Made by a program: the position numbers and the translations under genes. DNA of 49,136 nt, from the NCBI GenBank assembly GCA_022841665.1, contig JALHRB010000025.1, forward strand, positions 1-49,136. The letters are read 5' to 3'. The notes beneath the pieces were generated by a model. That model was given only the letters and a program-made list of their open reading frames with translations. It did not search any database and was not told the origin of the DNA. Positions within the stretch are counted from its first letter, which is position 1; each line of letters starts with the position of its first letter. Positions 1 through 49,136 of this stretch are shown one piece after another. The stretch comes from Pseudolabrys sp. (lineage in GTDB: Bacteria; Pseudomonadota; Alphaproteobacteria; Rhizobiales; Xanthobacteraceae).

Positions 1-334
1 GGCCGGGGCCGAGCCCTTCGCCCATGCGCAGCGCCATGCGCAGCACCATGCCGCGCGACGCCAAAGTGTAGCCCGACACCCAGTCGACGAAGCTGCGCAG
101 TTCCGGCTTGAGCGGCGGCACGTCGACCTTGCCGACGACGTCCTTGAGGCGATTATGCAGGCGCGGATTGGGGTTGGGATTGTCGGCCCAGACCACGCCG
201 GTGGTCTCGCCGCGCGCGCCGAGCGGCACGCAGACGACATCGCCGGGCGCCAGCTCCATGCCCGCCGGCACGCGGTAGGAATAGGCCTGATCGAGCGCGA
301 CCGGCACCAGGACATCGACGACGCGCATGCTCAT
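1..334 (-). CDS. priA: Primosomal protein N' (replication restart helicase PriA), N-terminal part, runs off the window
   Basis: This is the 5' end of a gene that continues beyond the left edge; about 111 residues are visible. PriA recognises stalled or repaired forks and reloads the replisome. The visible part matches the PriA 3'-DNA-binding domain: after MSM comes RVVDVLVPVALDQAYSYRVP, then a small beta-barrel with GDVVCVPLGAR and, further on, VDWVSGYTLASRGMVLRMAL. The helicase motifs lie outside the window. Two in-frame ATGs sit two codons apart (334 and 328) and neither has a strong Shine-Dalgarno, so the exact start is uncertain. It diverges from xerC with only 65 bases between them, so the promoters must be packed into that gap. 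Confidence 0.88.
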   Translation of the reverse strand, partial: MSMRVVDVLVPVALDQAYSYRVPAGMELAPGDVVCVPLGARGETTGVVWADNPNPNPRLHNRLKDVVGKVDVPPLKPELRSFVDWVSGYTLASRGMVLRMALRMGEGLGPG

Positions 335-399
335 AAGGATTGGTAGGCCGATTCCGCGCGGTTAAGGAAGGGTGAAGGAAGCCCATCTAGGCTTGGATC

Positions 400-1335
400 A
401 TGGACCTGCAATTCGCCATTGCCGCCGACGTGCAGGCCGAAATCGGCCGCTGGCTCAATTATCTCGGCGCCGAGCGGCGCATGTCGCCGAAGACTCTGGA
501 GGCCTACCGGCGCGACGCCGGCCAGTTCCTCGGCTTCATGGCCGAGCATCTGGGCGGCGCGCCGTCGCTCAAGCAGCTTGCCAAGCTGACCCCCGCCGAC
601 ATCCGCGCCTTCATGGCCGCGCGCCGCACCGCCGGTAGCGGCAGCCGCTCGCTGATGCGCGCGCTTGCCGGCACGCGTTCCTTCGCGCGCTTCCTCGAGC
701 GTAACGGCAAAGGCAAGGTTGGCGCCCTCGCCGCCGTGCGCACGCCGAAGCTTTCGAGGACTTTGCCGAAACCGCTGCCGGCGAGCGCGGCCAAGCAGAT
801 GACCGACGTCGACTTGCGCGCAGGCGAAGAGCGCGAGCCCTGGGTGTTGGCGCGCGACGCCGCCGTACTGGCGCTGCTGTACGGCTCAGGCCTGCGCATT
901 TCGGAAGCGCTCGGCTTGAAGCGCAAGGATGCGGCCGGCCAGGACGCGCTCACGGTGCTCGGCAAGGGCAGCAAGACGCGCATGGTGCCGGTGCTGCCGC
1001 AGGTAACGAAGCTCATCGCCGGCTATCTCGCGCTCTGCCCTTACGAGTTGCCGCCCGGCGGCCCGCTGTTCGTCGGCGCGCGCGGCGGGCCGCTCTCTCC
1101 GCGCATCGTGCAACTGGCGATGGCGCGCCTGCGCGGCGCGCTCGGCCTGCCCGACAGCGCGACGCCGCATGCGCTGCGGCATTCGTTCGCAACCCACCTG
1201 CTTGCGCGCGGCGGCGACCTGCGCGCCATCCAGGAACTGCTCGGCCACGCGTCGCTGTCCACGACGCAAATCTATACCGCGGTCGATGCCGAGCGTTTAC
1301 TCGACGTTTATGCGAGCGCGCATCCGCGCGCGTAA
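400..1335 (+). CDS. xerC: Tyrosine recombinase XerC
   Basis: 311 residues, a normal XerC length. With XerD it resolves chromosome dimers at dif during division. The N-terminal SAM-like DNA-binding domain covers about residues 10-105 and the catalytic domain about 125-305. All tyrosine-recombinase catalytic residues are visible: Arg166 (GSGLRISEAL), Lys189 (VLGKGSKTR), His257 and Arg260 (HALRHSFATHLL), His283 (LLGHASLSTT) and the nucleophile Tyr292 (TTQIYTAVD). It stands beside and divergent from priA. No integrase-type arm-binding domain, att site or cargo is nearby, so this is the housekeeping recombinase and not a mobile-element integrase. Confidence 0.92.
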   Translation: MDLQFAIAADVQAEIGRWLNYLGAERRMSPKTLEAYRRDAGQFLGFMAEHLGGAPSLKQLAKLTPADIRAFMAARRTAGSGSRSLMRALAGTRSFARFLERNGKGKVGALAAVRTPKLSRTLPKPLPASAAKQMTDVDLRAGEEREPWVLARDAAVLALLYGSGLRISEALGLKRKDAAGQDALTVLGKGSKTRMVPVLPQVTKLIAGYLALCPYELPPGGPLFVGARGGPLSPRIVQLAMARLRGALGLPDSATPHALRHSFATHLLARGGDLRAIQELLGHASLSTTQIYTAVDAERLLDVYASAHPRA

Positions 1336-1422
1336 CAAAAGCGTTGCAGACGGCGTGTAGCGCCCTTGCAAGCAGCCGCGCTTTACTAGCATCGTGGCCG
1401 CCGTTCAATAACGGGGGCGACA

Positions 1423-2019
1423 ATGGCGGGACCGCACGAGAACCTGGAACACGTCGAGCATGCCGAGCAGGCGGGCCACGGCGGCAACAAGAAGATCGCG
1501 CTGCTGATTTCGGTGATCGCGCTGTTCTTGGCCTTCTCCGAAACCCTGGGCAAGAGCGCGCAGACCGCCGCCATCGCCGACAACATCAAGGCCTCCGACA
1601 CCTGGAATTTCTTTCAGGCCAAGACCATCCGCCAGACCGCCCTGCGCGCGCAGGCCGACGCCATGGCGGTGCAGACGCTGACCGTCACCAACGACGAAGC
1701 CAAGGCCGCGATGGCCAAGCAGGTGGAGACCTGGCGCGCCACGGCGGCCCGCTATGAATCCGACCCGAAGGAAAAGGACGGCCGCAAGGAATTGCGCGCG
1801 CTGGCCGAGAAATACGAGCACGACCGCGACACGCATCTGGCGCGCTATCACCACTATGAGTTCGCCTCGGCCGCGTTCCAGATCGGCATCGTGCTAGCCT
1901 CGGCGGAAGTCATCACCGGCATCGTGGCGCTCGGCTGGCTGTCCGGCATTCTCGGGCTGGTCGGCATCGGCTTCATGGGCATCGGCCTGTGGGCGCCGCA
2001 TGCGGTGCATCTGATCTAG
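1423..2019 (+). CDS. DUF4337-family membrane protein
   Basis: 198 residues matching the DUF4337 pattern; function unknown. It has a His/Glu-rich N terminus (residues 1-22), one transmembrane helix at about 25-42 (IALLISVIALFLAFSE), a long charged helical central part with SDTWNFFQAKTIRQTA and EKYEHDRD-type segments (about 45-145), and two closely spaced C-terminal membrane segments at about 150-193. The helical middle between membrane anchors suggests a coiled-coil periplasmic or cytoplasmic loop. There is no strong Shine-Dalgarno. It is probably monocistronic, with an 87-base gap after xerC and 123 bases before the next gene. Confidence 0.8.
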   Translation: MAGPHENLEHVEHAEQAGHGGNKKIALLISVIALFLAFSETLGKSAQTAAIADNIKASDTWNFFQAKTIRQTALRAQADAMAVQTLTVTNDEAKAAMAKQVETWRATAARYESDPKEKDGRKELRALAEKYEHDRDTHLARYHHYEFASAAFQIGIVLASAEVITGIVALGWLSGILGLVGIGFMGIGLWAPHAVHLI

Positions 2020-2055
2020 CGCCTCCCCCGTTTTAGGAATTAATATCAACGCGCT

Positions 2056-2079
2056 CCGCGTGTTGCGGAGGGCTATAAT
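2056..2079 (+). promoter_or_regulatory. Possible promoter: hairpin plus perfect -10 hexamer upstream of the M24 gene
   Basis: A perfect TATAAT lies at 2074-2079, preceded by a small inverted repeat CTCCGC-GTGTT-GCGGAG. No good -35 hexamer is present at 16-18 bases, so this is either an activator-dependent promoter or chance. Confidence 0.25.
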
Positions 2080-2142
2080 GCGGCCAAGCCGGGGGCTATA
2101 AGGCCGCCAGCAAAACAACCCGCGACGTAAGGGAGGGACTTC

Positions 2143-3447
2143 ATGGACGATCTCACACGCGATCTGCACAAGATCACGGCCGACGACATCAACCCGCGCT
2201 ACAAGTGGGACCGTCCGCTGCCCGCCCTCGGCATCATGGGCGTCGATTTCGAGGAGCGTGTCGATTACCGCCGCATGCACCGCTACCGCCTCGGCCGCGC
2301 CAAGCAGGCCTTGGGCAAGTCGGAATGCGGCGCGCTGCTGGTGTTCGACGTCAACAACATCCGCTACCTCACCTCGACCAAGATCGGCGAATGGGAGCGC
2401 GACAAGATTTCGCGCTGGGCGCTGCTCACCCAGACGAGCGACGACCCGATCATCTGGGACTTCGGCTCGGCCGCCGTCCACCACAGGCTCTATTCGCCCT
2501 GGCTCAAGCCCGAGAACTGCAAGGCCGGCGTGCTCGGCCTGCGCGGCACCATCCAGCCGTCGTTCGGCCTGATGGCGAAACATGCCAAGGAAATTTTCGG
2601 CCTGCTCAAGGACGCGGGCGTCGAGAAGATGCCGGTCGGCATCGACATCATCGAGCCGGCCATGATGTTCGAATTGCAGAAGCTCGGCCTCAACATCGTG
2701 GACGGCCAGCAGATCATGCTGGAGGCGCGCGAGATCAAGTCGGCCGACGAGATCCACCTCTTGAACCGCGCCGCCGCGATGGTCGACGGCGCCTACGATC
2801 TCGTCAACGAGAAGCTGCGCCCGGGCGTGCGCGAGAACGACATCGTCGCCATGGTCAACGAGTTCCTCTATCGCCACGGCTCCGACGACGTGGAAGCGGT
2901 CAACGCCATCTCCGGCGAGCGCTGCAACCCGCACCCGCACAACTTCACCGACCGCATGATCCGCCCGGGCGACCAGGCCTTCTTCGACATCCTGCAGTCG
3001 TTCATGGGCTACCGCACCTGCTACTACCGCACCTTCAACGTCGGGCGCGCCACGCCGGCGCAGCACGACTGCTACAAGAAGGCGCGCGAGTGGATCGACC
3101 TCGCCATCGAGCGCATCAAGCCGGGCGTGACCACCGCGCACATCTGCGAGGTGTTCCCGAAAGCGCCGGAATTCGGCTTCCCGGACGAGATTTCGGCCTT
3201 CGGCCTGCAATTCGCGCACGGCCTCGGCCTCGCACTGCATGAGCGGCCGATCATCTCGCGCGTGATCTCGATGGAGCATCCGACCGAAATCAAGGAAGGC
3301 ATGGTGTTCGCGATCGAAACCTATTGCCCTGCGACCGACGGCGCCTCCGCCGCGCGCATCGAGGAAGAGGTGGTGGTCACCGACAAGGGCTGCCGCCTGA
3401 TCTCGCTGTTCCCGGCGGAAGAACTGCCGATCGCGAACCGGTATTGA
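2143..3447 (+). CDS. M24-family (pita-bread fold) protein, DddP/creatinase-like, metal ligands partly lost
   Basis: 434 residues with a creatinase-type N domain (about 40-195) and an M24 domain (about 205-425). Family members include Xaa-Pro peptidases, creatinase and the DMSP lyase DddP; the GALLVFDVNNIRYLTST segment (63-79) resembles DddP-like members. Of the usual M24 metal ligands, Asp282 (FFDIL), His359 (FAHGLGL), Glu392 (AIETY) and Glu407 (RIEEEV) remain, and the HExP-like His366-Glu367 is kept. The second Asp is replaced by Cys293 (GYRTCYYRTF where the family has GY..D..RTF). A metal-poor creatinase/lyase-like chemistry is therefore as likely as peptidase activity. The start is well supported by AAGGGAGGGACTTC just upstream. 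Substrate unknown. Confidence 0.82.
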   Translation: MDDLTRDLHKITADDINPRYKWDRPLPALGIMGVDFEERVDYRRMHRYRLGRAKQALGKSECGALLVFDVNNIRYLTSTKIGEWERDKISRWALLTQTSDDPIIWDFGSAAVHHRLYSPWLKPENCKAGVLGLRGTIQPSFGLMAKHAKEIFGLLKDAGVEKMPVGIDIIEPAMMFELQKLGLNIVDGQQIMLEAREIKSADEIHLLNRAAAMVDGAYDLVNEKLRPGVRENDIVAMVNEFLYRHGSDDVEAVNAISGERCNPHPHNFTDRMIRPGDQAFFDILQSFMGYRTCYYRTFNVGRATPAQHDCYKKAREWIDLAIERIKPGVTTAHICEVFPKAPEFGFPDEISAFGLQFAHGLGLALHERPIISRVISMEHPTEIKEGMVFAIETYCPATDGASAARIEEEVVVTDKGCRLISLFPAEELPIANRY

Positions 3448-3522
3448 TATGACAACATCGCCGAGCTTCCTGGATATGGAGGCTCGGCGGCCGTTGTCTC
3501 GGACCAGGGATCAGACCGGCCG

Positions 3523-3859
3523 ATGGCGCGATTGCCAAACTGCGATCGAGCGATCCTTGGTCTTCGAAAGATCGAAGACTACTGCCTCAACCCGCAGCAT
3601 CCCCGTGGAAGGCATAAGGCGCGCGTCTTCCGCGATGCCCTCGGTATCGGCCGCAATGACGCGCGCTGGCTGCGCGACGTTATCCTCGACGCCATCCAAA
3701 CAACCGACGCCACCGAACTGACCGGAGACGCGCTTGGAAGGCGCTGGCGGCTCGATGTCCCGGCCTCGCGACAGAACAGGCATATTTGTGATAAGAACCA
3801 TCTGGATCATACGAACCGGCGAGGAAGAACCGCGGTTCGTCACCTGCTGGGTGCTGTAA
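3523..3859 (+). pseudogene. DUF6883-like gene interrupted by a frameshift near 3780-3800
   Basis: The first part reads in frame 1 as LPNCDRAILGLRKIEDYCLN then PQHPRGRHKARVFRDALG, the start of the small DUF6883 family often found beside DUF4926. The expected C terminus (IRTIWIIRTGEEEPRFVTC, then WVL and stop) is present but in frame 2, ending with TAA at 3857-3859. The frames must switch around GACAGAACAGGCATATTTG; one extra base or two missing bases would explain it. Frame 1 happens to stay open and runs into the next gene, giving a misleading 188-residue fused reading frame. The TAA overlaps the ATG of the DUF4926 gene (TAATG), so the pair was translationally coupled. Either a recent mutation or a sequencing error. 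Family naming is from recall. Confidence 0.65.
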
Positions 3860-4089
3860 TGACCGATGCTGCTCGCTCGGAAAGGCCTGACGTGCTCGAC
3901 GTCGTCGCGCTGCTCGCCGACCGGCCGGCAGAAGGGCTTGCGCGCGGCCAAGTGGGCACCGTGGTCGAGGCGCTCAGCGCAGACGCCGTATTGGTCGAAT
4001 TCAGCGATGACGATGGCCGGGCCTATGCGGTGACCGCTTGCCCAATCAGCGGCCTGCTCGTGCTTCGCTACGAGCCCGAAGCGGCTTGA
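3859..4089 (+). CDS. DUF4926 small protein
   Basis: 76 residues starting at the ATG that overlaps the stop of the DUF6883-like gene. The sequence has the compact SH3-like beta pattern of DUF4926: DVLDVVALLADRPAEGLARG, then QVGTVVEAL and VLVEFSDDDGRAYAVTA. In many bacteria this protein is encoded directly after a DUF6883 protein; the pair has been noted as small partner genes of unknown role. No Shine-Dalgarno of its own is obvious, which fits coupling by the TAATG overlap. Reading it as the C-terminal part of a longer fused protein would be an artefact of the upstream frameshift. Confidence 0.7.
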   Translation: MTDAARSERPDVLDVVALLADRPAEGLARGQVGTVVEALSADAVLVEFSDDDGRAYAVTACPISGLLVLRYEPEAA

Positions 4090-4105
4090 TCTAGTCCGCC
4101 TTCGT

Positions 4106-4336
4106 ATGAACAAACCCCTCGCCCCCCGCTATATCTCGCCCAAGGAACGCGCGGAGAACCGCGCGCGCTGGATGCGCTTCGGCTACGGGGTGGCAGTGGC
4201 GATCCCGGCGCTGGCCGCGCTGATGATGTTCGGCTACAGCGACCAGGCGCCCGGCTGGCTGCGCAGCTTTACGGTCGCGTTCGACGGGGCCCTCGGGTTC
4301 CCGGTGCTGGCGCTGATCCAGAAACTGATGGCCTGA
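4106..4336 (+). CDS. Small hypothetical membrane protein
   Basis: 76 residues, family not recognised. A basic N terminus (YISPKERAENRARWMRFGYG) is followed by one clear hydrophobic helix (about 27-43, VAVAIPALAALMMFGY) and a second, weaker one near the C terminus (about 58-74, FDGALGFPVLALIQKLM). It begins 16 bases after the DUF4926 gene with no convincing Shine-Dalgarno, so it may be co-transcribed. The basic-inside arrangement before the first helix supports a real inner-membrane protein, but the short length keeps this moderate. Confidence 0.55.
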   Translation: MNKPLAPRYISPKERAENRARWMRFGYGVAVAIPALAALMMFGYSDQAPGWLRSFTVAFDGALGFPVLALIQKLMA

Positions 4337-4419
4337 GCGGCCGCAGGGCAGGTCTGCACGTGCGCCTGTAGCTTAACGCAGAGGCTGCCCTTATCTAGGC
4401 CGCGAACGAGGACCGCTTC

Positions 4420-4863
4420 ATGACCAATCTGGATTTCCGCCCCGCGCCGCAGCCGGCGCAAGCTCCCAAAGGCGCCGGTGAGGCGCTTTGGCGCGGCTTC
4501 CGCAGCCGCTGCCCGGCCTGCGGGGAAGGCCGCATGTTCCGCGCCTTCCTGAAGGTCGCCGACGAATGCCCGAACTGCGGCGAGGAGCTGCACCACCACC
4601 GCGCAGACGACTTCCCGGCCTACCTGGTGATCGTCATCGTCGGCCACATTCTGGTGCCGATCGTGCTGGCGGTGGAAACCGACATCGCGCCGCCGATGTG
4701 GGTCGGCATGACGCTGTGGCCGCTGGTCGCGCTGGTCATGTGCCTCGCCCTAATCCAGCCGATCAAAGGCGCGGTGGTGGCGATCCAGTGGTACATCGGC
4801 ATGCACGGCTTCGAGCAGTCCAAGGAAAAGCGTGCTGCGACCGTAGCCACCAAGGCCGTCTGA
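4420..4863 (+). CDS. DUF983 zinc-ribbon membrane protein
   Basis: 147 residues, typical DUF983. The N-terminal cytosolic part carries two CxxC pairs, CPACGEG at about 31-37 and CPNCGEEL at about 50-57, which should form a zinc ribbon, followed by HHHRADDFPAYLV at the membrane edge. Two transmembrane helices follow (about 70-86 and 95-116). The molecular role is unknown; in alphaproteobacteria the family is scattered among housekeeping and respiratory genes. The C terminus is basic and soluble. Confidence 0.85.
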   Translation: MTNLDFRPAPQPAQAPKGAGEALWRGFRSRCPACGEGRMFRAFLKVADECPNCGEELHHHRADDFPAYLVIVIVGHILVPIVLAVETDIAPPMWVGMTLWPLVALVMCLALIQPIKGAVVAIQWYIGMHGFEQSKEKRAATVATKAV

Positions 4864-4894
4864 CCCGGAACCAATCCAAAGGTTTGGAACTTAA

Positions 4895-4924
4895 CCTCCC
4901 CGAAACAGGCTCAGGGAGGCTTTT
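4895..4924 (+). promoter_or_regulatory. Stem that pairs the Shine-Dalgarno of the next small gene
   Basis: CCTCCC (4895-4900) is complementary to GGGAGG (4914-4919), with a 13-base loop, followed by CTTTT and the ATG. GGGAGG is the ribosome-binding site of the small gene at 4925, so the stem either masks it or acts as a weak terminator. Confidence 0.4.
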
Positions 4925-5089
4925 ATGGCTGACAATGGAAGCGGCGGCGTCGGCGTGCTCGGCGTACTGGTCGGCGCGCTGATCGTGATCGTCGTGGGCG
5001 GCGGCCTTCTGTTTGCCACCGGCAATCTCGGCGGCGGCAAGAGCTCGACCGTGAAGGTCGAGATGCCGAAGATCTCCACCACGAAGTAA
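4925..5089 (+). CDS. 54-residue single-pass membrane protein
   Basis: A short gene with a good GGGAGG ribosome-binding site six bases before the ATG. The product has a Gly-rich lead (MADNGSGGVGVLG), one strong transmembrane helix (about 13-33, VLVGALIVIVVGGGLLF) and a short soluble tail ending VKVEMPKISTTK. It looks like the small Gly-rich membrane proteins common in Rhizobiales that have no assigned function. A strong hairpin terminator follows directly (5101-5138), which supports it as the last gene of the unit. Confidence 0.65.
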   Translation: MADNGSGGVGVLGVLVGALIVIVVGGGLLFATGNLGGGKSSTVKVEMPKISTTK

Positions 5090-5100
5090 TCGGTTCGGGC

Positions 5101-5150
5101 CGCGCGGACGCGGGCGGTACACATCGCGCGTCCGCGCGTGTGCTCTTTAA
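5101..5150 (+). terminator. GC-rich hairpin terminator
   Basis: A perfect 12-bp stem, CGCGCGGACGCG (5101-5112) with CGCGTCCGCGCG (5127-5138), is followed by TGTGCTCTTTAATAA. It sits just after the stop at 5089. Confidence 0.65.
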
Positions 5151-5166
5151 TAATCGGCGCATACCG

Positions 5167-5222
5167 CATGCGGCCTGCCCGGCGCACGTCCCTTGAAACG
5201 TGCGCCGGGCAGGGGCGGCATG
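5167..5222 (+). repeat. Very stable 16-bp hairpin with GCATGC flanks upstream of lrgA
   Basis: CCTGCCCGGCGCACGT (5174-5189) pairs perfectly with ACGTGCGCCGGGCAGG (5198-5213) around an 8-base loop. GCATGC at 5167-5172 and 5217-5222 can extend it. A second short hairpin, TCGCTCC-CCC-GGAGCGA (5250-5266), follows. There is no T-run, so it is not a classic terminator; it lies in the leader of the lrgA-lrgB pair. Confidence 0.6.
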
Positions 5223-5282
5223 CTATTCTGGCGATGAATCGCAAACCTATCGCTCCCCCGGAGCGACGCGAAATCACCGGGA

Positions 5283-5669
5283 ATGCATTCCATGCTGGCC
5301 GCGCTTGCTTCTTTGCTGCTGTGCCAACTCGCCGGCGAGGCGATCGTGCGCGCCGCCACGCTGCCAGTGCCCGGCCCGGTGGTCGGCATGATGCTCCTGT
5401 TCCTGCTGATGCTCCTGCGAGCACCGCTGCCGAAGGAGACCGGTGACACCGCAGAAGAGCTGCTCAAGCATCTGTCGCTGTTGTTCGTGCCGGCGGGCGT
5501 CGGCGTGGTGCAGAACATTTCGCTGCTCGGCGATACCGGCCTGCGGCTGCTCGCCGTCGTGGTGCTCGGCACCGTGATCGCGCTGACGGTGACGGCGCTC
5601 ACCTTCGCCGGCGTCGCGCGGCTGATGCGCATCGACGATGCCGCGCCCAACGACGATGCGATGCGATGA
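5283..5669 (+). CDS. lrgA: CidA/LrgA family holin-like membrane protein
   Basis: 128 residues, usual length for the family. Four membrane helices are visible, with the family signatures LPVPGPVVGMMLLFLLML (about 27-44) and LLFVPAGVGVVQN (about 66-78). LrgA/CidA proteins are proposed holin/antiholin-type or organic-acid (pyruvate, glycolate) transport components acting with LrgB. The stop overlaps the lrgB start (ATGA), so the two are coupled. Start is ATG 5283 or ATG 5292; neither has a decisive ribosome-binding site. The leader carries the long hairpin noted at 5167-5222, a possible regulatory element. Confidence 0.88.
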   Translation: MHSMLAALASLLLCQLAGEAIVRAATLPVPGPVVGMMLLFLLMLLRAPLPKETGDTAEELLKHLSLLFVPAGVGVVQNISLLGDTGLRLLAVVVLGTVIALTVTALTFAGVARLMRIDDAAPNDDAMR

Positions 5670-6385
5670 CCGATCTCGTCAACCTGTGGGTCTATCTTTC
5701 CGGCTCGCCGCTGCTGTGGCTGACGGCGACGCTCACCGCTTACGTGGTGGCGGAAGCGATCTCGGCCGCGTGCAAACGTCATCCGCTGGCCAATCCGGTG
5801 CTGATCGCGGTCGTTTTGGTGTCGGGGCTGCTGTTGGCGAGCGGCACGCCCTACCCGGCCTATTTCGCGGGCGCGCAATTCGTCCACTTCCTGCTCGGTC
5901 CGGCGACGGTGGCACTGGCGGTGCCGCTGGTGCGACATTTGCCGCAGGTGCGACGCGCGCTCGTCCCCATGCTGGTCGCGCTGGCGGCGGGCTCGTTCAC
6001 CGCGATCGCGTCTGCGGTGCTGCTGGCCAGGGCGTTCGGGCTCGACCGCGCCGCCATGCTGGCGCTGGCGCCGAAATCCTCGACCGCGGCGATCGCCATG
6101 GGCATCGCCGAGAAGACCGGCGGCGATCCGGCGCTGACCGCGGTGCTGGTCGTGCTGACCGGCATTTCGGGCGCGATTATCGTCACGCCGCTGATGAATG
6201 CGCTGCGGCTGAAGAACTACGCGGCGCGCGGCTTCGCCGCGGGTTTAGCCTCGCACGGTATCGGCACTGCGCGCGCCTTCCAGGTCTCGCCGCTCGCCGG
6301 CACCTTCGCCGGCATCGCCCTCGGCTTGAACGGCCTGCTCACCGCGCTGCTGGTGCCCGTGCTGTTGCGCTGGCTGGTGGATTAG
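5666..6385 (+). CDS. lrgB: LrgB/CidB family membrane protein
   Basis: 239 residues, a standard LrgB. Roughly seven membrane segments, with the conserved LAPKSSTAAIAMGIAEKTGG (about 131-150) and a C-terminal GLASHGIGTARAFQ motif typical of the family. It partners LrgA in murein-hydrolase control or in organic-acid transport (the plant homologue PLGG1 carries glycolate/glycerate). The ATGA overlap with lrgA shows translational coupling. The next gene is convergent and only 19 bases away. Confidence 0.88.
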   Translation: MTDLVNLWVYLSGSPLLWLTATLTAYVVAEAISAACKRHPLANPVLIAVVLVSGLLLASGTPYPAYFAGAQFVHFLLGPATVALAVPLVRHLPQVRRALVPMLVALAAGSFTAIASAVLLARAFGLDRAAMLALAPKSSTAAIAMGIAEKTGGDPALTAVLVVLTGISGAIIVTPLMNALRLKNYAARGFAAGLASHGIGTARAFQVSPLAGTFAGIALGLNGLLTALLVPVLLRWLVD

Positions 6386-6404
6386 TCTGCCGCACGTGGC
6401 TTGC

Positions 6405-7163
6405 TTATGCCGATGCGCGTTCTTTCAGATGCGGAAACCGTTCCGACAGCAGCGACCCGTGATAGTAAGTCGGCTTATAGGCCGGATGCGCGCGGATGTT
6501 GTCGAACCAGGTGACGACACGGGGCAGGTCCTGCCAGTCAGGCATGCCGAGGTCGTGCATGCGCACCAGCGCCGGCATCACCGCCACATCGGCGAGGCTG
6601 ATCTCCTTGCCGAGCAGCCAGGGGCCGCCGCTCTTCTCGATTTCGGCGTCTATGCGCTCATAGGAGCGGCGCAGACGCGCGAGCGCTCCGTCCATCTCCG
6701 CCTTGGGAAAGCCGGTCTGCCCCATGGTGAGCATGAATTCGCGGCGCAGCGGCTTCGACTCCGCCATCGCGACGAAGGCGTCGCGGCTCATCTTCTGGAA
6801 ACTCGGCAGGAAGGCGAGGTTGAAGGTCGGCACGCGCACCGCGCCGGCCGGCATCTCGTCGATGTAATGCATGAGCGTGCGCATACGCGCGCGCGCGACC
6901 GGGTCCTCGGGCGTGAAGCTGTCCTCCGGCTCGACCTCGTCGAGATATTCGGTGATGACGGTCGAATCGATGACGATCGCGCCGTCATGGTCGAGTGTGG
7001 GCACGACGCCGTTGGGATTGAGCTTGAGGTAGTCGGGCTTGAGCTGGTCGCCTTCCAGCAGGTTGAGCTTCACCTCGTCGAAGGGCAGCCCCTTGGCGTT
7101 GAACACGAAGCGGACCCGCTGGCTGCAGGTCGATTGCGGCGCGTTGTAGAGCTTGTAGGCCAT
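6405..7163 (-). CDS. Glutathione S-transferase family protein
   Basis: 252 residues with a thioredoxin-like N domain (about 1-80) and an all-helical C domain. STCSQRVRFVFNAKG (11-25) gives the active-site Ser/Cys loop, NGVVPTLDHDG carries the cis-Pro, and IDSTVITEYLDE the gamma-glutamyl contact. The pattern is that of zeta/theta-like bacterial GSTs that use glutathione in isomerisation or dehalogenation; the substrate cannot be told. A GGGGAGAAA ribosome-binding site supports the start. It is convergent with lrgB and lies 55 bases after the next minus-strand gene. Confidence 0.85.
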   Translation of the reverse strand: MAYKLYNAPQSTCSQRVRFVFNAKGLPFDEVKLNLLEGDQLKPDYLKLNPNGVVPTLDHDGAIVIDSTVITEYLDEVEPEDSFTPEDPVARARMRTLMHYIDEMPAGAVRVPTFNLAFLPSFQKMSRDAFVAMAESKPLRREFMLTMGQTGFPKAEMDGALARLRRSYERIDAEIEKSGGPWLLGKEISLADVAVMPALVRMHDLGMPDWQDLPRVVTWFDNIRAHPAYKPTYYHGSLLSERFPHLKERASA

Positions 7164-7218
7164 TTGGCGTTTCTCCCCGTTGCCGGGAGTTTGTCATTTC
7201 CGGGGGGCGTCCTGCAAC

Positions 7219-7821
7219 TCACGCATCCGTACGCGGCACTTCCGCCGCCAGCGCCTTGCGCTGCGCGGCCAGCCGATCTTGGTAGCCCTCGGCGGCGCCG
7301 TAATCGTCGAACAGCGCGTAGCGCGCGTGGCTGCCGATGACGCGGCGGGCGTGCTTGATCGGGCACCAGTACTGCTCGGTGCGCGCGGCGATCTCGCGCG
7401 TGTAGGCGATCAGCCCGTTGGCATAGGAGCAATAGGCGCAGTTCAGCTTTTCCAGCGCGTTGAGGTAGGCGAGATGCCCGCGGTCGAACACCAGATAGTC
7501 GGCGCGCTTGATCTTGGGGATGCCGTAGATCGGAAAGCAGACCGCCTGGAATACGCTCACGAACAGGTCGAGCAGCAAAAACGGCACGATGCCGGCATAG
7601 ATCACCGGCGCGGTCAGGATCACCAGCGGATTGGCGCCCAGCACATAGGGCAGCAGCCGGCGGCGCAGTTCCCGGTGCCGGCGCAGCAATTCCTCCTCGA
7701 AGGCGACGCGCCCGTGCTCCAGGCCGACGCGCAACTCGGCGCGGCGCTTGGCGAGTTCCGCGTCGAGCTGGCTCTCCAGCGCGCGGATGTTCTCGATCAA
7801 CGCGGTAATCTGAGGTGTCAT
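7219..7821 (-). CDS. Uncharacterised membrane-associated protein with conserved Cys motifs
   Basis: 200 residues, no named family recognised. A charged N-terminal helix likely to form a coiled coil (about 5-58) leads into two hydrophobic segments (about 60-95, LVILTAPVIYAGIVPFLLL onward). The soluble C-terminal half has KLNCAYCSYANGLIAYTREI (a CxxC pair near 127-130) and TEQYWCPIKHARRV, then a His/Tyr/Asp-rich tail (HARYALFDDYGAAEGY). Three nearby cysteines and a histidine could bind a metal or haem, but this is a guess. It may be co-transcribed with the GST gene downstream. Confidence 0.68.
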   Translation of the reverse strand: MTPQITALIENIRALESQLDAELAKRRAELRVGLEHGRVAFEEELLRRHRELRRRLLPYVLGANPLVILTAPVIYAGIVPFLLLDLFVSVFQAVCFPIYGIPKIKRADYLVFDRGHLAYLNALEKLNCAYCSYANGLIAYTREIAARTEQYWCPIKHARRVIGSHARYALFDDYGAAEGYQDRLAAQRKALAAEVPRTDA

Positions 7822-8022
7822 AGGGCCCTCCCCCAGGGCGGATGCGCGCCGGCCTGGCGCGATTGAAATAGTTGGCTGCCCAACGAACCGGGTGGGGCCC
7901 GGGAATTTACGGGCAATTTACTTGTGATGGCCGCCCGCAGCCGGTTCAGTGGACACGTGCGCAGCCGCCGCGGCTCCTCCCTTATGAGTACGGCGGCCTG
8001 AATCCTCCACCTTATGCACACA

Positions 8023-8149
8023 GGGCCCCGAAAGGGGCCCTTTTTTTAATGCGCGCATCGCAAGCGATGCGCGATGCCCCGAAAGGGGCCCTTTTTTTAA
8101 GGCGCGCATCGCAAGCGATGCGCGATGCCCCGAAAGGGGGCCTTTTTTG
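8023..8149 (+). repeat. Tandem 51-bp repeat, three terminator-like hairpins with two intervening palindromes
   Basis: GCCCCGAAAGGGGCC followed by a T-run occurs at 8025, 8076 and 8127, an exact 51-bp spacing. Between the copies lies GCGCATCGC-AA-GCGATGCGC, a perfect 9-bp palindrome, twice. The first two GCCCCGAAAGGGGC hairpins end in T7, the third in T6. The array separates the minus-strand gene at 7821 from the plus-strand gene at 8267. Short reading frames through it give repeated peptides and are not genes. The rest of the 445-base gap (7822-8022) shows nothing recognisable. Confidence 0.85.
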
Positions 8150-8266
8150 CGTGTTTCGGCGGTTATTCCCCGCGCGAGAAAAAATTTCCCCGCCAAAGCA
8201 GCCGGAATAGCGCGTGCCGCGGGGCATTTGTCCTTCGGGGCCATCATTCAACCTTCGGAGATCGAC

Positions 8267-8653
8267 ATGAAGAAGCTGCTCATCACTGCCGTCGCCGTCG
8301 CGGCGATGGCTTTCGCCGGCGCCGCCTATGCGCAGATGGCACCGGCCAAAACCGGCGACAGCGCCAAGGGCAAGGTGTTGACCGACGCCAAAGGCATGAC
8401 GCTTTACACCTTCGACAAGGATGCCGGCGGCAAGTCGGCCTGCAACGGCCCTTGCGCGGTGAACTGGCCGCCGCTGATGGCCGCGGCCGACGCCAAGCCG
8501 GCGGCCAGCTACACCGTCATCACGCGCGACGACGGCGGCAAGCAGTGGGCCTACAAGGGCAAGCCGCTCTATACTTGGAAGAACGACAAGAAGCCGGGCG
8601 ACATCACCGGCGACGGCTTCCTGCAGGGCGCTTGGCACATCGCGCAGCCGTAA
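8267..8653 (+). CDS. Secreted COG4315-type protein with two YxFxxD-like repeats
   Basis: 128 residues. The ATG at 8267 is chosen because GGAG lies six bases upstream and a clean signal peptide follows (about 1-22, ending GAAYA before QMAPAK). Two copies of the family's repeat are present: MTLYTFDKD with ACNGPCAVNWPPL, then KPLYTWKND with GDITGDGFLQGAWHI. COG4315 proteins are small periplasmic or lipoprotein-like proteins of unknown function. No lipobox Cys is seen, so it is probably soluble in the periplasm. The two cysteines in ACNGPC may form a disulphide. Confidence 0.82.
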   Translation: MKKLLITAVAVAAMAFAGAAYAQMAPAKTGDSAKGKVLTDAKGMTLYTFDKDAGGKSACNGPCAVNWPPLMAAADAKPAASYTVITRDDGGKQWAYKGKPLYTWKNDKKPGDITGDGFLQGAWHIAQP

Positions 8654-8670
8654 AGGCAAAGTCCTTCTTG

Positions 8671-8700
8671 CTGTCGTCCGCGCGCAAGCGGGGACGACAG
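8671..8700. terminator. Hairpin between convergent genes
   Basis: CTGTCGTCC (8671-8679) pairs with GGACGACAG (8692-8700). There is no T-run, but the position between two convergent stops suggests a bidirectional terminator derived from the local palindromic repeat family. Confidence 0.45.
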
Positions 8701-8709
8701 CTGAGAAGA

Positions 8710-9666
8710 CTAGTGCTCCAGCCCGGTGGGCACGTTCTTGTTCTCGGGGGTGAGCTTCATGCCGGCGGCCAGCGCCATGGTCTCCATGAGCGCCGAGAAA
8801 TCCTTCTGGATATATTCTTCCGGCTTGTCCTTCAGGATGGCGTGGCCGAAGTGGCTTTGCAGCACTTCACGCGTCGCCGCCGTCACCGGCATCGGCACGT
8901 CCATCTCGCGGCCGAGCTCGAGGCCGAGATCGAGATCCTTGCGCAGCAGCTCCGGCGTGAAGGTCGTGGTCCAGTCGAGATTGACCAGCGCCGGCGACTT
9001 GTAGCGCGTGAACATCGAGCCCATCACGCCGTTGTTGAGGAACGCCAGGAAGGCGTGGCGCGGCACGCCCATCTTGTTCACCAGCAGCGTGATCTCGATC
9101 AGGTTCTCGATCACGACGCCGAGCATGACGTTGTGCGCGATCTTGCAGACGCGCGCGAGATCGCCTTCGCCGACGTAGGACACGCCCTGCGGCGCGATCA
9201 CTTCCATCAGTGGCATCATCGCCTTGCAGGCCGCCTCGTCGCCCGACACGACCGACGACAGCCGGCCGGCCTTGATCACCTTGGCGTTGCCGGAGACCGG
9301 CGCGACGACGTACTCGGCGCCCTTCGCCTTCAGCCGCTTGCGGATGTCGGCCGACTCCTCAACCGAAATCGTCGAGCAGTCGACCACCACCTTCGGCGCC
9401 TTGCCGCCGGACAGCACGCCGTCCTTGCCGAAATAGACCTGGTCGAGGTCCTTGCCCTCGGCGACGATGGAAAACACGATATCGCAGCCGGCGAGCTCGG
9501 GCAGCGTGCTGACGATCTTGCCGCCATGGGCGGCGAGCGGCTCGGCCTTGGCGCGCGTGCGGTTCCAGATCGTGACGTCGTGACCGGCCTTGAGCAGGCG
9601 CTCCGCCATGGGCAGGCCCATTCGCCCGGTTCCGATCCAGCCGATCTTCTGCGAATTCTTCGACAT
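8710..9666 (-). CDS. NAD(P)-dependent beta-hydroxyacid dehydrogenase (HIBADH family)
   Basis: 318 residues with a Rossmann domain GWIGTGRMGLPMAERL (9-24), a substrate loop APVSGNAKVIKAGRL (122-136) containing the usual SG, and the catalytic lysine Lys175 (CKIAHNVML). The C-terminal helical domain is complete. The enzyme should oxidise a beta-hydroxy acid or reduce the semialdehyde (3-hydroxyisobutyrate, tartronate semialdehyde or similar). A GGGAG site precedes the start. It diverges from the ABC importer, suggesting that it may act on the imported compound. Confidence 0.85.
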   Translation of the reverse strand: MSKNSQKIGWIGTGRMGLPMAERLLKAGHDVTIWNRTRAKAEPLAAHGGKIVSTLPELAGCDIVFSIVAEGKDLDQVYFGKDGVLSGGKAPKVVVDCSTISVEESADIRKRLKAKGAEYVVAPVSGNAKVIKAGRLSSVVSGDEAACKAMMPLMEVIAPQGVSYVGEGDLARVCKIAHNVMLGVVIENLIEITLLVNKMGVPRHAFLAFLNNGVMGSMFTRYKSPALVNLDWTTTFTPELLRKDLDLGLELGREMDVPMPVTAATREVLQSHFGHAILKDKPEEYIQKDFSALMETMALAAGMKLTPENKNVPTGLEH

Positions 9667-9784
9667 CCCGAAACTCCCTTGAACCGCGGCCGCTCAAAAA
9701 GCCGGCGCGCCCGGCCCTTTACCCGTTCTCCGGGCAAATCGCTAGGGCCGGGCAAGGCGTCCCGGAATGCGGCTACGCGCCTGC

Positions 9785-9813
9785 TTGTGATTACCGATCA
9801 AAGGGCATTATTC
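9785..9813 (+). promoter_or_regulatory. Candidate sigma-70-type promoter of the ABC importer operon
   Basis: TTGTGA (9785-9790) and TTATTC (9808-9813) are spaced by exactly 17 bases, about 85 bases before the first permease. GGGCA-TTATTC-TGCCC forms a small inverted repeat over the -10 region. No experimental support. Confidence 0.3.
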
Positions 9814-9898
9814 TGCCCGCAAGGACGGTCACAAAGTCCACTACGAACGGCTCGCAAGAGGCCGGCAGTAAAAAGACCCACGGAGGATGCGGCCACCG

Positions 9899-10732
9899 AT
9901 GCAGGACGCCGCCAGCACAATCGCCATCGCCGGCGTGGAAAACTCGTCCGCGCATGTCTGGCGCGAACGCGCCCGGCTGATCGGCCGCAATGTCTTCCCC
10001 TTTATCGTCGTCGGCGCGATCTGGGAAGCGATCGCCTGGGCCGGCGTGTTTCCCGAACGGCTGTTTCCGCGCCTCGAGGAAGTGGCGTGGACCTTCGTCG
10101 AGCTGACGCTGAACGGCATCCTGCCGAACCATGCGGCGCAAACGCTGCTGCGTCTGTTCTCCGGGTTCGTCGTCGCGGGCATCCTCGGCGTCGGCATCGG
10201 GATCCTGATGGGCCGTTCCCGCCGCGCGGAAGACCTGCTGCTTCCGATCGTCAGCATTGTTGCGCCGATCCCCGGCCTCGCCTATGCGCCGCTGTTCCTG
10301 TTGTGGTTCGGCCTCGGCAACGTGCCGGCCGTCATGCTGGTCGGCGTCGTCGCGTGCTTCCCGGTGATCTTCAACACCTGGACCGGCGTCAAAGCGGTCA
10401 AGGAAATCTGGGTCCGCTCGGCGCAATCGATGGGCGCCGACGACCGGCGGCTGTTCCGCCACGTCATCCTGCCCGGCGCGCTGCCCTACATCCTGACCGG
10501 GCTGCGCCTTGGCCTCGCCCAGGCCTGGCGCATCCTCGTCGCGCTCGAAATGCTGGTCGGCGTGAACTGGGGCCTGGGCTGGCTGATCTTCGGCGCCCGT
10601 GAACTGCTCAATACCGACGCGATGCTGGCCGGCATCGCGGTGATCGGGATCATCGGTATCGTCCTGGAGAAACTGGTGTTCCAGAAGATCGAGAATTACA
10701 CCGTCGTGCGCTGGGGCATGGTGACGGCATGA
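9899..10732 (+). CDS. ABC transporter permease, SsuC/TauC type (1)
   Basis: 277 residues with about six membrane helices and the ATPase-contact loop RSAQSMGADDRRLFRHVILP (EAA motif). It forms, with the next permease, the channel of a nitrate/sulfonate/taurine-family importer. GGAGG at 9882-9886 lies 12 bases before this ATG; an ATG at 9887 touches the GGAGG and is therefore less likely. The stop overlaps the next start (ATGA). Having two distinct permeases side by side is less common in this family than a single homodimeric SsuC and suggests a heterodimeric channel. Confidence 0.87.
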   Translation: MQDAASTIAIAGVENSSAHVWRERARLIGRNVFPFIVVGAIWEAIAWAGVFPERLFPRLEEVAWTFVELTLNGILPNHAAQTLLRLFSGFVVAGILGVGIGILMGRSRRAEDLLLPIVSIVAPIPGLAYAPLFLLWFGLGNVPAVMLVGVVACFPVIFNTWTGVKAVKEIWVRSAQSMGADDRRLFRHVILPGALPYILTGLRLGLAQAWRILVALEMLVGVNWGLGWLIFGARELLNTDAMLAGIAVIGIIGIVLEKLVFQKIENYTVVRWGMVTA

Positions 10733-11559
10733 CCGACGTCGCCGCAGGAGCAGGCGCCGCCCAGCGCAAGGAAATCAACGCCGCCGTGGCCCGCAGCTAC
10801 TGGCGCGCGGCTGCGTCCATCGTGCTGGCGCTCGTGATCTATGAAGGCGTGGCGCGCAGCGGCGAGTTCCCGGTCGCGCTGATGCCGACGATTCCGACCG
10901 TGGCCGCGACCTTCTACGACATGTTGCTCGACGGCAGCATGATCAAGCACACGGTATTCACGCTCTACCGCGTGCTGTTCGGCTTCTCCCTCGCCATGGT
11001 CGTCGGCATCCCGATCGGCATCCTGATGGCGCGATTCCGGCCGGTCGAGAACTTCATGCTGCCGCTTGTCAGCGCGCTGATGCCAATCCCCTCCTTCGCG
11101 CTGGTGCCGCTGTTCATGCTGTGGTTCGGCATCGGCAATCTCACCACGATCATCATCGTATTCTACGCCGCGACCTTTCCGATGATGTTCAATACCTGGT
11201 CGGGCGTGCGCTCGGTCAACCCGCTGTGGCTGCGCGCGGCCGGCGCCATGGGGGCGGACGAGCAGAAACTGTTCTGGAAGGTCATCATTCCCGGCGCATC
11301 GCCGTTTATCATCACCGGCGTCCGCCAGTCATTCATCCGCGCCTGGATCGCGGTGGTTGGCGCCGAGATGATCGCGGCGTCGAGCTGGGGCCTCGGCTGG
11401 GTCATTTTCGACGCCAAGGAATTCCTGAACGCCGACATCATGCTGTCGTCGCTGGTCGTGATTGGAATGATCGGGTTCCTGTTCGAGCGGCTGGTCTTCG
11501 GCTCAATCGAACGCGCCACCATTCTCAAATGGGGCATGGTACGGACCGCGAGGAACTAA
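10729..11559 (+). CDS. ABC transporter permease, SsuC/TauC type (2)
   Basis: 276 residues and clearly homologous to the preceding permease, with the same layout: an N-terminal helix, five further helices, and EAA loop RAAGAMGADEQKLFWKVIIP. The paralogues align through the C-terminal half (GLGWVIFDAKEFLNADIM versus GLGWLIFGARELLNTDAM), which points to an old duplication. The start overlaps the previous stop (ATGA). Expected to form a heterodimer in the inner membrane; substrate unknown. Confidence 0.87.
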   Translation: MTDVAAGAGAAQRKEINAAVARSYWRAAASIVLALVIYEGVARSGEFPVALMPTIPTVAATFYDMLLDGSMIKHTVFTLYRVLFGFSLAMVVGIPIGILMARFRPVENFMLPLVSALMPIPSFALVPLFMLWFGIGNLTTIIIVFYAATFPMMFNTWSGVRSVNPLWLRAAGAMGADEQKLFWKVIIPGASPFIITGVRQSFIRAWIAVVGAEMIAASSWGLGWVIFDAKEFLNADIMLSSLVVIGMIGFLFERLVFGSIERATILKWGMVRTARN

Positions 11560-11569
11560 AAGGCCGTCA

Positions 11570-12343
11570 ATGCAAGAAATCGAAGTCACCGACGTTTCCC
11601 TCGTCTACGACACCCCGGCGGGGCAGGTTCATGCCGTCGACCACGCCAGCTTCGAACTGAAGGCCTCCGAGTTCCTCTGCCTGGTCGGGCCGAGCGGCTG
11701 TGGCAAGTCGACGCTGCTCAATATTCTCGCCGGCTTTCTCAAGCCGAGCGGCGGAGAGATCAAGATCGGCGGCAAGCCGGTTAACGGACAGGGCATGGAC
11801 CGCGGTGTCGTGTTCCAGGACTTCGCGCAACTGTTTCCGTGGCGCACCGCGCTCGGCAACGTCACGTTCGGCCTGGAAATGAAAGGCGTGCCCAAGGAGG
11901 AGCGCGAGCAAATCGCGCTGGAGCAGCTCAAGCTCGTGAAGCTCGAAAAATTCGCCAATGCCTACCCGCATCATTTGTCCGGCGGAATGCAGCAGCGCGT
12001 CGCCATCGCGCGCGCGCTCGCCTACAACCCGTCGGTGCTGCTGATGGACGAGCCGTTCGCCGCGCTCGACGCGCTGACGCGCGACGACATGCAGCGGCTG
12101 CTCGCCGAAGTCTGGCGCGAGACGCGCAAGACGGTCATTTACGTCACGCACAACGTGGCGGAAGCGGTCTACCTCGCCGACCGCGTGGTGGTGATGTCGC
12201 CGCATCCCGGCCGCGTGAAGAAGGAAGTCGTCATCGACCTGCCGCGCCCGCGCGATCCCCTCAGCGTGGCGTTTCTCGAGTACCAGAAGCAATTGCTGCA
12301 AGAACTCGGCGAAGCAACCGCCAAGCCGAGCGCACGACAATAG
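11570..12343 (+). CDS. ABC transporter ATP-binding protein, SsuB/TauB type
   Basis: 257 residues, complete nucleotide-binding domain: Walker A GPSGCGKST (40-48), Q-loop Gln83, signature LSGGMQQ (136-142), Walker B VLLMDE (156-161) and H-loop His194. It has no C-terminal regulatory domain, as usual for SsuB/TauB/NrtD-type ATPases. It follows the second permease by 10 bases and is part of the same operon; it energises the importer from the cytosolic side. Confidence 0.92.
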   Translation: MQEIEVTDVSLVYDTPAGQVHAVDHASFELKASEFLCLVGPSGCGKSTLLNILAGFLKPSGGEIKIGGKPVNGQGMDRGVVFQDFAQLFPWRTALGNVTFGLEMKGVPKEEREQIALEQLKLVKLEKFANAYPHHLSGGMQQRVAIARALAYNPSVLLMDEPFAALDALTRDDMQRLLAEVWRETRKTVIYVTHNVAEAVYLADRVVVMSPHPGRVKKEVVIDLPRPRDPLSVAFLEYQKQLLQELGEATAKPSARQ

Positions 12344-12378
12344 TTCAAACCAGACAAACAAACCCGGAGGAGAAAGCC

Positions 12379-13383
12379 ATGACTATCGACCGTTCCGGAC
12401 TGAATCGACGGCAATATCTCGCCGCCACCGGCGCCACCGCGTTGTCGCTCGGCATGTCGAGCCTGGTCCCGGCCTACGCCGCAACCAAGCTGCGTCAGGG
12501 TTATCAGGTCAACATGTGGGGCATGCCGACTTACTATCTCATGAAGTCCGGCCTGCTGGCGAAGCACGGGATCGACGTCGAGGAATTTGCCGTCGCGTCC
12601 GGCAACCTGACGATGCAGCAGATGGTGGCGCGCCAGGTCGACATGGGCACCTATGCGGGACCGTCCTTCATCATCGGCAACGACAAGGGCGGCCTGGTTG
12701 CCATCGCGGTGATCCAGAACGTCGGCAAGACCGCCCAGGTGATGGCGCGCAAGGATCTCGGGCTGAAATCCGTGTCCGATCTCAAGGGCAAGAAAGTCGC
12801 CAACCAGACCGGCTCCTCGACCGGCAATATCTGGACCGACCAGATCGCGCCGAAGGCCGGCCTGAAGAAGGGCGACTACGAGGAAGTGCGGATGAATACC
12901 AACGATATGGCAGCCGCACTCGCCGCGAAAACCATCGACGCGATGGTGACGGTTGAGCCCTACAACGCCATCGCCGAGGCGGACGGCATCGCCAATCCGC
13001 TCCAGGGCGGCGACTTCTACAGCTTCGACAAGCTGCCGGTGTTCATGGCCGCGACGCCCGAATATGTCGAAAAGAACCCGGACGCGGTCGTCGCCTATCT
13101 CAAGGCGTGGCTCGAGGCCGGCAAGGAGTTCAAGCAGAACCCCGACAAGGTCAATAACGTCGTCTACGAATACTACGCCTCGAAGGGCTACAAGATGAGC
13201 AAGGATACCTTCAAGACCGCGTTGTCGCGCGTCGAGGTGGATCCCGGCTTCCCGGCGGACTTGACCGGCTATCTCACCAATCACGCGAAAATCCTGCTGG
13301 ACGCCAAGAAGATCAAGGCCATTCCGGACTGGAAAAAGGCGCTCCGTCCGGAATTCATGCAGAAGGCGCGCGCGACGGCGTGA
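12379..13383 (+). CDS. ABC transporter substrate-binding protein (NMT1/SsuA-like), Tat signal
   Basis: 334 residues. The ATG at 12379 is preceded by CCCGGAGGAG at good spacing and opens a twin-arginine signal (LNRRQYLAATGATALSLG, cleavage after AYA near residue 34). The mature part has the NMT1/SsuA two-lobe pattern: YYLMKSGLLAKHGIDVEEF, then GKKVANQTGSSTGNIW and DAMVTVEPYNAIAEA. It should capture the solute in the periplasm for the two permeases. The ligand is not predictable; the family covers sulfonates, nitrate, pyrimidines and aromatic acids. Tat export suggests folding before export. Confidence 0.87.
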   Translation: MTIDRSGLNRRQYLAATGATALSLGMSSLVPAYAATKLRQGYQVNMWGMPTYYLMKSGLLAKHGIDVEEFAVASGNLTMQQMVARQVDMGTYAGPSFIIGNDKGGLVAIAVIQNVGKTAQVMARKDLGLKSVSDLKGKKVANQTGSSTGNIWTDQIAPKAGLKKGDYEEVRMNTNDMAAALAAKTIDAMVTVEPYNAIAEADGIANPLQGGDFYSFDKLPVFMAATPEYVEKNPDAVVAYLKAWLEAGKEFKQNPDKVNNVVYEYYASKGYKMSKDTFKTALSRVEVDPGFPADLTGYLTNHAKILLDAKKIKAIPDWKKALRPEFMQKARATA

Positions 13384-13396
13384 CGGCTGTCGAGCG

Positions 13397-13459
13397 GCGG
13401 GCCTCAGGCCCGCGGTAACTACCCGGGGCCGGCGCGACAACGCCGGCCCTGTGACCTCA
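13397..13459 (+). terminator. Two consecutive hairpins between the binding-protein gene and the LVIVD gene
   Basis: GCGGGCC-TCA-GGCCCGC (13397-13413) and GGGCCGGCG-CGACAA-CGCCGGCCC (13436-13459) are perfect stems with no T-run. They may protect the importer mRNA 3' end or attenuate read-through into the next gene. Confidence 0.45.
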
Positions 13460-13487
13460 GGCGCCGAACACAGATCAAGGAACTGCC

Positions 13488-14726
13488 ATGGACGACCGAA
13501 CATCCCGCAACACGACGGCCGAACCGGTTTCGTGGAATTTCAAGCTGCTCGCGCAGAACGATCTCGGCGGCTTCGGCGGCATGGGCGAAGGCATGTCGGT
13601 GCAGATCGCCAAGGACGGGCGACGCATCATCTGGCTGGCGCACGAAAGCGCGCCCAAGAATTTCACCGGCGTCGACGTCTCCGACCCGCGCAATCCCAAG
13701 GTCGTGGTGCAGACCGACCTGCCCAAGCCCTACATGCGCTCGAATTCGCTGGAGACCGCGGGCGACATCATGGCGGTCGCCTATCAGACGCAGCAGGTCG
13801 GCCAGCAGCCGGCCGGGCTCGAGCTGTTCGACATCTCGGTGCCGGAGAAGCCGCGCTCGATTTCGTTCTTCGATACCTCGGGCCCGCATTCGCGCGGCGT
13901 GCACCAGCTCTGGTTCTGCGACGGCGAGTACGTGCACATGGCCTCGGGCGCGCCCGACTTCACGCCGAGCCACCCGCTCGACGACCAGTTCTACCGCTGC
14001 ATCGACGTGCGCAATCCGTCGAAGCCGGTCGAGGTCGGCCGCTGGTGGATGCCGGGCACGTCGGCCACCGACAACGTCACGCCGCCGCCGCGCCACCCGC
14101 TCGACAAGGGCTATCGCGCGCACAACACCAACGTCTATCCGCAGCGGCCGGACCGGCTTTACCTCTGCTACATCGACGGCGGCATGTTCGTGATGGACAT
14201 CAAGGACAAGGCCAGCCCGCGCGTCATCTCGCACTGGACCAACTCGCCGCCTTACACCGGCTTCATGCATACGGCGGTGCCGCTGTTCGACCGCAACCTG
14301 ATGCTGGTGACCGACGAGTCGACCGAGAACAATGCGGCCGACTGGCCGAAGCTGATCTGGGTGCTCGACATGCGCGACGAGACGCATCCTGTTTCGATCG
14401 CCACCTGCCCGCTGCCGCCGGCCGACGCCTTCAAGGACCGCGGCGGCCGCTTCGGCGCGCACAACATCCACGAGAACGTGCCGCTGCCGACCTCCTGGCA
14501 GTCCGACCAGATCGTGCTCGGCACCTTCTTCAACGGCGGCTTGCGCGCCTACGACATCTCCAATCCGTACCAGCCGAAGGAAGTCGCCACCTTCGTGCCG
14601 CCGCCGCCGAAAGGCACGCCGGCCGGCGCGGTGCAGCTCAACGACGTTTTCGTGGACGAGCGTCAAATCGTCTACACGGTCGATCGCCACACCGGCGGGC
14701 TCTATGTCCTGGAGATGGATATTTGA
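13488..14726 (+). CDS. LVIVD-repeat beta-propeller-like protein
   Basis: 412 residues, no signal peptide seen. Repeated units of the type GVDVSDPRNPKVVVQT, LELFDISVPEKPRSISFFD, CIDVRNPSKPVEVGRW, MFVMDIKDKASPRVISHW and LRAYDISNPYQPKEVATF occur every 50-80 residues, matching the LVIVD repeat pattern that builds a propeller. Conserved histidines (HNTNVYP, FMHTAVP, GAHNIHENV) lie on what would be one face and might bind metal. It follows the ABC importer operon by 104 bases in the same direction and may process the imported compound; the activity is unknown. A CDS start at ATG 13488 is supported by ATCAAGGAACTGCC. Confidence 0.75.
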   Translation: MDDRTSRNTTAEPVSWNFKLLAQNDLGGFGGMGEGMSVQIAKDGRRIIWLAHESAPKNFTGVDVSDPRNPKVVVQTDLPKPYMRSNSLETAGDIMAVAYQTQQVGQQPAGLELFDISVPEKPRSISFFDTSGPHSRGVHQLWFCDGEYVHMASGAPDFTPSHPLDDQFYRCIDVRNPSKPVEVGRWWMPGTSATDNVTPPPRHPLDKGYRAHNTNVYPQRPDRLYLCYIDGGMFVMDIKDKASPRVISHWTNSPPYTGFMHTAVPLFDRNLMLVTDESTENNAADWPKLIWVLDMRDETHPVSIATCPLPPADAFKDRGGRFGAHNIHENVPLPTSWQSDQIVLGTFFNGGLRAYDISNPYQPKEVATFVPPPPKGTPAGAVQLNDVFVDERQIVYTVDRHTGGLYVLEMDI

Positions 14727-14730
14727 GGCT

Positions 14731-14845
14731 GTCATGCCCGCGAAAGCGGGCATCCAGTACTCCGCAGCCTGGCAATTTGGTGCCGGCGCTTGGCCTGACC
14801 GTCAGCACGGTGTTTACTGGATCGCCCGCCTTCGCGGGCGATGAC
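14731..14845. repeat. Intergenic palindromic repeat (ATGCCCGC/GCGGGCAT type)
   Basis: The left arm is ATGCCCGC-GAAA-GCGGGCAT (14734-14753) followed by CCAGTACTCC. The right arm is ATCGCCCGC-CTTC-GCGGGCGAT (14821-14842) preceded by GTTTACTGG. Copies of the same design occur at 25951-26213 and 28631-28733. Confidence 0.85.
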
Positions 14846-14853
14846 AACATGAG

Positions 14854-15867
14854 ATGAACTCGCCCTTCCCCTCCCCGGCCGCCGGGCGCTTCGGGCGCCG
14901 GCTCACGCGCGCACGCGGCGCCAAGGTGCCGGTGACGGTGGTGACCGGCTTCCTCGGCGCGGGCAAGACCACGCTGCTCAAGCGCTTCTTGGCAACGCCG
15001 GAGGGCCAAGGCACCGCCGTCGTCGTCAACGAATTCGGCGCCGCCGGCATCGATGATGCGCTGGTGCGGGGAAGCGCCGACGAAACCGTGCTGCTCGGCA
15101 ACGGTTGCCTGTGCTGCATCACGCGCAGCGACCTGCAACTGACCTTGCGCCGCATGGTGGTCGAGCGCGAGCGCGGCGAGATCCCCGATTTCCGCCGCAT
15201 CGTGATCGAGACCTCGGGACTGGCCGATCCTTCCCCCATCCTGCAGACCTTCGCCACCGACCGCGCGCTCGGCGACACATTCCATGTCGACGCGGTGGTC
15301 ACCGTCGTCGACGCCGAAACCGGCGGCGCGACGCTCCAATGGTCGGCGGAAGCGCGCAAGCAGGCGATCCTCGCCGACCGCCTGATCGTCACCAAGACCG
15401 ACATCGCCGGCGAAGGCGCGGCCTCAGCGCTCGCCGCGCAACTGCGTGCGCTCAACCCGGGCGCCACCATCGACGAGGCGGTGAACGGCGCGCTCGATCC
15501 GGCGCGGCTGACCGAGCCGGCGAATCTTGAGCGCAATGCCTTTGTGGCCGAAGCCGCGCATTCGGACGGCATCGGCAGCTTCGTCTTGACTGCCGACAAG
15601 CCGGTGCCGTGGCCGGCTTTCGCCCGCGCCATGGACACGCTGACGACGCTGCGCGGGCCCGACCTGCTGCGGGTGAAGGGTTTTCTCGACGTCGAAGGCT
15701 GCAAGGGCCCGGTGCTGGTGCAGTTCGTGCAGCATCTGGCGCATCCGCCGGTGGAGCTGGATGCCTGGCCGGACGCCAACCGGCAGAGCCGCGTCGTGTT
15801 CATCACGCGCGGCATCTCGGAGAAGCAGGTGCGCGAGCTGCTGACGGCGGTGCGGGCGTTACTCTGA
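14854..15867 (+). CDS. CobW/CobP47K-family (G3E) GTPase, metal chaperone-like
   Basis: 337 residues. The P-loop is TGFLGAGKTT (31-40), VVVNEFG follows at 57-63, the metal-binding signature GNGCLCC has Cys85, Cys87 and Cys88, and ETSGLADPSP (119-128) is switch II. The C-terminal CobW_C domain is present (about 225-335). Family members use GTP to deliver Zn, Co or other metals to client enzymes. There is no His-rich loop. A client may be encoded nearby (for example a metal-dependent hydrolase), but no Zur-like site is visible. The start follows a palindromic repeat directly, and the ribosome-binding site is weak. Confidence 0.88.
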   Translation: MNSPFPSPAAGRFGRRLTRARGAKVPVTVVTGFLGAGKTTLLKRFLATPEGQGTAVVVNEFGAAGIDDALVRGSADETVLLGNGCLCCITRSDLQLTLRRMVVERERGEIPDFRRIVIETSGLADPSPILQTFATDRALGDTFHVDAVVTVVDAETGGATLQWSAEARKQAILADRLIVTKTDIAGEGAASALAAQLRALNPGATIDEAVNGALDPARLTEPANLERNAFVAEAAHSDGIGSFVLTADKPVPWPAFARAMDTLTTLRGPDLLRVKGFLDVEGCKGPVLVQFVQHLAHPPVELDAWPDANRQSRVVFITRGISEKQVRELLTAVRALL

Positions 15868-15870
15868 TCT

Positions 15871-16010
15871 GTCGTCCCGGGCGACCGAGCGCGAGCGAGG
15901 GAGACCCGGGACCCATACTCCGCAGCCTCTCGATGGACTGCGGCGTATGGGTCCCCGCCTTCCCAAGTCGGCTATAGCCGACTTGGGCACTTTAGGTGGC
16001 GGGGACGACG
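15871..16010. repeat. Compound palindromic repeat between convergent genes
   Basis: Nested stems: GTCCCGGG (15874-15881) with CCCGGGAC (15905-15912); CCCATAC...GTATGGG; GTCCCCGCC (15951-15959) with GGCGGGGAC (15998-16006) enclosing CCCAAGTCGGC-TATA-GCCGACTTGGG (15962-15987). Probably also a bidirectional terminator. Confidence 0.8.
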
Positions 16011-16011
16011 G

Positions 16012-16923
16012 TTATGTCGCCAGCCGCTTTACGCTCTTGCGCGCTTCCGCGATCAACACCGGCACGGCGGCGTCGTTGTTGGGCGCCATGATGTGCACGC
16101 CGGCGACTTCCGGGATGGCGGCGAGATCGGCGATGGCGTCGACGCAAATGCGGATGCCCTCCTCGACCGGATCGCTCGCCTGCTCCATGCGCGCGACCAT
16201 CGCGTCGGGGATAATCGTGCCGTAGAGCTTTTCCTTCATCCAGCGCGCGGATTTGGCGGAGCGCATGGGCACGACACCGATCAGCATCGCCACCTTGCCG
16301 GCAATGCCGTGCTCGGTGAGGCGCGCCATGTAGCGGCGCACCACGCCGGCGTCCATGCAGAACTGCGTCTGCACGAATTGCGCGCCGGCCTCGATCTTGC
16401 CGGCGAGTCCCTTCGGTTCCCAGCCCGGGGGCGGATCGATCGGATTGTCGGCGCCGCCGAGGAAGAAGTCGCAGCGGCCGCCAATTTTACGGCCGGTCGG
16501 CAGTTCGCCGGCATCGCGCAGGCGGCGGGCGGTGGCGAGCAACTGCCGTGCGTCGAGATCGAACACCGGCTTGGCGTCGGGTTGGTCGCCGGCGCTCGGG
16601 TCATCGCCGCGCAGTATCAGCAAGTTGCGCACGCCGGAAGCGGCGGCGGCCAGCAGGTCGCTCTGCAAGCCGATGCGGTTGCGGTCGCGGCAAGTAAACT
16701 GAAGGATTGGCTCGATGCCTTCCGCCACCAGCATCGCCGCCGCGGTGACCGCGCCGAGATGCGGCCGCGCGCCCGCGCCGTCGGTCACGTTGACCGCGTC
16801 GGCGAGGCCCTTGAGCGGGAGCGCCTTGGCCATCAGGTCGGCGCGGGCGGCGGAAACCGGCGGCGTCACCTCGGCGGTGAGCACGAAGCGGCCGGCGCGG
16901 AGCTTGTCCTGCAGATTTGCCAT
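16012..16923 (-). CDS. Methylenetetrahydrofolate reductase family protein
   Basis: 303 residues, close to the usual MetF length. The TIM-barrel features are visible: catalytic Glu18 in the EVTPP motif, NVTDGAGARPHLG, TCRDRNRIGLQSDLL, LLILRGDDPSAGDQPD and QFVQTQFCMD. It reduces methylene-THF to methyl-THF with FAD, or does so in a one-carbon catabolic pathway. A longer reading frame begins at 17010, but the ATG at 16923 matches the family N terminus (MANLQDKLRAGRFVLTAEVT) and avoids overlap with the divergent gene. A second MetF-like enzyme next to CoA-transferase genes suggests a demethylation or C1 role, but this is inference. Confidence 0.85.
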   Translation of the reverse strand: MANLQDKLRAGRFVLTAEVTPPVSAARADLMAKALPLKGLADAVNVTDGAGARPHLGAVTAAAMLVAEGIEPILQFTCRDRNRIGLQSDLLAAAASGVRNLLILRGDDPSAGDQPDAKPVFDLDARQLLATARRLRDAGELPTGRKIGGRCDFFLGGADNPIDPPPGWEPKGLAGKIEAGAQFVQTQFCMDAGVVRRYMARLTEHGIAGKVAMLIGVVPMRSAKSARWMKEKLYGTIIPDAMVARMEQASDPVEEGIRICVDAIADLAAIPEVAGVHIMAPNNDAAVPVLIAEARKSVKRLAT

Positions 16924-17008
16924 GACGCTCACGTCGCAAAATTGTCTGGACCTGGCAAGCTCCGGGGTGGGAAAACCGGCCGGGCGCATGGGCGCCCGCG
17001 GGTCCGCC

Positions 17009-17839
17009 ATGTCTCACCTGGTGAAAACGCTCGACGAAGCCCTTGCGCCGATTACCGACGGCTGCACTTTGGTGGTGCCGCGCGAGGTGTCCGGCGTGCC
17101 GATGGCGGCGACGCGCGCGCTCATCCGGCGCGGCGTCAAGCGATTGCATCTGGTGGCGCTGCCGACCTCCAGCCTGCAGGCCGATCTGCTGATCGGCGCC
17201 GGCTGCGTCGAGACCCTGGAAACAAGCGCCGTAAGCCTGGGCGAGTTCGGCCCGGCGCCGCGCTTTTCCGCCGCCGTCACCGGCGGCAGCATCGCGATGA
17301 AGGACGCCACCTGCCCGGCGCTGCACGCCGCTTTGCAGGCCGCGGAGAAAGGCGTGCCGTTCATGCCGCTGCGCGGGCTGATCGGTTCCGATATTTTGAA
17401 GTACCGTCCCGACTGGAAGGTGATCGACTCGCCGTTCGGCCAGGATTCCAACAAAGCCGATCCCATCGTCCTCCTGCCGGCGATCAAGCCGGACGTGGCG
17501 CTGTTTCATGCAGCCATGGCCGACCGTTTGGGCAACGTGTGGATCGGGCGCCAGCGCGAACTCGCCACCATGGCGCACGCGGCCGTACGCACCGTCGCCA
17601 CCGTCGAGAAGATGCACGACGGCAACCTGCTCGACGATCCGGTCTTGGCGGCGGGCACGCTGCCGGGCTTCTACGTGGAGAGCATCGCGATCGCCGAGCG
17701 CGGCGCCTGGCCGCTGCCGCTGCCGGATTACTACGCCGCCGACGCCGAGCACCTGGCGCTCTATGCGCGCATGGCGGCGACGGCGGAGGGCTTTGCGGAA
17801 TATCTGGACAAGTATGTGTATGAGAAACAGGCGGCGTGA
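17009..17839 (+). CDS. CoA-transferase (class I-like) alpha subunit
   Basis: 276 residues of the glutaconate CoA-transferase A / IpdA type. Typical segments are GCTLVVPREVSGVPMAATRA, HLVALPTSSLQADLLIGAG, RFSAAVTGGSIAMKDATCPA and PDVALFHAAMADRLGNVWIG. It forms a heteromer with the beta subunit downstream. The start at 17009 matches the family N terminus; an in-frame ATG at 16988 is possible. Its TGA stop lies inside an 8-base direct repeat (GTGAACTT) that flanks an inserted element, so the two subunit genes are now separated by 135 bases. Confidence 0.83.
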   Translation: MSHLVKTLDEALAPITDGCTLVVPREVSGVPMAATRALIRRGVKRLHLVALPTSSLQADLLIGAGCVETLETSAVSLGEFGPAPRFSAAVTGGSIAMKDATCPALHAALQAAEKGVPFMPLRGLIGSDILKYRPDWKVIDSPFGQDSNKADPIVLLPAIKPDVALFHAAMADRLGNVWIGRQRELATMAHAAVRTVATVEKMHDGNLLDDPVLAAGTLPGFYVESIAIAERGAWPLPLPDYYAADAEHLALYARMAATAEGFAEYLDKYVYEKQAA

Positions 17840-17982
17840 ACTTTCTTATCCCTCCCCCGCTTGCGGGGGAGGGTGGTCAGCGAAGCTGACCGGGCGGGGG
17901 CGCTTTACGCGTCGCAAGCTTGACCCCACCCGGCTCGCTTCGCTCGCCACCCTCGCCTTTCAGGGGAGGGATAAGTGAACTT
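17836..17982. mobile_element. MITE-like element with 12-bp terminal inverted repeats and 8-bp flanking direct repeats
   Basis: GTGAACTT is present at 17836-17843 and again at 17975-17982. Between them lies a 131-base insert with ends TTATCCCTCCCC (17846-17857) and GGGGAGGGATAA (17963-17974), a perfect inverted repeat. The interior has further stems (CTCCCCCGC-TTGC-GGGGGAG; GTCAGC-GAA-GCTGAC). No coding capacity. The left direct repeat contains the alpha-subunit stop codon and the right one starts with the beta-subunit GTG, so removing the insert restores a GTGA stop/start overlap. Confidence 0.75.
17963..17970 (+). promoter_or_regulatory. Shine-Dalgarno provided by the inserted element
   Basis: GGGGAGGG at 17963-17970, the right terminal repeat of the insert, lies four bases before the GTG start of the CoA-transferase beta subunit. 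Confidence 0.65.
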
Positions 17983-18715
17983 CCGCGACGAAGAACTGCT
18001 CGCCGACGTGATCGCGCGGCTGATCGGTGACGTGCGCCACGTCGCGGTCGGCAACGCCTCGCCGATCCCGGCCACCGCCGCGCTGCTGGCGCGCGAGCGC
18101 GGGCACGGGCGTCCTTACGTGTCGCTGCTCGGCAGCCCGAAGCACACGTTCTGGACCGACGGCGGCCGCGAACTGTTCGACTGCGCCGGCCAGGGCCGCA
18201 TCGACGTGTTCTTCCTGTCGGGCGGGCAGATCGACGGCCACGGCAACATCAATCTCGTCTCCATCGGCGACTACGCGCATCCGAAGGTGCGTTTCCCCGG
18301 CTCGTTCGGCTCGGCGCATCTCTATTACGTGGTGCCGAAGGTGATCCTGTTCCGCACCGAGCATTCGCGCCGCACGCTGGTGCCGGACGTCGACTTCATC
18401 AGCGCGCCCGGCGCGAGTGAGCCGAACGTGTTCCGCACGGGAGGGCCGATCGCGCTCGTGACCAACCGCTGCCTGTTCTCTTTCGCCGACGGCCGCTTCC
18501 GGCTGGAGAGCGTGCATCCCGGCCACACCGTCGAGGAAGTGGTCGAGAACACCGGCTTCGACTTCGAACGACCCGCGCAGGTTCCCGAGACGCCGGCCCC
18601 CTCGCCCGAGACGCTGACGCTGATGCGCGAGACGGTCGCGCCGCAACTCGCCGAGGTCTATCCGCAGTTCGCCGCGCAGGTGTTCGGCGTCGGCCAAGCC
18701 GCTTTCGCGCGCTGA
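17975..18715 (+). CDS. CoA-transferase (class I-like) beta subunit, catalytic Glu motif absent
   Basis: 246 residues of the GctB/IpdB type: FLSGGQIDGHGNINLVSIGD, then YAHPKVRFPGSFGSAHLYYV and a C-terminal FDFERP tail. Where glutaconate CoA-transferase has the ESG motif holding the catalytic glutamate, this protein reads YVSLLGSPKHT (48-58) with no acidic residue. IpdAB, known to hydrolyse a ring-opened steroid CoA intermediate, is the known class I-like example lacking this Glu, so hydrolase activity is more likely than CoA transfer. Start is GTG, with the Shine-Dalgarno supplied by the upstream inserted element. Confidence 0.82.
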   Translation: MNFRDEELLADVIARLIGDVRHVAVGNASPIPATAALLARERGHGRPYVSLLGSPKHTFWTDGGRELFDCAGQGRIDVFFLSGGQIDGHGNINLVSIGDYAHPKVRFPGSFGSAHLYYVVPKVILFRTEHSRRTLVPDVDFISAPGASEPNVFRTGGPIALVTNRCLFSFADGRFRLESVHPGHTVEEVVENTGFDFERPAQVPETPAPSPETLTLMRETVAPQLAEVYPQFAAQVFGVGQAAFAR

Positions 18716-18825
18716 AAAGCGTTGCTCTTCCAGTCAATTCCGGCGTGGGCTAGGGTGCCGCCCGCGCGGCCGGCCGGCCGGCGCGGCAGCCGAAAATAGC
18801 CGAAAAGCAGCATGAGGAACGCGAC

Positions 18826-19917
18826 GTGAAGACAGTGGAAGTAGGGTGCATTGGCGTCGGCTGGATCGGGGGCCTGCGCGCGGAAGCGCTGTCGCGGACC
18901 GCGCTGGTCGACAAGCTGCACCTGTGCGACATCAAGCCGGACCGCCTGGCCGAGGTGAAGGCGCTGTACAAGCCCGCCACGACGACGGCCGACTACAACG
19001 ACATTATCAATAACGACAACATCTCGGTGGTTTACGTCTCGACTACGCCGGAGGCCAACCACTATCCGATCGCGCGCGACTGCCTGAAGGGCGGCAAGCA
19101 CGTGATGCTGGAGAAGCCGATCGCGCTGGAGCTGTGGGAGGCCGACGAGCTGATCCATATCGCCAAGCAGAACAACCTGAAATTCACCATCGGCTATTCG
19201 CAGCGCTTCAACACCAAGATCGCTTACGCCAAGAAGAAGATCGTCGACGGCACGCTGGGCAATGTCGTGTCGGTGCTGGTCAGCCGCCACCTGTCGCGCG
19301 AGCTCGGCAAGAAGATCGCCGGCCGCGTCCGCCTCTCGCCGGTCGTCATGGAATCGACGCACGATCTCGACTTCGTGTACTGGCTTTTAGAGCCGGCCAA
19401 GCCCGTGCGCGTCTATTCGCAGGGCGCCTACGGCTACATGAAGCCGGTCAACGGCTCGCACGACGTCATGTTCACCACCGTGACCATGGACAACGGCGTG
19501 GTGGTGATGATCGGCGGCGGCTGGAATCTGCCGGCAAGCTATCCGAACTATTGTTCGACCTGGATCGAGATCACCGGCACCGACGGCGCGCTGTTCCTCG
19601 ACGACACGCAGCGCGACAACTGGCTCAACACCGAAAAGCGCGGCCAGGAATTCCCCATGTCGACCATGCCGGGCGAACAGGTCGACCATGTGTTCGCCGG
19701 CGGCATCGGTCCCGAGACGATCTACTTCCTCGAGTCCTGCATCCAGAACAAGCCGGTGATGGTCACGCCGGAAAGCGCGCGCCGCGTGATGGAGACTTAC
19801 AGCGCGGCCGACCTTTCCGCCGACCGTGGCGAACCGGTCGACCTGCCGCTGACCAACGAGACGATTTCGGCCATCGCCGACTTCAAGAAGAAGATCCGCG
19901 CGGGGTTAAATAATTAA
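18826..19917 (+). CDS. Gfo/Idh/MocA family oxidoreductase (1)
   Basis: 363 residues. N-terminal Rossmann motif VGCIGVGWIGGLRAEAL (6-22), the family EKP signature with Lys97 (VMLEKPIAL), and a C-terminal alpha/beta substrate domain (about 125-360) including YSQRFNTK and STHDLDFVYWLL with the usual catalytic-site His/Asp. NAD(P)-dependent oxidation or reduction of a sugar, inositol or similar hydroxyl compound is expected. GTG start with GAGGAAC upstream. A second enzyme of the same family follows in the same direction, suggesting successive steps on one substrate. Confidence 0.87.
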   Translation: MKTVEVGCIGVGWIGGLRAEALSRTALVDKLHLCDIKPDRLAEVKALYKPATTTADYNDIINNDNISVVYVSTTPEANHYPIARDCLKGGKHVMLEKPIALELWEADELIHIAKQNNLKFTIGYSQRFNTKIAYAKKKIVDGTLGNVVSVLVSRHLSRELGKKIAGRVRLSPVVMESTHDLDFVYWLLEPAKPVRVYSQGAYGYMKPVNGSHDVMFTTVTMDNGVVVMIGGGWNLPASYPNYCSTWIEITGTDGALFLDDTQRDNWLNTEKRGQEFPMSTMPGEQVDHVFAGGIGPETIYFLESCIQNKPVMVTPESARRVMETYSAADLSADRGEPVDLPLTNETISAIADFKKKIRAGLNN

Positions 19918-19920
19918 TTC

Positions 19921-20027
19921 TGTCATTCCGGGGCTGGCCGAAGGCCAGAACCCGGAATCCAGAACCGAGTATTGAGCAAGCATCTGGATTCCGGGTTCGC
20001 TCGCTGCGCTCGCGCCCCGGAATGACG
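19921..20027. repeat. Palindromic repeat between the two Gfo/Idh/MocA genes
   Basis: Outer stem GTCATTCCGGGGC (19922-19934) with GCCCCGGAATGAC (20014-20026). An inner 16-bp stem pairs GAACCCGGAATCCAGA with TCTGGATTCCGGGTTC. It ends 14 bases before the next ATG; the GAGAGG ribosome-binding site lies just outside. Confidence 0.85.
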
Positions 20028-20041
20028 GCGAGAGGAAACGC

Positions 20042-21157
20042 ATGAAGCAGAACGCCAAGGGCCTCGGCCTGGCAATCATCGGCGGCGGCCGCGTCGGCCT
20101 GTTCCGCGGCGAGGTGGCGGCGCGCCACCCGGCGGTGGAGTGGATCGGGCTGGCCGAGAAGAACCCGAACCGCGCCGGCGAAGTAGGCCCGAAAGTCAGC
20201 GCCGATTTCGTGACACAAAGCCACGTCGAGCTGATCAAGCGGCCGGAGGTGAACTGCGCCATCATCGCCACCGACGAGCACCTGCACGTCGATCCGATCA
20301 TGGCCTGCATCGAGCGCGGCATCCCGATGCTGATCGAGAAGCCGCTGGCCACGCGCCTCGAAGAGTCCGCGCGCGTCCTGAAGCTCATCAAGGACGCCAA
20401 GCTCGACGCCGTCGTCGGCTATACGCAGCGCTTCCGTAGGCGCTGGCTGGCCGCCAAGGAGAAGTGCCGCACCGGCGCGCTCGGCGACGTCACGCTGGTG
20501 ACCTCGCGCGCCTTCATGAACCGGCTGGTCGCCATCGACAATTACAAGCGCACCGACGACCCCTCCACCATCTCGCCGATGGTGATCTCGGGCACGCACG
20601 CGCTCGACATCTGCATGTGGTGCCTGGAAGGCAAGACGCCGGTCGAGGTCTATGCGCGCTCGATCGATAAGGTGATGGGCCCGCTCTACAAGGGCATCGA
20701 CGCCACCGCCGGCATGATCTCCTTCGACGACGGCACCATCTATCATCTCAGCATGTCGTGGGCGATGCCGGTCACCTGGCCGGCCGCGGTCTATTCGCTC
20801 GAGGTCGGCATTTCCGGCACCACCGGCGTGCTGACCATCGACGACACCCACCGCGACATCGTGCTGGCGGTGTCGAAGGCGCAGTCGGAGGGCTACAACC
20901 CCGACGCCACGCGACTGGTCGATTTCATGGGCAGCTATCCGCCCGGCGACATGGCGCTCGGCGAATTGCGCGGGCCGATGGCGTTGGAGACCGATAGTTG
21001 GCTCAACCGCATGGCGCTTGGCCTGCCGACGGCCGCCGCCACCGTGGAAGAAGCGCACCGCAACCTGATGCTGACCAAGGCGCTGGATTTGTCCGCAAAG
21101 CGCAAGGCGCCGGTGAAGCTGCCGCTCAGCGACGACGACTTCAAGGCGGTGGCGTAA
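20042..21157 (+). CDS. Gfo/Idh/MocA family oxidoreductase (2)
   Basis: 371 residues. Rossmann motif LAIIGGGRVGLFRGEVAA (10-27), EKP lysine Lys100 (LIEKPLATR), YTQRFRRRW and SGTHALDICMWCLEGK in the catalytic domain. It shares the fold but little direct sequence with the preceding dehydrogenase, so the two probably use related but different substrates. GAGAGGAAACGC gives a clear ribosome-binding site. It is separated from the first by a palindromic repeat, so transcript levels may differ. Substrate unknown. Confidence 0.87.
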   Translation: MKQNAKGLGLAIIGGGRVGLFRGEVAARHPAVEWIGLAEKNPNRAGEVGPKVSADFVTQSHVELIKRPEVNCAIIATDEHLHVDPIMACIERGIPMLIEKPLATRLEESARVLKLIKDAKLDAVVGYTQRFRRRWLAAKEKCRTGALGDVTLVTSRAFMNRLVAIDNYKRTDDPSTISPMVISGTHALDICMWCLEGKTPVEVYARSIDKVMGPLYKGIDATAGMISFDDGTIYHLSMSWAMPVTWPAAVYSLEVGISGTTGVLTIDDTHRDIVLAVSKAQSEGYNPDATRLVDFMGSYPPGDMALGELRGPMALETDSWLNRMALGLPTAAATVEEAHRNLMLTKALDLSAKRKAPVKLPLSDDDFKAVA

Positions 21158-21184
21158 GAGATTTTGCCCGGGGGTGCCGCAAGC

Positions 21185-21345
21185 TCTCTAACCCTCTCCC
21201 CTTGTGGGAGAGGGTGGCGAGCGAAACGGAGTGAGCGAGCCGGGTGAGGGGTCAATGTCTCAATGAGATGCCGACCCCTCACCCGCCCTCGCTCGGCTTC
21301 GCCTCCGCTCGGGCACCCTCTCCCACAAGGGGAGAGGGAGAGCGC
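21185..21345. repeat. Large palindromic repeat with a perfect 25-bp inverted repeat
   Basis: The 25-base arm at 21192-21216 is the exact complement of 21314-21338, and CGGGTGAGGGGTC (21241-21253) pairs with GACCCCTCACCCG (21273-21285). It lies between convergent genes and may terminate both. It belongs to the CCCTCTCCC-type repeat class and resembles the MITE-like element at 17844-17974. Confidence 0.85.
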
Positions 21346-21357
21346 AAGCGGCTATGC

Positions 21358-22434
21358 TCATCGCTCTCTTAGCGGCTTGATCCCCAGTTCCGCCGCCAGC
21401 TGGTCCAGCTGTGCCAGCAGCTCCGGCGCGACCGGCAATCCATTCGCCGTCCGGTCGGCGATGCGATTGGCGCGCGCGTCGCCGGGCAGGCGCACCGGAT
21501 CGCCGCCGGGCAGCGGCTTGGAGTTGCGCAGGGACCGCACGTGGCGATCGACCTCGGCCTTGAACGTCGCGAGCGGCTGGAAGCGGCTGGGGTCGAGCGC
21601 CAGCACGAACTGCCCGGTATTGGTCACGCGGTCGGGCTCGGCGTTGAAGTCGACGCAGTCGCGGCCGAACAGCGCGCCGTTGAGCGTGCCGGCCAGGAGG
21701 CCGACGATCAGCGCCAGCCCGGCGCCCTTGTAGCCCGCCATCGGCAGCAGCAGCGCCTCGGCGCTCTTGTGCGGGTCGGTCACCGCCGCGCCGGTCTTCG
21801 GATCGATCATCCAGTCGGGCGCGAGCTGCTTGTTCTGCAGGCGATGGTTCTTGATGGTGCCGTAGGAGACGATGGAGGTGGCGATGTCGAGCACCACCGG
21901 CGGCTCCTCGCCCGCCGGTATGGCGACGGCCAGCGGATTGGTGCCGAGCAGCGGCTCGGCGCCGCCCGCCAGCGGCATGTGGTTGGCGTTCGCCACCGCC
22001 GCATACATGCCGACCATATCGGCCTTCAGCGGCAGCGCGGCATAGACGCCGGCGGCGCCGGCATGGCCCGACATCACGCAGCCGACCCAGGCGACGCCGC
22101 ATTCGCGCGCCAGCTCAATCGCCGTCTCGGCCGCCCGCGCCACCACGAGATGGCCCATGCCGTTGTCGCCGTGCACCAGCGCGGTGGCGGGCGCCGAGCG
22201 TTCGGCCTTGATGTTCGGACGCGGATTGGTCGAGCCGAGCTTCAGCCGCTGCACGTATTGCGGCAGGCGGAATACGCCGTGCGCGTCGGCGCCGATCAGA
22301 TCGGCTTCGAGCATCAGCTCGGCCACCTTGGCCGCGTCCGCCTCCGGCAGCCCGGCCTTGCGCATCGCATCGTCGATCAGGCCGCGGACCGCCGCAATCT
22401 GGATGCGCGCGCTTTTTTTCGCCTGCACGTTCAC
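21358..22434 (-). CDS. Ldh-family (malate/ureidoglycolate/sulfolactate-type) dehydrogenase
   Basis: 358 residues of the LDH2/MDG-like NAD(P)-dependent dehydrogenases, a fold distinct from classical lactate dehydrogenase. Key segments: GADAHGVFRLPQYVQRLKLG with the catalytic-site His in DAHGV, HGNGMGH-like ALVHGDNGMGHLVVARAAET, LLGTNPLAVAIPAGEEPPVV and MAGYKGAGLALIVGLLAGTL. It should interconvert a 2-hydroxy acid and a 2-oxo acid. GTG start overlapping the stop of the amidohydrolase gene (GTGA), so both are made together and probably act in sequence. Confidence 0.86.
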   Translation of the reverse strand: MNVQAKKSARIQIAAVRGLIDDAMRKAGLPEADAAKVAELMLEADLIGADAHGVFRLPQYVQRLKLGSTNPRPNIKAERSAPATALVHGDNGMGHLVVARAAETAIELARECGVAWVGCVMSGHAGAAGVYAALPLKADMVGMYAAVANANHMPLAGGAEPLLGTNPLAVAIPAGEEPPVVLDIATSIVSYGTIKNHRLQNKQLAPDWMIDPKTGAAVTDPHKSAEALLLPMAGYKGAGLALIVGLLAGTLNGALFGRDCVDFNAEPDRVTNTGQFVLALDPSRFQPLATFKAEVDRHVRSLRNSKPLPGGDPVRLPGDARANRIADRTANGLPVAPELLAQLDQLAAELGIKPLRER

Positions 22435-23432
22435 TTTGCCATCCCGGCCAGAAATTTCTCGAAGTTGCCGCTGAGGATCGCGCTCTTGTCGGCGTCCGAG
22501 ATTTTCAGCCCGCGCACGTGGGCGACGCAGTCGAGCATGGCCATGTCGTAGGGATAGTCGCTGCCCAGCATCACCTTGTCCACGCCGACCAGCCCGATCA
22601 TCGCCTCGAGCGTCTTATCGGAATGCAGGATGGTGTCGTAGATGAAGCGGCCGGCGATGTTCTTCGGCTGCGTCTTGATGTTCTTCTTGGCCTCCTCGCG
22701 CACCTTCCAGCCGTGCTCCCAGCGCGCCGCTTGATAGGGCGTGAAGCCGCCGCCGTGCGCCAGCATGACCTTGAGCTTGGGATAGCGGTCCATCACGCCG
22801 CCGAAATAGAGCGAGGCGGCGGCGATGGTGGTGTCGAGCGGGTTGCCGATCAGGTTCTGCAGATAATACGCCTTCAGCCGGTCGGCGCCGGCGATGTTGT
22901 TCGGATGAACGAACATGAAGGCGCCAAGCTTCTCCGCCTCGGCCCACAGCGGCTCGAACATAGGATCGTCGAGGTTCGTGCCCTTGACGTTGGACGCGAA
23001 CATCGCGCCCTTGAACTTGTGCTGCGTCATGACGCGCTTGAGCTCGTCGGCGGCGCGCGCCGGCTGCGCCAGCGGCAGCGTCGCGAGCGCCATGAAGCGG
23101 TCGGGATGGGCGGCGACGTGCTTGGCCATCTGGTCGTTCTGGATCTGGGCCACGGTCGCGGAGAGCTCAGGGTCGAGATTGTAGAGATAGGTCTGCGGAC
23201 TGGCCGACAGCACGTGCACGTCGACGCCGGTCTCATCCATGTCCTTCAGGCGGCGCGCGATATCGAAGCCGCCGGTCGGAAACGGCTTGTAGACGACACC
23301 GCTCACGTCGAAGGTCGCGTTCTCCCCGTCGAGCGGCGTGATGGTCACCTTGGCGCCGGCCTTGGTCAGCAGCGCCGCCGTCTCCAGCGTCAGGATGTGG
23401 GTGTGGGTATCGATCGTCCGGACCTTGCTCAT
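22431..23432 (-). CDS. Amidohydrolase-2 family protein (ACMSD-like decarboxylase/hydrolase)
   Basis: 333 residues, PF04909 type. Metal ligands are visible: His10 and His12 (IDTHTHI), a His in FVHPNN, another in LAHGGGFTPY, and an Asp in LGSDYPYDM. The family contains 2-amino-3-carboxymuconate semialdehyde decarboxylase, gamma-resorcylate decarboxylase and several lactone hydrolases, mostly aromatic catabolism. A longer frame starts at 23453, but AGGGGATGAA lies directly before ATG 23432, so that start is chosen. Coupled to the Ldh-type dehydrogenase through a GTGA overlap. Divergent from the molybdenum enzyme gene. Confidence 0.86.
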   Translation of the reverse strand: MSKVRTIDTHTHILTLETAALLTKAGAKVTITPLDGENATFDVSGVVYKPFPTGGFDIARRLKDMDETGVDVHVLSASPQTYLYNLDPELSATVAQIQNDQMAKHVAAHPDRFMALATLPLAQPARAADELKRVMTQHKFKGAMFASNVKGTNLDDPMFEPLWAEAEKLGAFMFVHPNNIAGADRLKAYYLQNLIGNPLDTTIAAASLYFGGVMDRYPKLKVMLAHGGGFTPYQAARWEHGWKVREEAKKNIKTQPKNIAGRFIYDTILHSDKTLEAMIGLVGVDKVMLGSDYPYDMAMLDCVAHVRGLKISDADKSAILSGNFEKFLAGMAK

Positions 23433-23620
23433 TTCATCCCCTGAAAGTGACATGCGCAGCCGCGACAGAGCGCCTCAAGTGCCGCACCCGCACAGCCGGC
23501 GCAAGGGGCCTTTCTCACGGCCGCTGATGTCGGAAGGGCGGTGAAAAGCCGGTTCCCTCGCTTCGGATTCATGCGCTAGGCTTGCCCCTCCGCAGACCTT
23601 CCAACCAGCCCGGAATTCCC

Positions 23621-25945
23621 ATGACCGTATCCCCTGCCGCCCGCAGCAAGCATGAACCGCGCGTCGAGGACGACGCCTTGGTGCGGGGCGCCGGCCGCTT
23701 CATGGACGACCCGCGGCTGCCGAACCAGGCCTATGCCGCCTTCGTGCGCTCGCCGCATGCCCACGCGCGCGTGCTCAAGGTCGATAGCGACGCCGCCCGC
23801 AAGGCCAAGGGCGTGCTGGCGGTGCTCACCGGCGAGGACATGAAGGCGGCGAATGTCGGCAGCGTGTCGCGCCATCCGCCGGTGGTCGGCCGCGGCGGCG
23901 CCAAGATGGTCATGCCGTTCCGGCCGTCGCTCTGCGCCGAGAAGGCCATGCATGTCGGCGACCCGGTCGCCATGGTGGTGGCGGAAACCTTGAGCGCCGC
24001 GCTCGACGCCGCCGATCTGGTGGTCGTCGACTACGAGGAGCTGACGCCGGTCATCACGCTGGCGGATTCGATGGCGGCGAAGACGCAGCTGCACGCCGAC
24101 GTGCCCGGCAATCTGCTCGTGGACTGGCCGGGTCCGGTGGCGGACGAGAAGAATCCCGCCGAAGTCGAAAGCATCATCGCCAAGGCGCCGCACGTGGCGA
24201 AGGTCTCGGTCGCCAACCAGCGCATGGTGGTGGCGTCGATGGAGACGCGCGGCGCCACCGGCGTCTACGACAAGGAGAAGGACGCTTACACGCTGTACGC
24301 CTGCTCGCAGGGCGCCGACTCGCTGCGCGGCCAGGGCGCCGCCATCATGGGCGTGCCGCCCGACAAGCTGCGCGTCATCACCGAGGACGTCGGCGGCGCC
24401 TTCGGCATGAAGACGCCGGTTTATCCGGAATATCCGGCGCTGCTCGTCGCCGCCAAAAAGCTCGGCCGCCCGGTGCGCTGGCAATCGACGCGCTCGGAAG
24501 CCTTCCTCACCGACACGCAGGCGCGCGACACGCTCACCCATGTCGAGCTGGCCTTCGACGAGAAGGGCAAGTTCCTCGCCGTGCGCATGCGCCATTTGTG
24601 CAACCAGGGCGCCTATGTTTCGACCGCCGGCGTCAACATCAATACCAACAACTTCGCGCGCTGCGTGCCCGGCATGTACCGCATTCCGAAGGCGGACGTG
24701 TCGGTGGCCTGCTACTTCTCCAACACCGTGCCGATCGGCCCCTATCGCGGCGCCGGCCGCCCCGAGGCCAACTACGCGCTCGAGCGCGCGGTGGAGGAAG
24801 CCGCGCGCATGCTCGGCATGGACCCGCTGCGGCTGCGCAAGAAGAACCTCATCCCGCCGTCGGCCATGCCCTACAAGTCCCCGATCAACACCTATGACAG
24901 CGGGGACTTCCCAGCCATCGTCGAGCAGGCCGAGCAGATGTCGGATTACGCCAATTTCGCCAAGCGCAAGCGCGAGGCGGCCAAGCGCAAGAAGCTGCGC
25001 GGCATCGGCGTCTCCTGCATGCTGGAGCACGCCGGCGCCATGCCGATGGAGGAAGCGTCGATCACCTTCACCGGCGACGACAGGATGGTGCTCGGCATCA
25101 ACGTGCAGTCGACCGGCCAGAGCCACGCCACCGTTTTCCCGCGCGTGCTGGCGAGCCGGCTTGGCATCGCGCCGGACAAAATTCAGCACCGCCACGGCGA
25201 CACCGCATTGGGCTTGACCGGCTTTGCCTCGGTCGGCTCGCGCTCGGCCATGTGCGCCGGCGCCGCCATCGTGAAGGTCGCCGACGTGATGGTGACGAAA
25301 GGCAAAAAAGTCGCCTCCGCGCTGCTGGAGGCCGCCGAGAGCGATATCCAGTACGGCAACGGCGCGTTCACCGTGGTCGGCACCGACCGCAAGATTTCGC
25401 TGTTCGAGACCGCGCGCCGCGCCAAGGAAATGGGCGAAAGCCTCGACAGCAAGGAAAAGGCCGAGGCGCCGCTTACATTCCCCAACGGCTGCCACATCGC
25501 GGAGGTCGAGATCGACCCCGACACCGGCAAGATGGACATCGTCGCCTACACGGCGGTGGACGATCCCGGCGTGATGCTCGATCCCATCGTGGTCGAGGGC
25601 CAGGTGCACGGCAGCCTGTCGCAGGGGCTCGGCCAAGCGCTCACCGAGAACGCGGTCTACGACGCGGCCAGCGGGCAACTCGTCTCCGGCTCGTTCATGG
25701 ACTACGGCATGCCGCGCGCGCACGACATGCCGGTGGAGTTGCGCGAGGCCGTCCATTCGGTGCCGGCGACCACCAACCCGCTCGGCGTCAAAGGTACCGG
25801 CGAGGCCGGCACCACGGCCGCGATCGCGGCGGTGATGAACGCGGTGTCGAACGCGATCCCGAACGGCGCGGCAAATTACATGGAAATGCCGGCGACGCCG
25901 GCAAAGATCTGGGAAGCGTGCCGGAAGGGTATGGCGGGGGAATAG
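23621..25945 (+). CDS. Xanthine dehydrogenase family, molybdopterin-binding large subunit (orphan)
   Basis: 774 residues, typical for the Mo-binding subunit. Conserved parts: VRGAGRFMDD near the N terminus, EDVGGAFGMK (255-264), IGPYRGAGRPEA (372-383) at the Mo-cofactor site, and KGTGEAGTT with Glu728 as the likely base. It lacks the AYRCSFR loop of CO dehydrogenase, so it is a general hydroxylase (aldehyde, nicotinate, benzoyl-CoA type). No [2Fe-2S] subunit or FAD subunit gene is adjacent on either side, which is unusual. Start is ATG 23621; a TTG 39 bases upstream is in frame but has no signal. Confidence 0.88.
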   Translation: MTVSPAARSKHEPRVEDDALVRGAGRFMDDPRLPNQAYAAFVRSPHAHARVLKVDSDAARKAKGVLAVLTGEDMKAANVGSVSRHPPVVGRGGAKMVMPFRPSLCAEKAMHVGDPVAMVVAETLSAALDAADLVVVDYEELTPVITLADSMAAKTQLHADVPGNLLVDWPGPVADEKNPAEVESIIAKAPHVAKVSVANQRMVVASMETRGATGVYDKEKDAYTLYACSQGADSLRGQGAAIMGVPPDKLRVITEDVGGAFGMKTPVYPEYPALLVAAKKLGRPVRWQSTRSEAFLTDTQARDTLTHVELAFDEKGKFLAVRMRHLCNQGAYVSTAGVNINTNNFARCVPGMYRIPKADVSVACYFSNTVPIGPYRGAGRPEANYALERAVEEAARMLGMDPLRLRKKNLIPPSAMPYKSPINTYDSGDFPAIVEQAEQMSDYANFAKRKREAAKRKKLRGIGVSCMLEHAGAMPMEEASITFTGDDRMVLGINVQSTGQSHATVFPRVLASRLGIAPDKIQHRHGDTALGLTGFASVGSRSAMCAGAAIVKVADVMVTKGKKVASALLEAAESDIQYGNGAFTVVGTDRKISLFETARRAKEMGESLDSKEKAEAPLTFPNGCHIAEVEIDPDTGKMDIVAYTAVDDPGVMLDPIVVEGQVHGSLSQGLGQALTENAVYDAASGQLVSGSFMDYGMPRAHDMPVELREAVHSVPATTNPLGVKGTGEAGTTAAIAAVMNAVSNAIPNGAANYMEMPATPAKIWEACRKGMAGE

Positions 25946-25950
25946 ATTAT

Positions 25951-26213
25951 TGTCGTCCCGGGCGAGCGCTCTTGCGCGAGGCCCGGGACCCATACTCCGT
26001 GCCCTCTCGTTACGCTGCGGCGTACTGGATGCCCGCCTTCGCGGGCATGACAGCCAGTTGAAATAAAATGGCCGGGGACTTGCCCCGGCCACCTGCATTT
26101 CAATCCGAACGCCATGCCCGCGAAGGCGGGCATCCAGTAATCACAGGCTCATCGGCTTAAGCCGAAGCGCTGCGGCGTACTGGATGCCCGCTTTCGCGGG
26201 AATGACAGCGTGC
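25951..26213. repeat. Two or more palindromic repeats in tandem between convergent genes
   Basis: Stems: GTCCCGGGC (25955-25963) with GCCCGGGAC (25981-25989); ATGCCCGC-CTTC-GCGGGCAT (26029-26048); ATGCCCGC-GAAG-GCGGGCAT (26114-26133); and a fourth arm at 26184-26200. The linkers CCATACTCCG and CGGCGTACTGG recur at the other copies in this window. Confidence 0.85.
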
Positions 26214-26218
26214 GTGGA

Positions 26219-27646
26219 TTAGCCCTGCGAGATGAACTTGGTGTTCATGTACGCCGTGAGGCCCTCGATGCCGCCTTCGGAGCCGTAGCCACTCTCCTTG
26301 ATGCCGCCGAACGGCGTTTCCGGCGTCGAGATGGCGACGCTGTTGACGCCCACCATGCCGGACTGGATGGCGTCGCCGATGGCGGTCGCGGTCGCGCCGG
26401 AGGACGTAAAGGCGTAGGCCGCAAGCCCGAACGGCAGCGCGTTGGCGCGCTCGACCACCTCGTCGAAGGTCTTGAACGGCACGATCGGCGCCAACGGCCC
26501 GAACGGCTCCTCGGTCATGACCTTCGCGTCGTCCGGCACGTCGGTGATCACCGTCGGCTGGAAGAAGAAGCCCTGGTTGCCGTGGCGCGAGCCGCCGGCG
26601 GCGATCTTGCCGCCGCGGTCCTTGGCGTCGTTGACGAAGGACTCCATGGCGTCGAGCCGGCGCGGATTGGCGAGCGGGCCCATGGTGGTGCCCTTCTCCA
26701 GGCCGTCGCCGAGCTTGATGTTCTTGGCGTATTCGGTGAAACGCGCGACGAACTTGCTGTAGCTCGCCTCCTGCACGTAGAAGCGCGTCGGCGAGATGCA
26801 GACCTGGCCGGCGTTGCGATACTTGAACGCGGCGATGGTGTCGGCCGCCTTCTCCGGATCGGCGTCGGCGAAGACGACGACCGGCGAGTGGCCGCCAAGC
26901 TCCATGGTCGCCTTCTTCATGCCCTTGGCGGCCAGCCCCGCGAGATGCTTGCCGACCGGGATCGAGCCGGTGAAGGAAATCTTCTTCACCAGCGGCGACG
27001 GGATGAGATGCTCGGACACCTCGGCCGGCACGCCGAACACGAGATTGAGCACGCCCGCCGGCACGCCGGCGTCGGCGAAGCACTTCACCAGTTCGAAGCA
27101 GCCGCCCGGCGTCTCTTCCGAGGCCTTGATGATGATCGAGCAGCCGGCCGCCAGCGCGCCGGCGATCTTGCGAACGGGCGTGAGCGTCGGGAAGTTCCAC
27201 GGCGTGAACGCCGCCACCACGCCGACCGGCTCCTGCAGCACGATCTGGCGCACGCCCTTCTGCCGGCCCGGCACGATGCGGCCGTAGGCGCGGCGGCCTT
27301 CCTCGGCGTACCAGTCGATGATGTCGGCGGAGGTCAGCACTTCGATGCGCGACTCGCCGAAGGCCTTGCCCTGCTCCAGCGTCTGCACGGTGGCGACGCG
27401 CTCGGCGCGCTCGCGCAGCAGGTCGGCGGCCTTGCGCAAGATCTTGGAGCGGTCGTAGGCCGACATGGCCTTCCAGACGAGGAAGCCCTTCTGCGCGGCT
27501 TCCAGCGCGGCGTCGAGGTCGGCCTTGCTGGCGTGCGGCAGCGCGCCGAGCGCCTTGCCGGTGGCCGGGTTGATGACGTCCTCGCCCTTGCGGCCTGCGC
27601 CGTTAAGCCATTTTCCGTCGATGAAAAGAGAAAGCTCGGTGTACAT
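26219..27646 (-). CDS. NAD(P)-dependent aldehyde dehydrogenase (succinate-semialdehyde type)
   Basis: 475 residues, full-length ALDH. FTPWNFPTL (148-156) with catalytic Asn151, KASEETP (Lys174 for cofactor), FTGSIPVG (225-232), general base Glu249 (MELGGHSP) and nucleophile Cys283 (GQVCISP). KASEETP and the GQVC context fit succinate/glutarate-semialdehyde or glycolaldehyde-type enzymes. It should oxidise an aldehyde produced in the neighbouring pathway. The gene is flanked on both sides by palindromic repeats, so it is probably transcribed alone. Confidence 0.9.
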   Translation of the reverse strand: MYTELSLFIDGKWLNGAGRKGEDVINPATGKALGALPHASKADLDAALEAAQKGFLVWKAMSAYDRSKILRKAADLLRERAERVATVQTLEQGKAFGESRIEVLTSADIIDWYAEEGRRAYGRIVPGRQKGVRQIVLQEPVGVVAAFTPWNFPTLTPVRKIAGALAAGCSIIIKASEETPGGCFELVKCFADAGVPAGVLNLVFGVPAEVSEHLIPSPLVKKISFTGSIPVGKHLAGLAAKGMKKATMELGGHSPVVVFADADPEKAADTIAAFKYRNAGQVCISPTRFYVQEASYSKFVARFTEYAKNIKLGDGLEKGTTMGPLANPRRLDAMESFVNDAKDRGGKIAAGGSRHGNQGFFFQPTVITDVPDDAKVMTEEPFGPLAPIVPFKTFDEVVERANALPFGLAAYAFTSSGATATAIGDAIQSGMVGVNSVAISTPETPFGGIKESGYGSEGGIEGLTAYMNTKFISQG

Positions 27647-27713
27647 GCAAGAACCTCGTTACCCGGGATGATCGTTGGCGGTGGATAGCACTTTCATGCA
27701 GGGCGGGCCACCC

Positions 27714-27840
27714 TCGCCTCGTGTCCCGGACGCGGTGCAGCACGAAGTGATGCACCGCAGATCCGGGACCTTGCTTCATCGGGACCCGGGTCTGCATCGC
27801 ACCACTCCGCTTCGCTACGTGCTGCGCTGCGCCCGGGGAA
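27714..27840. repeat. Palindromic repeat between the ALDH and SDR genes
   Basis: GTCCCGGA (27723-27730) pairs with TCCGGGAC (27772-27779), and inside it GCGGTGCA (27732-27739) pairs with TGCACCGC (27751-27758). A second degenerate half follows to about 27838. Confidence 0.75.
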
Positions 27841-27856
27841 CGTCGGCGGGTGACGG

Positions 27857-28615
27857 TTACGCTCCCAGATAAGCCCCGCCATTGGCGTGGATGCTCTGGC
27901 CGGTGACGTAGCGCGCGGCCGGGCTGCACAGGAAGCGCACCACGGCGGCGACGTCGTCGGGCGTGCCGCGCTCTCCCGTAATGGTCGAATGGGTGAGATG
28001 GTGCTGCGGCTCCGGCGCGTCCTTCGGCCGCGGCGTGCCGATGAGGCCCGGCACCACGCAGTTCACGGTGATGTGCGCGTCGGCAAGATCGTGCGCCAGC
28101 GCGCGCGTGAAGCCGACGAGGCCGGCCTTTGCGGTAACAACATGGGCGCGGTCTTTGGCGCCGGTATGCGCGCTCAAGCCGCCGATATTGACCACGGCGC
28201 CCTGCCCGCTTTGCTTGAGCGCCGGCAGGCAGGCCTTGACGCAGTGGAAGGCGCTGTCGAGCGTCGCATCCATCACTTTGCGCCAGTCGGCATACGTCAT
28301 CTTCTCGAACGCCATCTCGCCGCGCAGCGCCGCGTTGTTGATCAGGAAGTCGAGCCGGCCGAACTGCTTCAGCGCGGCCTCGGCCAGCGCGGCGGCCGTG
28401 CGCGGATCGGCCACGTCGCCGATGACGGCGAAGGCCTTGCCGCCGGCGGATTGAATCTCGCCCACCACTTTGTCGGCTTCGACATTGTTCGAGCGGACAT
28501 TGACGACGACCGCCGCGCCGCCGCGCGCGAGCTGCAGCGCGATGGCGCGCCCGATGTTGCGGCCGGCGCCGGTGACGATGGCCACGCGGCCCTGTAGTTC
28601 TTTTTGTCCAGTCAC
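27857..28615 (-). CDS. Short-chain dehydrogenase/reductase family protein lacking the active-site Tyr
   Basis: 252 residues with the SDR Rossmann fold: VAIVTGAGRNIGRAIALQLA (cofactor loop, 11-30), LINNAALRG (NNA motif), and C-terminal NCVVPGLIGT. At the catalytic YxxxK site the sequence is RAHVVTAKAG: Lys163 is present but Val159 occupies the Tyr position; Ser148 is retained. His158 next to it could stand in, or the protein may have a changed activity. A longer frame begins at 28726 and an ATG lies at 28636 inside a palindromic repeat, but GGAGGAGAAGG directly before GTG 28615 decides the start. Confidence 0.8.
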   Translation of the reverse strand: MTGQKELQGRVAIVTGAGRNIGRAIALQLARGGAAVVVNVRSNNVEADKVVGEIQSAGGKAFAVIGDVADPRTAAALAEAALKQFGRLDFLINNAALRGEMAFEKMTYADWRKVMDATLDSAFHCVKACLPALKQSGQGAVVNIGGLSAHTGAKDRAHVVTAKAGLVGFTRALAHDLADAHITVNCVVPGLIGTPRPKDAPEPQHHLTHSTITGERGTPDDVAAVVRFLCSPAARYVTGQSIHANGGAYLGA

Positions 28616-28630
28616 GCCCTTCTCCTCCGC

Positions 28631-28733
28631 CGTCATCGTCCGCGAAAGCGGACGATCCAGTACTCCGCAGCATTCATATAAGCCGAAGCCACCGTGTTTA
28701 CTGGGTGCCCCGCTTTCGCGGGGCATGACAGCC
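28631..28733. repeat. Palindromic repeat between the SDR and MmgE/PrpD genes
   Basis: ATCGTCCGC-GAAA-GCGGACGAT (28635-28656), then CCAGTACTCCGCAG, and on the other side TGCCCCGC-TTTC-GCGGGGCA (28706-28725). Same design as the element at 14731-14845, including GTGTTTACTGG before the right arm. Confidence 0.85.
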
Positions 28734-28736
28734 TTA

Positions 28737-30107
28737 CTAGCCTCGCAAACTCGTCAGATCGACTGGCCCATCATAAAGCCTGGCCAACAGTTTGAGCGCG
28801 GCGGCCGCGCGCGCGTCGTCCCAGCCGCCGTGGCGTGCATTGAGCATGAACTTCTCTTCGATGTCCGCGCGCGTCAGCGGCTCGTGCGCGCCGCCGCGGA
28901 AATGCGGTTGCCGTTCTTCGACCACATCGCCGTTATTGAGCACAGCCCGGATATGGCCGGTGAAGTTGTTCGGATAGGGATTATCCGGATCGACGACGTA
29001 ACGGACCTTGGCCGCGAGCGCCAGCACGTCCGGGTCGCGCACGGCCTTCTCGGTGAAAGCATCGAGCCCGACGCCGCCCTTCACGAAACCGGTGGCGAGC
29101 AGGAAGGGCGTGGCGAATTTCGCCGCATAGCCGTTGGGCGGGTGCTGCTTGGCCGCCAGCGGCTCCCACAGCCGGTGCACGGTGCCTTCCGCGACCTCGC
29201 AGACCAATTCCTTCACGTCCGCCGGCTTGATGCCGCGCTCGGCCAGCCGCCTGGCGCAGTCGATGTAAGGATGCGCCATGGTTCCGCAGGGATACGGCTT
29301 GAAGGCCAAGGTCTCGATCACCCAGGTGTCGCCGAAATCGGATAGCGCGCCATAGTCGCCTTTGGTGGTGTGAGCAAAACCATGAAACAGCCCGTGCACG
29401 CCCTCGAACACGGTGCGCGGACCGACGAAGCCGCCGCGCGCCAGCAGCGCCGCGCGCAGGCCCGACTGCGCCGCCCAGCCCGGATGCAGGCGCTTGGTCC
29501 AGGCGCCCTCGGCCAGATATTCGATGATGCCGGAGGCCATGCTGCCGGCGATGCCGAGCGCGTCGACGATCTGCTTGGGCGTAAGCCCGAGCGCCGCGCC
29601 GACGCCCGCCGCCGCGCCCATGGCGCCGAAGATCGCGGTCGGGTGGAAGCCGGCCTTGTGCACGGCCTTCGGCACCACCGTGGACAGCCGGCACATCACC
29701 TCGCTGCCCACCGCGATGCCGACGAGCGCCGCCGCGCCGTCGCGGCCGTGGCGCTCGCAGGCGGCCAGCACCGCCGGCACGATCACCGCCCCGGCATGCA
29801 CCGGCCCGCCTTCGAAAGTGTCGTCGAAATCCTCGCCATGCGCCGCCGTGCCGTTGACGAAGGCCGCGCCCGCGCTGGTCAACGTGCGGGCGTGGCCGAC
29901 GGCGGTGCACGGCCCGTCGTCGTCGAGGCCGGCGAGCGCGCTTTGGATGTAGTCCGCGTTGCGCGCGGTGACGCAGAGGCCGGCGACGTCGATGAGCAAA
30001 TCCTCGCATTTGGCGCGCACCGCCGGCGGCAGGCGCGCGGCGCCAAGCGCGGCGATGCGGCCGGCCAGGCGCTCGGCGACGGAAACTGCTGGAAGCGTTT
30101 CGCTCAT
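28737..30107 (-). CDS. MmgE/PrpD family protein
   Basis: 456 residues, full length. The family includes 2-methylcitrate dehydratase, cis-aconitate decarboxylase and iminodisuccinate epimerase. Recognisable parts: GTAAHGEDFDDTF (residues around 95-107), YLAEGAWTKRLHPGWAAQSG and KPYPCGTMAHPYIDCARRL. It most likely dehydrates or isomerises a tricarboxylate or a related acid. Start ATG 30107 lies eight bases after the stop of the ABC permease gene, so it is the last gene of that operon; a carboxylic-acid or chelate substrate for the transporter is thus plausible. Confidence 0.85.
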   Translation of the reverse strand: MSETLPAVSVAERLAGRIAALGAARLPPAVRAKCEDLLIDVAGLCVTARNADYIQSALAGLDDDGPCTAVGHARTLTSAGAAFVNGTAAHGEDFDDTFEGGPVHAGAVIVPAVLAACERHGRDGAAALVGIAVGSEVMCRLSTVVPKAVHKAGFHPTAIFGAMGAAAGVGAALGLTPKQIVDALGIAGSMASGIIEYLAEGAWTKRLHPGWAAQSGLRAALLARGGFVGPRTVFEGVHGLFHGFAHTTKGDYGALSDFGDTWVIETLAFKPYPCGTMAHPYIDCARRLAERGIKPADVKELVCEVAEGTVHRLWEPLAAKQHPPNGYAAKFATPFLLATGFVKGGVGLDAFTEKAVRDPDVLALAAKVRYVVDPDNPYPNNFTGHIRAVLNNGDVVEERQPHFRGGAHEPLTRADIEEKFMLNARHGGWDDARAAAALKLLARLYDGPVDLTSLRG

Positions 30108-30114
30108 GGGCCGA

Positions 30115-31851
30115 TCATGTGTTGCGCAGGCGGGTTCCGCCAAAGCCGGGCATGCGGTTGACGCCGATCACCACGGCGAAGGTCAGCACCAGCATGGACA
30201 GTCCGAGCACCGAAATCGCGCCAAGTTCGCCGCTTTCCTTGAGATCGAAGATCAGCACGGAAACCACCTTGGTCTCGGAGGTGAACAGCATGATCGCCGC
30301 CGACAGTTCGCGGATGGTTGACACGAATATGAAGCACCATGTTGCAAGCACGTTGGTGCGCAGAAGCGGCGCAGTGATCCGGCGCAACGTCTGCAAGCGG
30401 GTGGCGCCGAGAATCCGGCTGGCGTCCTCGAGCTCCGGGTTGACCGCGCGGAACGCCGATTGCAGTTGCTGGTAGGCGGCGGGCAGCTCGATGGTGACAT
30501 AAGCGATCAGCAGCACCCAGAGCGTGCCGTAAAGCACGAGCGGCGGCCGGGTGTAGCTGAGGAACAGGCCGACGCCGAGCACGATGCCCGGAATAGCGAT
30601 CGGCGCGGTCGCCAGGAAGCCGAGGACGCGATGCCCCGTCACCGCCTGCCGCGCGGTCGCGTAGCCGATGACGAGCGCCAGGACGGTCCCCAGAGTCGCG
30701 GACGCGGCGCCAAGGATGAACGTGTTGTTGAGCGCAAGCTGCGTCGAGGACAGTTCGACGAAGGTGAAATAAATGTTGTGCAGCGTGGCGTTCGCCGGCG
30801 TGACCAGCGTGGTCGCGATCGGCGAGAACGCCGCGTTGAACAGCGCGAAATAGGGCAGAAACAGCGGCAGACTGATCACGGCGACGACGAAGGTCATGGC
30901 CGGCACCGCCAGCCAGCCGAGCTTGATCAGCCGCGGGTCGGCGTTCTTGCCGCCGAGGACGGTATAGCCCTTGCGGCCGAGGATCGTGTGCTGCGCCCGC
31001 AGCAGCATGACGGTGACCACCAGCAGCGGCAGCGAAGCGGCCGCGGCGAGTTCCGGCTGAGGCGGATACTGAAACAAGCTCCAGATCTTGGTGGTCATGG
31101 TGTGGAAGCCGGCGGGCAGCGCCAGGATCGCAGGCGAGCCGAACAGGATCATGGCCTGGAGGAATGCGATGAGGATGCCGGCGAGCAGCGCCGGCAAGGC
31201 GAGCGGGATCGTGACCCGCCGCGCCGTCCTCCAGGTGCCGGCTCCGAGCATCGCGGATGCCTCTTCCATGTCGGCCGGAATGCGGTCGAGCGCATTGGCG
31301 ACCAACACGAAGACATAGGGGAAAGTGTAGCAGGTGATGACGAAGATCAGTCCCGACAGCGAGTAGATGTTGAACAGGTGCTCGTCCTGCGGCGCCCCGG
31401 TAACGAAGCGATAGAGCTGGTTGAGCAGACCGCTGTTGGGCGCGGCGAGGATCTCCCAGGCCACCGCGCCGAGGAACGGCGGCGTCACGAACGAGGCGGT
31501 GACCAGCAGCCGAACCGTCCGGCGGAACGGCATGTCAGTGCGCGCAACCAGCCAGCCCATGGGCGCCGCGACCGCGCAGCACAGAACGGAAGAGCTGACC
31601 GCCACGGTAATCGTCGTGAGGAGCGGATTGACGAAGGCCGGATCCGTGAACAGCGTATAAAAGTGCGCGAGCGTGAAGACGCGGACGTTGCTGGCGGGAT
31701 CGCCGATGGTGACGCTGTAATAGATCAGCCATGAGACCGGAAGAACGACCAGCACGCACAGCACCGCCGCGAAGCCGGCCAGGACCGGCACGGTATAATC
31801 CAACTTGAACTTGGCTCGTTCAGCGGCCTGAGCGGGCAATGCGATGGTCAC
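30115..31851 (-). CDS. ABC transporter permease, fused two-domain FbpB/AfuB type
   Basis: 578 residues with about 12 membrane helices, made of two homologous permease domains. The first EAA loop is EEASAMLGAGTWRTARRVTI and the second EDASRILGATRLQTLRRITA. The fused form is typical for Fe(III)/thiamine/putrescine-like importers (FbpB, ThiP). It acts with the upstream ATPase and binding protein. A 196-base gap (31852-32047) separates it from the binding-protein gene; I see no gene or strong hairpin in that gap, so it may hold an attenuator or simply a leader. Confidence 0.88.
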   Translation of the reverse strand: MTIALPAQAAERAKFKLDYTVPVLAGFAAVLCVLVVLPVSWLIYYSVTIGDPASNVRVFTLAHFYTLFTDPAFVNPLLTTITVAVSSSVLCCAVAAPMGWLVARTDMPFRRTVRLLVTASFVTPPFLGAVAWEILAAPNSGLLNQLYRFVTGAPQDEHLFNIYSLSGLIFVITCYTFPYVFVLVANALDRIPADMEEASAMLGAGTWRTARRVTIPLALPALLAGILIAFLQAMILFGSPAILALPAGFHTMTTKIWSLFQYPPQPELAAAASLPLLVVTVMLLRAQHTILGRKGYTVLGGKNADPRLIKLGWLAVPAMTFVVAVISLPLFLPYFALFNAAFSPIATTLVTPANATLHNIYFTFVELSSTQLALNNTFILGAASATLGTVLALVIGYATARQAVTGHRVLGFLATAPIAIPGIVLGVGLFLSYTRPPLVLYGTLWVLLIAYVTIELPAAYQQLQSAFRAVNPELEDASRILGATRLQTLRRITAPLLRTNVLATWCFIFVSTIRELSAAIMLFTSETKVVSVLIFDLKESGELGAISVLGLSMLVLTFAVVIGVNRMPGFGGTRLRNT

Positions 31852-32047
31852 AAGCTGATTTCCTGGTCGCCATGAACGGCCATTGGCTCTGCGTCATGCC
31901 GAGCTTGCCCCCCGTACGGATCATCCTTCATCGACTTGAAATCCGCGGGCCTGCGGATACCCGGCCTTCTCCACGGTCTGCTCCCTCGCGTCGCGGTGAA
32001 TTCCGTCCCCTCTGCGGAGAACGGTTCGCGCGTCGTGCCGGGACGAC

Positions 32048-33115
32048 TCACACCTTGAAGATCTGAGTGTAGCGTGCCTTGATTTCGGCGCTCTGCTTCT
32101 CGACGGCCGCGGCGTCGTCCTTCATGAGCTTGATCTGCGACAACGGCTTGCGGCCGGCCTTTTCCTTGGTAAGCGCATGCGCCGACCGCAGGCCGCCGTG
32201 ATCGATGGCGAGTTGCTGGCACTCGGCCGAGAACATGAAGCTTTGCAGCAGGCGCGCGGCGTTCGGATTCGGCGCCTCCTTGAAGACGGCGTTGGGCCCG
32301 ACGATGAGAGGCGTGCCCTCGCTCGGATAGATGATTTCGACCGGGTTACCCTTCTCCTTGAGCTGGAACATGCCGTATTCGATGCCGTCGACCATGACCG
32401 CGCGTTCGCCGAGCGCCAGCTTCTTCGGCGGATCGGTGGCCGACTGCACCTGCATGATCTTCTGCTTCGCGAGCTTCTCGAAAAACTCCCAGCCGAGATC
32501 GCGTGACGTCTGGAAGGTCGCGGTCAAGATCGTGCCGCTGTAGCTCGGATGCGCCTTGACGATCTTGCCGGTCCATTTGGGGTCGAGCAGGTCGGCGAAG
32601 CTCTTCGGCGCTTCTTCCGCTTTCACCAGGTTGGTGTTGTAGCCCATAGGGCAAAGGAAGACGCGGAAGCTCGCGAAAGTCCCGTCGGCGTCCTTGTGCT
32701 CGGCGGGAAAGTGCTTCGCGACATCCTCCGGCACGAACGGCGCCAGCCAGCCTTGATTCTTCCACACGATGAGATGCGCGGCGTCGGACGAATTGACCAC
32801 GTCGACGGCGCGGATGTTGCTGCCGTATTCCTGGCCGATGCGCTGGAACACGCGCTCGGCGCCGGTACGTTCGACGCGGCAATCGACGCCCGGATACTTA
32901 TCCTTGAACGATTTCGCGATTCGCTCCGCAAGCGGCAGGTCGACGGAGGTGTACCAGACCACCTTGCCTTCCTTCTTGGCCGCCTCGATCAGTTGCGGGG
33001 TGATCGCGCTTGCCGGCGGCGCGGCCGACAGCACCCGCGTGGAGAACGTGGCACCCGCGGCAAGCGCGCCAGAACCGATCAGCAGGTCTCGGCGCGAGAA
33101 CTTGAAGCTCTTCAT
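32048..33115 (-). CDS. Extracellular solute-binding protein, FbpA/AfuA type, Tat signal
   Basis: 355 residues. ATG 33115 is preceded by GGGAGGAAAGG and starts MKSFKFSRRDLLIGSGALAA, a twin-arginine signal (SRRDLL) with cleavage near residue 30-35. The mature part has EGKVVWYTSVDLPLAERIAK, VDVVNSSDAAHLIVWK and FMFSAECQQLAIDHGGLRSAH typical of the class. Relatives bind Fe(III), 2-aminoethylphosphonate, or other anions. It does not show an obvious Tyr-Tyr iron-binding pair near the C terminus, so iron is not assured. Follows the ATPase gene by 65 bases. Confidence 0.87.
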   Translation of the reverse strand: MKSFKFSRRDLLIGSGALAAGATFSTRVLSAAPPASAITPQLIEAAKKEGKVVWYTSVDLPLAERIAKSFKDKYPGVDCRVERTGAERVFQRIGQEYGSNIRAVDVVNSSDAAHLIVWKNQGWLAPFVPEDVAKHFPAEHKDADGTFASFRVFLCPMGYNTNLVKAEEAPKSFADLLDPKWTGKIVKAHPSYSGTILTATFQTSRDLGWEFFEKLAKQKIMQVQSATDPPKKLALGERAVMVDGIEYGMFQLKEKGNPVEIIYPSEGTPLIVGPNAVFKEAPNPNAARLLQSFMFSAECQQLAIDHGGLRSAHALTKEKAGRKPLSQIKLMKDDAAAVEKQSAEIKARYTQIFKV

Positions 33116-33180
33116 CGACCTTTCCTCCCTGATGCGTTTTCTCGTTATTCGTCGTTCGCTTGCTCGCGAATCTAGAAGGC

Positions 33181-34242
33181 TTACCCGGTCAGTGCCCGGC
33201 ACCGGTCCGGCGGCAGACCGAGCCAGACCGCGCTGCCCTGCGGGATACTCTCGGCCGCGGCCGTCACCACGCGCAGTTGCGTGCCGTCCTTGGACTCAAC
33301 CATATAATCCCTACTGCCGCCAAGAAAGACCTGGCGCACCACCGTGGCCGGCACGAGATTGTCGGTATCGCCCGGCTGGCGCAGCGAAATGGCGATGTCG
33401 TGCGGCCGGATCGACACCGGTGTCGACGCGCCGGCCTCGACCTTGGCGCCAACACAGCGCAGCGGCACGCCGGCGAACTCGACGCGGCCGCCGGCGAGCC
33501 CCACCCCCCGGATGACGTTGCTCGAGCCGATGAAGCGCGCGACGAATTCCGAGCTCGGGCGATCGTAAATGTCTTCCGGCGTCCCCGCCTGCTCGATCTT
33601 GCCGGCATTCATCACCGCGATCAGGTCGGCGGTGGTCATCGCTTCCGCCTGGTCGTGGGTGACGTAGACCGTCGTGTAGCGATAGGCGTCGTGCAGCCGG
33701 CGCACCTCGAAGCGCATCTCCTCGCGCAAATTGGCGTCGAGGTTCGACAGCGGCTCGTCGAGCAGCAGCGTTTCCGGCTCCACGATCAGCGCGCGCGCCA
33801 GCGCGACGCGCTGCTGCTGGCCGCCCGACAGTTCGCCGGGATAGCGCTGCGCCAGCGGCGCGAGCTTGGTGGTGGCGAGAATCGCGTCGAGCTTCTTGCC
33901 GATGGTGTCGCGATCCAACTTGCGCAGCTTGAGGCCGTAGACGATGTTCTCGGCCACCGTCATGTGCGGCCACAGCGCATAGCTCTGGAAGATCATCGAC
34001 ATGTTGCGCCGCTCAGGCGGCACGGTATTGGCCGGCGAGGAGATCAGCCGCTCGCCGACGCGAATCTCGCCTTCGCTCGGCTCGACGAAGCCGGCGATCA
34101 GCCGCAGCGTCGTGGTCTTGCCGCAGCCGGACGGTCCCAGCAGGCAGACCAGATGGCCGTGCTCGATGGTGAGCGACACGCGGTCCACCACGGCGGCTTC
34201 GCCATAGCGCTTGGTAAGGCCTCGCAATTCGACCGCCGCCAC
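33181..34242 (-). CDS. ABC transporter ATP-binding protein, FbpC/PotA type
   Basis: 353 residues. Walker A GPSGCGKTT (36-44), Q-loop Gln86, signature LSGGQQQ (138-144), Walker B LLLDE (159-163), H-loop in YVTHDQAEA, and a C-terminal TOBE domain (about 240-353) as in MalK/PotA/FbpC. A longer frame starts at 34290, but GGGGAGG seven bases before GTG 34242 fixes the start and gives the family N terminus. First gene of an ATPase, binding protein, permease, MmgE/PrpD operon. The ATPase-first order is less common than binding-protein-first. Confidence 0.9.
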   Translation of the reverse strand: MAAVELRGLTKRYGEAAVVDRVSLTIEHGHLVCLLGPSGCGKTTTLRLIAGFVEPSEGEIRVGERLISSPANTVPPERRNMSMIFQSYALWPHMTVAENIVYGLKLRKLDRDTIGKKLDAILATTKLAPLAQRYPGELSGGQQQRVALARALIVEPETLLLDEPLSNLDANLREEMRFEVRRLHDAYRYTTVYVTHDQAEAMTTADLIAVMNAGKIEQAGTPEDIYDRPSSEFVARFIGSSNVIRGVGLAGGRVEFAGVPLRCVGAKVEAGASTPVSIRPHDIAISLRQPGDTDNLVPATVVRQVFLGGSRDYMVESKDGTQLRVVTAAAESIPQGSAVWLGLPPDRCRALTG

Positions 34243-34342
34243 GCAGCATCCTCCCCTTGTGCACCGGCCGCTTGGCGCGGCTCTTGGCACTTCTATATCA
34301 ACACCGCGGGTGCCGTTTGCTTCGGCGCCGCGTAAATTGTTC

Positions 34343-35143
34343 TTACGACCCCGTGAAATTCGGCTTGCGCTTCTCCATGAAGGCCGTGCGGCCTTCGATA
34401 TAGTCCTTCGAGGCGAAGCACTGCGCCACCAGGTCCTCGCATTTCTTGAGGTCGCGCTGGGACTCGGGCTTCACCGTCTGGCCGACGATGAACTTGACCG
34501 AGTCGACGGTGAGCGGCGCGTTGCCGCTGATCGTCTCGGCATAGGTCTTCACATAGCCCTCGACCTCGCCGTCCGGCAGCACGCGGTTGACCAGGCCCAT
34601 GACCTGCGCCTCGGCGGCGGTGAACTGGCGCGCGGTGAAGAAGATTTCCTTGGCGAAAGACGGCCCGACCAAGTCCACCAGCTTCTTGATGCCGCTGTAG
34701 CCGTAGCCCAGCCCGAGCTTGGCGGCCGGCACGCCGAACTTGGAATTGTCCGAGCAGATGCGCAGGTCGCAGCACAGCGCCAGGCCGACGCCGCCGCCGA
34801 TGCAATAGCCGCGGATCATGGCGATGGTCGGCTTCGGGAATTCGTAGACCGCAGTGTTGGCCTTATCGACCGCGACATTGTAGCGGTCGATCGCCTCCTT
34901 GCTGGAGCGCTCGCTTTCGAACTTGGAGATGTCGGCGCCCGACACGAAGGCCTTGCCGCCGGCGCCGGTGAGCACGACGACACGCACCGCGCTGTCGGCG
35001 GCGAAGTCGGCGAGGTAGCCGTTCAGCGCCTCCCACATTTCCAGCGACATCGCGTTATGCCGCTCGGGATTGTTGAACGTCAAATATCCGACGCCGCCCT
35101 CCTTGCGGGCCAGCATCTTGTCGGTCTTGGTCATCACATTCAT
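34343..35143 (-). CDS. Enoyl-CoA hydratase/isomerase (crotonase) family protein
   Basis: 266 residues. Crotonase fold with oxyanion-hole segments AFVSGADISKFE (66-77) and GYCIGGGVGLALCCDLRI (112-129). In FGVPAAKLGLGYG the first catalytic Glu of classical hydratases is replaced by Ala140, while Glu166 (AKEIFFTARQF) at the second position is kept. This points to an isomerase, a decarboxylase or a hydratase of another acyl-CoA. ATG 35143 has GAGGACG upstream. It lies 25 bases after the CaiB/BaiF gene and so probably acts on a CoA ester made by it. Confidence 0.86.
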   Translation of the reverse strand: MNVMTKTDKMLARKEGGVGYLTFNNPERHNAMSLEMWEALNGYLADFAADSAVRVVVLTGAGGKAFVSGADISKFESERSSKEAIDRYNVAVDKANTAVYEFPKPTIAMIRGYCIGGGVGLALCCDLRICSDNSKFGVPAAKLGLGYGYSGIKKLVDLVGPSFAKEIFFTARQFTAAEAQVMGLVNRVLPDGEVEGYVKTYAETISGNAPLTVDSVKFIVGQTVKPESQRDLKKCEDLVAQCFASKDYIEGRTAFMEKRKPNFTGS

Positions 35144-35168
35144 TGCCAACGTCCTCTTCTGACGCGCA

Positions 35169-36362
35169 TCAGACCGCTTTGGCGGCATGCAGCGCGACGA
35201 TTTCATTGTCGGCGAAGCCGAATTCCTTGAGCACCTCGTCGGTGTGCTGGCCCTGCGCCGGCGGCGTCGCGACGATCTTGCTCGGCGTGCGCGAGAGCGC
35301 GACCGGCTGGCCGACGAAGACCTGATCGCTGCCGTCCGCCCGCTTGGCAGCCTGCGCAATACCAAGGTGCTTCACCTGCTCGTCGGCGAAAACCTGGTCG
35401 ATGGAATAGATCGGCCCGCAGGGTACGCCGGTGGTGTTGAACTTGTCGATCCACTCGGCGCTGGTCTTGTGCACCGTCTTCGCCTCGATCGCGGCATTGA
35501 TGGCGTCGCGGTTCTTCGAGCGCAGCGCGCCGGTCTTGTAGTCGGGATGCGCGATCAGCTCGGGCGCCTCGATCGCGTTGCACAGGCGCTCCCACATCAC
35601 CTGTCCGGTGGAGGCGATGTTGATGTGGCCGTCCTTGGTCTTGAACACGCCGGTCGGGATGCTGGTCGGGTGATTGTTGCCGGCCTGCTTGGCGACTTCC
35701 TTCATCTGCAGCCAGCGCGCGGCCTGGAAGTCGAGCATGAATATCTGCGCCTGCAGCAGCGAGGTGTTGACCCACTGCCCTTCGCCCGACACCTCGCGCT
35801 CCAGGAGCGCGGTCAGGATGCCCATGGCACAGAACAGGCCGGCGGTGAGGTCGGCGATCGGGATGCCGACGCGCACCGGGCCTTGCCCCGGCAGGCCGGT
35901 GATCGACATCAGCCCGCCCATGCCCTGCGCGATCTGGTCGAAGCCGGGCCGGTCGCGATACGGGCCATCCTGACCGAAGCCGGAGATCGAGCCGAGCACG
36001 ATGCGCTTGTTGATCTTCCTCAGGCTCTGGTAATCGATGCCGAGCCGGTCCTTTACGTCCGGGCGGAAATTCTCCACCACCACGTCGGCCTTCTCGACCA
36101 TGCGCCTGAAGGCGGCGATGCCGTCCGGCGACTTCAGGTCGAGCGTGATGCTGCGCTTGTTACGGTGCAGGTTCTGGAAGTCCGCGTTCTCGCGCGGGCC
36201 GCCCGGCCCCTCGCCCTTCTCCAGATGCGGCGGCGTCTCTATCTTGATGACATTGGCGCCCCAGTCGGCCAGTTGGCGCACGCAGGTCGGCCCGGAGCGC
36301 ACGCGCGTCAGGTCGAGGACGGTGAAGCGGGAAAGGGCCTGGGAAGCCCTGGGCAACGGCAT
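35169..36362 (-). CDS. CaiB/BaiF family CoA-transferase
   Basis: 397 residues, class III CoA-transferase. LDLTRVRSGPTCVRQLADWG (16-35) starts the large domain; the nucleophilic Asp is Asp171 in GIPIADLTAG, and ISGFGQDGPYRDRPGFDQIA (126-145) is the family signature. It moves CoA from a donor such as succinyl-CoA to a carboxylic acid, activating it for the crotonase encoded just downstream. No strong ribosome-binding site is visible. The acid is not known; carnitine, formate/oxalate, mesaconate and benzylsuccinate relatives share this level of similarity. Confidence 0.88.
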   Translation of the reverse strand: MPLPRASQALSRFTVLDLTRVRSGPTCVRQLADWGANVIKIETPPHLEKGEGPGGPRENADFQNLHRNKRSITLDLKSPDGIAAFRRMVEKADVVVENFRPDVKDRLGIDYQSLRKINKRIVLGSISGFGQDGPYRDRPGFDQIAQGMGGLMSITGLPGQGPVRVGIPIADLTAGLFCAMGILTALLEREVSGEGQWVNTSLLQAQIFMLDFQAARWLQMKEVAKQAGNNHPTSIPTGVFKTKDGHINIASTGQVMWERLCNAIEAPELIAHPDYKTGALRSKNRDAINAAIEAKTVHKTSAEWIDKFNTTGVPCGPIYSIDQVFADEQVKHLGIAQAAKRADGSDQVFVGQPVALSRTPSKIVATPPAQGQHTDEVLKEFGFADNEIVALHAAKAV

Positions 36363-36727
36363 TTAGCGGCTCCGGCGTACGATTTTCGGCCTAAATTCAA
36401 TAAGGCGCCGACAATCCCCGATCTGTCCGGCCTTGTCCATCGGCCCGAAATCGACCCGTCCATGCACTTTATTCATCATTTCGAGGCATGGAGGGTTCAG
36501 GCGCCTTGAAAAGAACACCGGCGCCTGCCATATGACCCCTGCGGATGAAAGACCCGGATTCGGGTTTGCGGGCTGCGTGCACGAATTTCATCGATACGAA
36601 TTTCGCCCCGCCTCTTCCGTATCTCCAAACTGACGACAACCCTGGCCACGCGGGATGTCTTAAAGCCCCGCGATTCCGCCGCCCGCATCCGTGGGACGGC
36701 CGCTTCGCCGTATAAGAAAGACACGTT
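36363..36727 (+). promoter_or_regulatory. 365-base gene-free region, probable long leader of the RhlE-type helicase
   Basis: No gene is visible. It contains a perfect hairpin CAGGCGCC (36498-36505) with GGCGCCTG (36520-36527) and pyrimidine-rich stretches. It serves as the divergent promoter region for the CaiB gene and the helicase. A long structured 5' leader would fit cold-inducible helicase genes, but no cold-box can be assigned. Confidence 0.35.
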
Positions 36728-38167
36728 TTGACTTCATTTAACGACTTCGGCCTCGCAGAGCCGATCCTTCGCGCCCTTGCCGAAGAGAAATACGTCACCC
36801 CCACGCCGATCCAGAGCCAGACCGTCCCGATCGCCCTGCAGGCGCGCGACGTCATCGGCATCGCGCAGACCGGCACCGGCAAGACCGCGGCTTTCGCGCT
36901 GCCGATCCTCAATCACCTGTTCAACAAGCGCATGCGTCCCGCACAGCGGTCCTGCCGCGTGCTGGTGCTGTCGCCGACGCGCGAATTGTCCGGCCAGATC
37001 GCCGACAGCTTCCGCGCCTACGGCCGCCATATCCGCCCGCTCGCGATCGAGCTCGCCATCGGCGGCGTGCCGATCAACCGGCAGGTGCGCGCGCTGTCCC
37101 GCGGCGTCGAGGTGCTGGTGGCAACGCCGGGCCGCCTGCTCGACCTCGTCAACCAGCGCGCCGTGAGCCTCAATCAGATCGAGGTTCTGGTGCTGGACGA
37201 AGCCGACCGCATGCTGGACATGGGCTTCATCCACGACATCAAGCGCATCGTCGCCATGCTGCCGAAAGAACGGCAGACTCTGTTCTTCTCGGCCACCATG
37301 CCGCAGGAGATCACCCGCCTCGCGGATGCGATGCTGCGCGACCCCGCCCGCGTGGCGGTGACCCCGCAGGCCTCGACCGTCGACCGTATCGAACAGCGCG
37401 TCATTCACATCGACAAGGCCGGCAAGGCCTCGCTGCTGGTCGAGGTGCTCAAGACCGAAAAGACCGACCGCGTGCTGGTGTTCACCCGCACCAAGCACGG
37501 CGCCGACAAGGTCGTCCGCGCTTTGCAGAAGTCCGGCTTCGCCGCCGAGGCGATCCACGGCAACAAGTCGCAGAACCAGCGCGAGCGCGTGCTCGCCGAC
37601 TTCCGTAACGGCAAGCTGCGCACGCTGATCGCGACCGACATTGCCGCCCGCGGCATCGACGTCGACGGCGTCAGCCACGTCGTGAACTACGATCTGCCGA
37701 ACATTCCGGAAAGCTATGTCCACCGCATCGGCCGCACCGCGCGCGCCGGCGCCGACGGCATCGCCATCTCGTTCTGCGACCACGAGGAGCGCTCCTTCCT
37801 GCGCGACATCGAGCGGCTGATCCGCATCACCATCCCCTCGACCGACCGCCGGACCGGCGAACGGCCGCGGCCCGAAGCGGCCGAAGGCCACCATGCCGCG
37901 CACCGGCAGAACGGCCGCCCGCATCACCGCGGCAATAACCTGCCGCGCGGCCACAAAGGTGGCGGCCATAATGGCGGCCACCAGGGGCGGCCGAACCGGG
38001 GCAACCACCCGGGCGGCGGTCGCAACGCCGGCGCCCACAAGGGCGGCCACCAGGGCGCCCGCCCGGAAGCCGTCGCGCAGGGCGAGCCAACCGGCCTCGG
38101 AAATGTTACATTCATGCAGCGCCCGAATGGTCCGCGCCGCCACGCCGGCCATCGCGCGCCCCGTTGA
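36728..38167 (+). CDS. rhlE: DEAD-box RNA helicase, RhlE type
   Basis: 479 residues. Q motif FNDFGLAEPIL with PTPIQSQ, motif I AQTGTGKT (46-53), PTRELSGQ, TPGR, DEAD (157-160), SAT (188-190), ATDIAARG and HRIGRTAR (332-339). The C-terminal tail (about 378-479) is a His/Gly/Asn/Arg-rich low-complexity region (GGHNGGHQGRPNRG and similar), typical for RNA-binding, condensate-prone tails. It unwinds RNA in ribosome assembly or decay. TTG start at 36728, with AAGAAAG upstream. An IF-1 paralogue follows after 18 bases. Confidence 0.92.
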   Translation: MTSFNDFGLAEPILRALAEEKYVTPTPIQSQTVPIALQARDVIGIAQTGTGKTAAFALPILNHLFNKRMRPAQRSCRVLVLSPTRELSGQIADSFRAYGRHIRPLAIELAIGGVPINRQVRALSRGVEVLVATPGRLLDLVNQRAVSLNQIEVLVLDEADRMLDMGFIHDIKRIVAMLPKERQTLFFSATMPQEITRLADAMLRDPARVAVTPQASTVDRIEQRVIHIDKAGKASLLVEVLKTEKTDRVLVFTRTKHGADKVVRALQKSGFAAEAIHGNKSQNQRERVLADFRNGKLRTLIATDIAARGIDVDGVSHVVNYDLPNIPESYVHRIGRTARAGADGIAISFCDHEERSFLRDIERLIRITIPSTDRRTGERPRPEAAEGHHAAHRQNGRPHHRGNNLPRGHKGGGHNGGHQGRPNRGNHPGGGRNAGAHKGGHQGARPEAVAQGEPTGLGNVTFMQRPNGPRRHAGHRAPR

Positions 38168-38185
38168 GCAACCGGAGACGACTGA

Positions 38186-38461
38186 ATGGCGAAGGAAGAA
38201 CTGCTGGAGTTCGACGGCACGGTGACCGAGGTGCTGCCGGACGGCAATTTCCGCGTGAAGCTCGATAACGAGCACGAAGTGCTGGCTTACACCGCGGGCA
38301 AGATGCGCAAGTTCCGCATCCGCACCGGCGTCGGCGACCGGGTAATCGTGGAAATGTCGCCCTACGACTTGCAGCGCGGACGTATCAGCTTCCGCCACAA
38401 GGGCGATGCGCCGGCCCCGGCTCCGCAGCAACGCCGCCCGAACTTCCGCGGGCGCCGCTAG
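38186..38461 (+). CDS. infA: Translation initiation factor IF-1 paralogue with basic C-terminal extension
   Basis: 91 residues against about 72 for standard IF-1. The S1/OB fold matches well: [20 protein letters not shown], then [20 protein letters not shown] and a [13 protein letters not shown] end. The extra tail (about 73-91, [16 protein letters not shown]) is Pro/Arg-rich. It binds the 30S A site with IF-2 and IF-3. Being in one operon with a DEAD-box helicase suggests a role in translation under cold or structured-mRNA stress; alphaproteobacteria often have more than one IF-1 gene. GGAG nine bases upstream supports the start. Confidence 0.88.
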
Positions 38462-38470
38462 ACCTATCCG

Positions 38471-38502
38471 AACCCGGCCGCACTGGCCGGGTTCGTGCTT
38501 TT
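38471..38502 (+). terminator. Rho-independent terminator after the IF-1 gene
   Basis: AACCCGGCC (38471-38479) pairs perfectly with GGCCGGGTT (38485-38493) around GCACT, followed by CGTGCTTTTC. Confidence 0.8.
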
Positions 38503-38538
38503 CGGGGGGCACGCGCAGCCAACAGGAGCGGTCGTGCC

Positions 38539-40020
38539 ATGAAGGCCTCTCACCTCCTCCGTCTCGCGCTGGCGATTGTCATCGCCGGCACTATCGGCGT
38601 CGCCGCGCAGGACGCGCCCGACAAGGCCGAGCAGCATCAGGCCGGCAAAGGCATCCTGCGGCTGCTGCCGTCCGATGCCGTCACCGAACACACGGTCGAT
38701 ACGGCCAAAGGCAAGCTCGCCTACACGGCGACCGCCGGCACGCTCGCGTTCTACGACGGCTCCGGCGAGCAGAGCGCGGCGGTGTTCTACACCGCCTACG
38801 TCGCCAAGGGCGGACCCGCCAACCGGCCCGTGACCTTCGCGTTCAACGGCGGGCCGGGCGCAGCTTCCGCCTTCCTGCATCTCGGCCTGGTCGGTCCGCG
38901 CATTCTCGATTTTGGCCCGGCGGTCGACGCCGCCACCGCGACGCTGCGCGACAATCCCGACACCTGGCTCGCCTTCACCGACCTGGTGCTGATCGACCCG
39001 GTCGGCACCGGCTGGAGCCGCGCGGCCAAAAGCGACGACGCCAAGAACTTCTGGAGCGTGCGCGCCGACGCCGACGCCATGGCGAAGGCCGTCGCGCTCT
39101 ACGTCGCCAGGAACAACCGCAGCGGCTCGCCGAAGTATCTGCTGGGCGAAAGTTATGGCGGCTTCCGCGCCGCCAAGACGGCGCGCGCGCTGCAACGCGA
39201 CCAGGGCATCGTGATCAACGGCATCGTGATGCTGTCGCCGTTTCTGGAAGGCTGGCTGACATTCGGCGACAGCGCCTCGGCGCTGCGCGCCGCGCTCGAA
39301 TTGCCGTCGCTGGCCGCCGCCAATCTCGAGCGCAAAAACGCATTCAGCCGTGAGGCGCTGGCGGCGGCGGAGAAGTTCGCGCTCACCGACTATCTGACGA
39401 CTTTGGCCGGGCCGCCGCCGCAAGGCGATGCGGCGCGCTCCTTCTACGCGCGCGTGGCGCAGATCTCCGGCCTGCCCGAGGACGTGGTCAGGCGTGAGCG
39501 CGGATTCGTGACCGACGCCTACATCAAGAGCCTGCGCGATGGAAAAGTCGTCAGCCGCTACGACGCGACCTTCGCGGTCGACGATCCGTTTCCCGAGCAG
39601 CGCGGCCCGCGCGGCCCGGACCCGATCCTCGACGGCGTGACGCGCGCCTATGGCGGCGCGATGGCGTCCTATGCGCGCAACGAACTCGGTTTCAAGACCG
39701 AGATAACGTACACGCTGCTCGCCGGCGACGTCACCGGCCGCTGGGATTGGCAAGGCGGCCGCGGCCAGGCCGGCGTCGAGAGCGACCTGCGCGTGCTGCT
39801 CTCGTTCAGTCCGTCGTTCAGGCTGCTGGTCGCGCATGGTTACGCGGACCTGGTCACGCCCTACGCCATGTCGCGCTACGTGCTCGACCACCTGCCGCCG
39901 AGCGATCCGCCCGGCCGCGCGCAGCTCAAGCTCTACCGCGGCGGGCACATGTTCTATATCGACGCGCAGTCCCGCAAAGCATTCGGTGTGGATGCGGCAG
40001 CGTTTTATCGCGGCGAATAG
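38539..40020 (+). CDS. Secreted serine carboxypeptidase-like protein (peptidase family S10)
   Basis: 493 residues. Signal peptide about 1-23 (ALAIVIAGTIGVAAQ). Alpha/beta-hydrolase fold of S10: AFNGGPGAASAFLHLGLVGP (101-120) forms the oxyanion/substrate site, nucleophile Ser205 in LLGESYGGFR, Asp437 in VAHGYADLVTP and His470 in RGGHMFY complete the triad. It should act on peptide C termini or on acyl esters in the periplasm. AGGAG precedes the ATG by about ten bases. Isolated between a terminator upstream and a convergent regulator gene. Confidence 0.88.
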   Translation: MKASHLLRLALAIVIAGTIGVAAQDAPDKAEQHQAGKGILRLLPSDAVTEHTVDTAKGKLAYTATAGTLAFYDGSGEQSAAVFYTAYVAKGGPANRPVTFAFNGGPGAASAFLHLGLVGPRILDFGPAVDAATATLRDNPDTWLAFTDLVLIDPVGTGWSRAAKSDDAKNFWSVRADADAMAKAVALYVARNNRSGSPKYLLGESYGGFRAAKTARALQRDQGIVINGIVMLSPFLEGWLTFGDSASALRAALELPSLAAANLERKNAFSREALAAAEKFALTDYLTTLAGPPPQGDAARSFYARVAQISGLPEDVVRRERGFVTDAYIKSLRDGKVVSRYDATFAVDDPFPEQRGPRGPDPILDGVTRAYGGAMASYARNELGFKTEITYTLLAGDVTGRWDWQGGRGQAGVESDLRVLLSFSPSFRLLVAHGYADLVTPYAMSRYVLDHLPPSDPPGRAQLKLYRGGHMFYIDAQSRKAFGVDAAAFYRGE

Positions 40021-40063
40021 TCCATCCGGCGCATCATTTTCGAGCGCCGGTATGCGCGCGGGA

Positions 40064-40081
40064 TGGCCGCGCTAGCGGCCA
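40064..40081. terminator. Hairpin between convergent genes
   Basis: TGGCCGC-GCTA-GCGGCCA is a perfect 7-bp stem in the 72-base gap between the S10 peptidase and the Crp/Fnr gene. There is no T-run. Confidence 0.35.
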
Positions 40082-40092
40082 AGACCCCACGA

Positions 40093-40857
40093 TCAGCGCA
40101 TATTGGCGACGCGCCGGAAGCCCGCGAGGTCGAGGATCGACAGCGACCGTTCGCTGATCTTGATCAGCCCGCTGCGGCGGAATTCCGAAAGCACCTTGCT
40201 CACGTGCACCGGCGTAAGGCCCGTGGCGTCGGCGATGTGGTGCTGGCGCAGCGGAAACTCGACCTCCATGGGATTGCCGCGCACCATGTCGCGCTTGCGC
40301 AGCCGGTCGACCAGATTCAGGATGAGCCGCGCGATGCGCTCGTCGGCGGTGCGCCGGCCGAGATCGACGATGAGCTGGTCGGCCCGCGATTTCTCATCGA
40401 TCCAAGCCTTTGAAAGCTTTTCCATCAGGTTAGGGTGGGCAAACAGGAGCTGCCTCAACTCCGTGCGTTTGAAGGTGCGGTAGCGGACCTCGGTGATCGC
40501 CTCGACGAGGCAGTGCGGACGGGGCTCGAACAGCAGCGCCGTCGACACGATGTCGCCCGGCAGCAGGAAGGACAGGATCTGCCGGCTGCCGTCAGACAGC
40601 ATGACGATCGACGCCGCCCATCCGCTACAAATGATAGGGACGGCGTCGTGCAGGTCCTGCTCGCGGCAGATGGTGCGGCGCGCCGGGGCCGTGTGTTCGG
40701 TCTGGTTGACAGGCAGCGGCTTCGAGCCGGGGCATGCCCATGTCGCCTCGCAAGCCGCCTGGCACAAACTCAGTTCGTAGGCAGGACAGGCTTCACAGTA
40801 AAGTTGGGCGGGTACGGTACTTGCTTGCATCTTCTTCAAAGCTAACTGCGCATTCAT
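40093..40857 (-). CDS. Crp/Fnr-family transcriptional regulator with N-terminal Cys cluster
   Basis: 254 residues from ATG 40857 (40830 and 40923 are in-frame alternatives). It has a cNMP-like sensor domain (about 50-165, with IVMLSDGSRQILSFLLPGDI) and a winged helix at the C terminus with recognition helix HIADATGLTPVHVSKVLSEF. The N terminus holds five cysteines (21, 24, 32, 36, 42) in YCEACPAYELSLCQAAC and ACPG, with further cysteines in TICRE and IICSG. This resembles an FNR-type Fe-S or redox sensor, though spacing differs from E. coli FNR. The gene is convergent with the peptidase and precedes the AT-rich region in front of the motility genes. Confidence 0.83.
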   Translation of the reverse strand: MNAQLALKKMQASTVPAQLYCEACPAYELSLCQAACEATWACPGSKPLPVNQTEHTAPARRTICREQDLHDAVPIICSGWAASIVMLSDGSRQILSFLLPGDIVSTALLFEPRPHCLVEAITEVRYRTFKRTELRQLLFAHPNLMEKLSKAWIDEKSRADQLIVDLGRRTADERIARLILNLVDRLRKRDMVRGNPMEVEFPLRQHHIADATGLTPVHVSKVLSEFRRSGLIKISERSLSILDLAGFRRVANMR

Positions 40858-41475
40858 TGCGTTTTTCTCGTCTCTGACGCTCAATGCGTCCCCATGAGCC
40901 CCGGGGCATTGCCAGCACGCCAATGAACGCGACGAGGTCTACAACCCGAGAAATGCACAACCACAATATTCCCCGGCCAACGACTCAGTATAGAAAAGAA
41001 TACTATTCAAAGTTGAAGGGTATCACTATACCAAATACTGCGCTGGTACGAATCAGCACTCGAATTACCGCGAATCGAATTGCGTTCTATAGTCATTTTA
41101 AGTTCCATCGCCGTAAAGGGGAGTTTTATTGTCTCACCATGTGAATCTATTTTGATAAAATAGAATATTGTTATGACCTTTCCGATAGAATTACACCGAA
41201 AGTAACTGTTGAATGTCGTTCCCACGCTTCCCACAGCTTGGATTTAGGACTTCCGGGAGAATTAAGCGCCTGTCGCTCGCCGCCGCTTCGCGTCCATTGT
41301 TATTCGATGATCTAGCGCCAGATTAATCTAAATATTCTAGGCGTGTTATTGCGAATCGGATGAATTGAACCTGTAACGCCATTGCAGGTATGTGGCGGGA
41401 GTTCCGACTTGCTTCGCACGGCCGGCCCACGACGTTGGGCGCCACGCTGACCTCGCCCACTAGCCCGCCGGACCT
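40858..41475. other. Gene-free, locally AT-rich region (618 bases)
   Basis: From about 40960 to 41220 the G+C content falls to roughly 40% against about two thirds around it. Small inverted repeats are present (AGTAT-AGAAAAGA-ATACT; GGTAT-CACT-ATACC). The two short reading frames inside lack any recognisable pattern and ribosome-binding sites, so I do not call genes. It must contain promoters for the divergent crp-type gene and the receiver gene at 41476. Confidence 0.6.
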
Positions 41476-42063
41476 ATGGCAAGCCCCACCATCAATCTTC
41501 GCGACCTGGTGGTTCTGATCGCCGACTCGAACTCCTATCTTTCGATGATCGCGCACAGCATCCTGCGCGGCTTCGGCACCAATAAGGTGATCGAGGTGCG
41601 CGACTCGATGAGCGTCATCCAAGCCCTGAGCGGGCAGAAGATCGACATCCTGCTTGTCGACTCGCGCCTGCCGCCGCACGGCGGGCTTTGGATCACGAAA
41701 GCCATCCGTCGCAAGGTGGACAATGAAAACCGCATGCTGCCGATCCTCATCATGTCGACCGACACGCGTGAGTCGACCATTCGGCAGGCCCGCGACGCCG
41801 GCGCCAACATGGTGCTCGCCAAGCCGATGTCGCCGGCGAGCCTGTATGACCGTCTGGCCTGGATCGCGCTCACGCCGCGCCAGTTCGTCGATGCGCCGAC
41901 TTACTTCGGGCCCGACCGCCGCTTCAAGATCGAGGGCTACCCGGGCGGCGTCGGCCGCCGCAAGGGCGACCACGAGATCGCCGTGGCGGAGGAATCCGGG
42001 CCTGCTCTGGCGCAAAACGACATCGACAATTTGTTCAGCGCCGCGCGGATGGGGAAGGACTGA
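41476..42063 (+). CDS. Receiver-domain response regulator with FliM-like C-terminal motif
   Basis: 195 residues. Receiver domain about 10-130: acidic site Asp17, phospho-acceptor Asp62 (ILLVDSRLPP), Thr95 (IMSTDT) and Lys116 (LAKP). After a linker with YFGPDRRF and GRRKGD, the C terminus reads ALAQNDIDNLFSAAR (177-191), which resembles the LSQDEIDALL motif with which FliM/FliN proteins begin and which in FliM binds phosphorylated CheY. No DNA-binding domain. The stop overlaps the next start (TGATG). Probably a chemotaxis or motor-linked regulator. Confidence 0.83.
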   Translation: MASPTINLRDLVVLIADSNSYLSMIAHSILRGFGTNKVIEVRDSMSVIQALSGQKIDILLVDSRLPPHGGLWITKAIRRKVDNENRMLPILIMSTDTRESTIRQARDAGANMVLAKPMSPASLYDRLAWIALTPRQFVDAPTYFGPDRRFKIEGYPGGVGRRKGDHEIAVAEESGPALAQNDIDNLFSAARMGKD

Positions 42064-42560
42064 TGTCAGACACGACCGACCGTCCGGCCCGCGTGTTCCC
42101 GGTCGAGACCCGCTTCCAGAGGCTGGCGCGGCGCGCCGGCGGCATCCCGCGCGAAAAGGCGATTGAAAGCGCGCAGGCCCGGGTCGAGGAGAACAAGCCC
42201 GGCTTCGAGGATTGGCTGAACACCGAACTGGCCGGGCTTATCGACGAGGTCGCTCGCGCTCAGGCCGGCACGGCCGGGCCGGATTGGATCGACACCGCCA
42301 ACACACACAGCCGCGCGCTGCGCGACGTCGGCACCACAATGGGCTTTGAGCTGCTGACCTACATCGCAAACTCGCTGTGCGAGGTGTTCGATGCGGTGGC
42401 TGACGGCGCAGAATTGAAAATGGATTCGGTCACCTGCCACGTCGATGCGCTGCAGTTATCGCGGCAGCGGCCCTACCGTAACATGAAGCCGGAGCAGGTG
42501 CCGGAACTGACCAGTGGCCTGAAGCGGGTCGTCGATTTCGTCAGCACATCACCGATCTAA
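42063..42560 (+). CDS. Uncharacterised helical protein coupled to the FliM-motif receiver gene
   Basis: 165 residues, family not recognised. Predicted mostly helical with no membrane segment: FEDWLNTELAGLIDEVARAQ, TANTHSRALRDVGTTMGFEL then LTYIANSLCEVFDAV, and a C-terminal VPELTSGLKRVVDFVST. There is no HxxKG pattern of a histidine phosphotransfer domain. The start overlaps the previous stop by one base (TGATG), so the two are made together and likely interact. It faces the last gene of the chemotaxis operon with only six bases between the stops. Confidence 0.68.
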   Translation: MSDTTDRPARVFPVETRFQRLARRAGGIPREKAIESAQARVEENKPGFEDWLNTELAGLIDEVARAQAGTAGPDWIDTANTHSRALRDVGTTMGFELLTYIANSLCEVFDAVADGAELKMDSVTCHVDALQLSRQRPYRNMKPEQVPELTSGLKRVVDFVSTSPI

Positions 42561-42566
42561 ACGGCG

Positions 42567-43019
42567 TCAGAAGACGGCCTCATCGGGCGCATCGGCCACC
42601 GGCAGGTCGACCACCAGGCTGCGCAGATGGCGCGAAAGCCTGTGCTTGAGGTCGGCAACCGCAATCGTCGCCAGCACGTCGTAGCCCGGCTCGCGCGGGC
42701 CCGCTTCGCCCAGTAGCGCGTGCTCGCCTGTCACCGACGACAGCCGCACCAGCACCTCGCTCAGGCTGTGGAATTCCTGTTGCAGGCGGTCGAAGTTCTG
42801 CAGGGCGACGACCAGCTCGCGGTCGGCCTGGTCGGGCCGCTTCATCACCGTCATTTCGGTGACGCGCGACACCGTTTCCTCAAAGGCGGACACCGTCTCG
42901 CGCAGGACGACCGCGATGGCCGCCACGAACTTCTTGACGTCATCGTGCCGGCGCGCCGCCGCATCGGCCGGCGACTCATCCGTCTGATCCGACGCAACGC
43001 ATGCCGGCACGCCTGTCAC
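42567..43019 (-). CDS. Small helical protein at the end of the che operon, CheZ-like in style
   Basis: 150 residues, no named family recognised with certainty. Strongly helical, with RHDDVKKFVAAIAVVLRETV and ALQNFDRLQQEFHSLSEVLV. The Gln-Asn-Phe-Asp-Arg-Leu-Gln-Gln stretch looks like the dimer-helix motif with an acidic residue and Gln that CheZ uses to attack phospho-CheY, but this is only a resemblance. GTG start overlaps the cheY stop (GTGA), so expression is tied to CheY. A phosphatase or CheY-binding role is the best guess. Confidence 0.66.
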   Translation of the reverse strand: MTGVPACVASDQTDESPADAAARRHDDVKKFVAAIAVVLRETVSAFEETVSRVTEMTVMKRPDQADRELVVALQNFDRLQQEFHSLSEVLVRLSSVTGEHALLGEAGPREPGYDVLATIAVADLKHRLSRHLRSLVVDLPVADAPDEAVF

Positions 43020-43405
43020 GATAGCTTGCCCATCACTTGCTCGATCTTGGTGCGCAGGATGTCGGCCGTGAAAGGCTTGACGACATAGTTGTTGGCGCCC
43101 GCCTGCGCCGCTTTGACCACCAGTTCGCGGTCGCCGCGGCCGGTGACCAGGATGAACGGGATGCGGCGAGCGGAAGGATGGCCACGCACGGCCCGAAGCA
43201 GACCGAGCCCGTCCATCTCCGGCATGTTGTAGTCGGAGATGATCAGGTCGAGCGGCTGCAACGAGGCCGTATCCATGGCCTGCACGCCGTTCTCGGCTTC
43301 ATGGATGTGGCGGACCCCGAGCTGTTCGAGGGAAATCCGCGTCATCTGCCGCACGCTGTTCTGATCGTCGACAACAAGCACTTTAAGAGCTGCTGCGATC
43401 GGCAT
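43016..43405 (-). CDS. cheY: Chemotaxis response regulator CheY
   Basis: 129 residues, single receiver domain. Acidic pair Asp13/Asp14 (VLVVDDQNS), phospho-acceptor Asp58 (LIISDYNMPEMDG), Thr88 (FILVTGR) and Lys110 (YVVKPF). It takes phosphate from CheA and binds the flagellar switch. ATG 43405 has GAGGAG eight bases upstream; in-frame GTG codons lie 6-9 bases further out. Sits between cheA (57-base gap) and the small helical protein (overlap). Confidence 0.9.
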   Translation of the reverse strand: MPIAAALKVLVVDDQNSVRQMTRISLEQLGVRHIHEAENGVQAMDTASLQPLDLIISDYNMPEMDGLGLLRAVRGHPSARRIPFILVTGRGDRELVVKAAQAGANNYVVKPFTADILRTKIEQVMGKLS

Positions 43406-43462
43406 TGTCACCACTCCTCATTTTAAGCCTCTCACAGTCGTGGAGGGGCGTTGCACTTGACC

Positions 43463-45598
43463 TCAGTTGGCACCGGCCGGCTCGGCATTGCCGAGCCGGG
43501 CGAAAGGAGACGTCTGGCTGACCGCGAGGTCGGACAGCTTCTCCACATCGAGAATGAGCGCGACGCGGCCGTTGCCGAGAATGGTGGCGCCGGCGACGCC
43601 GGGAACGGTGCCGTAGCTCTCCTCCATGCTCTTGACCACCACCTGCTGATGGCCCAGCAGCTCGTCGACGATGATGCCGAAGCGCGTGCCATCACCGGCG
43701 TCGGTGATGATCACGACGCGCTCATCGGAATCGGCATTGACCGTGCCCAGATCCAGCAGGTCGCTCAGATGAACCAGCGGCACGAGATTGCCGCGCAACT
43801 TCAGCAGACCGCGGCCGCCGACCAAATTATGGATGTCGGCGCGCGACGGCCGCAGACACTCGACGATCGCCGACATCGGCAGCACATAAGTTTCGGCATG
43901 CGCCCGGATGACCATGCCGTCCATCACCGCGAGCGTCAGCGGCAAGGCCAGCTGCAACGTCATGCCGCGGCCGCGTTCGGACTTGACCGAGATACGGCCG
44001 CCGACGTCCTGGATGTTGCGGCGGACGACGTCCATGCCGACACCGCGGCCGGAAATATCGGAGATGGACTCGGCGGTCGAAAAGCCCGGCATGAAGATGA
44101 GATTGACGATCTCGTCTTCGCTGAGCGCGGCGTCGGGGCTGACGAGGCCTTTTTCGCGCGCCTTCTTGAGCACGCGGTCAGGGTCGATGCCGCCGCCGTC
44201 GTCGCGCACTTCCACCACGATGCGTCCGCCGCGGTGTTCCGCGATCAGCTTGACCGTGCCTTCCTCGCCCTTGCCGGCAGCCGTGCGCGTCTGCGGCGTC
44301 TCGATGCCGTGATCGATGGAATTGCGGATGATGTGCGTGAGCGGATCGCCGAGCCGCTCGATGATCGAACGGTCGACCTCGGTGTTCTCGCCCTGCATTT
44401 CGAGCCGCACCTTCTTGCCGGTCTTGGCGGCAAGCTCGCGCACCAGGCGCGGCATGCGCTGGAACACCGCGCCGATCGACTGGGCGCGCATGGACATGAC
44501 GCTGTCCTTGAGCTCACGCGTATGATGCACGACCTCGTCGAGAATCTGCGCCAGCCGGCCGCTGGTCTCCTCGGGAAGATTGTGGACGATCTGGCCGAGC
44601 ATCGCTTGCGCGATCACCAGCTCGCCCACCATGTTGACGACGCGGTCGATCTTCTCGACTTCGACGCGCATGGTGGTGGCGGCTTGCTTGGCAGCGGGCG
44701 GCTTTGCCGCGGCTTCGGCCGGCGCGGTTGCCGGCACGATGCTCGGCGCCGAATGCTGGACCAGCGGCGGCGGAGCGACCGCTTCCGTAGCTTCCGCGGC
44801 GGGAGCCGCTTCGGGCAAGCCGGCAAAGGGATCGGCGGCAGGCTCGGCCTGCAGCGGCGCGATCTCGATCTCGCAGTCGCCGCTGACGAAGTCGAAGATT
44901 TCCTCAATCGCCTCGCGCTTGGCGTCGGTCTGCAAGGTGCCGGTCCAGCCGATATAGGCGCGGTCCGGATCGAGCTGCGCCAGCGGCGGCAGCCCCTCGG
45001 TCTCGGCCGCCAGGTCAAGCGTTCCGAGCTTGCGCAGTTCGCGGATGAGATAAAGCGGCTCGTTCGCCCGCTTCAGCATATCCGGCTTGGGCCGGAAAAC
45101 GATGCGATAGCCGGCGGGCGCGGGCGGGTCGTCGAAGCCGCCGGCCATGATCGGCATGAAATCGAGGCCTTCGAAGTCGGCTGGCGCCGGGCCGTCGTCG
45201 GCCTCGTCGCCGGTCTTGCCGAGCAGCCGTTCGAGCGCCGCGCGCGACTCGCTGCCGTAGCCGGGAGCGATGGCCTCGCCGGCGCGCGACATGGCGATCA
45301 GGTCGGTCAGCACGTCGTTAGCCGGCAGCAGCACGTCGACGATGTCCGGTGTCGCCGGCAATTTGTTGGCGCGCATGGCGTCGAGCACCGTCTCGAACAC
45401 GTGGGCGAAGCCGACCAGGCTGTCGAAGCCGAAGATGCCCGCACCGCCCTTGACCGAGTGGACCGAACGGAAAACGGCATTGATCGTGTCGCCCGAGCCG
45501 TGGCCCTCGCGCATGTCGGTGAGGCCGTGTTCGATCTGCTGCAGCGCCTCGCTGCACTCGTCGAAGAACGTGTTCTTCAGTTGATCGAGGCTCGTCAT
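43463..45598 (-). CDS. cheA: Chemotaxis histidine kinase CheA
   Basis: 711 residues. Domains: Hpt (1-105) with phospho-His47 (SVHSVKGGAG), a second small alpha/beta domain at about 140-230 (P2-like, YRIVFRPKPDML), a Pro/Ala-rich linker, the dimerisation helices (about 320-385), HATPase with N box HIIRNSIDHGIETP, G1 DDGGGIDPDRV and G2 SDISGRGVGMDVVRRNI, and a C-terminal CheW-like domain (about 565-700). It couples receptor state to CheY and CheB phosphorylation. No separate cheW lies in the window; it may be upstream of the partial receptor gene. AAGGAAAA precedes the start. Confidence 0.95.
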   Translation of the reverse strand: MTSLDQLKNTFFDECSEALQQIEHGLTDMREGHGSGDTINAVFRSVHSVKGGAGIFGFDSLVGFAHVFETVLDAMRANKLPATPDIVDVLLPANDVLTDLIAMSRAGEAIAPGYGSESRAALERLLGKTGDEADDGPAPADFEGLDFMPIMAGGFDDPPAPAGYRIVFRPKPDMLKRANEPLYLIRELRKLGTLDLAAETEGLPPLAQLDPDRAYIGWTGTLQTDAKREAIEEIFDFVSGDCEIEIAPLQAEPAADPFAGLPEAAPAAEATEAVAPPPLVQHSAPSIVPATAPAEAAAKPPAAKQAATTMRVEVEKIDRVVNMVGELVIAQAMLGQIVHNLPEETSGRLAQILDEVVHHTRELKDSVMSMRAQSIGAVFQRMPRLVRELAAKTGKKVRLEMQGENTEVDRSIIERLGDPLTHIIRNSIDHGIETPQTRTAAGKGEEGTVKLIAEHRGGRIVVEVRDDGGGIDPDRVLKKAREKGLVSPDAALSEDEIVNLIFMPGFSTAESISDISGRGVGMDVVRRNIQDVGGRISVKSERGRGMTLQLALPLTLAVMDGMVIRAHAETYVLPMSAIVECLRPSRADIHNLVGGRGLLKLRGNLVPLVHLSDLLDLGTVNADSDERVVIITDAGDGTRFGIIVDELLGHQQVVVKSMEESYGTVPGVAGATILGNGRVALILDVEKLSDLAVSQTSPFARLGNAEPAGAN

Positions 45599-45628
45599 GA
45601 CATTTTCCTTGACCGAGTTCCCGAGAGC

Positions 45629-46420
45629 TCAGGGAGAAACCTTGTTGATGGTTGCGATCAGCGCCGCCGGATCGAACGGCTTTACCATCCAGCCCGTCGC
45701 GCCGGCGTCACGCGCCATGTTGCGCTTGTCGCCTTCGCTCTCCGTGGTCAGCACCAGGATCGGGGTCTTGTCGAACTCCGGCTTGCCGCGCATGTGACGG
45801 ATGACGCCGTAGCCGTCCATCTTCGGCATGTTAATGTCGGTGATGACGATGTCGAACTTCTCGCGGGCAAGGATGTCCACGCCGTCCTGGCCGTCGACGG
45901 CCTGGGTCACTTCGAAGCCGGCGTCCAGCAGCGTGAACTTGAGCATGTCCCGGATCGTCTTGGAGTCGTCGATCGTCAAAATGCGTTTGGCCATTGCGGT
46001 CGATTCCATGGGCAGGTCGGGCAGGGTTTGGATGTCTTCGGGCGCAGTTTCGATGGGCGTGCTGGCAGGTTCGGGCTCGGCTTGCATCGGAGCGGCTTCG
46101 AGCTCGGCCTGCCCCGCCGCAGGTTCCGGCTCGGCGGCGGCCATGTCTTCGCCCTTCCAGGCAAGGCCAAGATCGGCGAAGGCGCTGGCGAAAGCTTCCG
46201 ACGCGTTCACGATCGACACCGGGAGTTCGGTGCGCTGCGCCGCGACGATGATCTGCATGCAGGGCAACGTCAGCGTCTCGACCGCGGAGGCGTCGAGGTG
46301 GAGCGGCGTTCCCGCGGCCACATGGCCGCGAACGGTTTCGAGGAAACTTTCCGCCGCCGCTCGATCGAGGACGGGAGGCAGTTTGACCTGTACGGTGTTG
46401 GCGTCGTTCTGCATATCCAT
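45629..46420 (-). CDS. STAS domain fused to a CheY-type receiver domain
   Basis: 263 residues without interruption. Residues 5-90 are a STAS domain (VQVKLPPVLDRAAAESFLET, then LHLDASAVETLTLPCMQIIV); 93-142 are an Ala/Glu/Pro-rich linker; 143-263 are a complete receiver with Asp151/Asp152 (LTIDDSKT), phospho-acceptor Asp195 (IVITDINMPKMDG), Thr225 (VLTTES) and Lys247 (MVKPFD). Usually these are two separate neighbouring genes in alphaproteobacterial che loci. An internal ATG at codon 143 (MAKRILTIDDSKT) could start a free CheY. Lies between cheA and cheB. Confidence 0.88.
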   Translation of the reverse strand: MDMQNDANTVQVKLPPVLDRAAAESFLETVRGHVAAGTPLHLDASAVETLTLPCMQIIVAAQRTELPVSIVNASEAFASAFADLGLAWKGEDMAAAEPEPAAGQAELEAAPMQAEPEPASTPIETAPEDIQTLPDLPMESTAMAKRILTIDDSKTIRDMLKFTLLDAGFEVTQAVDGQDGVDILAREKFDIVITDINMPKMDGYGVIRHMRGKPEFDKTPILVLTTESEGDKRNMARDAGATGWMVKPFDPAALIATINKVSP

Positions 46421-46441
46421 GGAGCCGCTCTGTGCTTCGGG

Positions 46442-47503
46442 CTAGGCCGCGTTGCTCGGATGCGCCGCGGCGTCGCAGGCATCGAGAATGGCCTCGGCCA
46501 TGTGATTGAGTCCGGTTTGCCGCATCACTGCGCCGCGCTCGAAGGCCGCGCGCGGCATACCGTAGATCAGCGAGGTGTGCTCGTCCTGGCCCAGAGTCAT
46601 GGCGCCGGCCTTGCGCATGGCGAGCATGCCGTCGGCGCCGTCTTTGCCCATGCCGGTGAGGATCGCTCCCACCGCATTGGCGGCGGTGAGGCCGGCCGCC
46701 GAATGAAACAATACGTCTACCGACGGCCGATGACCCGAGACCGGCGCCGAGTCGGATAGAGCGCAGACGTAGCGGCCTTTCGCGCGCGCGATCTGAAGAT
46801 GATAGGCGCCGGGCGCAATGTAGACGTGACCCTGCTCGATCGGCTCGTCGTGCGTCGCCTCGGAGACTTTCATCGGGCACTCGCGATTGAGCCGTTCGGC
46901 GAAGGCCGTGGTGAAGCGCGGCGGCATGTGCTGCGTCACCAGGACCGGCGGGCAATCCGACGGCAGGCCCATCAGCACCGTTTTGAGCGCTTCGACGCCG
47001 CCGGTGGAGGCGCCGATGAAGATGACCTTGTCGCCGTTCGTCCGGGCCGCCCGGATCTTGGGCTGTACGATTGCGGCGCGGCGGGTGCCGAGGCGCGTAC
47101 GGGCGGCGGCCTTCACTTTCGTCTGCAATTCGAGCGCCAGCCCGTTAGGATCGGTGAAATCTGCCGCCTGCTTCGCAACGAAATCGACCGCGCCGATTTC
47201 CAGCGCCTCGAGCGTGACCTCGGCGCCCGCCTGGGTCAGCGACGACACCATGACCACCGGCGTCGGCCGCAACGTCATGATCTTGCGCAGGAAGGTGAGA
47301 CCGTCCATGCGCGGCATCTCGATGTCGAGGGTGACGACGTCCGGGTTCAGCGCTTTGATACGCTCGCGCGCGACATGCGGATCGGGCGCGGTGCCGACGA
47401 CCTCGATCTCGGGATCGGCCGACAGAACGTTGGTGAGCATCTGGCGCATCACCGCGGAATCGTCGACCACGAGGACGCGCACCGGTGCATGAGCTTTGGT
47501 CAT
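46442..47503 (-). CDS. cheB: Chemotaxis response regulator protein-glutamate methylesterase CheB
   Basis: 353 residues. N-terminal receiver with phospho-acceptor Asp60 (VVTLDIEMPRMDG) and Lys111; a flexible linker (about 130-155); C-terminal methylesterase with triad Ser166 (FIGASTGG), His192 (TQHMPP) and Asp288 (GMGKDGADG). It removes methyl groups from, and deamidates, receptor glutamates/glutamines for adaptation, opposing CheR. Its start overlaps the cheD stop (ATGA). Confidence 0.95.
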   Translation of the reverse strand: MTKAHAPVRVLVVDDSAVMRQMLTNVLSADPEIEVVGTAPDPHVARERIKALNPDVVTLDIEMPRMDGLTFLRKIMTLRPTPVVMVSSLTQAGAEVTLEALEIGAVDFVAKQAADFTDPNGLALELQTKVKAAARTRLGTRRAAIVQPKIRAARTNGDKVIFIGASTGGVEALKTVLMGLPSDCPPVLVTQHMPPRFTTAFAERLNRECPMKVSEATHDEPIEQGHVYIAPGAYHLQIARAKGRYVCALSDSAPVSGHRPSVDVLFHSAAGLTAANAVGAILTGMGKDGADGMLAMRKAGAMTLGQDEHTSLIYGMPRAAFERGAVMRQTGLNHMAEAILDACDAAAHPSNAA

Positions 47504-48147
47504 CGGCTCTCCCCAAACAACTGAATATCGCCGGACGTCTTCTGCGACAGCAGCCGACTGCTGTAATCGGTCTCTTCGCGGTTGACGGCGTAAGTTTCGC
47601 TGGTGCCCAGGAGCTTGCGCACCACACGGCCTGTGGACGGATAGTAGTGAATGCGCCGCGGCAGCTGTCCGCCGAGGTCCTGCGCCGCGCAGCGCAGTCC
47701 TTCCGCCTGCAGATAGCGCAGCACAAAGGCGGCGTTGTCGGAGCCGACGGCGTTCGACGACTCGGTTACGTTGCCGCCGCCGAATACTTTGATCTCCATG
47801 CGTTCACGCGAGGCGCCTGACTTGATCAGTTCGTTGATCAGCTTTTCCATGGCGAAGTTTCCGAAGCGCGCCGACTTCAGGTCGTCGCCCCAGGAGCCCG
47901 ACGCATGGTGCGGCAGCATGAAATGGTTCATGCCGCCGACGCGCGCGATCGGATCGCGAATGCAGGCCGACACGCATGAGCCGAGAACCGTGACAAGCAC
48001 TTCATCGGCCTTGCTGGTTACGTAGAACTCGCCGGGAAAGACCTTAACCATCCAGGCGGCGCCGGCGGCGTCGTAAATGCGACGCCCGCCGACCGCCTGC
48101 ACGCAGGAGTCCGCAGTCGCGCTGGTCCGGGGCGCCGCACCGCTCAC
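47500..48147 (-). CDS. cheD: Chemoreceptor glutamine deamidase CheD
   Basis: 215 residues, with a slightly longer N terminus than usual. Catalytic residues: Thr53, Cys58 in TVLGSCVSACIRD, and His75 in GGMNHFMLP. It deamidates receptor Gln to Glu and, in some species, assists CheC. No CheC is seen here. GTG start overlapping the cheR stop (GTGA), with GGAGGGG just upstream. It extends at the C terminus to residue 215, giving a longer tail (TSETYAVNREETDYSSRLLS) than typical CheD. Confidence 0.93.
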   Translation of the reverse strand: MSGAAPRTSATADSCVQAVGGRRIYDAAGAAWMVKVFPGEFYVTSKADEVLVTVLGSCVSACIRDPIARVGGMNHFMLPHHASGSWGDDLKSARFGNFAMEKLINELIKSGASRERMEIKVFGGGNVTESSNAVGSDNAAFVLRYLQAEGLRCAAQDLGGQLPRRIHYYPSTGRVVRKLLGTSETYAVNREETDYSSRLLSQKTSGDIQLFGESR

Positions 48148-49022
48148 TCACCCCTCCGATAGATGGTGCGGCCGGCGGAGCGCAATTCCGGATGGGAGCC
48201 GATGAGCGATTCCGAATGACCGATGTAGAGCCAGCCGCCCGGCTTGATCTGCTTGGTCAGGCGCTCGATCAAATTCGCCTTGGTCGGGCCGTCGAAATAG
48301 ATCATCACGTTGCGGCAGAAGATGGCGTCGAACAGGCCGCGAAACGGCCATGGATCCATCAGGTTGAGCCGGCGGAAGGTGATGGCCTCGCGCACGTCGT
48401 CGTCAACAGTGACTTTGTCTCCGTTCGCAGGCTTAAAGAAGGAAAGGTACGGTTTCGGTACGTCGGCGGTCGCGGCGGCGGCGAACTCTCCTCTCGCGGC
48501 CTTGCCCAGCACCTCGGTATCGATGTCGGTGGCGAGAATTTTCACGTCGATGTTCGCCAAGTTCCGCAATTCGCGCTTGAGTACGACCGAAATCGTGTAA
48601 GGCTCCTCGCCCGACGAGCATGCGGCCGACCATACGCGCAACCTGGCGCCGGCCTTGCCGGCGGCCTGCGCGAAAGGCACGGCGACCCGCGAGCGGAAAT
48701 GATCGAAATGATGGTCTTCGCGGAAAAACTTGGTGTGATTGGTCGATATCGAATTGATGAAGTTTTCAATCTCGCGTGGATCCGCCGCCAGCAGTTCGCG
48801 GTAGTCCCGAAACGACGCCAGCTTCAAGGTGCGCAAACGCCGCGAAAGCCGGCTGTAGACCAGGTTACGCTTTCCGTCGGAGAGGGCGATGCCTGCATGA
48901 TCGTAGGCAAGCTTCGCCAGCGTGCGAAAGTCCTGATCGGAGAACTCGAACTCACGGAGAGGGGCGGCTGAGGTCTCGTTGTTGGCGAGGACCGCAGCCG
49001 CCCCGGCGGCGCTTTTAAGCAT
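48144..49022 (-). CDS. cheR: Chemotaxis protein methyltransferase CheR
   Basis: 292 residues. N-terminal helical domain (about 25-95), SAM-binding domain with RVWSAACSSGEEPYTISVVL, DVKILATDID and AIFCRNVMIYFDGPT, and the beta-subdomain for receptor tethering. It methylates receptor glutamates. ATG 49022 overlaps the receptor stop (TAATG), which is preferred over an in-frame start 15 bases further up. The upstream receptor ends with EWKDF, a WxxF pentapeptide likely bound by this enzyme. Confidence 0.93.
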   Translation of the reverse strand: MLKSAAGAAAVLANNETSAAPLREFEFSDQDFRTLAKLAYDHAGIALSDGKRNLVYSRLSRRLRTLKLASFRDYRELLAADPREIENFINSISTNHTKFFREDHHFDHFRSRVAVPFAQAAGKAGARLRVWSAACSSGEEPYTISVVLKRELRNLANIDVKILATDIDTEVLGKAARGEFAAAATADVPKPYLSFFKPANGDKVTVDDDVREAITFRRLNLMDPWPFRGLFDAIFCRNVMIYFDGPTKANLIERLTKQIKPGGWLYIGHSESLIGSHPELRSAGRTIYRRGE

Positions 49023-49136
49023 TAAAAGTCTTTCCACTCAGCATCGGCATCAAGCGCGGTGGCCAGGGCGGTCTGCATGCGGCCGACCGGATGGCGAGCG
49101 GCCGGACGGGCCGCGGCGGCCGCCGGCTTGCGCGCG
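49022..49136 (-). CDS. Methyl-accepting chemotaxis protein, C-terminal end only
   Basis: Only the last 37 or so codons lie in the window. The frame ending at TAA 49022-49024 reads an Ala/Pro/Arg-rich segment, then HPVGRMQTALATALDADAEW and KDF. The end Glu-Trp-Lys-Asp-Phe is the WxxF pentapeptide type used by high-abundance receptors to tether CheR and CheB. The signalling domain is beyond the right edge. The stop overlaps the cheR start. Identification rests on this tail and on context. Confidence 0.7.
   Translation of the reverse strand, partial: ARKPAAAAARPAARHPVGRMQTALATALDADAEWKDF

Follow-up and report, generated by a model that had tools for sequence, protein, structure and literature searches.

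Insertion of a dispersed palindromic repeat between the two subunit genes of a CoA transferase in Pseudolabrys

In the 49,136-nucleotide stretch of Pseudolabrys DNA analysed here (the window), the genes for the alpha and beta subunits of a CoA transferase are separated by a palindromic repeat of 131 bases, and the presence of this repeat is well supported as a real insertion. The repeat is a full-length copy of a dispersed family, here called F1; relatives carry the same gene pair uninserted, and the other copies of the family have no clear duplications at their flanks. It is probable, in our view, that an F1 repeat entered a tight alpha/beta junction either without leaving a target duplication that can be recognised or at a date too remote for one to have survived, and that the 8-bp direct repeat around it is coincidental; beta may be read from its GTG with GGGGAGGG upstream. 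The usual picture of small palindromic repeats places them in slack intergenic DNA, with which this junction contrasts. A single operon junction, followed in 61 relatives, is found in overlapping, abutting and repeat-filled states, and it offers a natural series for understanding how translational coupling outlasts insertion and why certain junctions are invaded and their neighbours not.

The locus and the repeat family

The window belongs to a 3.85-Mb genome in 125 contigs. Both genes match the domain PF01144 (CoA transferase) in a domain search. NCBIfam gives a single match, to alpha, which at 36.6 bits stays below the cut-off of 128.5, and none to beta, and therefore the name ipdAB/gctAB, suggested for the pair by an earlier reading made from the sequence alone (the sequence-only reading), is not established. 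At the 5' side of the pair, a CATG at 17008-17011 is common to the alpha ATG on the forward strand and to the start of the longest reading of a methylenetetrahydrofolate reductase-like gene on the reverse strand; the true start of the latter likely lies later.

The sequence-only reading described an insert with an 8-bp repeat on both sides, of which the left copy holds the alpha TGA and the right copy the beta GTG (Table 1), and these letters and coordinates are exact in the window, where TTATCCCTCCCC occurs exactly at the two flanking places only. The terminal inverted repeat, which it gave as 12 bp, is indeed perfect, and its length is 13 bp (CTTATCCCTCCCC / GGGGAGGGATAAG, 17845-17857 / 17963-17975) if one counts its last G, which is the G of the beta GTG. 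The predicted RNA fold of the stretch is one long branched hairpin, at -89 kcal/mol where shuffled sequences average -59.3 (z -6.5, equalled by none of 200 shuffles), and the window has no Rfam match at gathering score.

Table 1. Features of the alpha/beta junction in the window, and other repeats and genes mentioned in the text
Feature	Position	Strand	Remark
CoA-transferase alpha-subunit gene	17009..17839	+	ends ...GCG TGA; TGA at 17837-17839
left GTGAACTT	17836..17843	+	GTGA is alpha end; CTT fits usual element tip CTTTCTTAT
F1 palindromic repeat, bounds of the sequence-only reading	17844..17974	+	131 bases
terminal inverted repeat, left arm	17845..17857	+	13 bp
F1 core TTAT..ATAA	17846-17974	+	modelled
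hairpin 1, CCCTCCCCCGC TT GCGGGGGAGGG	17850..17873	+	
stem 2, GGTCAGC GAA GCTGACC	17875..17891	+	letters differ between copies
GGGCGGGG, long-range partner of 17924-17931	17892..17899	+	GGGTGGGG in most other aligned copies
CCCCACCC, long-range partner of 17892-17899	17924..17931	+	copy alignment
hairpin 4, CCCTCGCC TTTCA GGGGAGGG	17950..17970	+	G in CCCTCGCC breaks one pair
GGGGAGGG, candidate Shine-Dalgarno for beta	17963..17970	+	ends four bases 5' of GTG
right GTGAACTT	17975..17982	+	beta start; the 13-bp inverted repeat ends on its first G
CoA-transferase beta-subunit gene	17975..18715	+	GTG start at 17975-17977
second palindromic repeat, GTCATTCCGGGG..CCCCGGAATGAC	19922-20026		between two oxidoreductase genes
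F1 copy with nested palindrome	L011:1423-1590		
F1 copy with nested palindrome	L015:2349-2516		
F1 copy with nested palindrome	L022:1503-1666		
F1 copy with nested palindrome	L089:2832-2999		
Y1 (RAYT-like) transposase gene	L334:1355-1985		genome G025; between inverted GTAGGGTGGGC stretches

The plan of F1, whose element ends are CTTTCTTATCCCTCC, begins on the 5' side with the hairpin CCCTCCCCC..GGGGGAGGG and a stem that differs in sequence among copies; in the middle, a long-range pairing of GGGTGGGG with CCCCACCC encloses the variable part and is followed by a second variable stem, and the 3' hairpin is CCCTCCCC TTTCA GGGGAGGG. The G in CCCTCGCC, which breaks one pair of hairpin 4, is found in the window copy alone among 13 aligned copies of its genome. 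RNAalifold on the copies of this genome gave 30 pairs with two-sided change in four of them and a covariation credit of -0.13, which is little, so the shape comes mainly from invariant arms. In the loop of stem 2 of certain F1 copies a smaller palindrome, GCGCGTTTACGCGCGTC..GACGCGCTATGG, is nested (Table 1).

To describe the distribution of the family we built a covariance model from 13 own-genome copies, with seed columns aligned by sequence. In the own genome it finds at least 24 distinct places at E <= 1e-8 (at least 29 matches, both strands counted), while a DNA search gives 74 matches and a spaced pattern 16 places. At E <= 1e-4 the model has matches in 40 of the 43 genus genomes, and in the order outside the genus four of 120 sampled genomes are matched at E <= 1e-8, with at least 1-3 borderline matches each. 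Among the best-scoring 136 copies the modal letters are CTTTC to the left of TTAT (38-69%) and GAAAG to the right of ATAA (46-61%). Across the genus, 121 F1 ends come after a gene end, and 80 of these are at most 9 bases away from its stop codon.

Several known repeat systems resemble F1 in part. The RIME and ABC elements of rhizobia are mosaic palindromic intergenic repeats of Hyphomicrobiales, to which F1 is likened by description only, being palindromic, intergenic and from Hyphomicrobiales. MITEs are short, with terminal inverted repeats, many copies, a target duplication and a parent transposon with the same ends. F1 is like them in being short, dispersed in many copies and, as judged by length alone, non-coding, with terminal inverted repeats that are perfect over 13 bp in the window and have conserved tips among the best-scoring 136 copies; it is unlike them in that a target duplication was undetected in those copies, apart from a weak excess of 5-6 bp repeats, and that no parent transposon was identified in a search for Y1 transposases. 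MITEs are the subject of PMC10969869 and PMC6382973.

REPINs are, in PMC3116915, paired REPs that form hairpins. Compared with that description, F1 is likewise short, non-coding, intergenic and multicopy, with inverted conserved ends and a pairing variable middle, and its alignment by sequence contains two inverted REP-like hairpins around a pairing middle; it differs in being longer, at about 130 bases. A link of F1 to RAYTs was rejected, since the own genome has no REP-associated (Y1) transposase and no F1 lies beside the Y1 genes of the genus, which occur in 5 of 43 genomes and whose six surrounding loci gave no F1-model match at E <= 0.1. The Y1 gene of genome G025 listed in Table 1 recalls GTAG REPs through its inverted flanking stretches. 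The CGTC- and GTAG-tagged repeats of PMC3733652 are like F1 palindromic, intergenic, proteobacterial and often touching coding regions, and according to that paper the TAG stop of a gene often comes from a GTAG terminus; the F1 tips, in contrast, are CTTTCTTAT / ATAAGAAAG and carry neither tag. Certain other junction repeats, beginning GTCGTCCCC or GTAGCCCGGG, recall these tagged repeats by eye. Br-REP1 and Br-REP2 of Bradyrhizobium (PMC5082802) share with F1 the multi-hairpin form and come from a related bacterial group, but the Br-REP consensus sequences printed there are dissimilar to it; Br-REP2 resembles the second palindromic repeat of the window. In the titles and abstract beginnings of the open-licence literature, searched by topic, no F1-like family is described, and an exact-letter search of that literature with stretches of the repeat gave no related paper. 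F1 is thus apparently a new genus-level family of about 130 bases with several hairpins, within a known kind of palindromic intergenic repeats.

The junction in relatives

We read the alpha/beta junction in 102 loci, mostly of metagenome-assembled genomes labelled Hyphomicrobiales, Pseudolabrys, Xanthobacteraceae and similar. Both genes were present in 79 distinct rows (L116 lacked alpha), and the tree and counts are based on the 61 rows, window included, with beta identity of at least 72%, leaving out the 18 below it; a separate filtered listing, whose filters drop L057 too, has 28 occupied junctions of 75. Uninserted junctions were found in 32 of the 61 rows, and in the other 29 there are 43 to 199 bases between the alpha stop and the implied beta start. 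The claim that the repeat is an intergenic insertion into a formerly tight, co-directional gene pair is well supported by these uninserted rows. As to what fills the 29 occupied junctions, classified by short patterns and by eye, F1 accounts for six; a mixed class 'F2like' of CCCTCCCC- or CTCCCC-type repeats, which may be kin of F1, has ten rows, and the GGCCGGGC-, GTCGTCCCC-, CTCATCCTGAGG- and GCCCGGG-types have six, four, two and one, respectively. On a tree of the alpha and beta proteins, which is not a species tree and may reflect interspecies exchange, the occupied or empty state requires at least 16 changes by parsimony, 11 of them forced by well-supported branches; compared with a shuffled mean of 20.7, this shows the occupied rows to be clustered rather than random. 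In one supported clade of seven rows all junctions are filled, by four repeat classes.

The uninserted rows take three forms. In 21 of the 32 (L113 among them) a 20-base overlap puts the beta ATG within the TAT GAA/GAC codons that encode the Tyr-Glu/Asp tail of alpha; in seven the genes abut, with TAAGTG in six and TAATTG in one; and four have a 4-base overlap, which is GTGA in L103 and ATGA in L101, L098 and L108, with beta identities of 77-79.5% and two of the four from same-genus genomes. An ancestral GTGA overlap, which the sequence-only reading proposed should be looked for in relatives, is therefore not borne out: none of the 20 uninserted rows with beta identity of at least 80% has a 4-base overlap.

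Another account of these data is that F1 inserted once, long ago, in a common ancestor of some members of the genus, was inherited by the window species and others, and was later deleted in some rows, leaving the abutting TAA-GTG as a remnant. We hold this possible but rather unlikely. The first 56 core bases are identical between the window and L050, from another species, the copies of L059 and L089 are internally alike by eye, and the abutting junctions recall the right end of the repeat, ATAAGTG. However, many F1 copies end in ATAAG, so the TAAG of those junctions can be chance; for G036 and G039, BLAST scores place the junction copy closer to copies at other sites of the same genome than to those of other junctions, and the F1 label requires five changes on the tree, all five forced by supported branches. 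In the reading that we prefer, an F1 copy would have entered the junction of a tight alpha/beta pair by a mechanism that leaves no recognisable duplication, or whose trace was lost with age; the arrivals at the junction might be several F1 events, or an older one inherited by certain rows and lost by others. The order and function of alpha and beta would be kept, because the repeat fits between the stop of the one and the start of the other.

Origin of the flanking direct repeat

The sequence-only reading explained the 8-bp repeat by insertion into a GTGA-overlapping pair with a duplication of 8 bp, from an uninserted allele ...GCGGCGTGAACTTCCGC... This, also as a duplication of 10 bp with one mismatch, we consider improbable, although the repeat is exact and lies precisely at the element ends, GTGAACTTTC and GTGAACTTCC agree at 9 of 10 positions, and one distant uninserted relative, L103, does have the GTGA overlap. 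We compared the left and right flanks of the best-scoring 136 distinct F1 copies, taken from the own genome, other genomes of the genus and the junctions. No fixed target duplication was found in them at any offset; the top z was 2.96, which is unremarkable because 800 length/offset tests were made. The window copy alone among the 136 has an exact direct repeat of at least 7 bp in its flanks, and of the non-allelic copies inspected by eye those most alike, for example L152 and L180 from a single genome, have no duplication. Direct repeats of at least 5 bp have a frequency of 13.9% in the 136 true pairs, somewhat above the 9.2% of shuffled pairs, so the flanks may still hold a faint or decayed duplication.

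The frequency with which such a repeat arises by chance depends on the site. Wrongly paired flanks among the 136 copies reached 8 bp in 0.1% of 4,000 pairings. At the six F1 junctions, which are from six species, 3 of 30 wrong pairings reached 7-8 bp (two 7, one 8), while the true pairs have 8 (window), 3, 6, 4, 5 and 5 bp; the 6-bp repeat is GCGTGA on both sides in L062, a case that also fits a target duplication. An 8-bp repeat is thus much likelier at an alpha/beta junction than elsewhere (1 of 30 against 0.1%), because the gene-end sequence raises the chance. GTGA is the alpha end in 18 of the 61 rows and the beta start in nine. Moreover, as the element tips are CTTTC and GAAAG, with ATAAG at the right end, the left GTGAACTT agrees with the element itself at three of its four final letters (within CTT), and the right copy does so at its first G. 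On the six-junction control, the GTGA frequencies and the element tips, the direct repeat is most likely a coincidence, mostly homoplasy of gene ends and repeat tips, and we take this as far more credible than a duplication. A perfect 8-bp repeat in the flanks may mislead where the stop, the start and the tips of a repeat have letters in common. What stands of the earlier interpretation is a mobile-looking repeat between formerly tight genes; the 8-bp duplication and the GTGA ancestor are unsupported. Relatives without the GTGA overlap and other copies without duplicated flanks, the two observations that the sequence-only reading itself named as speaking against it, were both found.

Translation of beta and apparent recurrence of repeats

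It had also been claimed that the repeat replaced the ribosome-binding site of beta, which is possible. The right end is indeed at the expected position; GGGGAGGG ends four bases before GTG in the window and 4-7 bases 5' of the beta start in all six F1 junctions, a spacing well suited to a Shine-Dalgarno sequence, and beta would be translated from GTG with GGGGAGGG in that putative role. Against this, folding predicts that GGAGG is hidden in a stem, paired at each of the six F1 junctions, with 16.1 to 20.0 kcal/mol needed to open it. A ribosome finishing alpha would reach about 10 bases beyond the stop codon, over the left arm, and might partly free GGGGAGGG. Holding 15 bases past the alpha stop open in folding lowers the opening cost from 16.1 to 7.0 kcal/mol for the window copy, whereas the other five junctions still require 11.4-16.3 kcal/mol under the modelled ribosome footprint; coupling to the alpha ribosome is thus possible at the window copy, but its support over the F1 junctions in general is weak. 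With GGAGG predicted paired in six junctions and costly to free in five, the translation part of our reading rests on little. As a general ribosome-binding site of F1, GGGGAGGG was rejected, since of 103 ends facing a plausible start codon only 15 have it 0-5 bases beyond ATAA, and several of the 15 are this same alpha/beta junction.

The very stable predicted fold, and a hairpin shape conserved though the letters of stem 2 vary, would also suit a repeat retained between alpha and beta as a regulatory RNA or terminator. We regard this as quite improbable: covariation is nearly nil, and the same site is empty or filled by unlike repeats in relatives, so the junction repeat has no fixed role.

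Other tight gene pairs of the window, read in the same genus, serve as controls and indicate how unusual the junction is. More than 40 bases between the genes were found in none of 18 rows for cheR/cheD, none of 18 for cheD/cheB, none of 22 for amidohydrolase/Ldh2 and 3 of 20 for permease/ATPase (five further rows with 832-884 bases left out); for the two downstream oxidoreductases the count is 6 of 22, or 7 of 23 with the window, and for the beta-oxidoreductase gap, an ordinary spacer, 29 of 32. The 29 of 61 at alpha/beta against four control pairs gives a Fisher p of about 8e-10, and 1e-7 when the fifth pair is added, a guide only because the rows are related and the control pairs few and chosen by us. 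The alpha/beta junction seems to be a site at which repeats land again and again. Repeated insertion of repeats into an overlapping gene pair is undescribed in the titles and abstract beginnings of the open-licence literature.

The repeats also enter the genes' own signals, as in L074 and L105, where the repeat supplies the start ATG. We tentatively suggest a wider picture, less likely than its opposite, in which the junction, ancestrally a 20-base overlap, would be a recurrent landing place where unlike palindromic families arrived or replaced each other many times within one bacterial group, their tips being recruited as Shine-Dalgarno sequence (F1), as start codon (L074, L105) or as alpha end and stop (L070, L075), and some insertions duplicating the overlap. 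As for the last point, L064 and L142 keep both the alpha tail and the beta start (MNA, MNG), which relatives encode in one overlapping stretch. In the oxidoreductase pair, whose genes overlap by ATGA in 14 of 22 relatives, L084 and L105 carry a GTCATTCCGGGG-type repeat flanked by two copies of the overlap region: ATGAAGAAG stands on either side in L084, and L105 has both ATGAGAACG and ATGAGGACG. These copies do not touch the repeat core; the two rows illustrate, at a neighbouring gene pair, the general idea of the sequence-only reading. The four cases suggest that certain insertions may copy the gene overlap; if true, such duplication would let a repeat split overlapping genes, each keeping its own copy and neither being broken.

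In L070 and L075, the last codons of alpha and its stop are apparently encoded by the CTCATCCTGAGG-type repeat.
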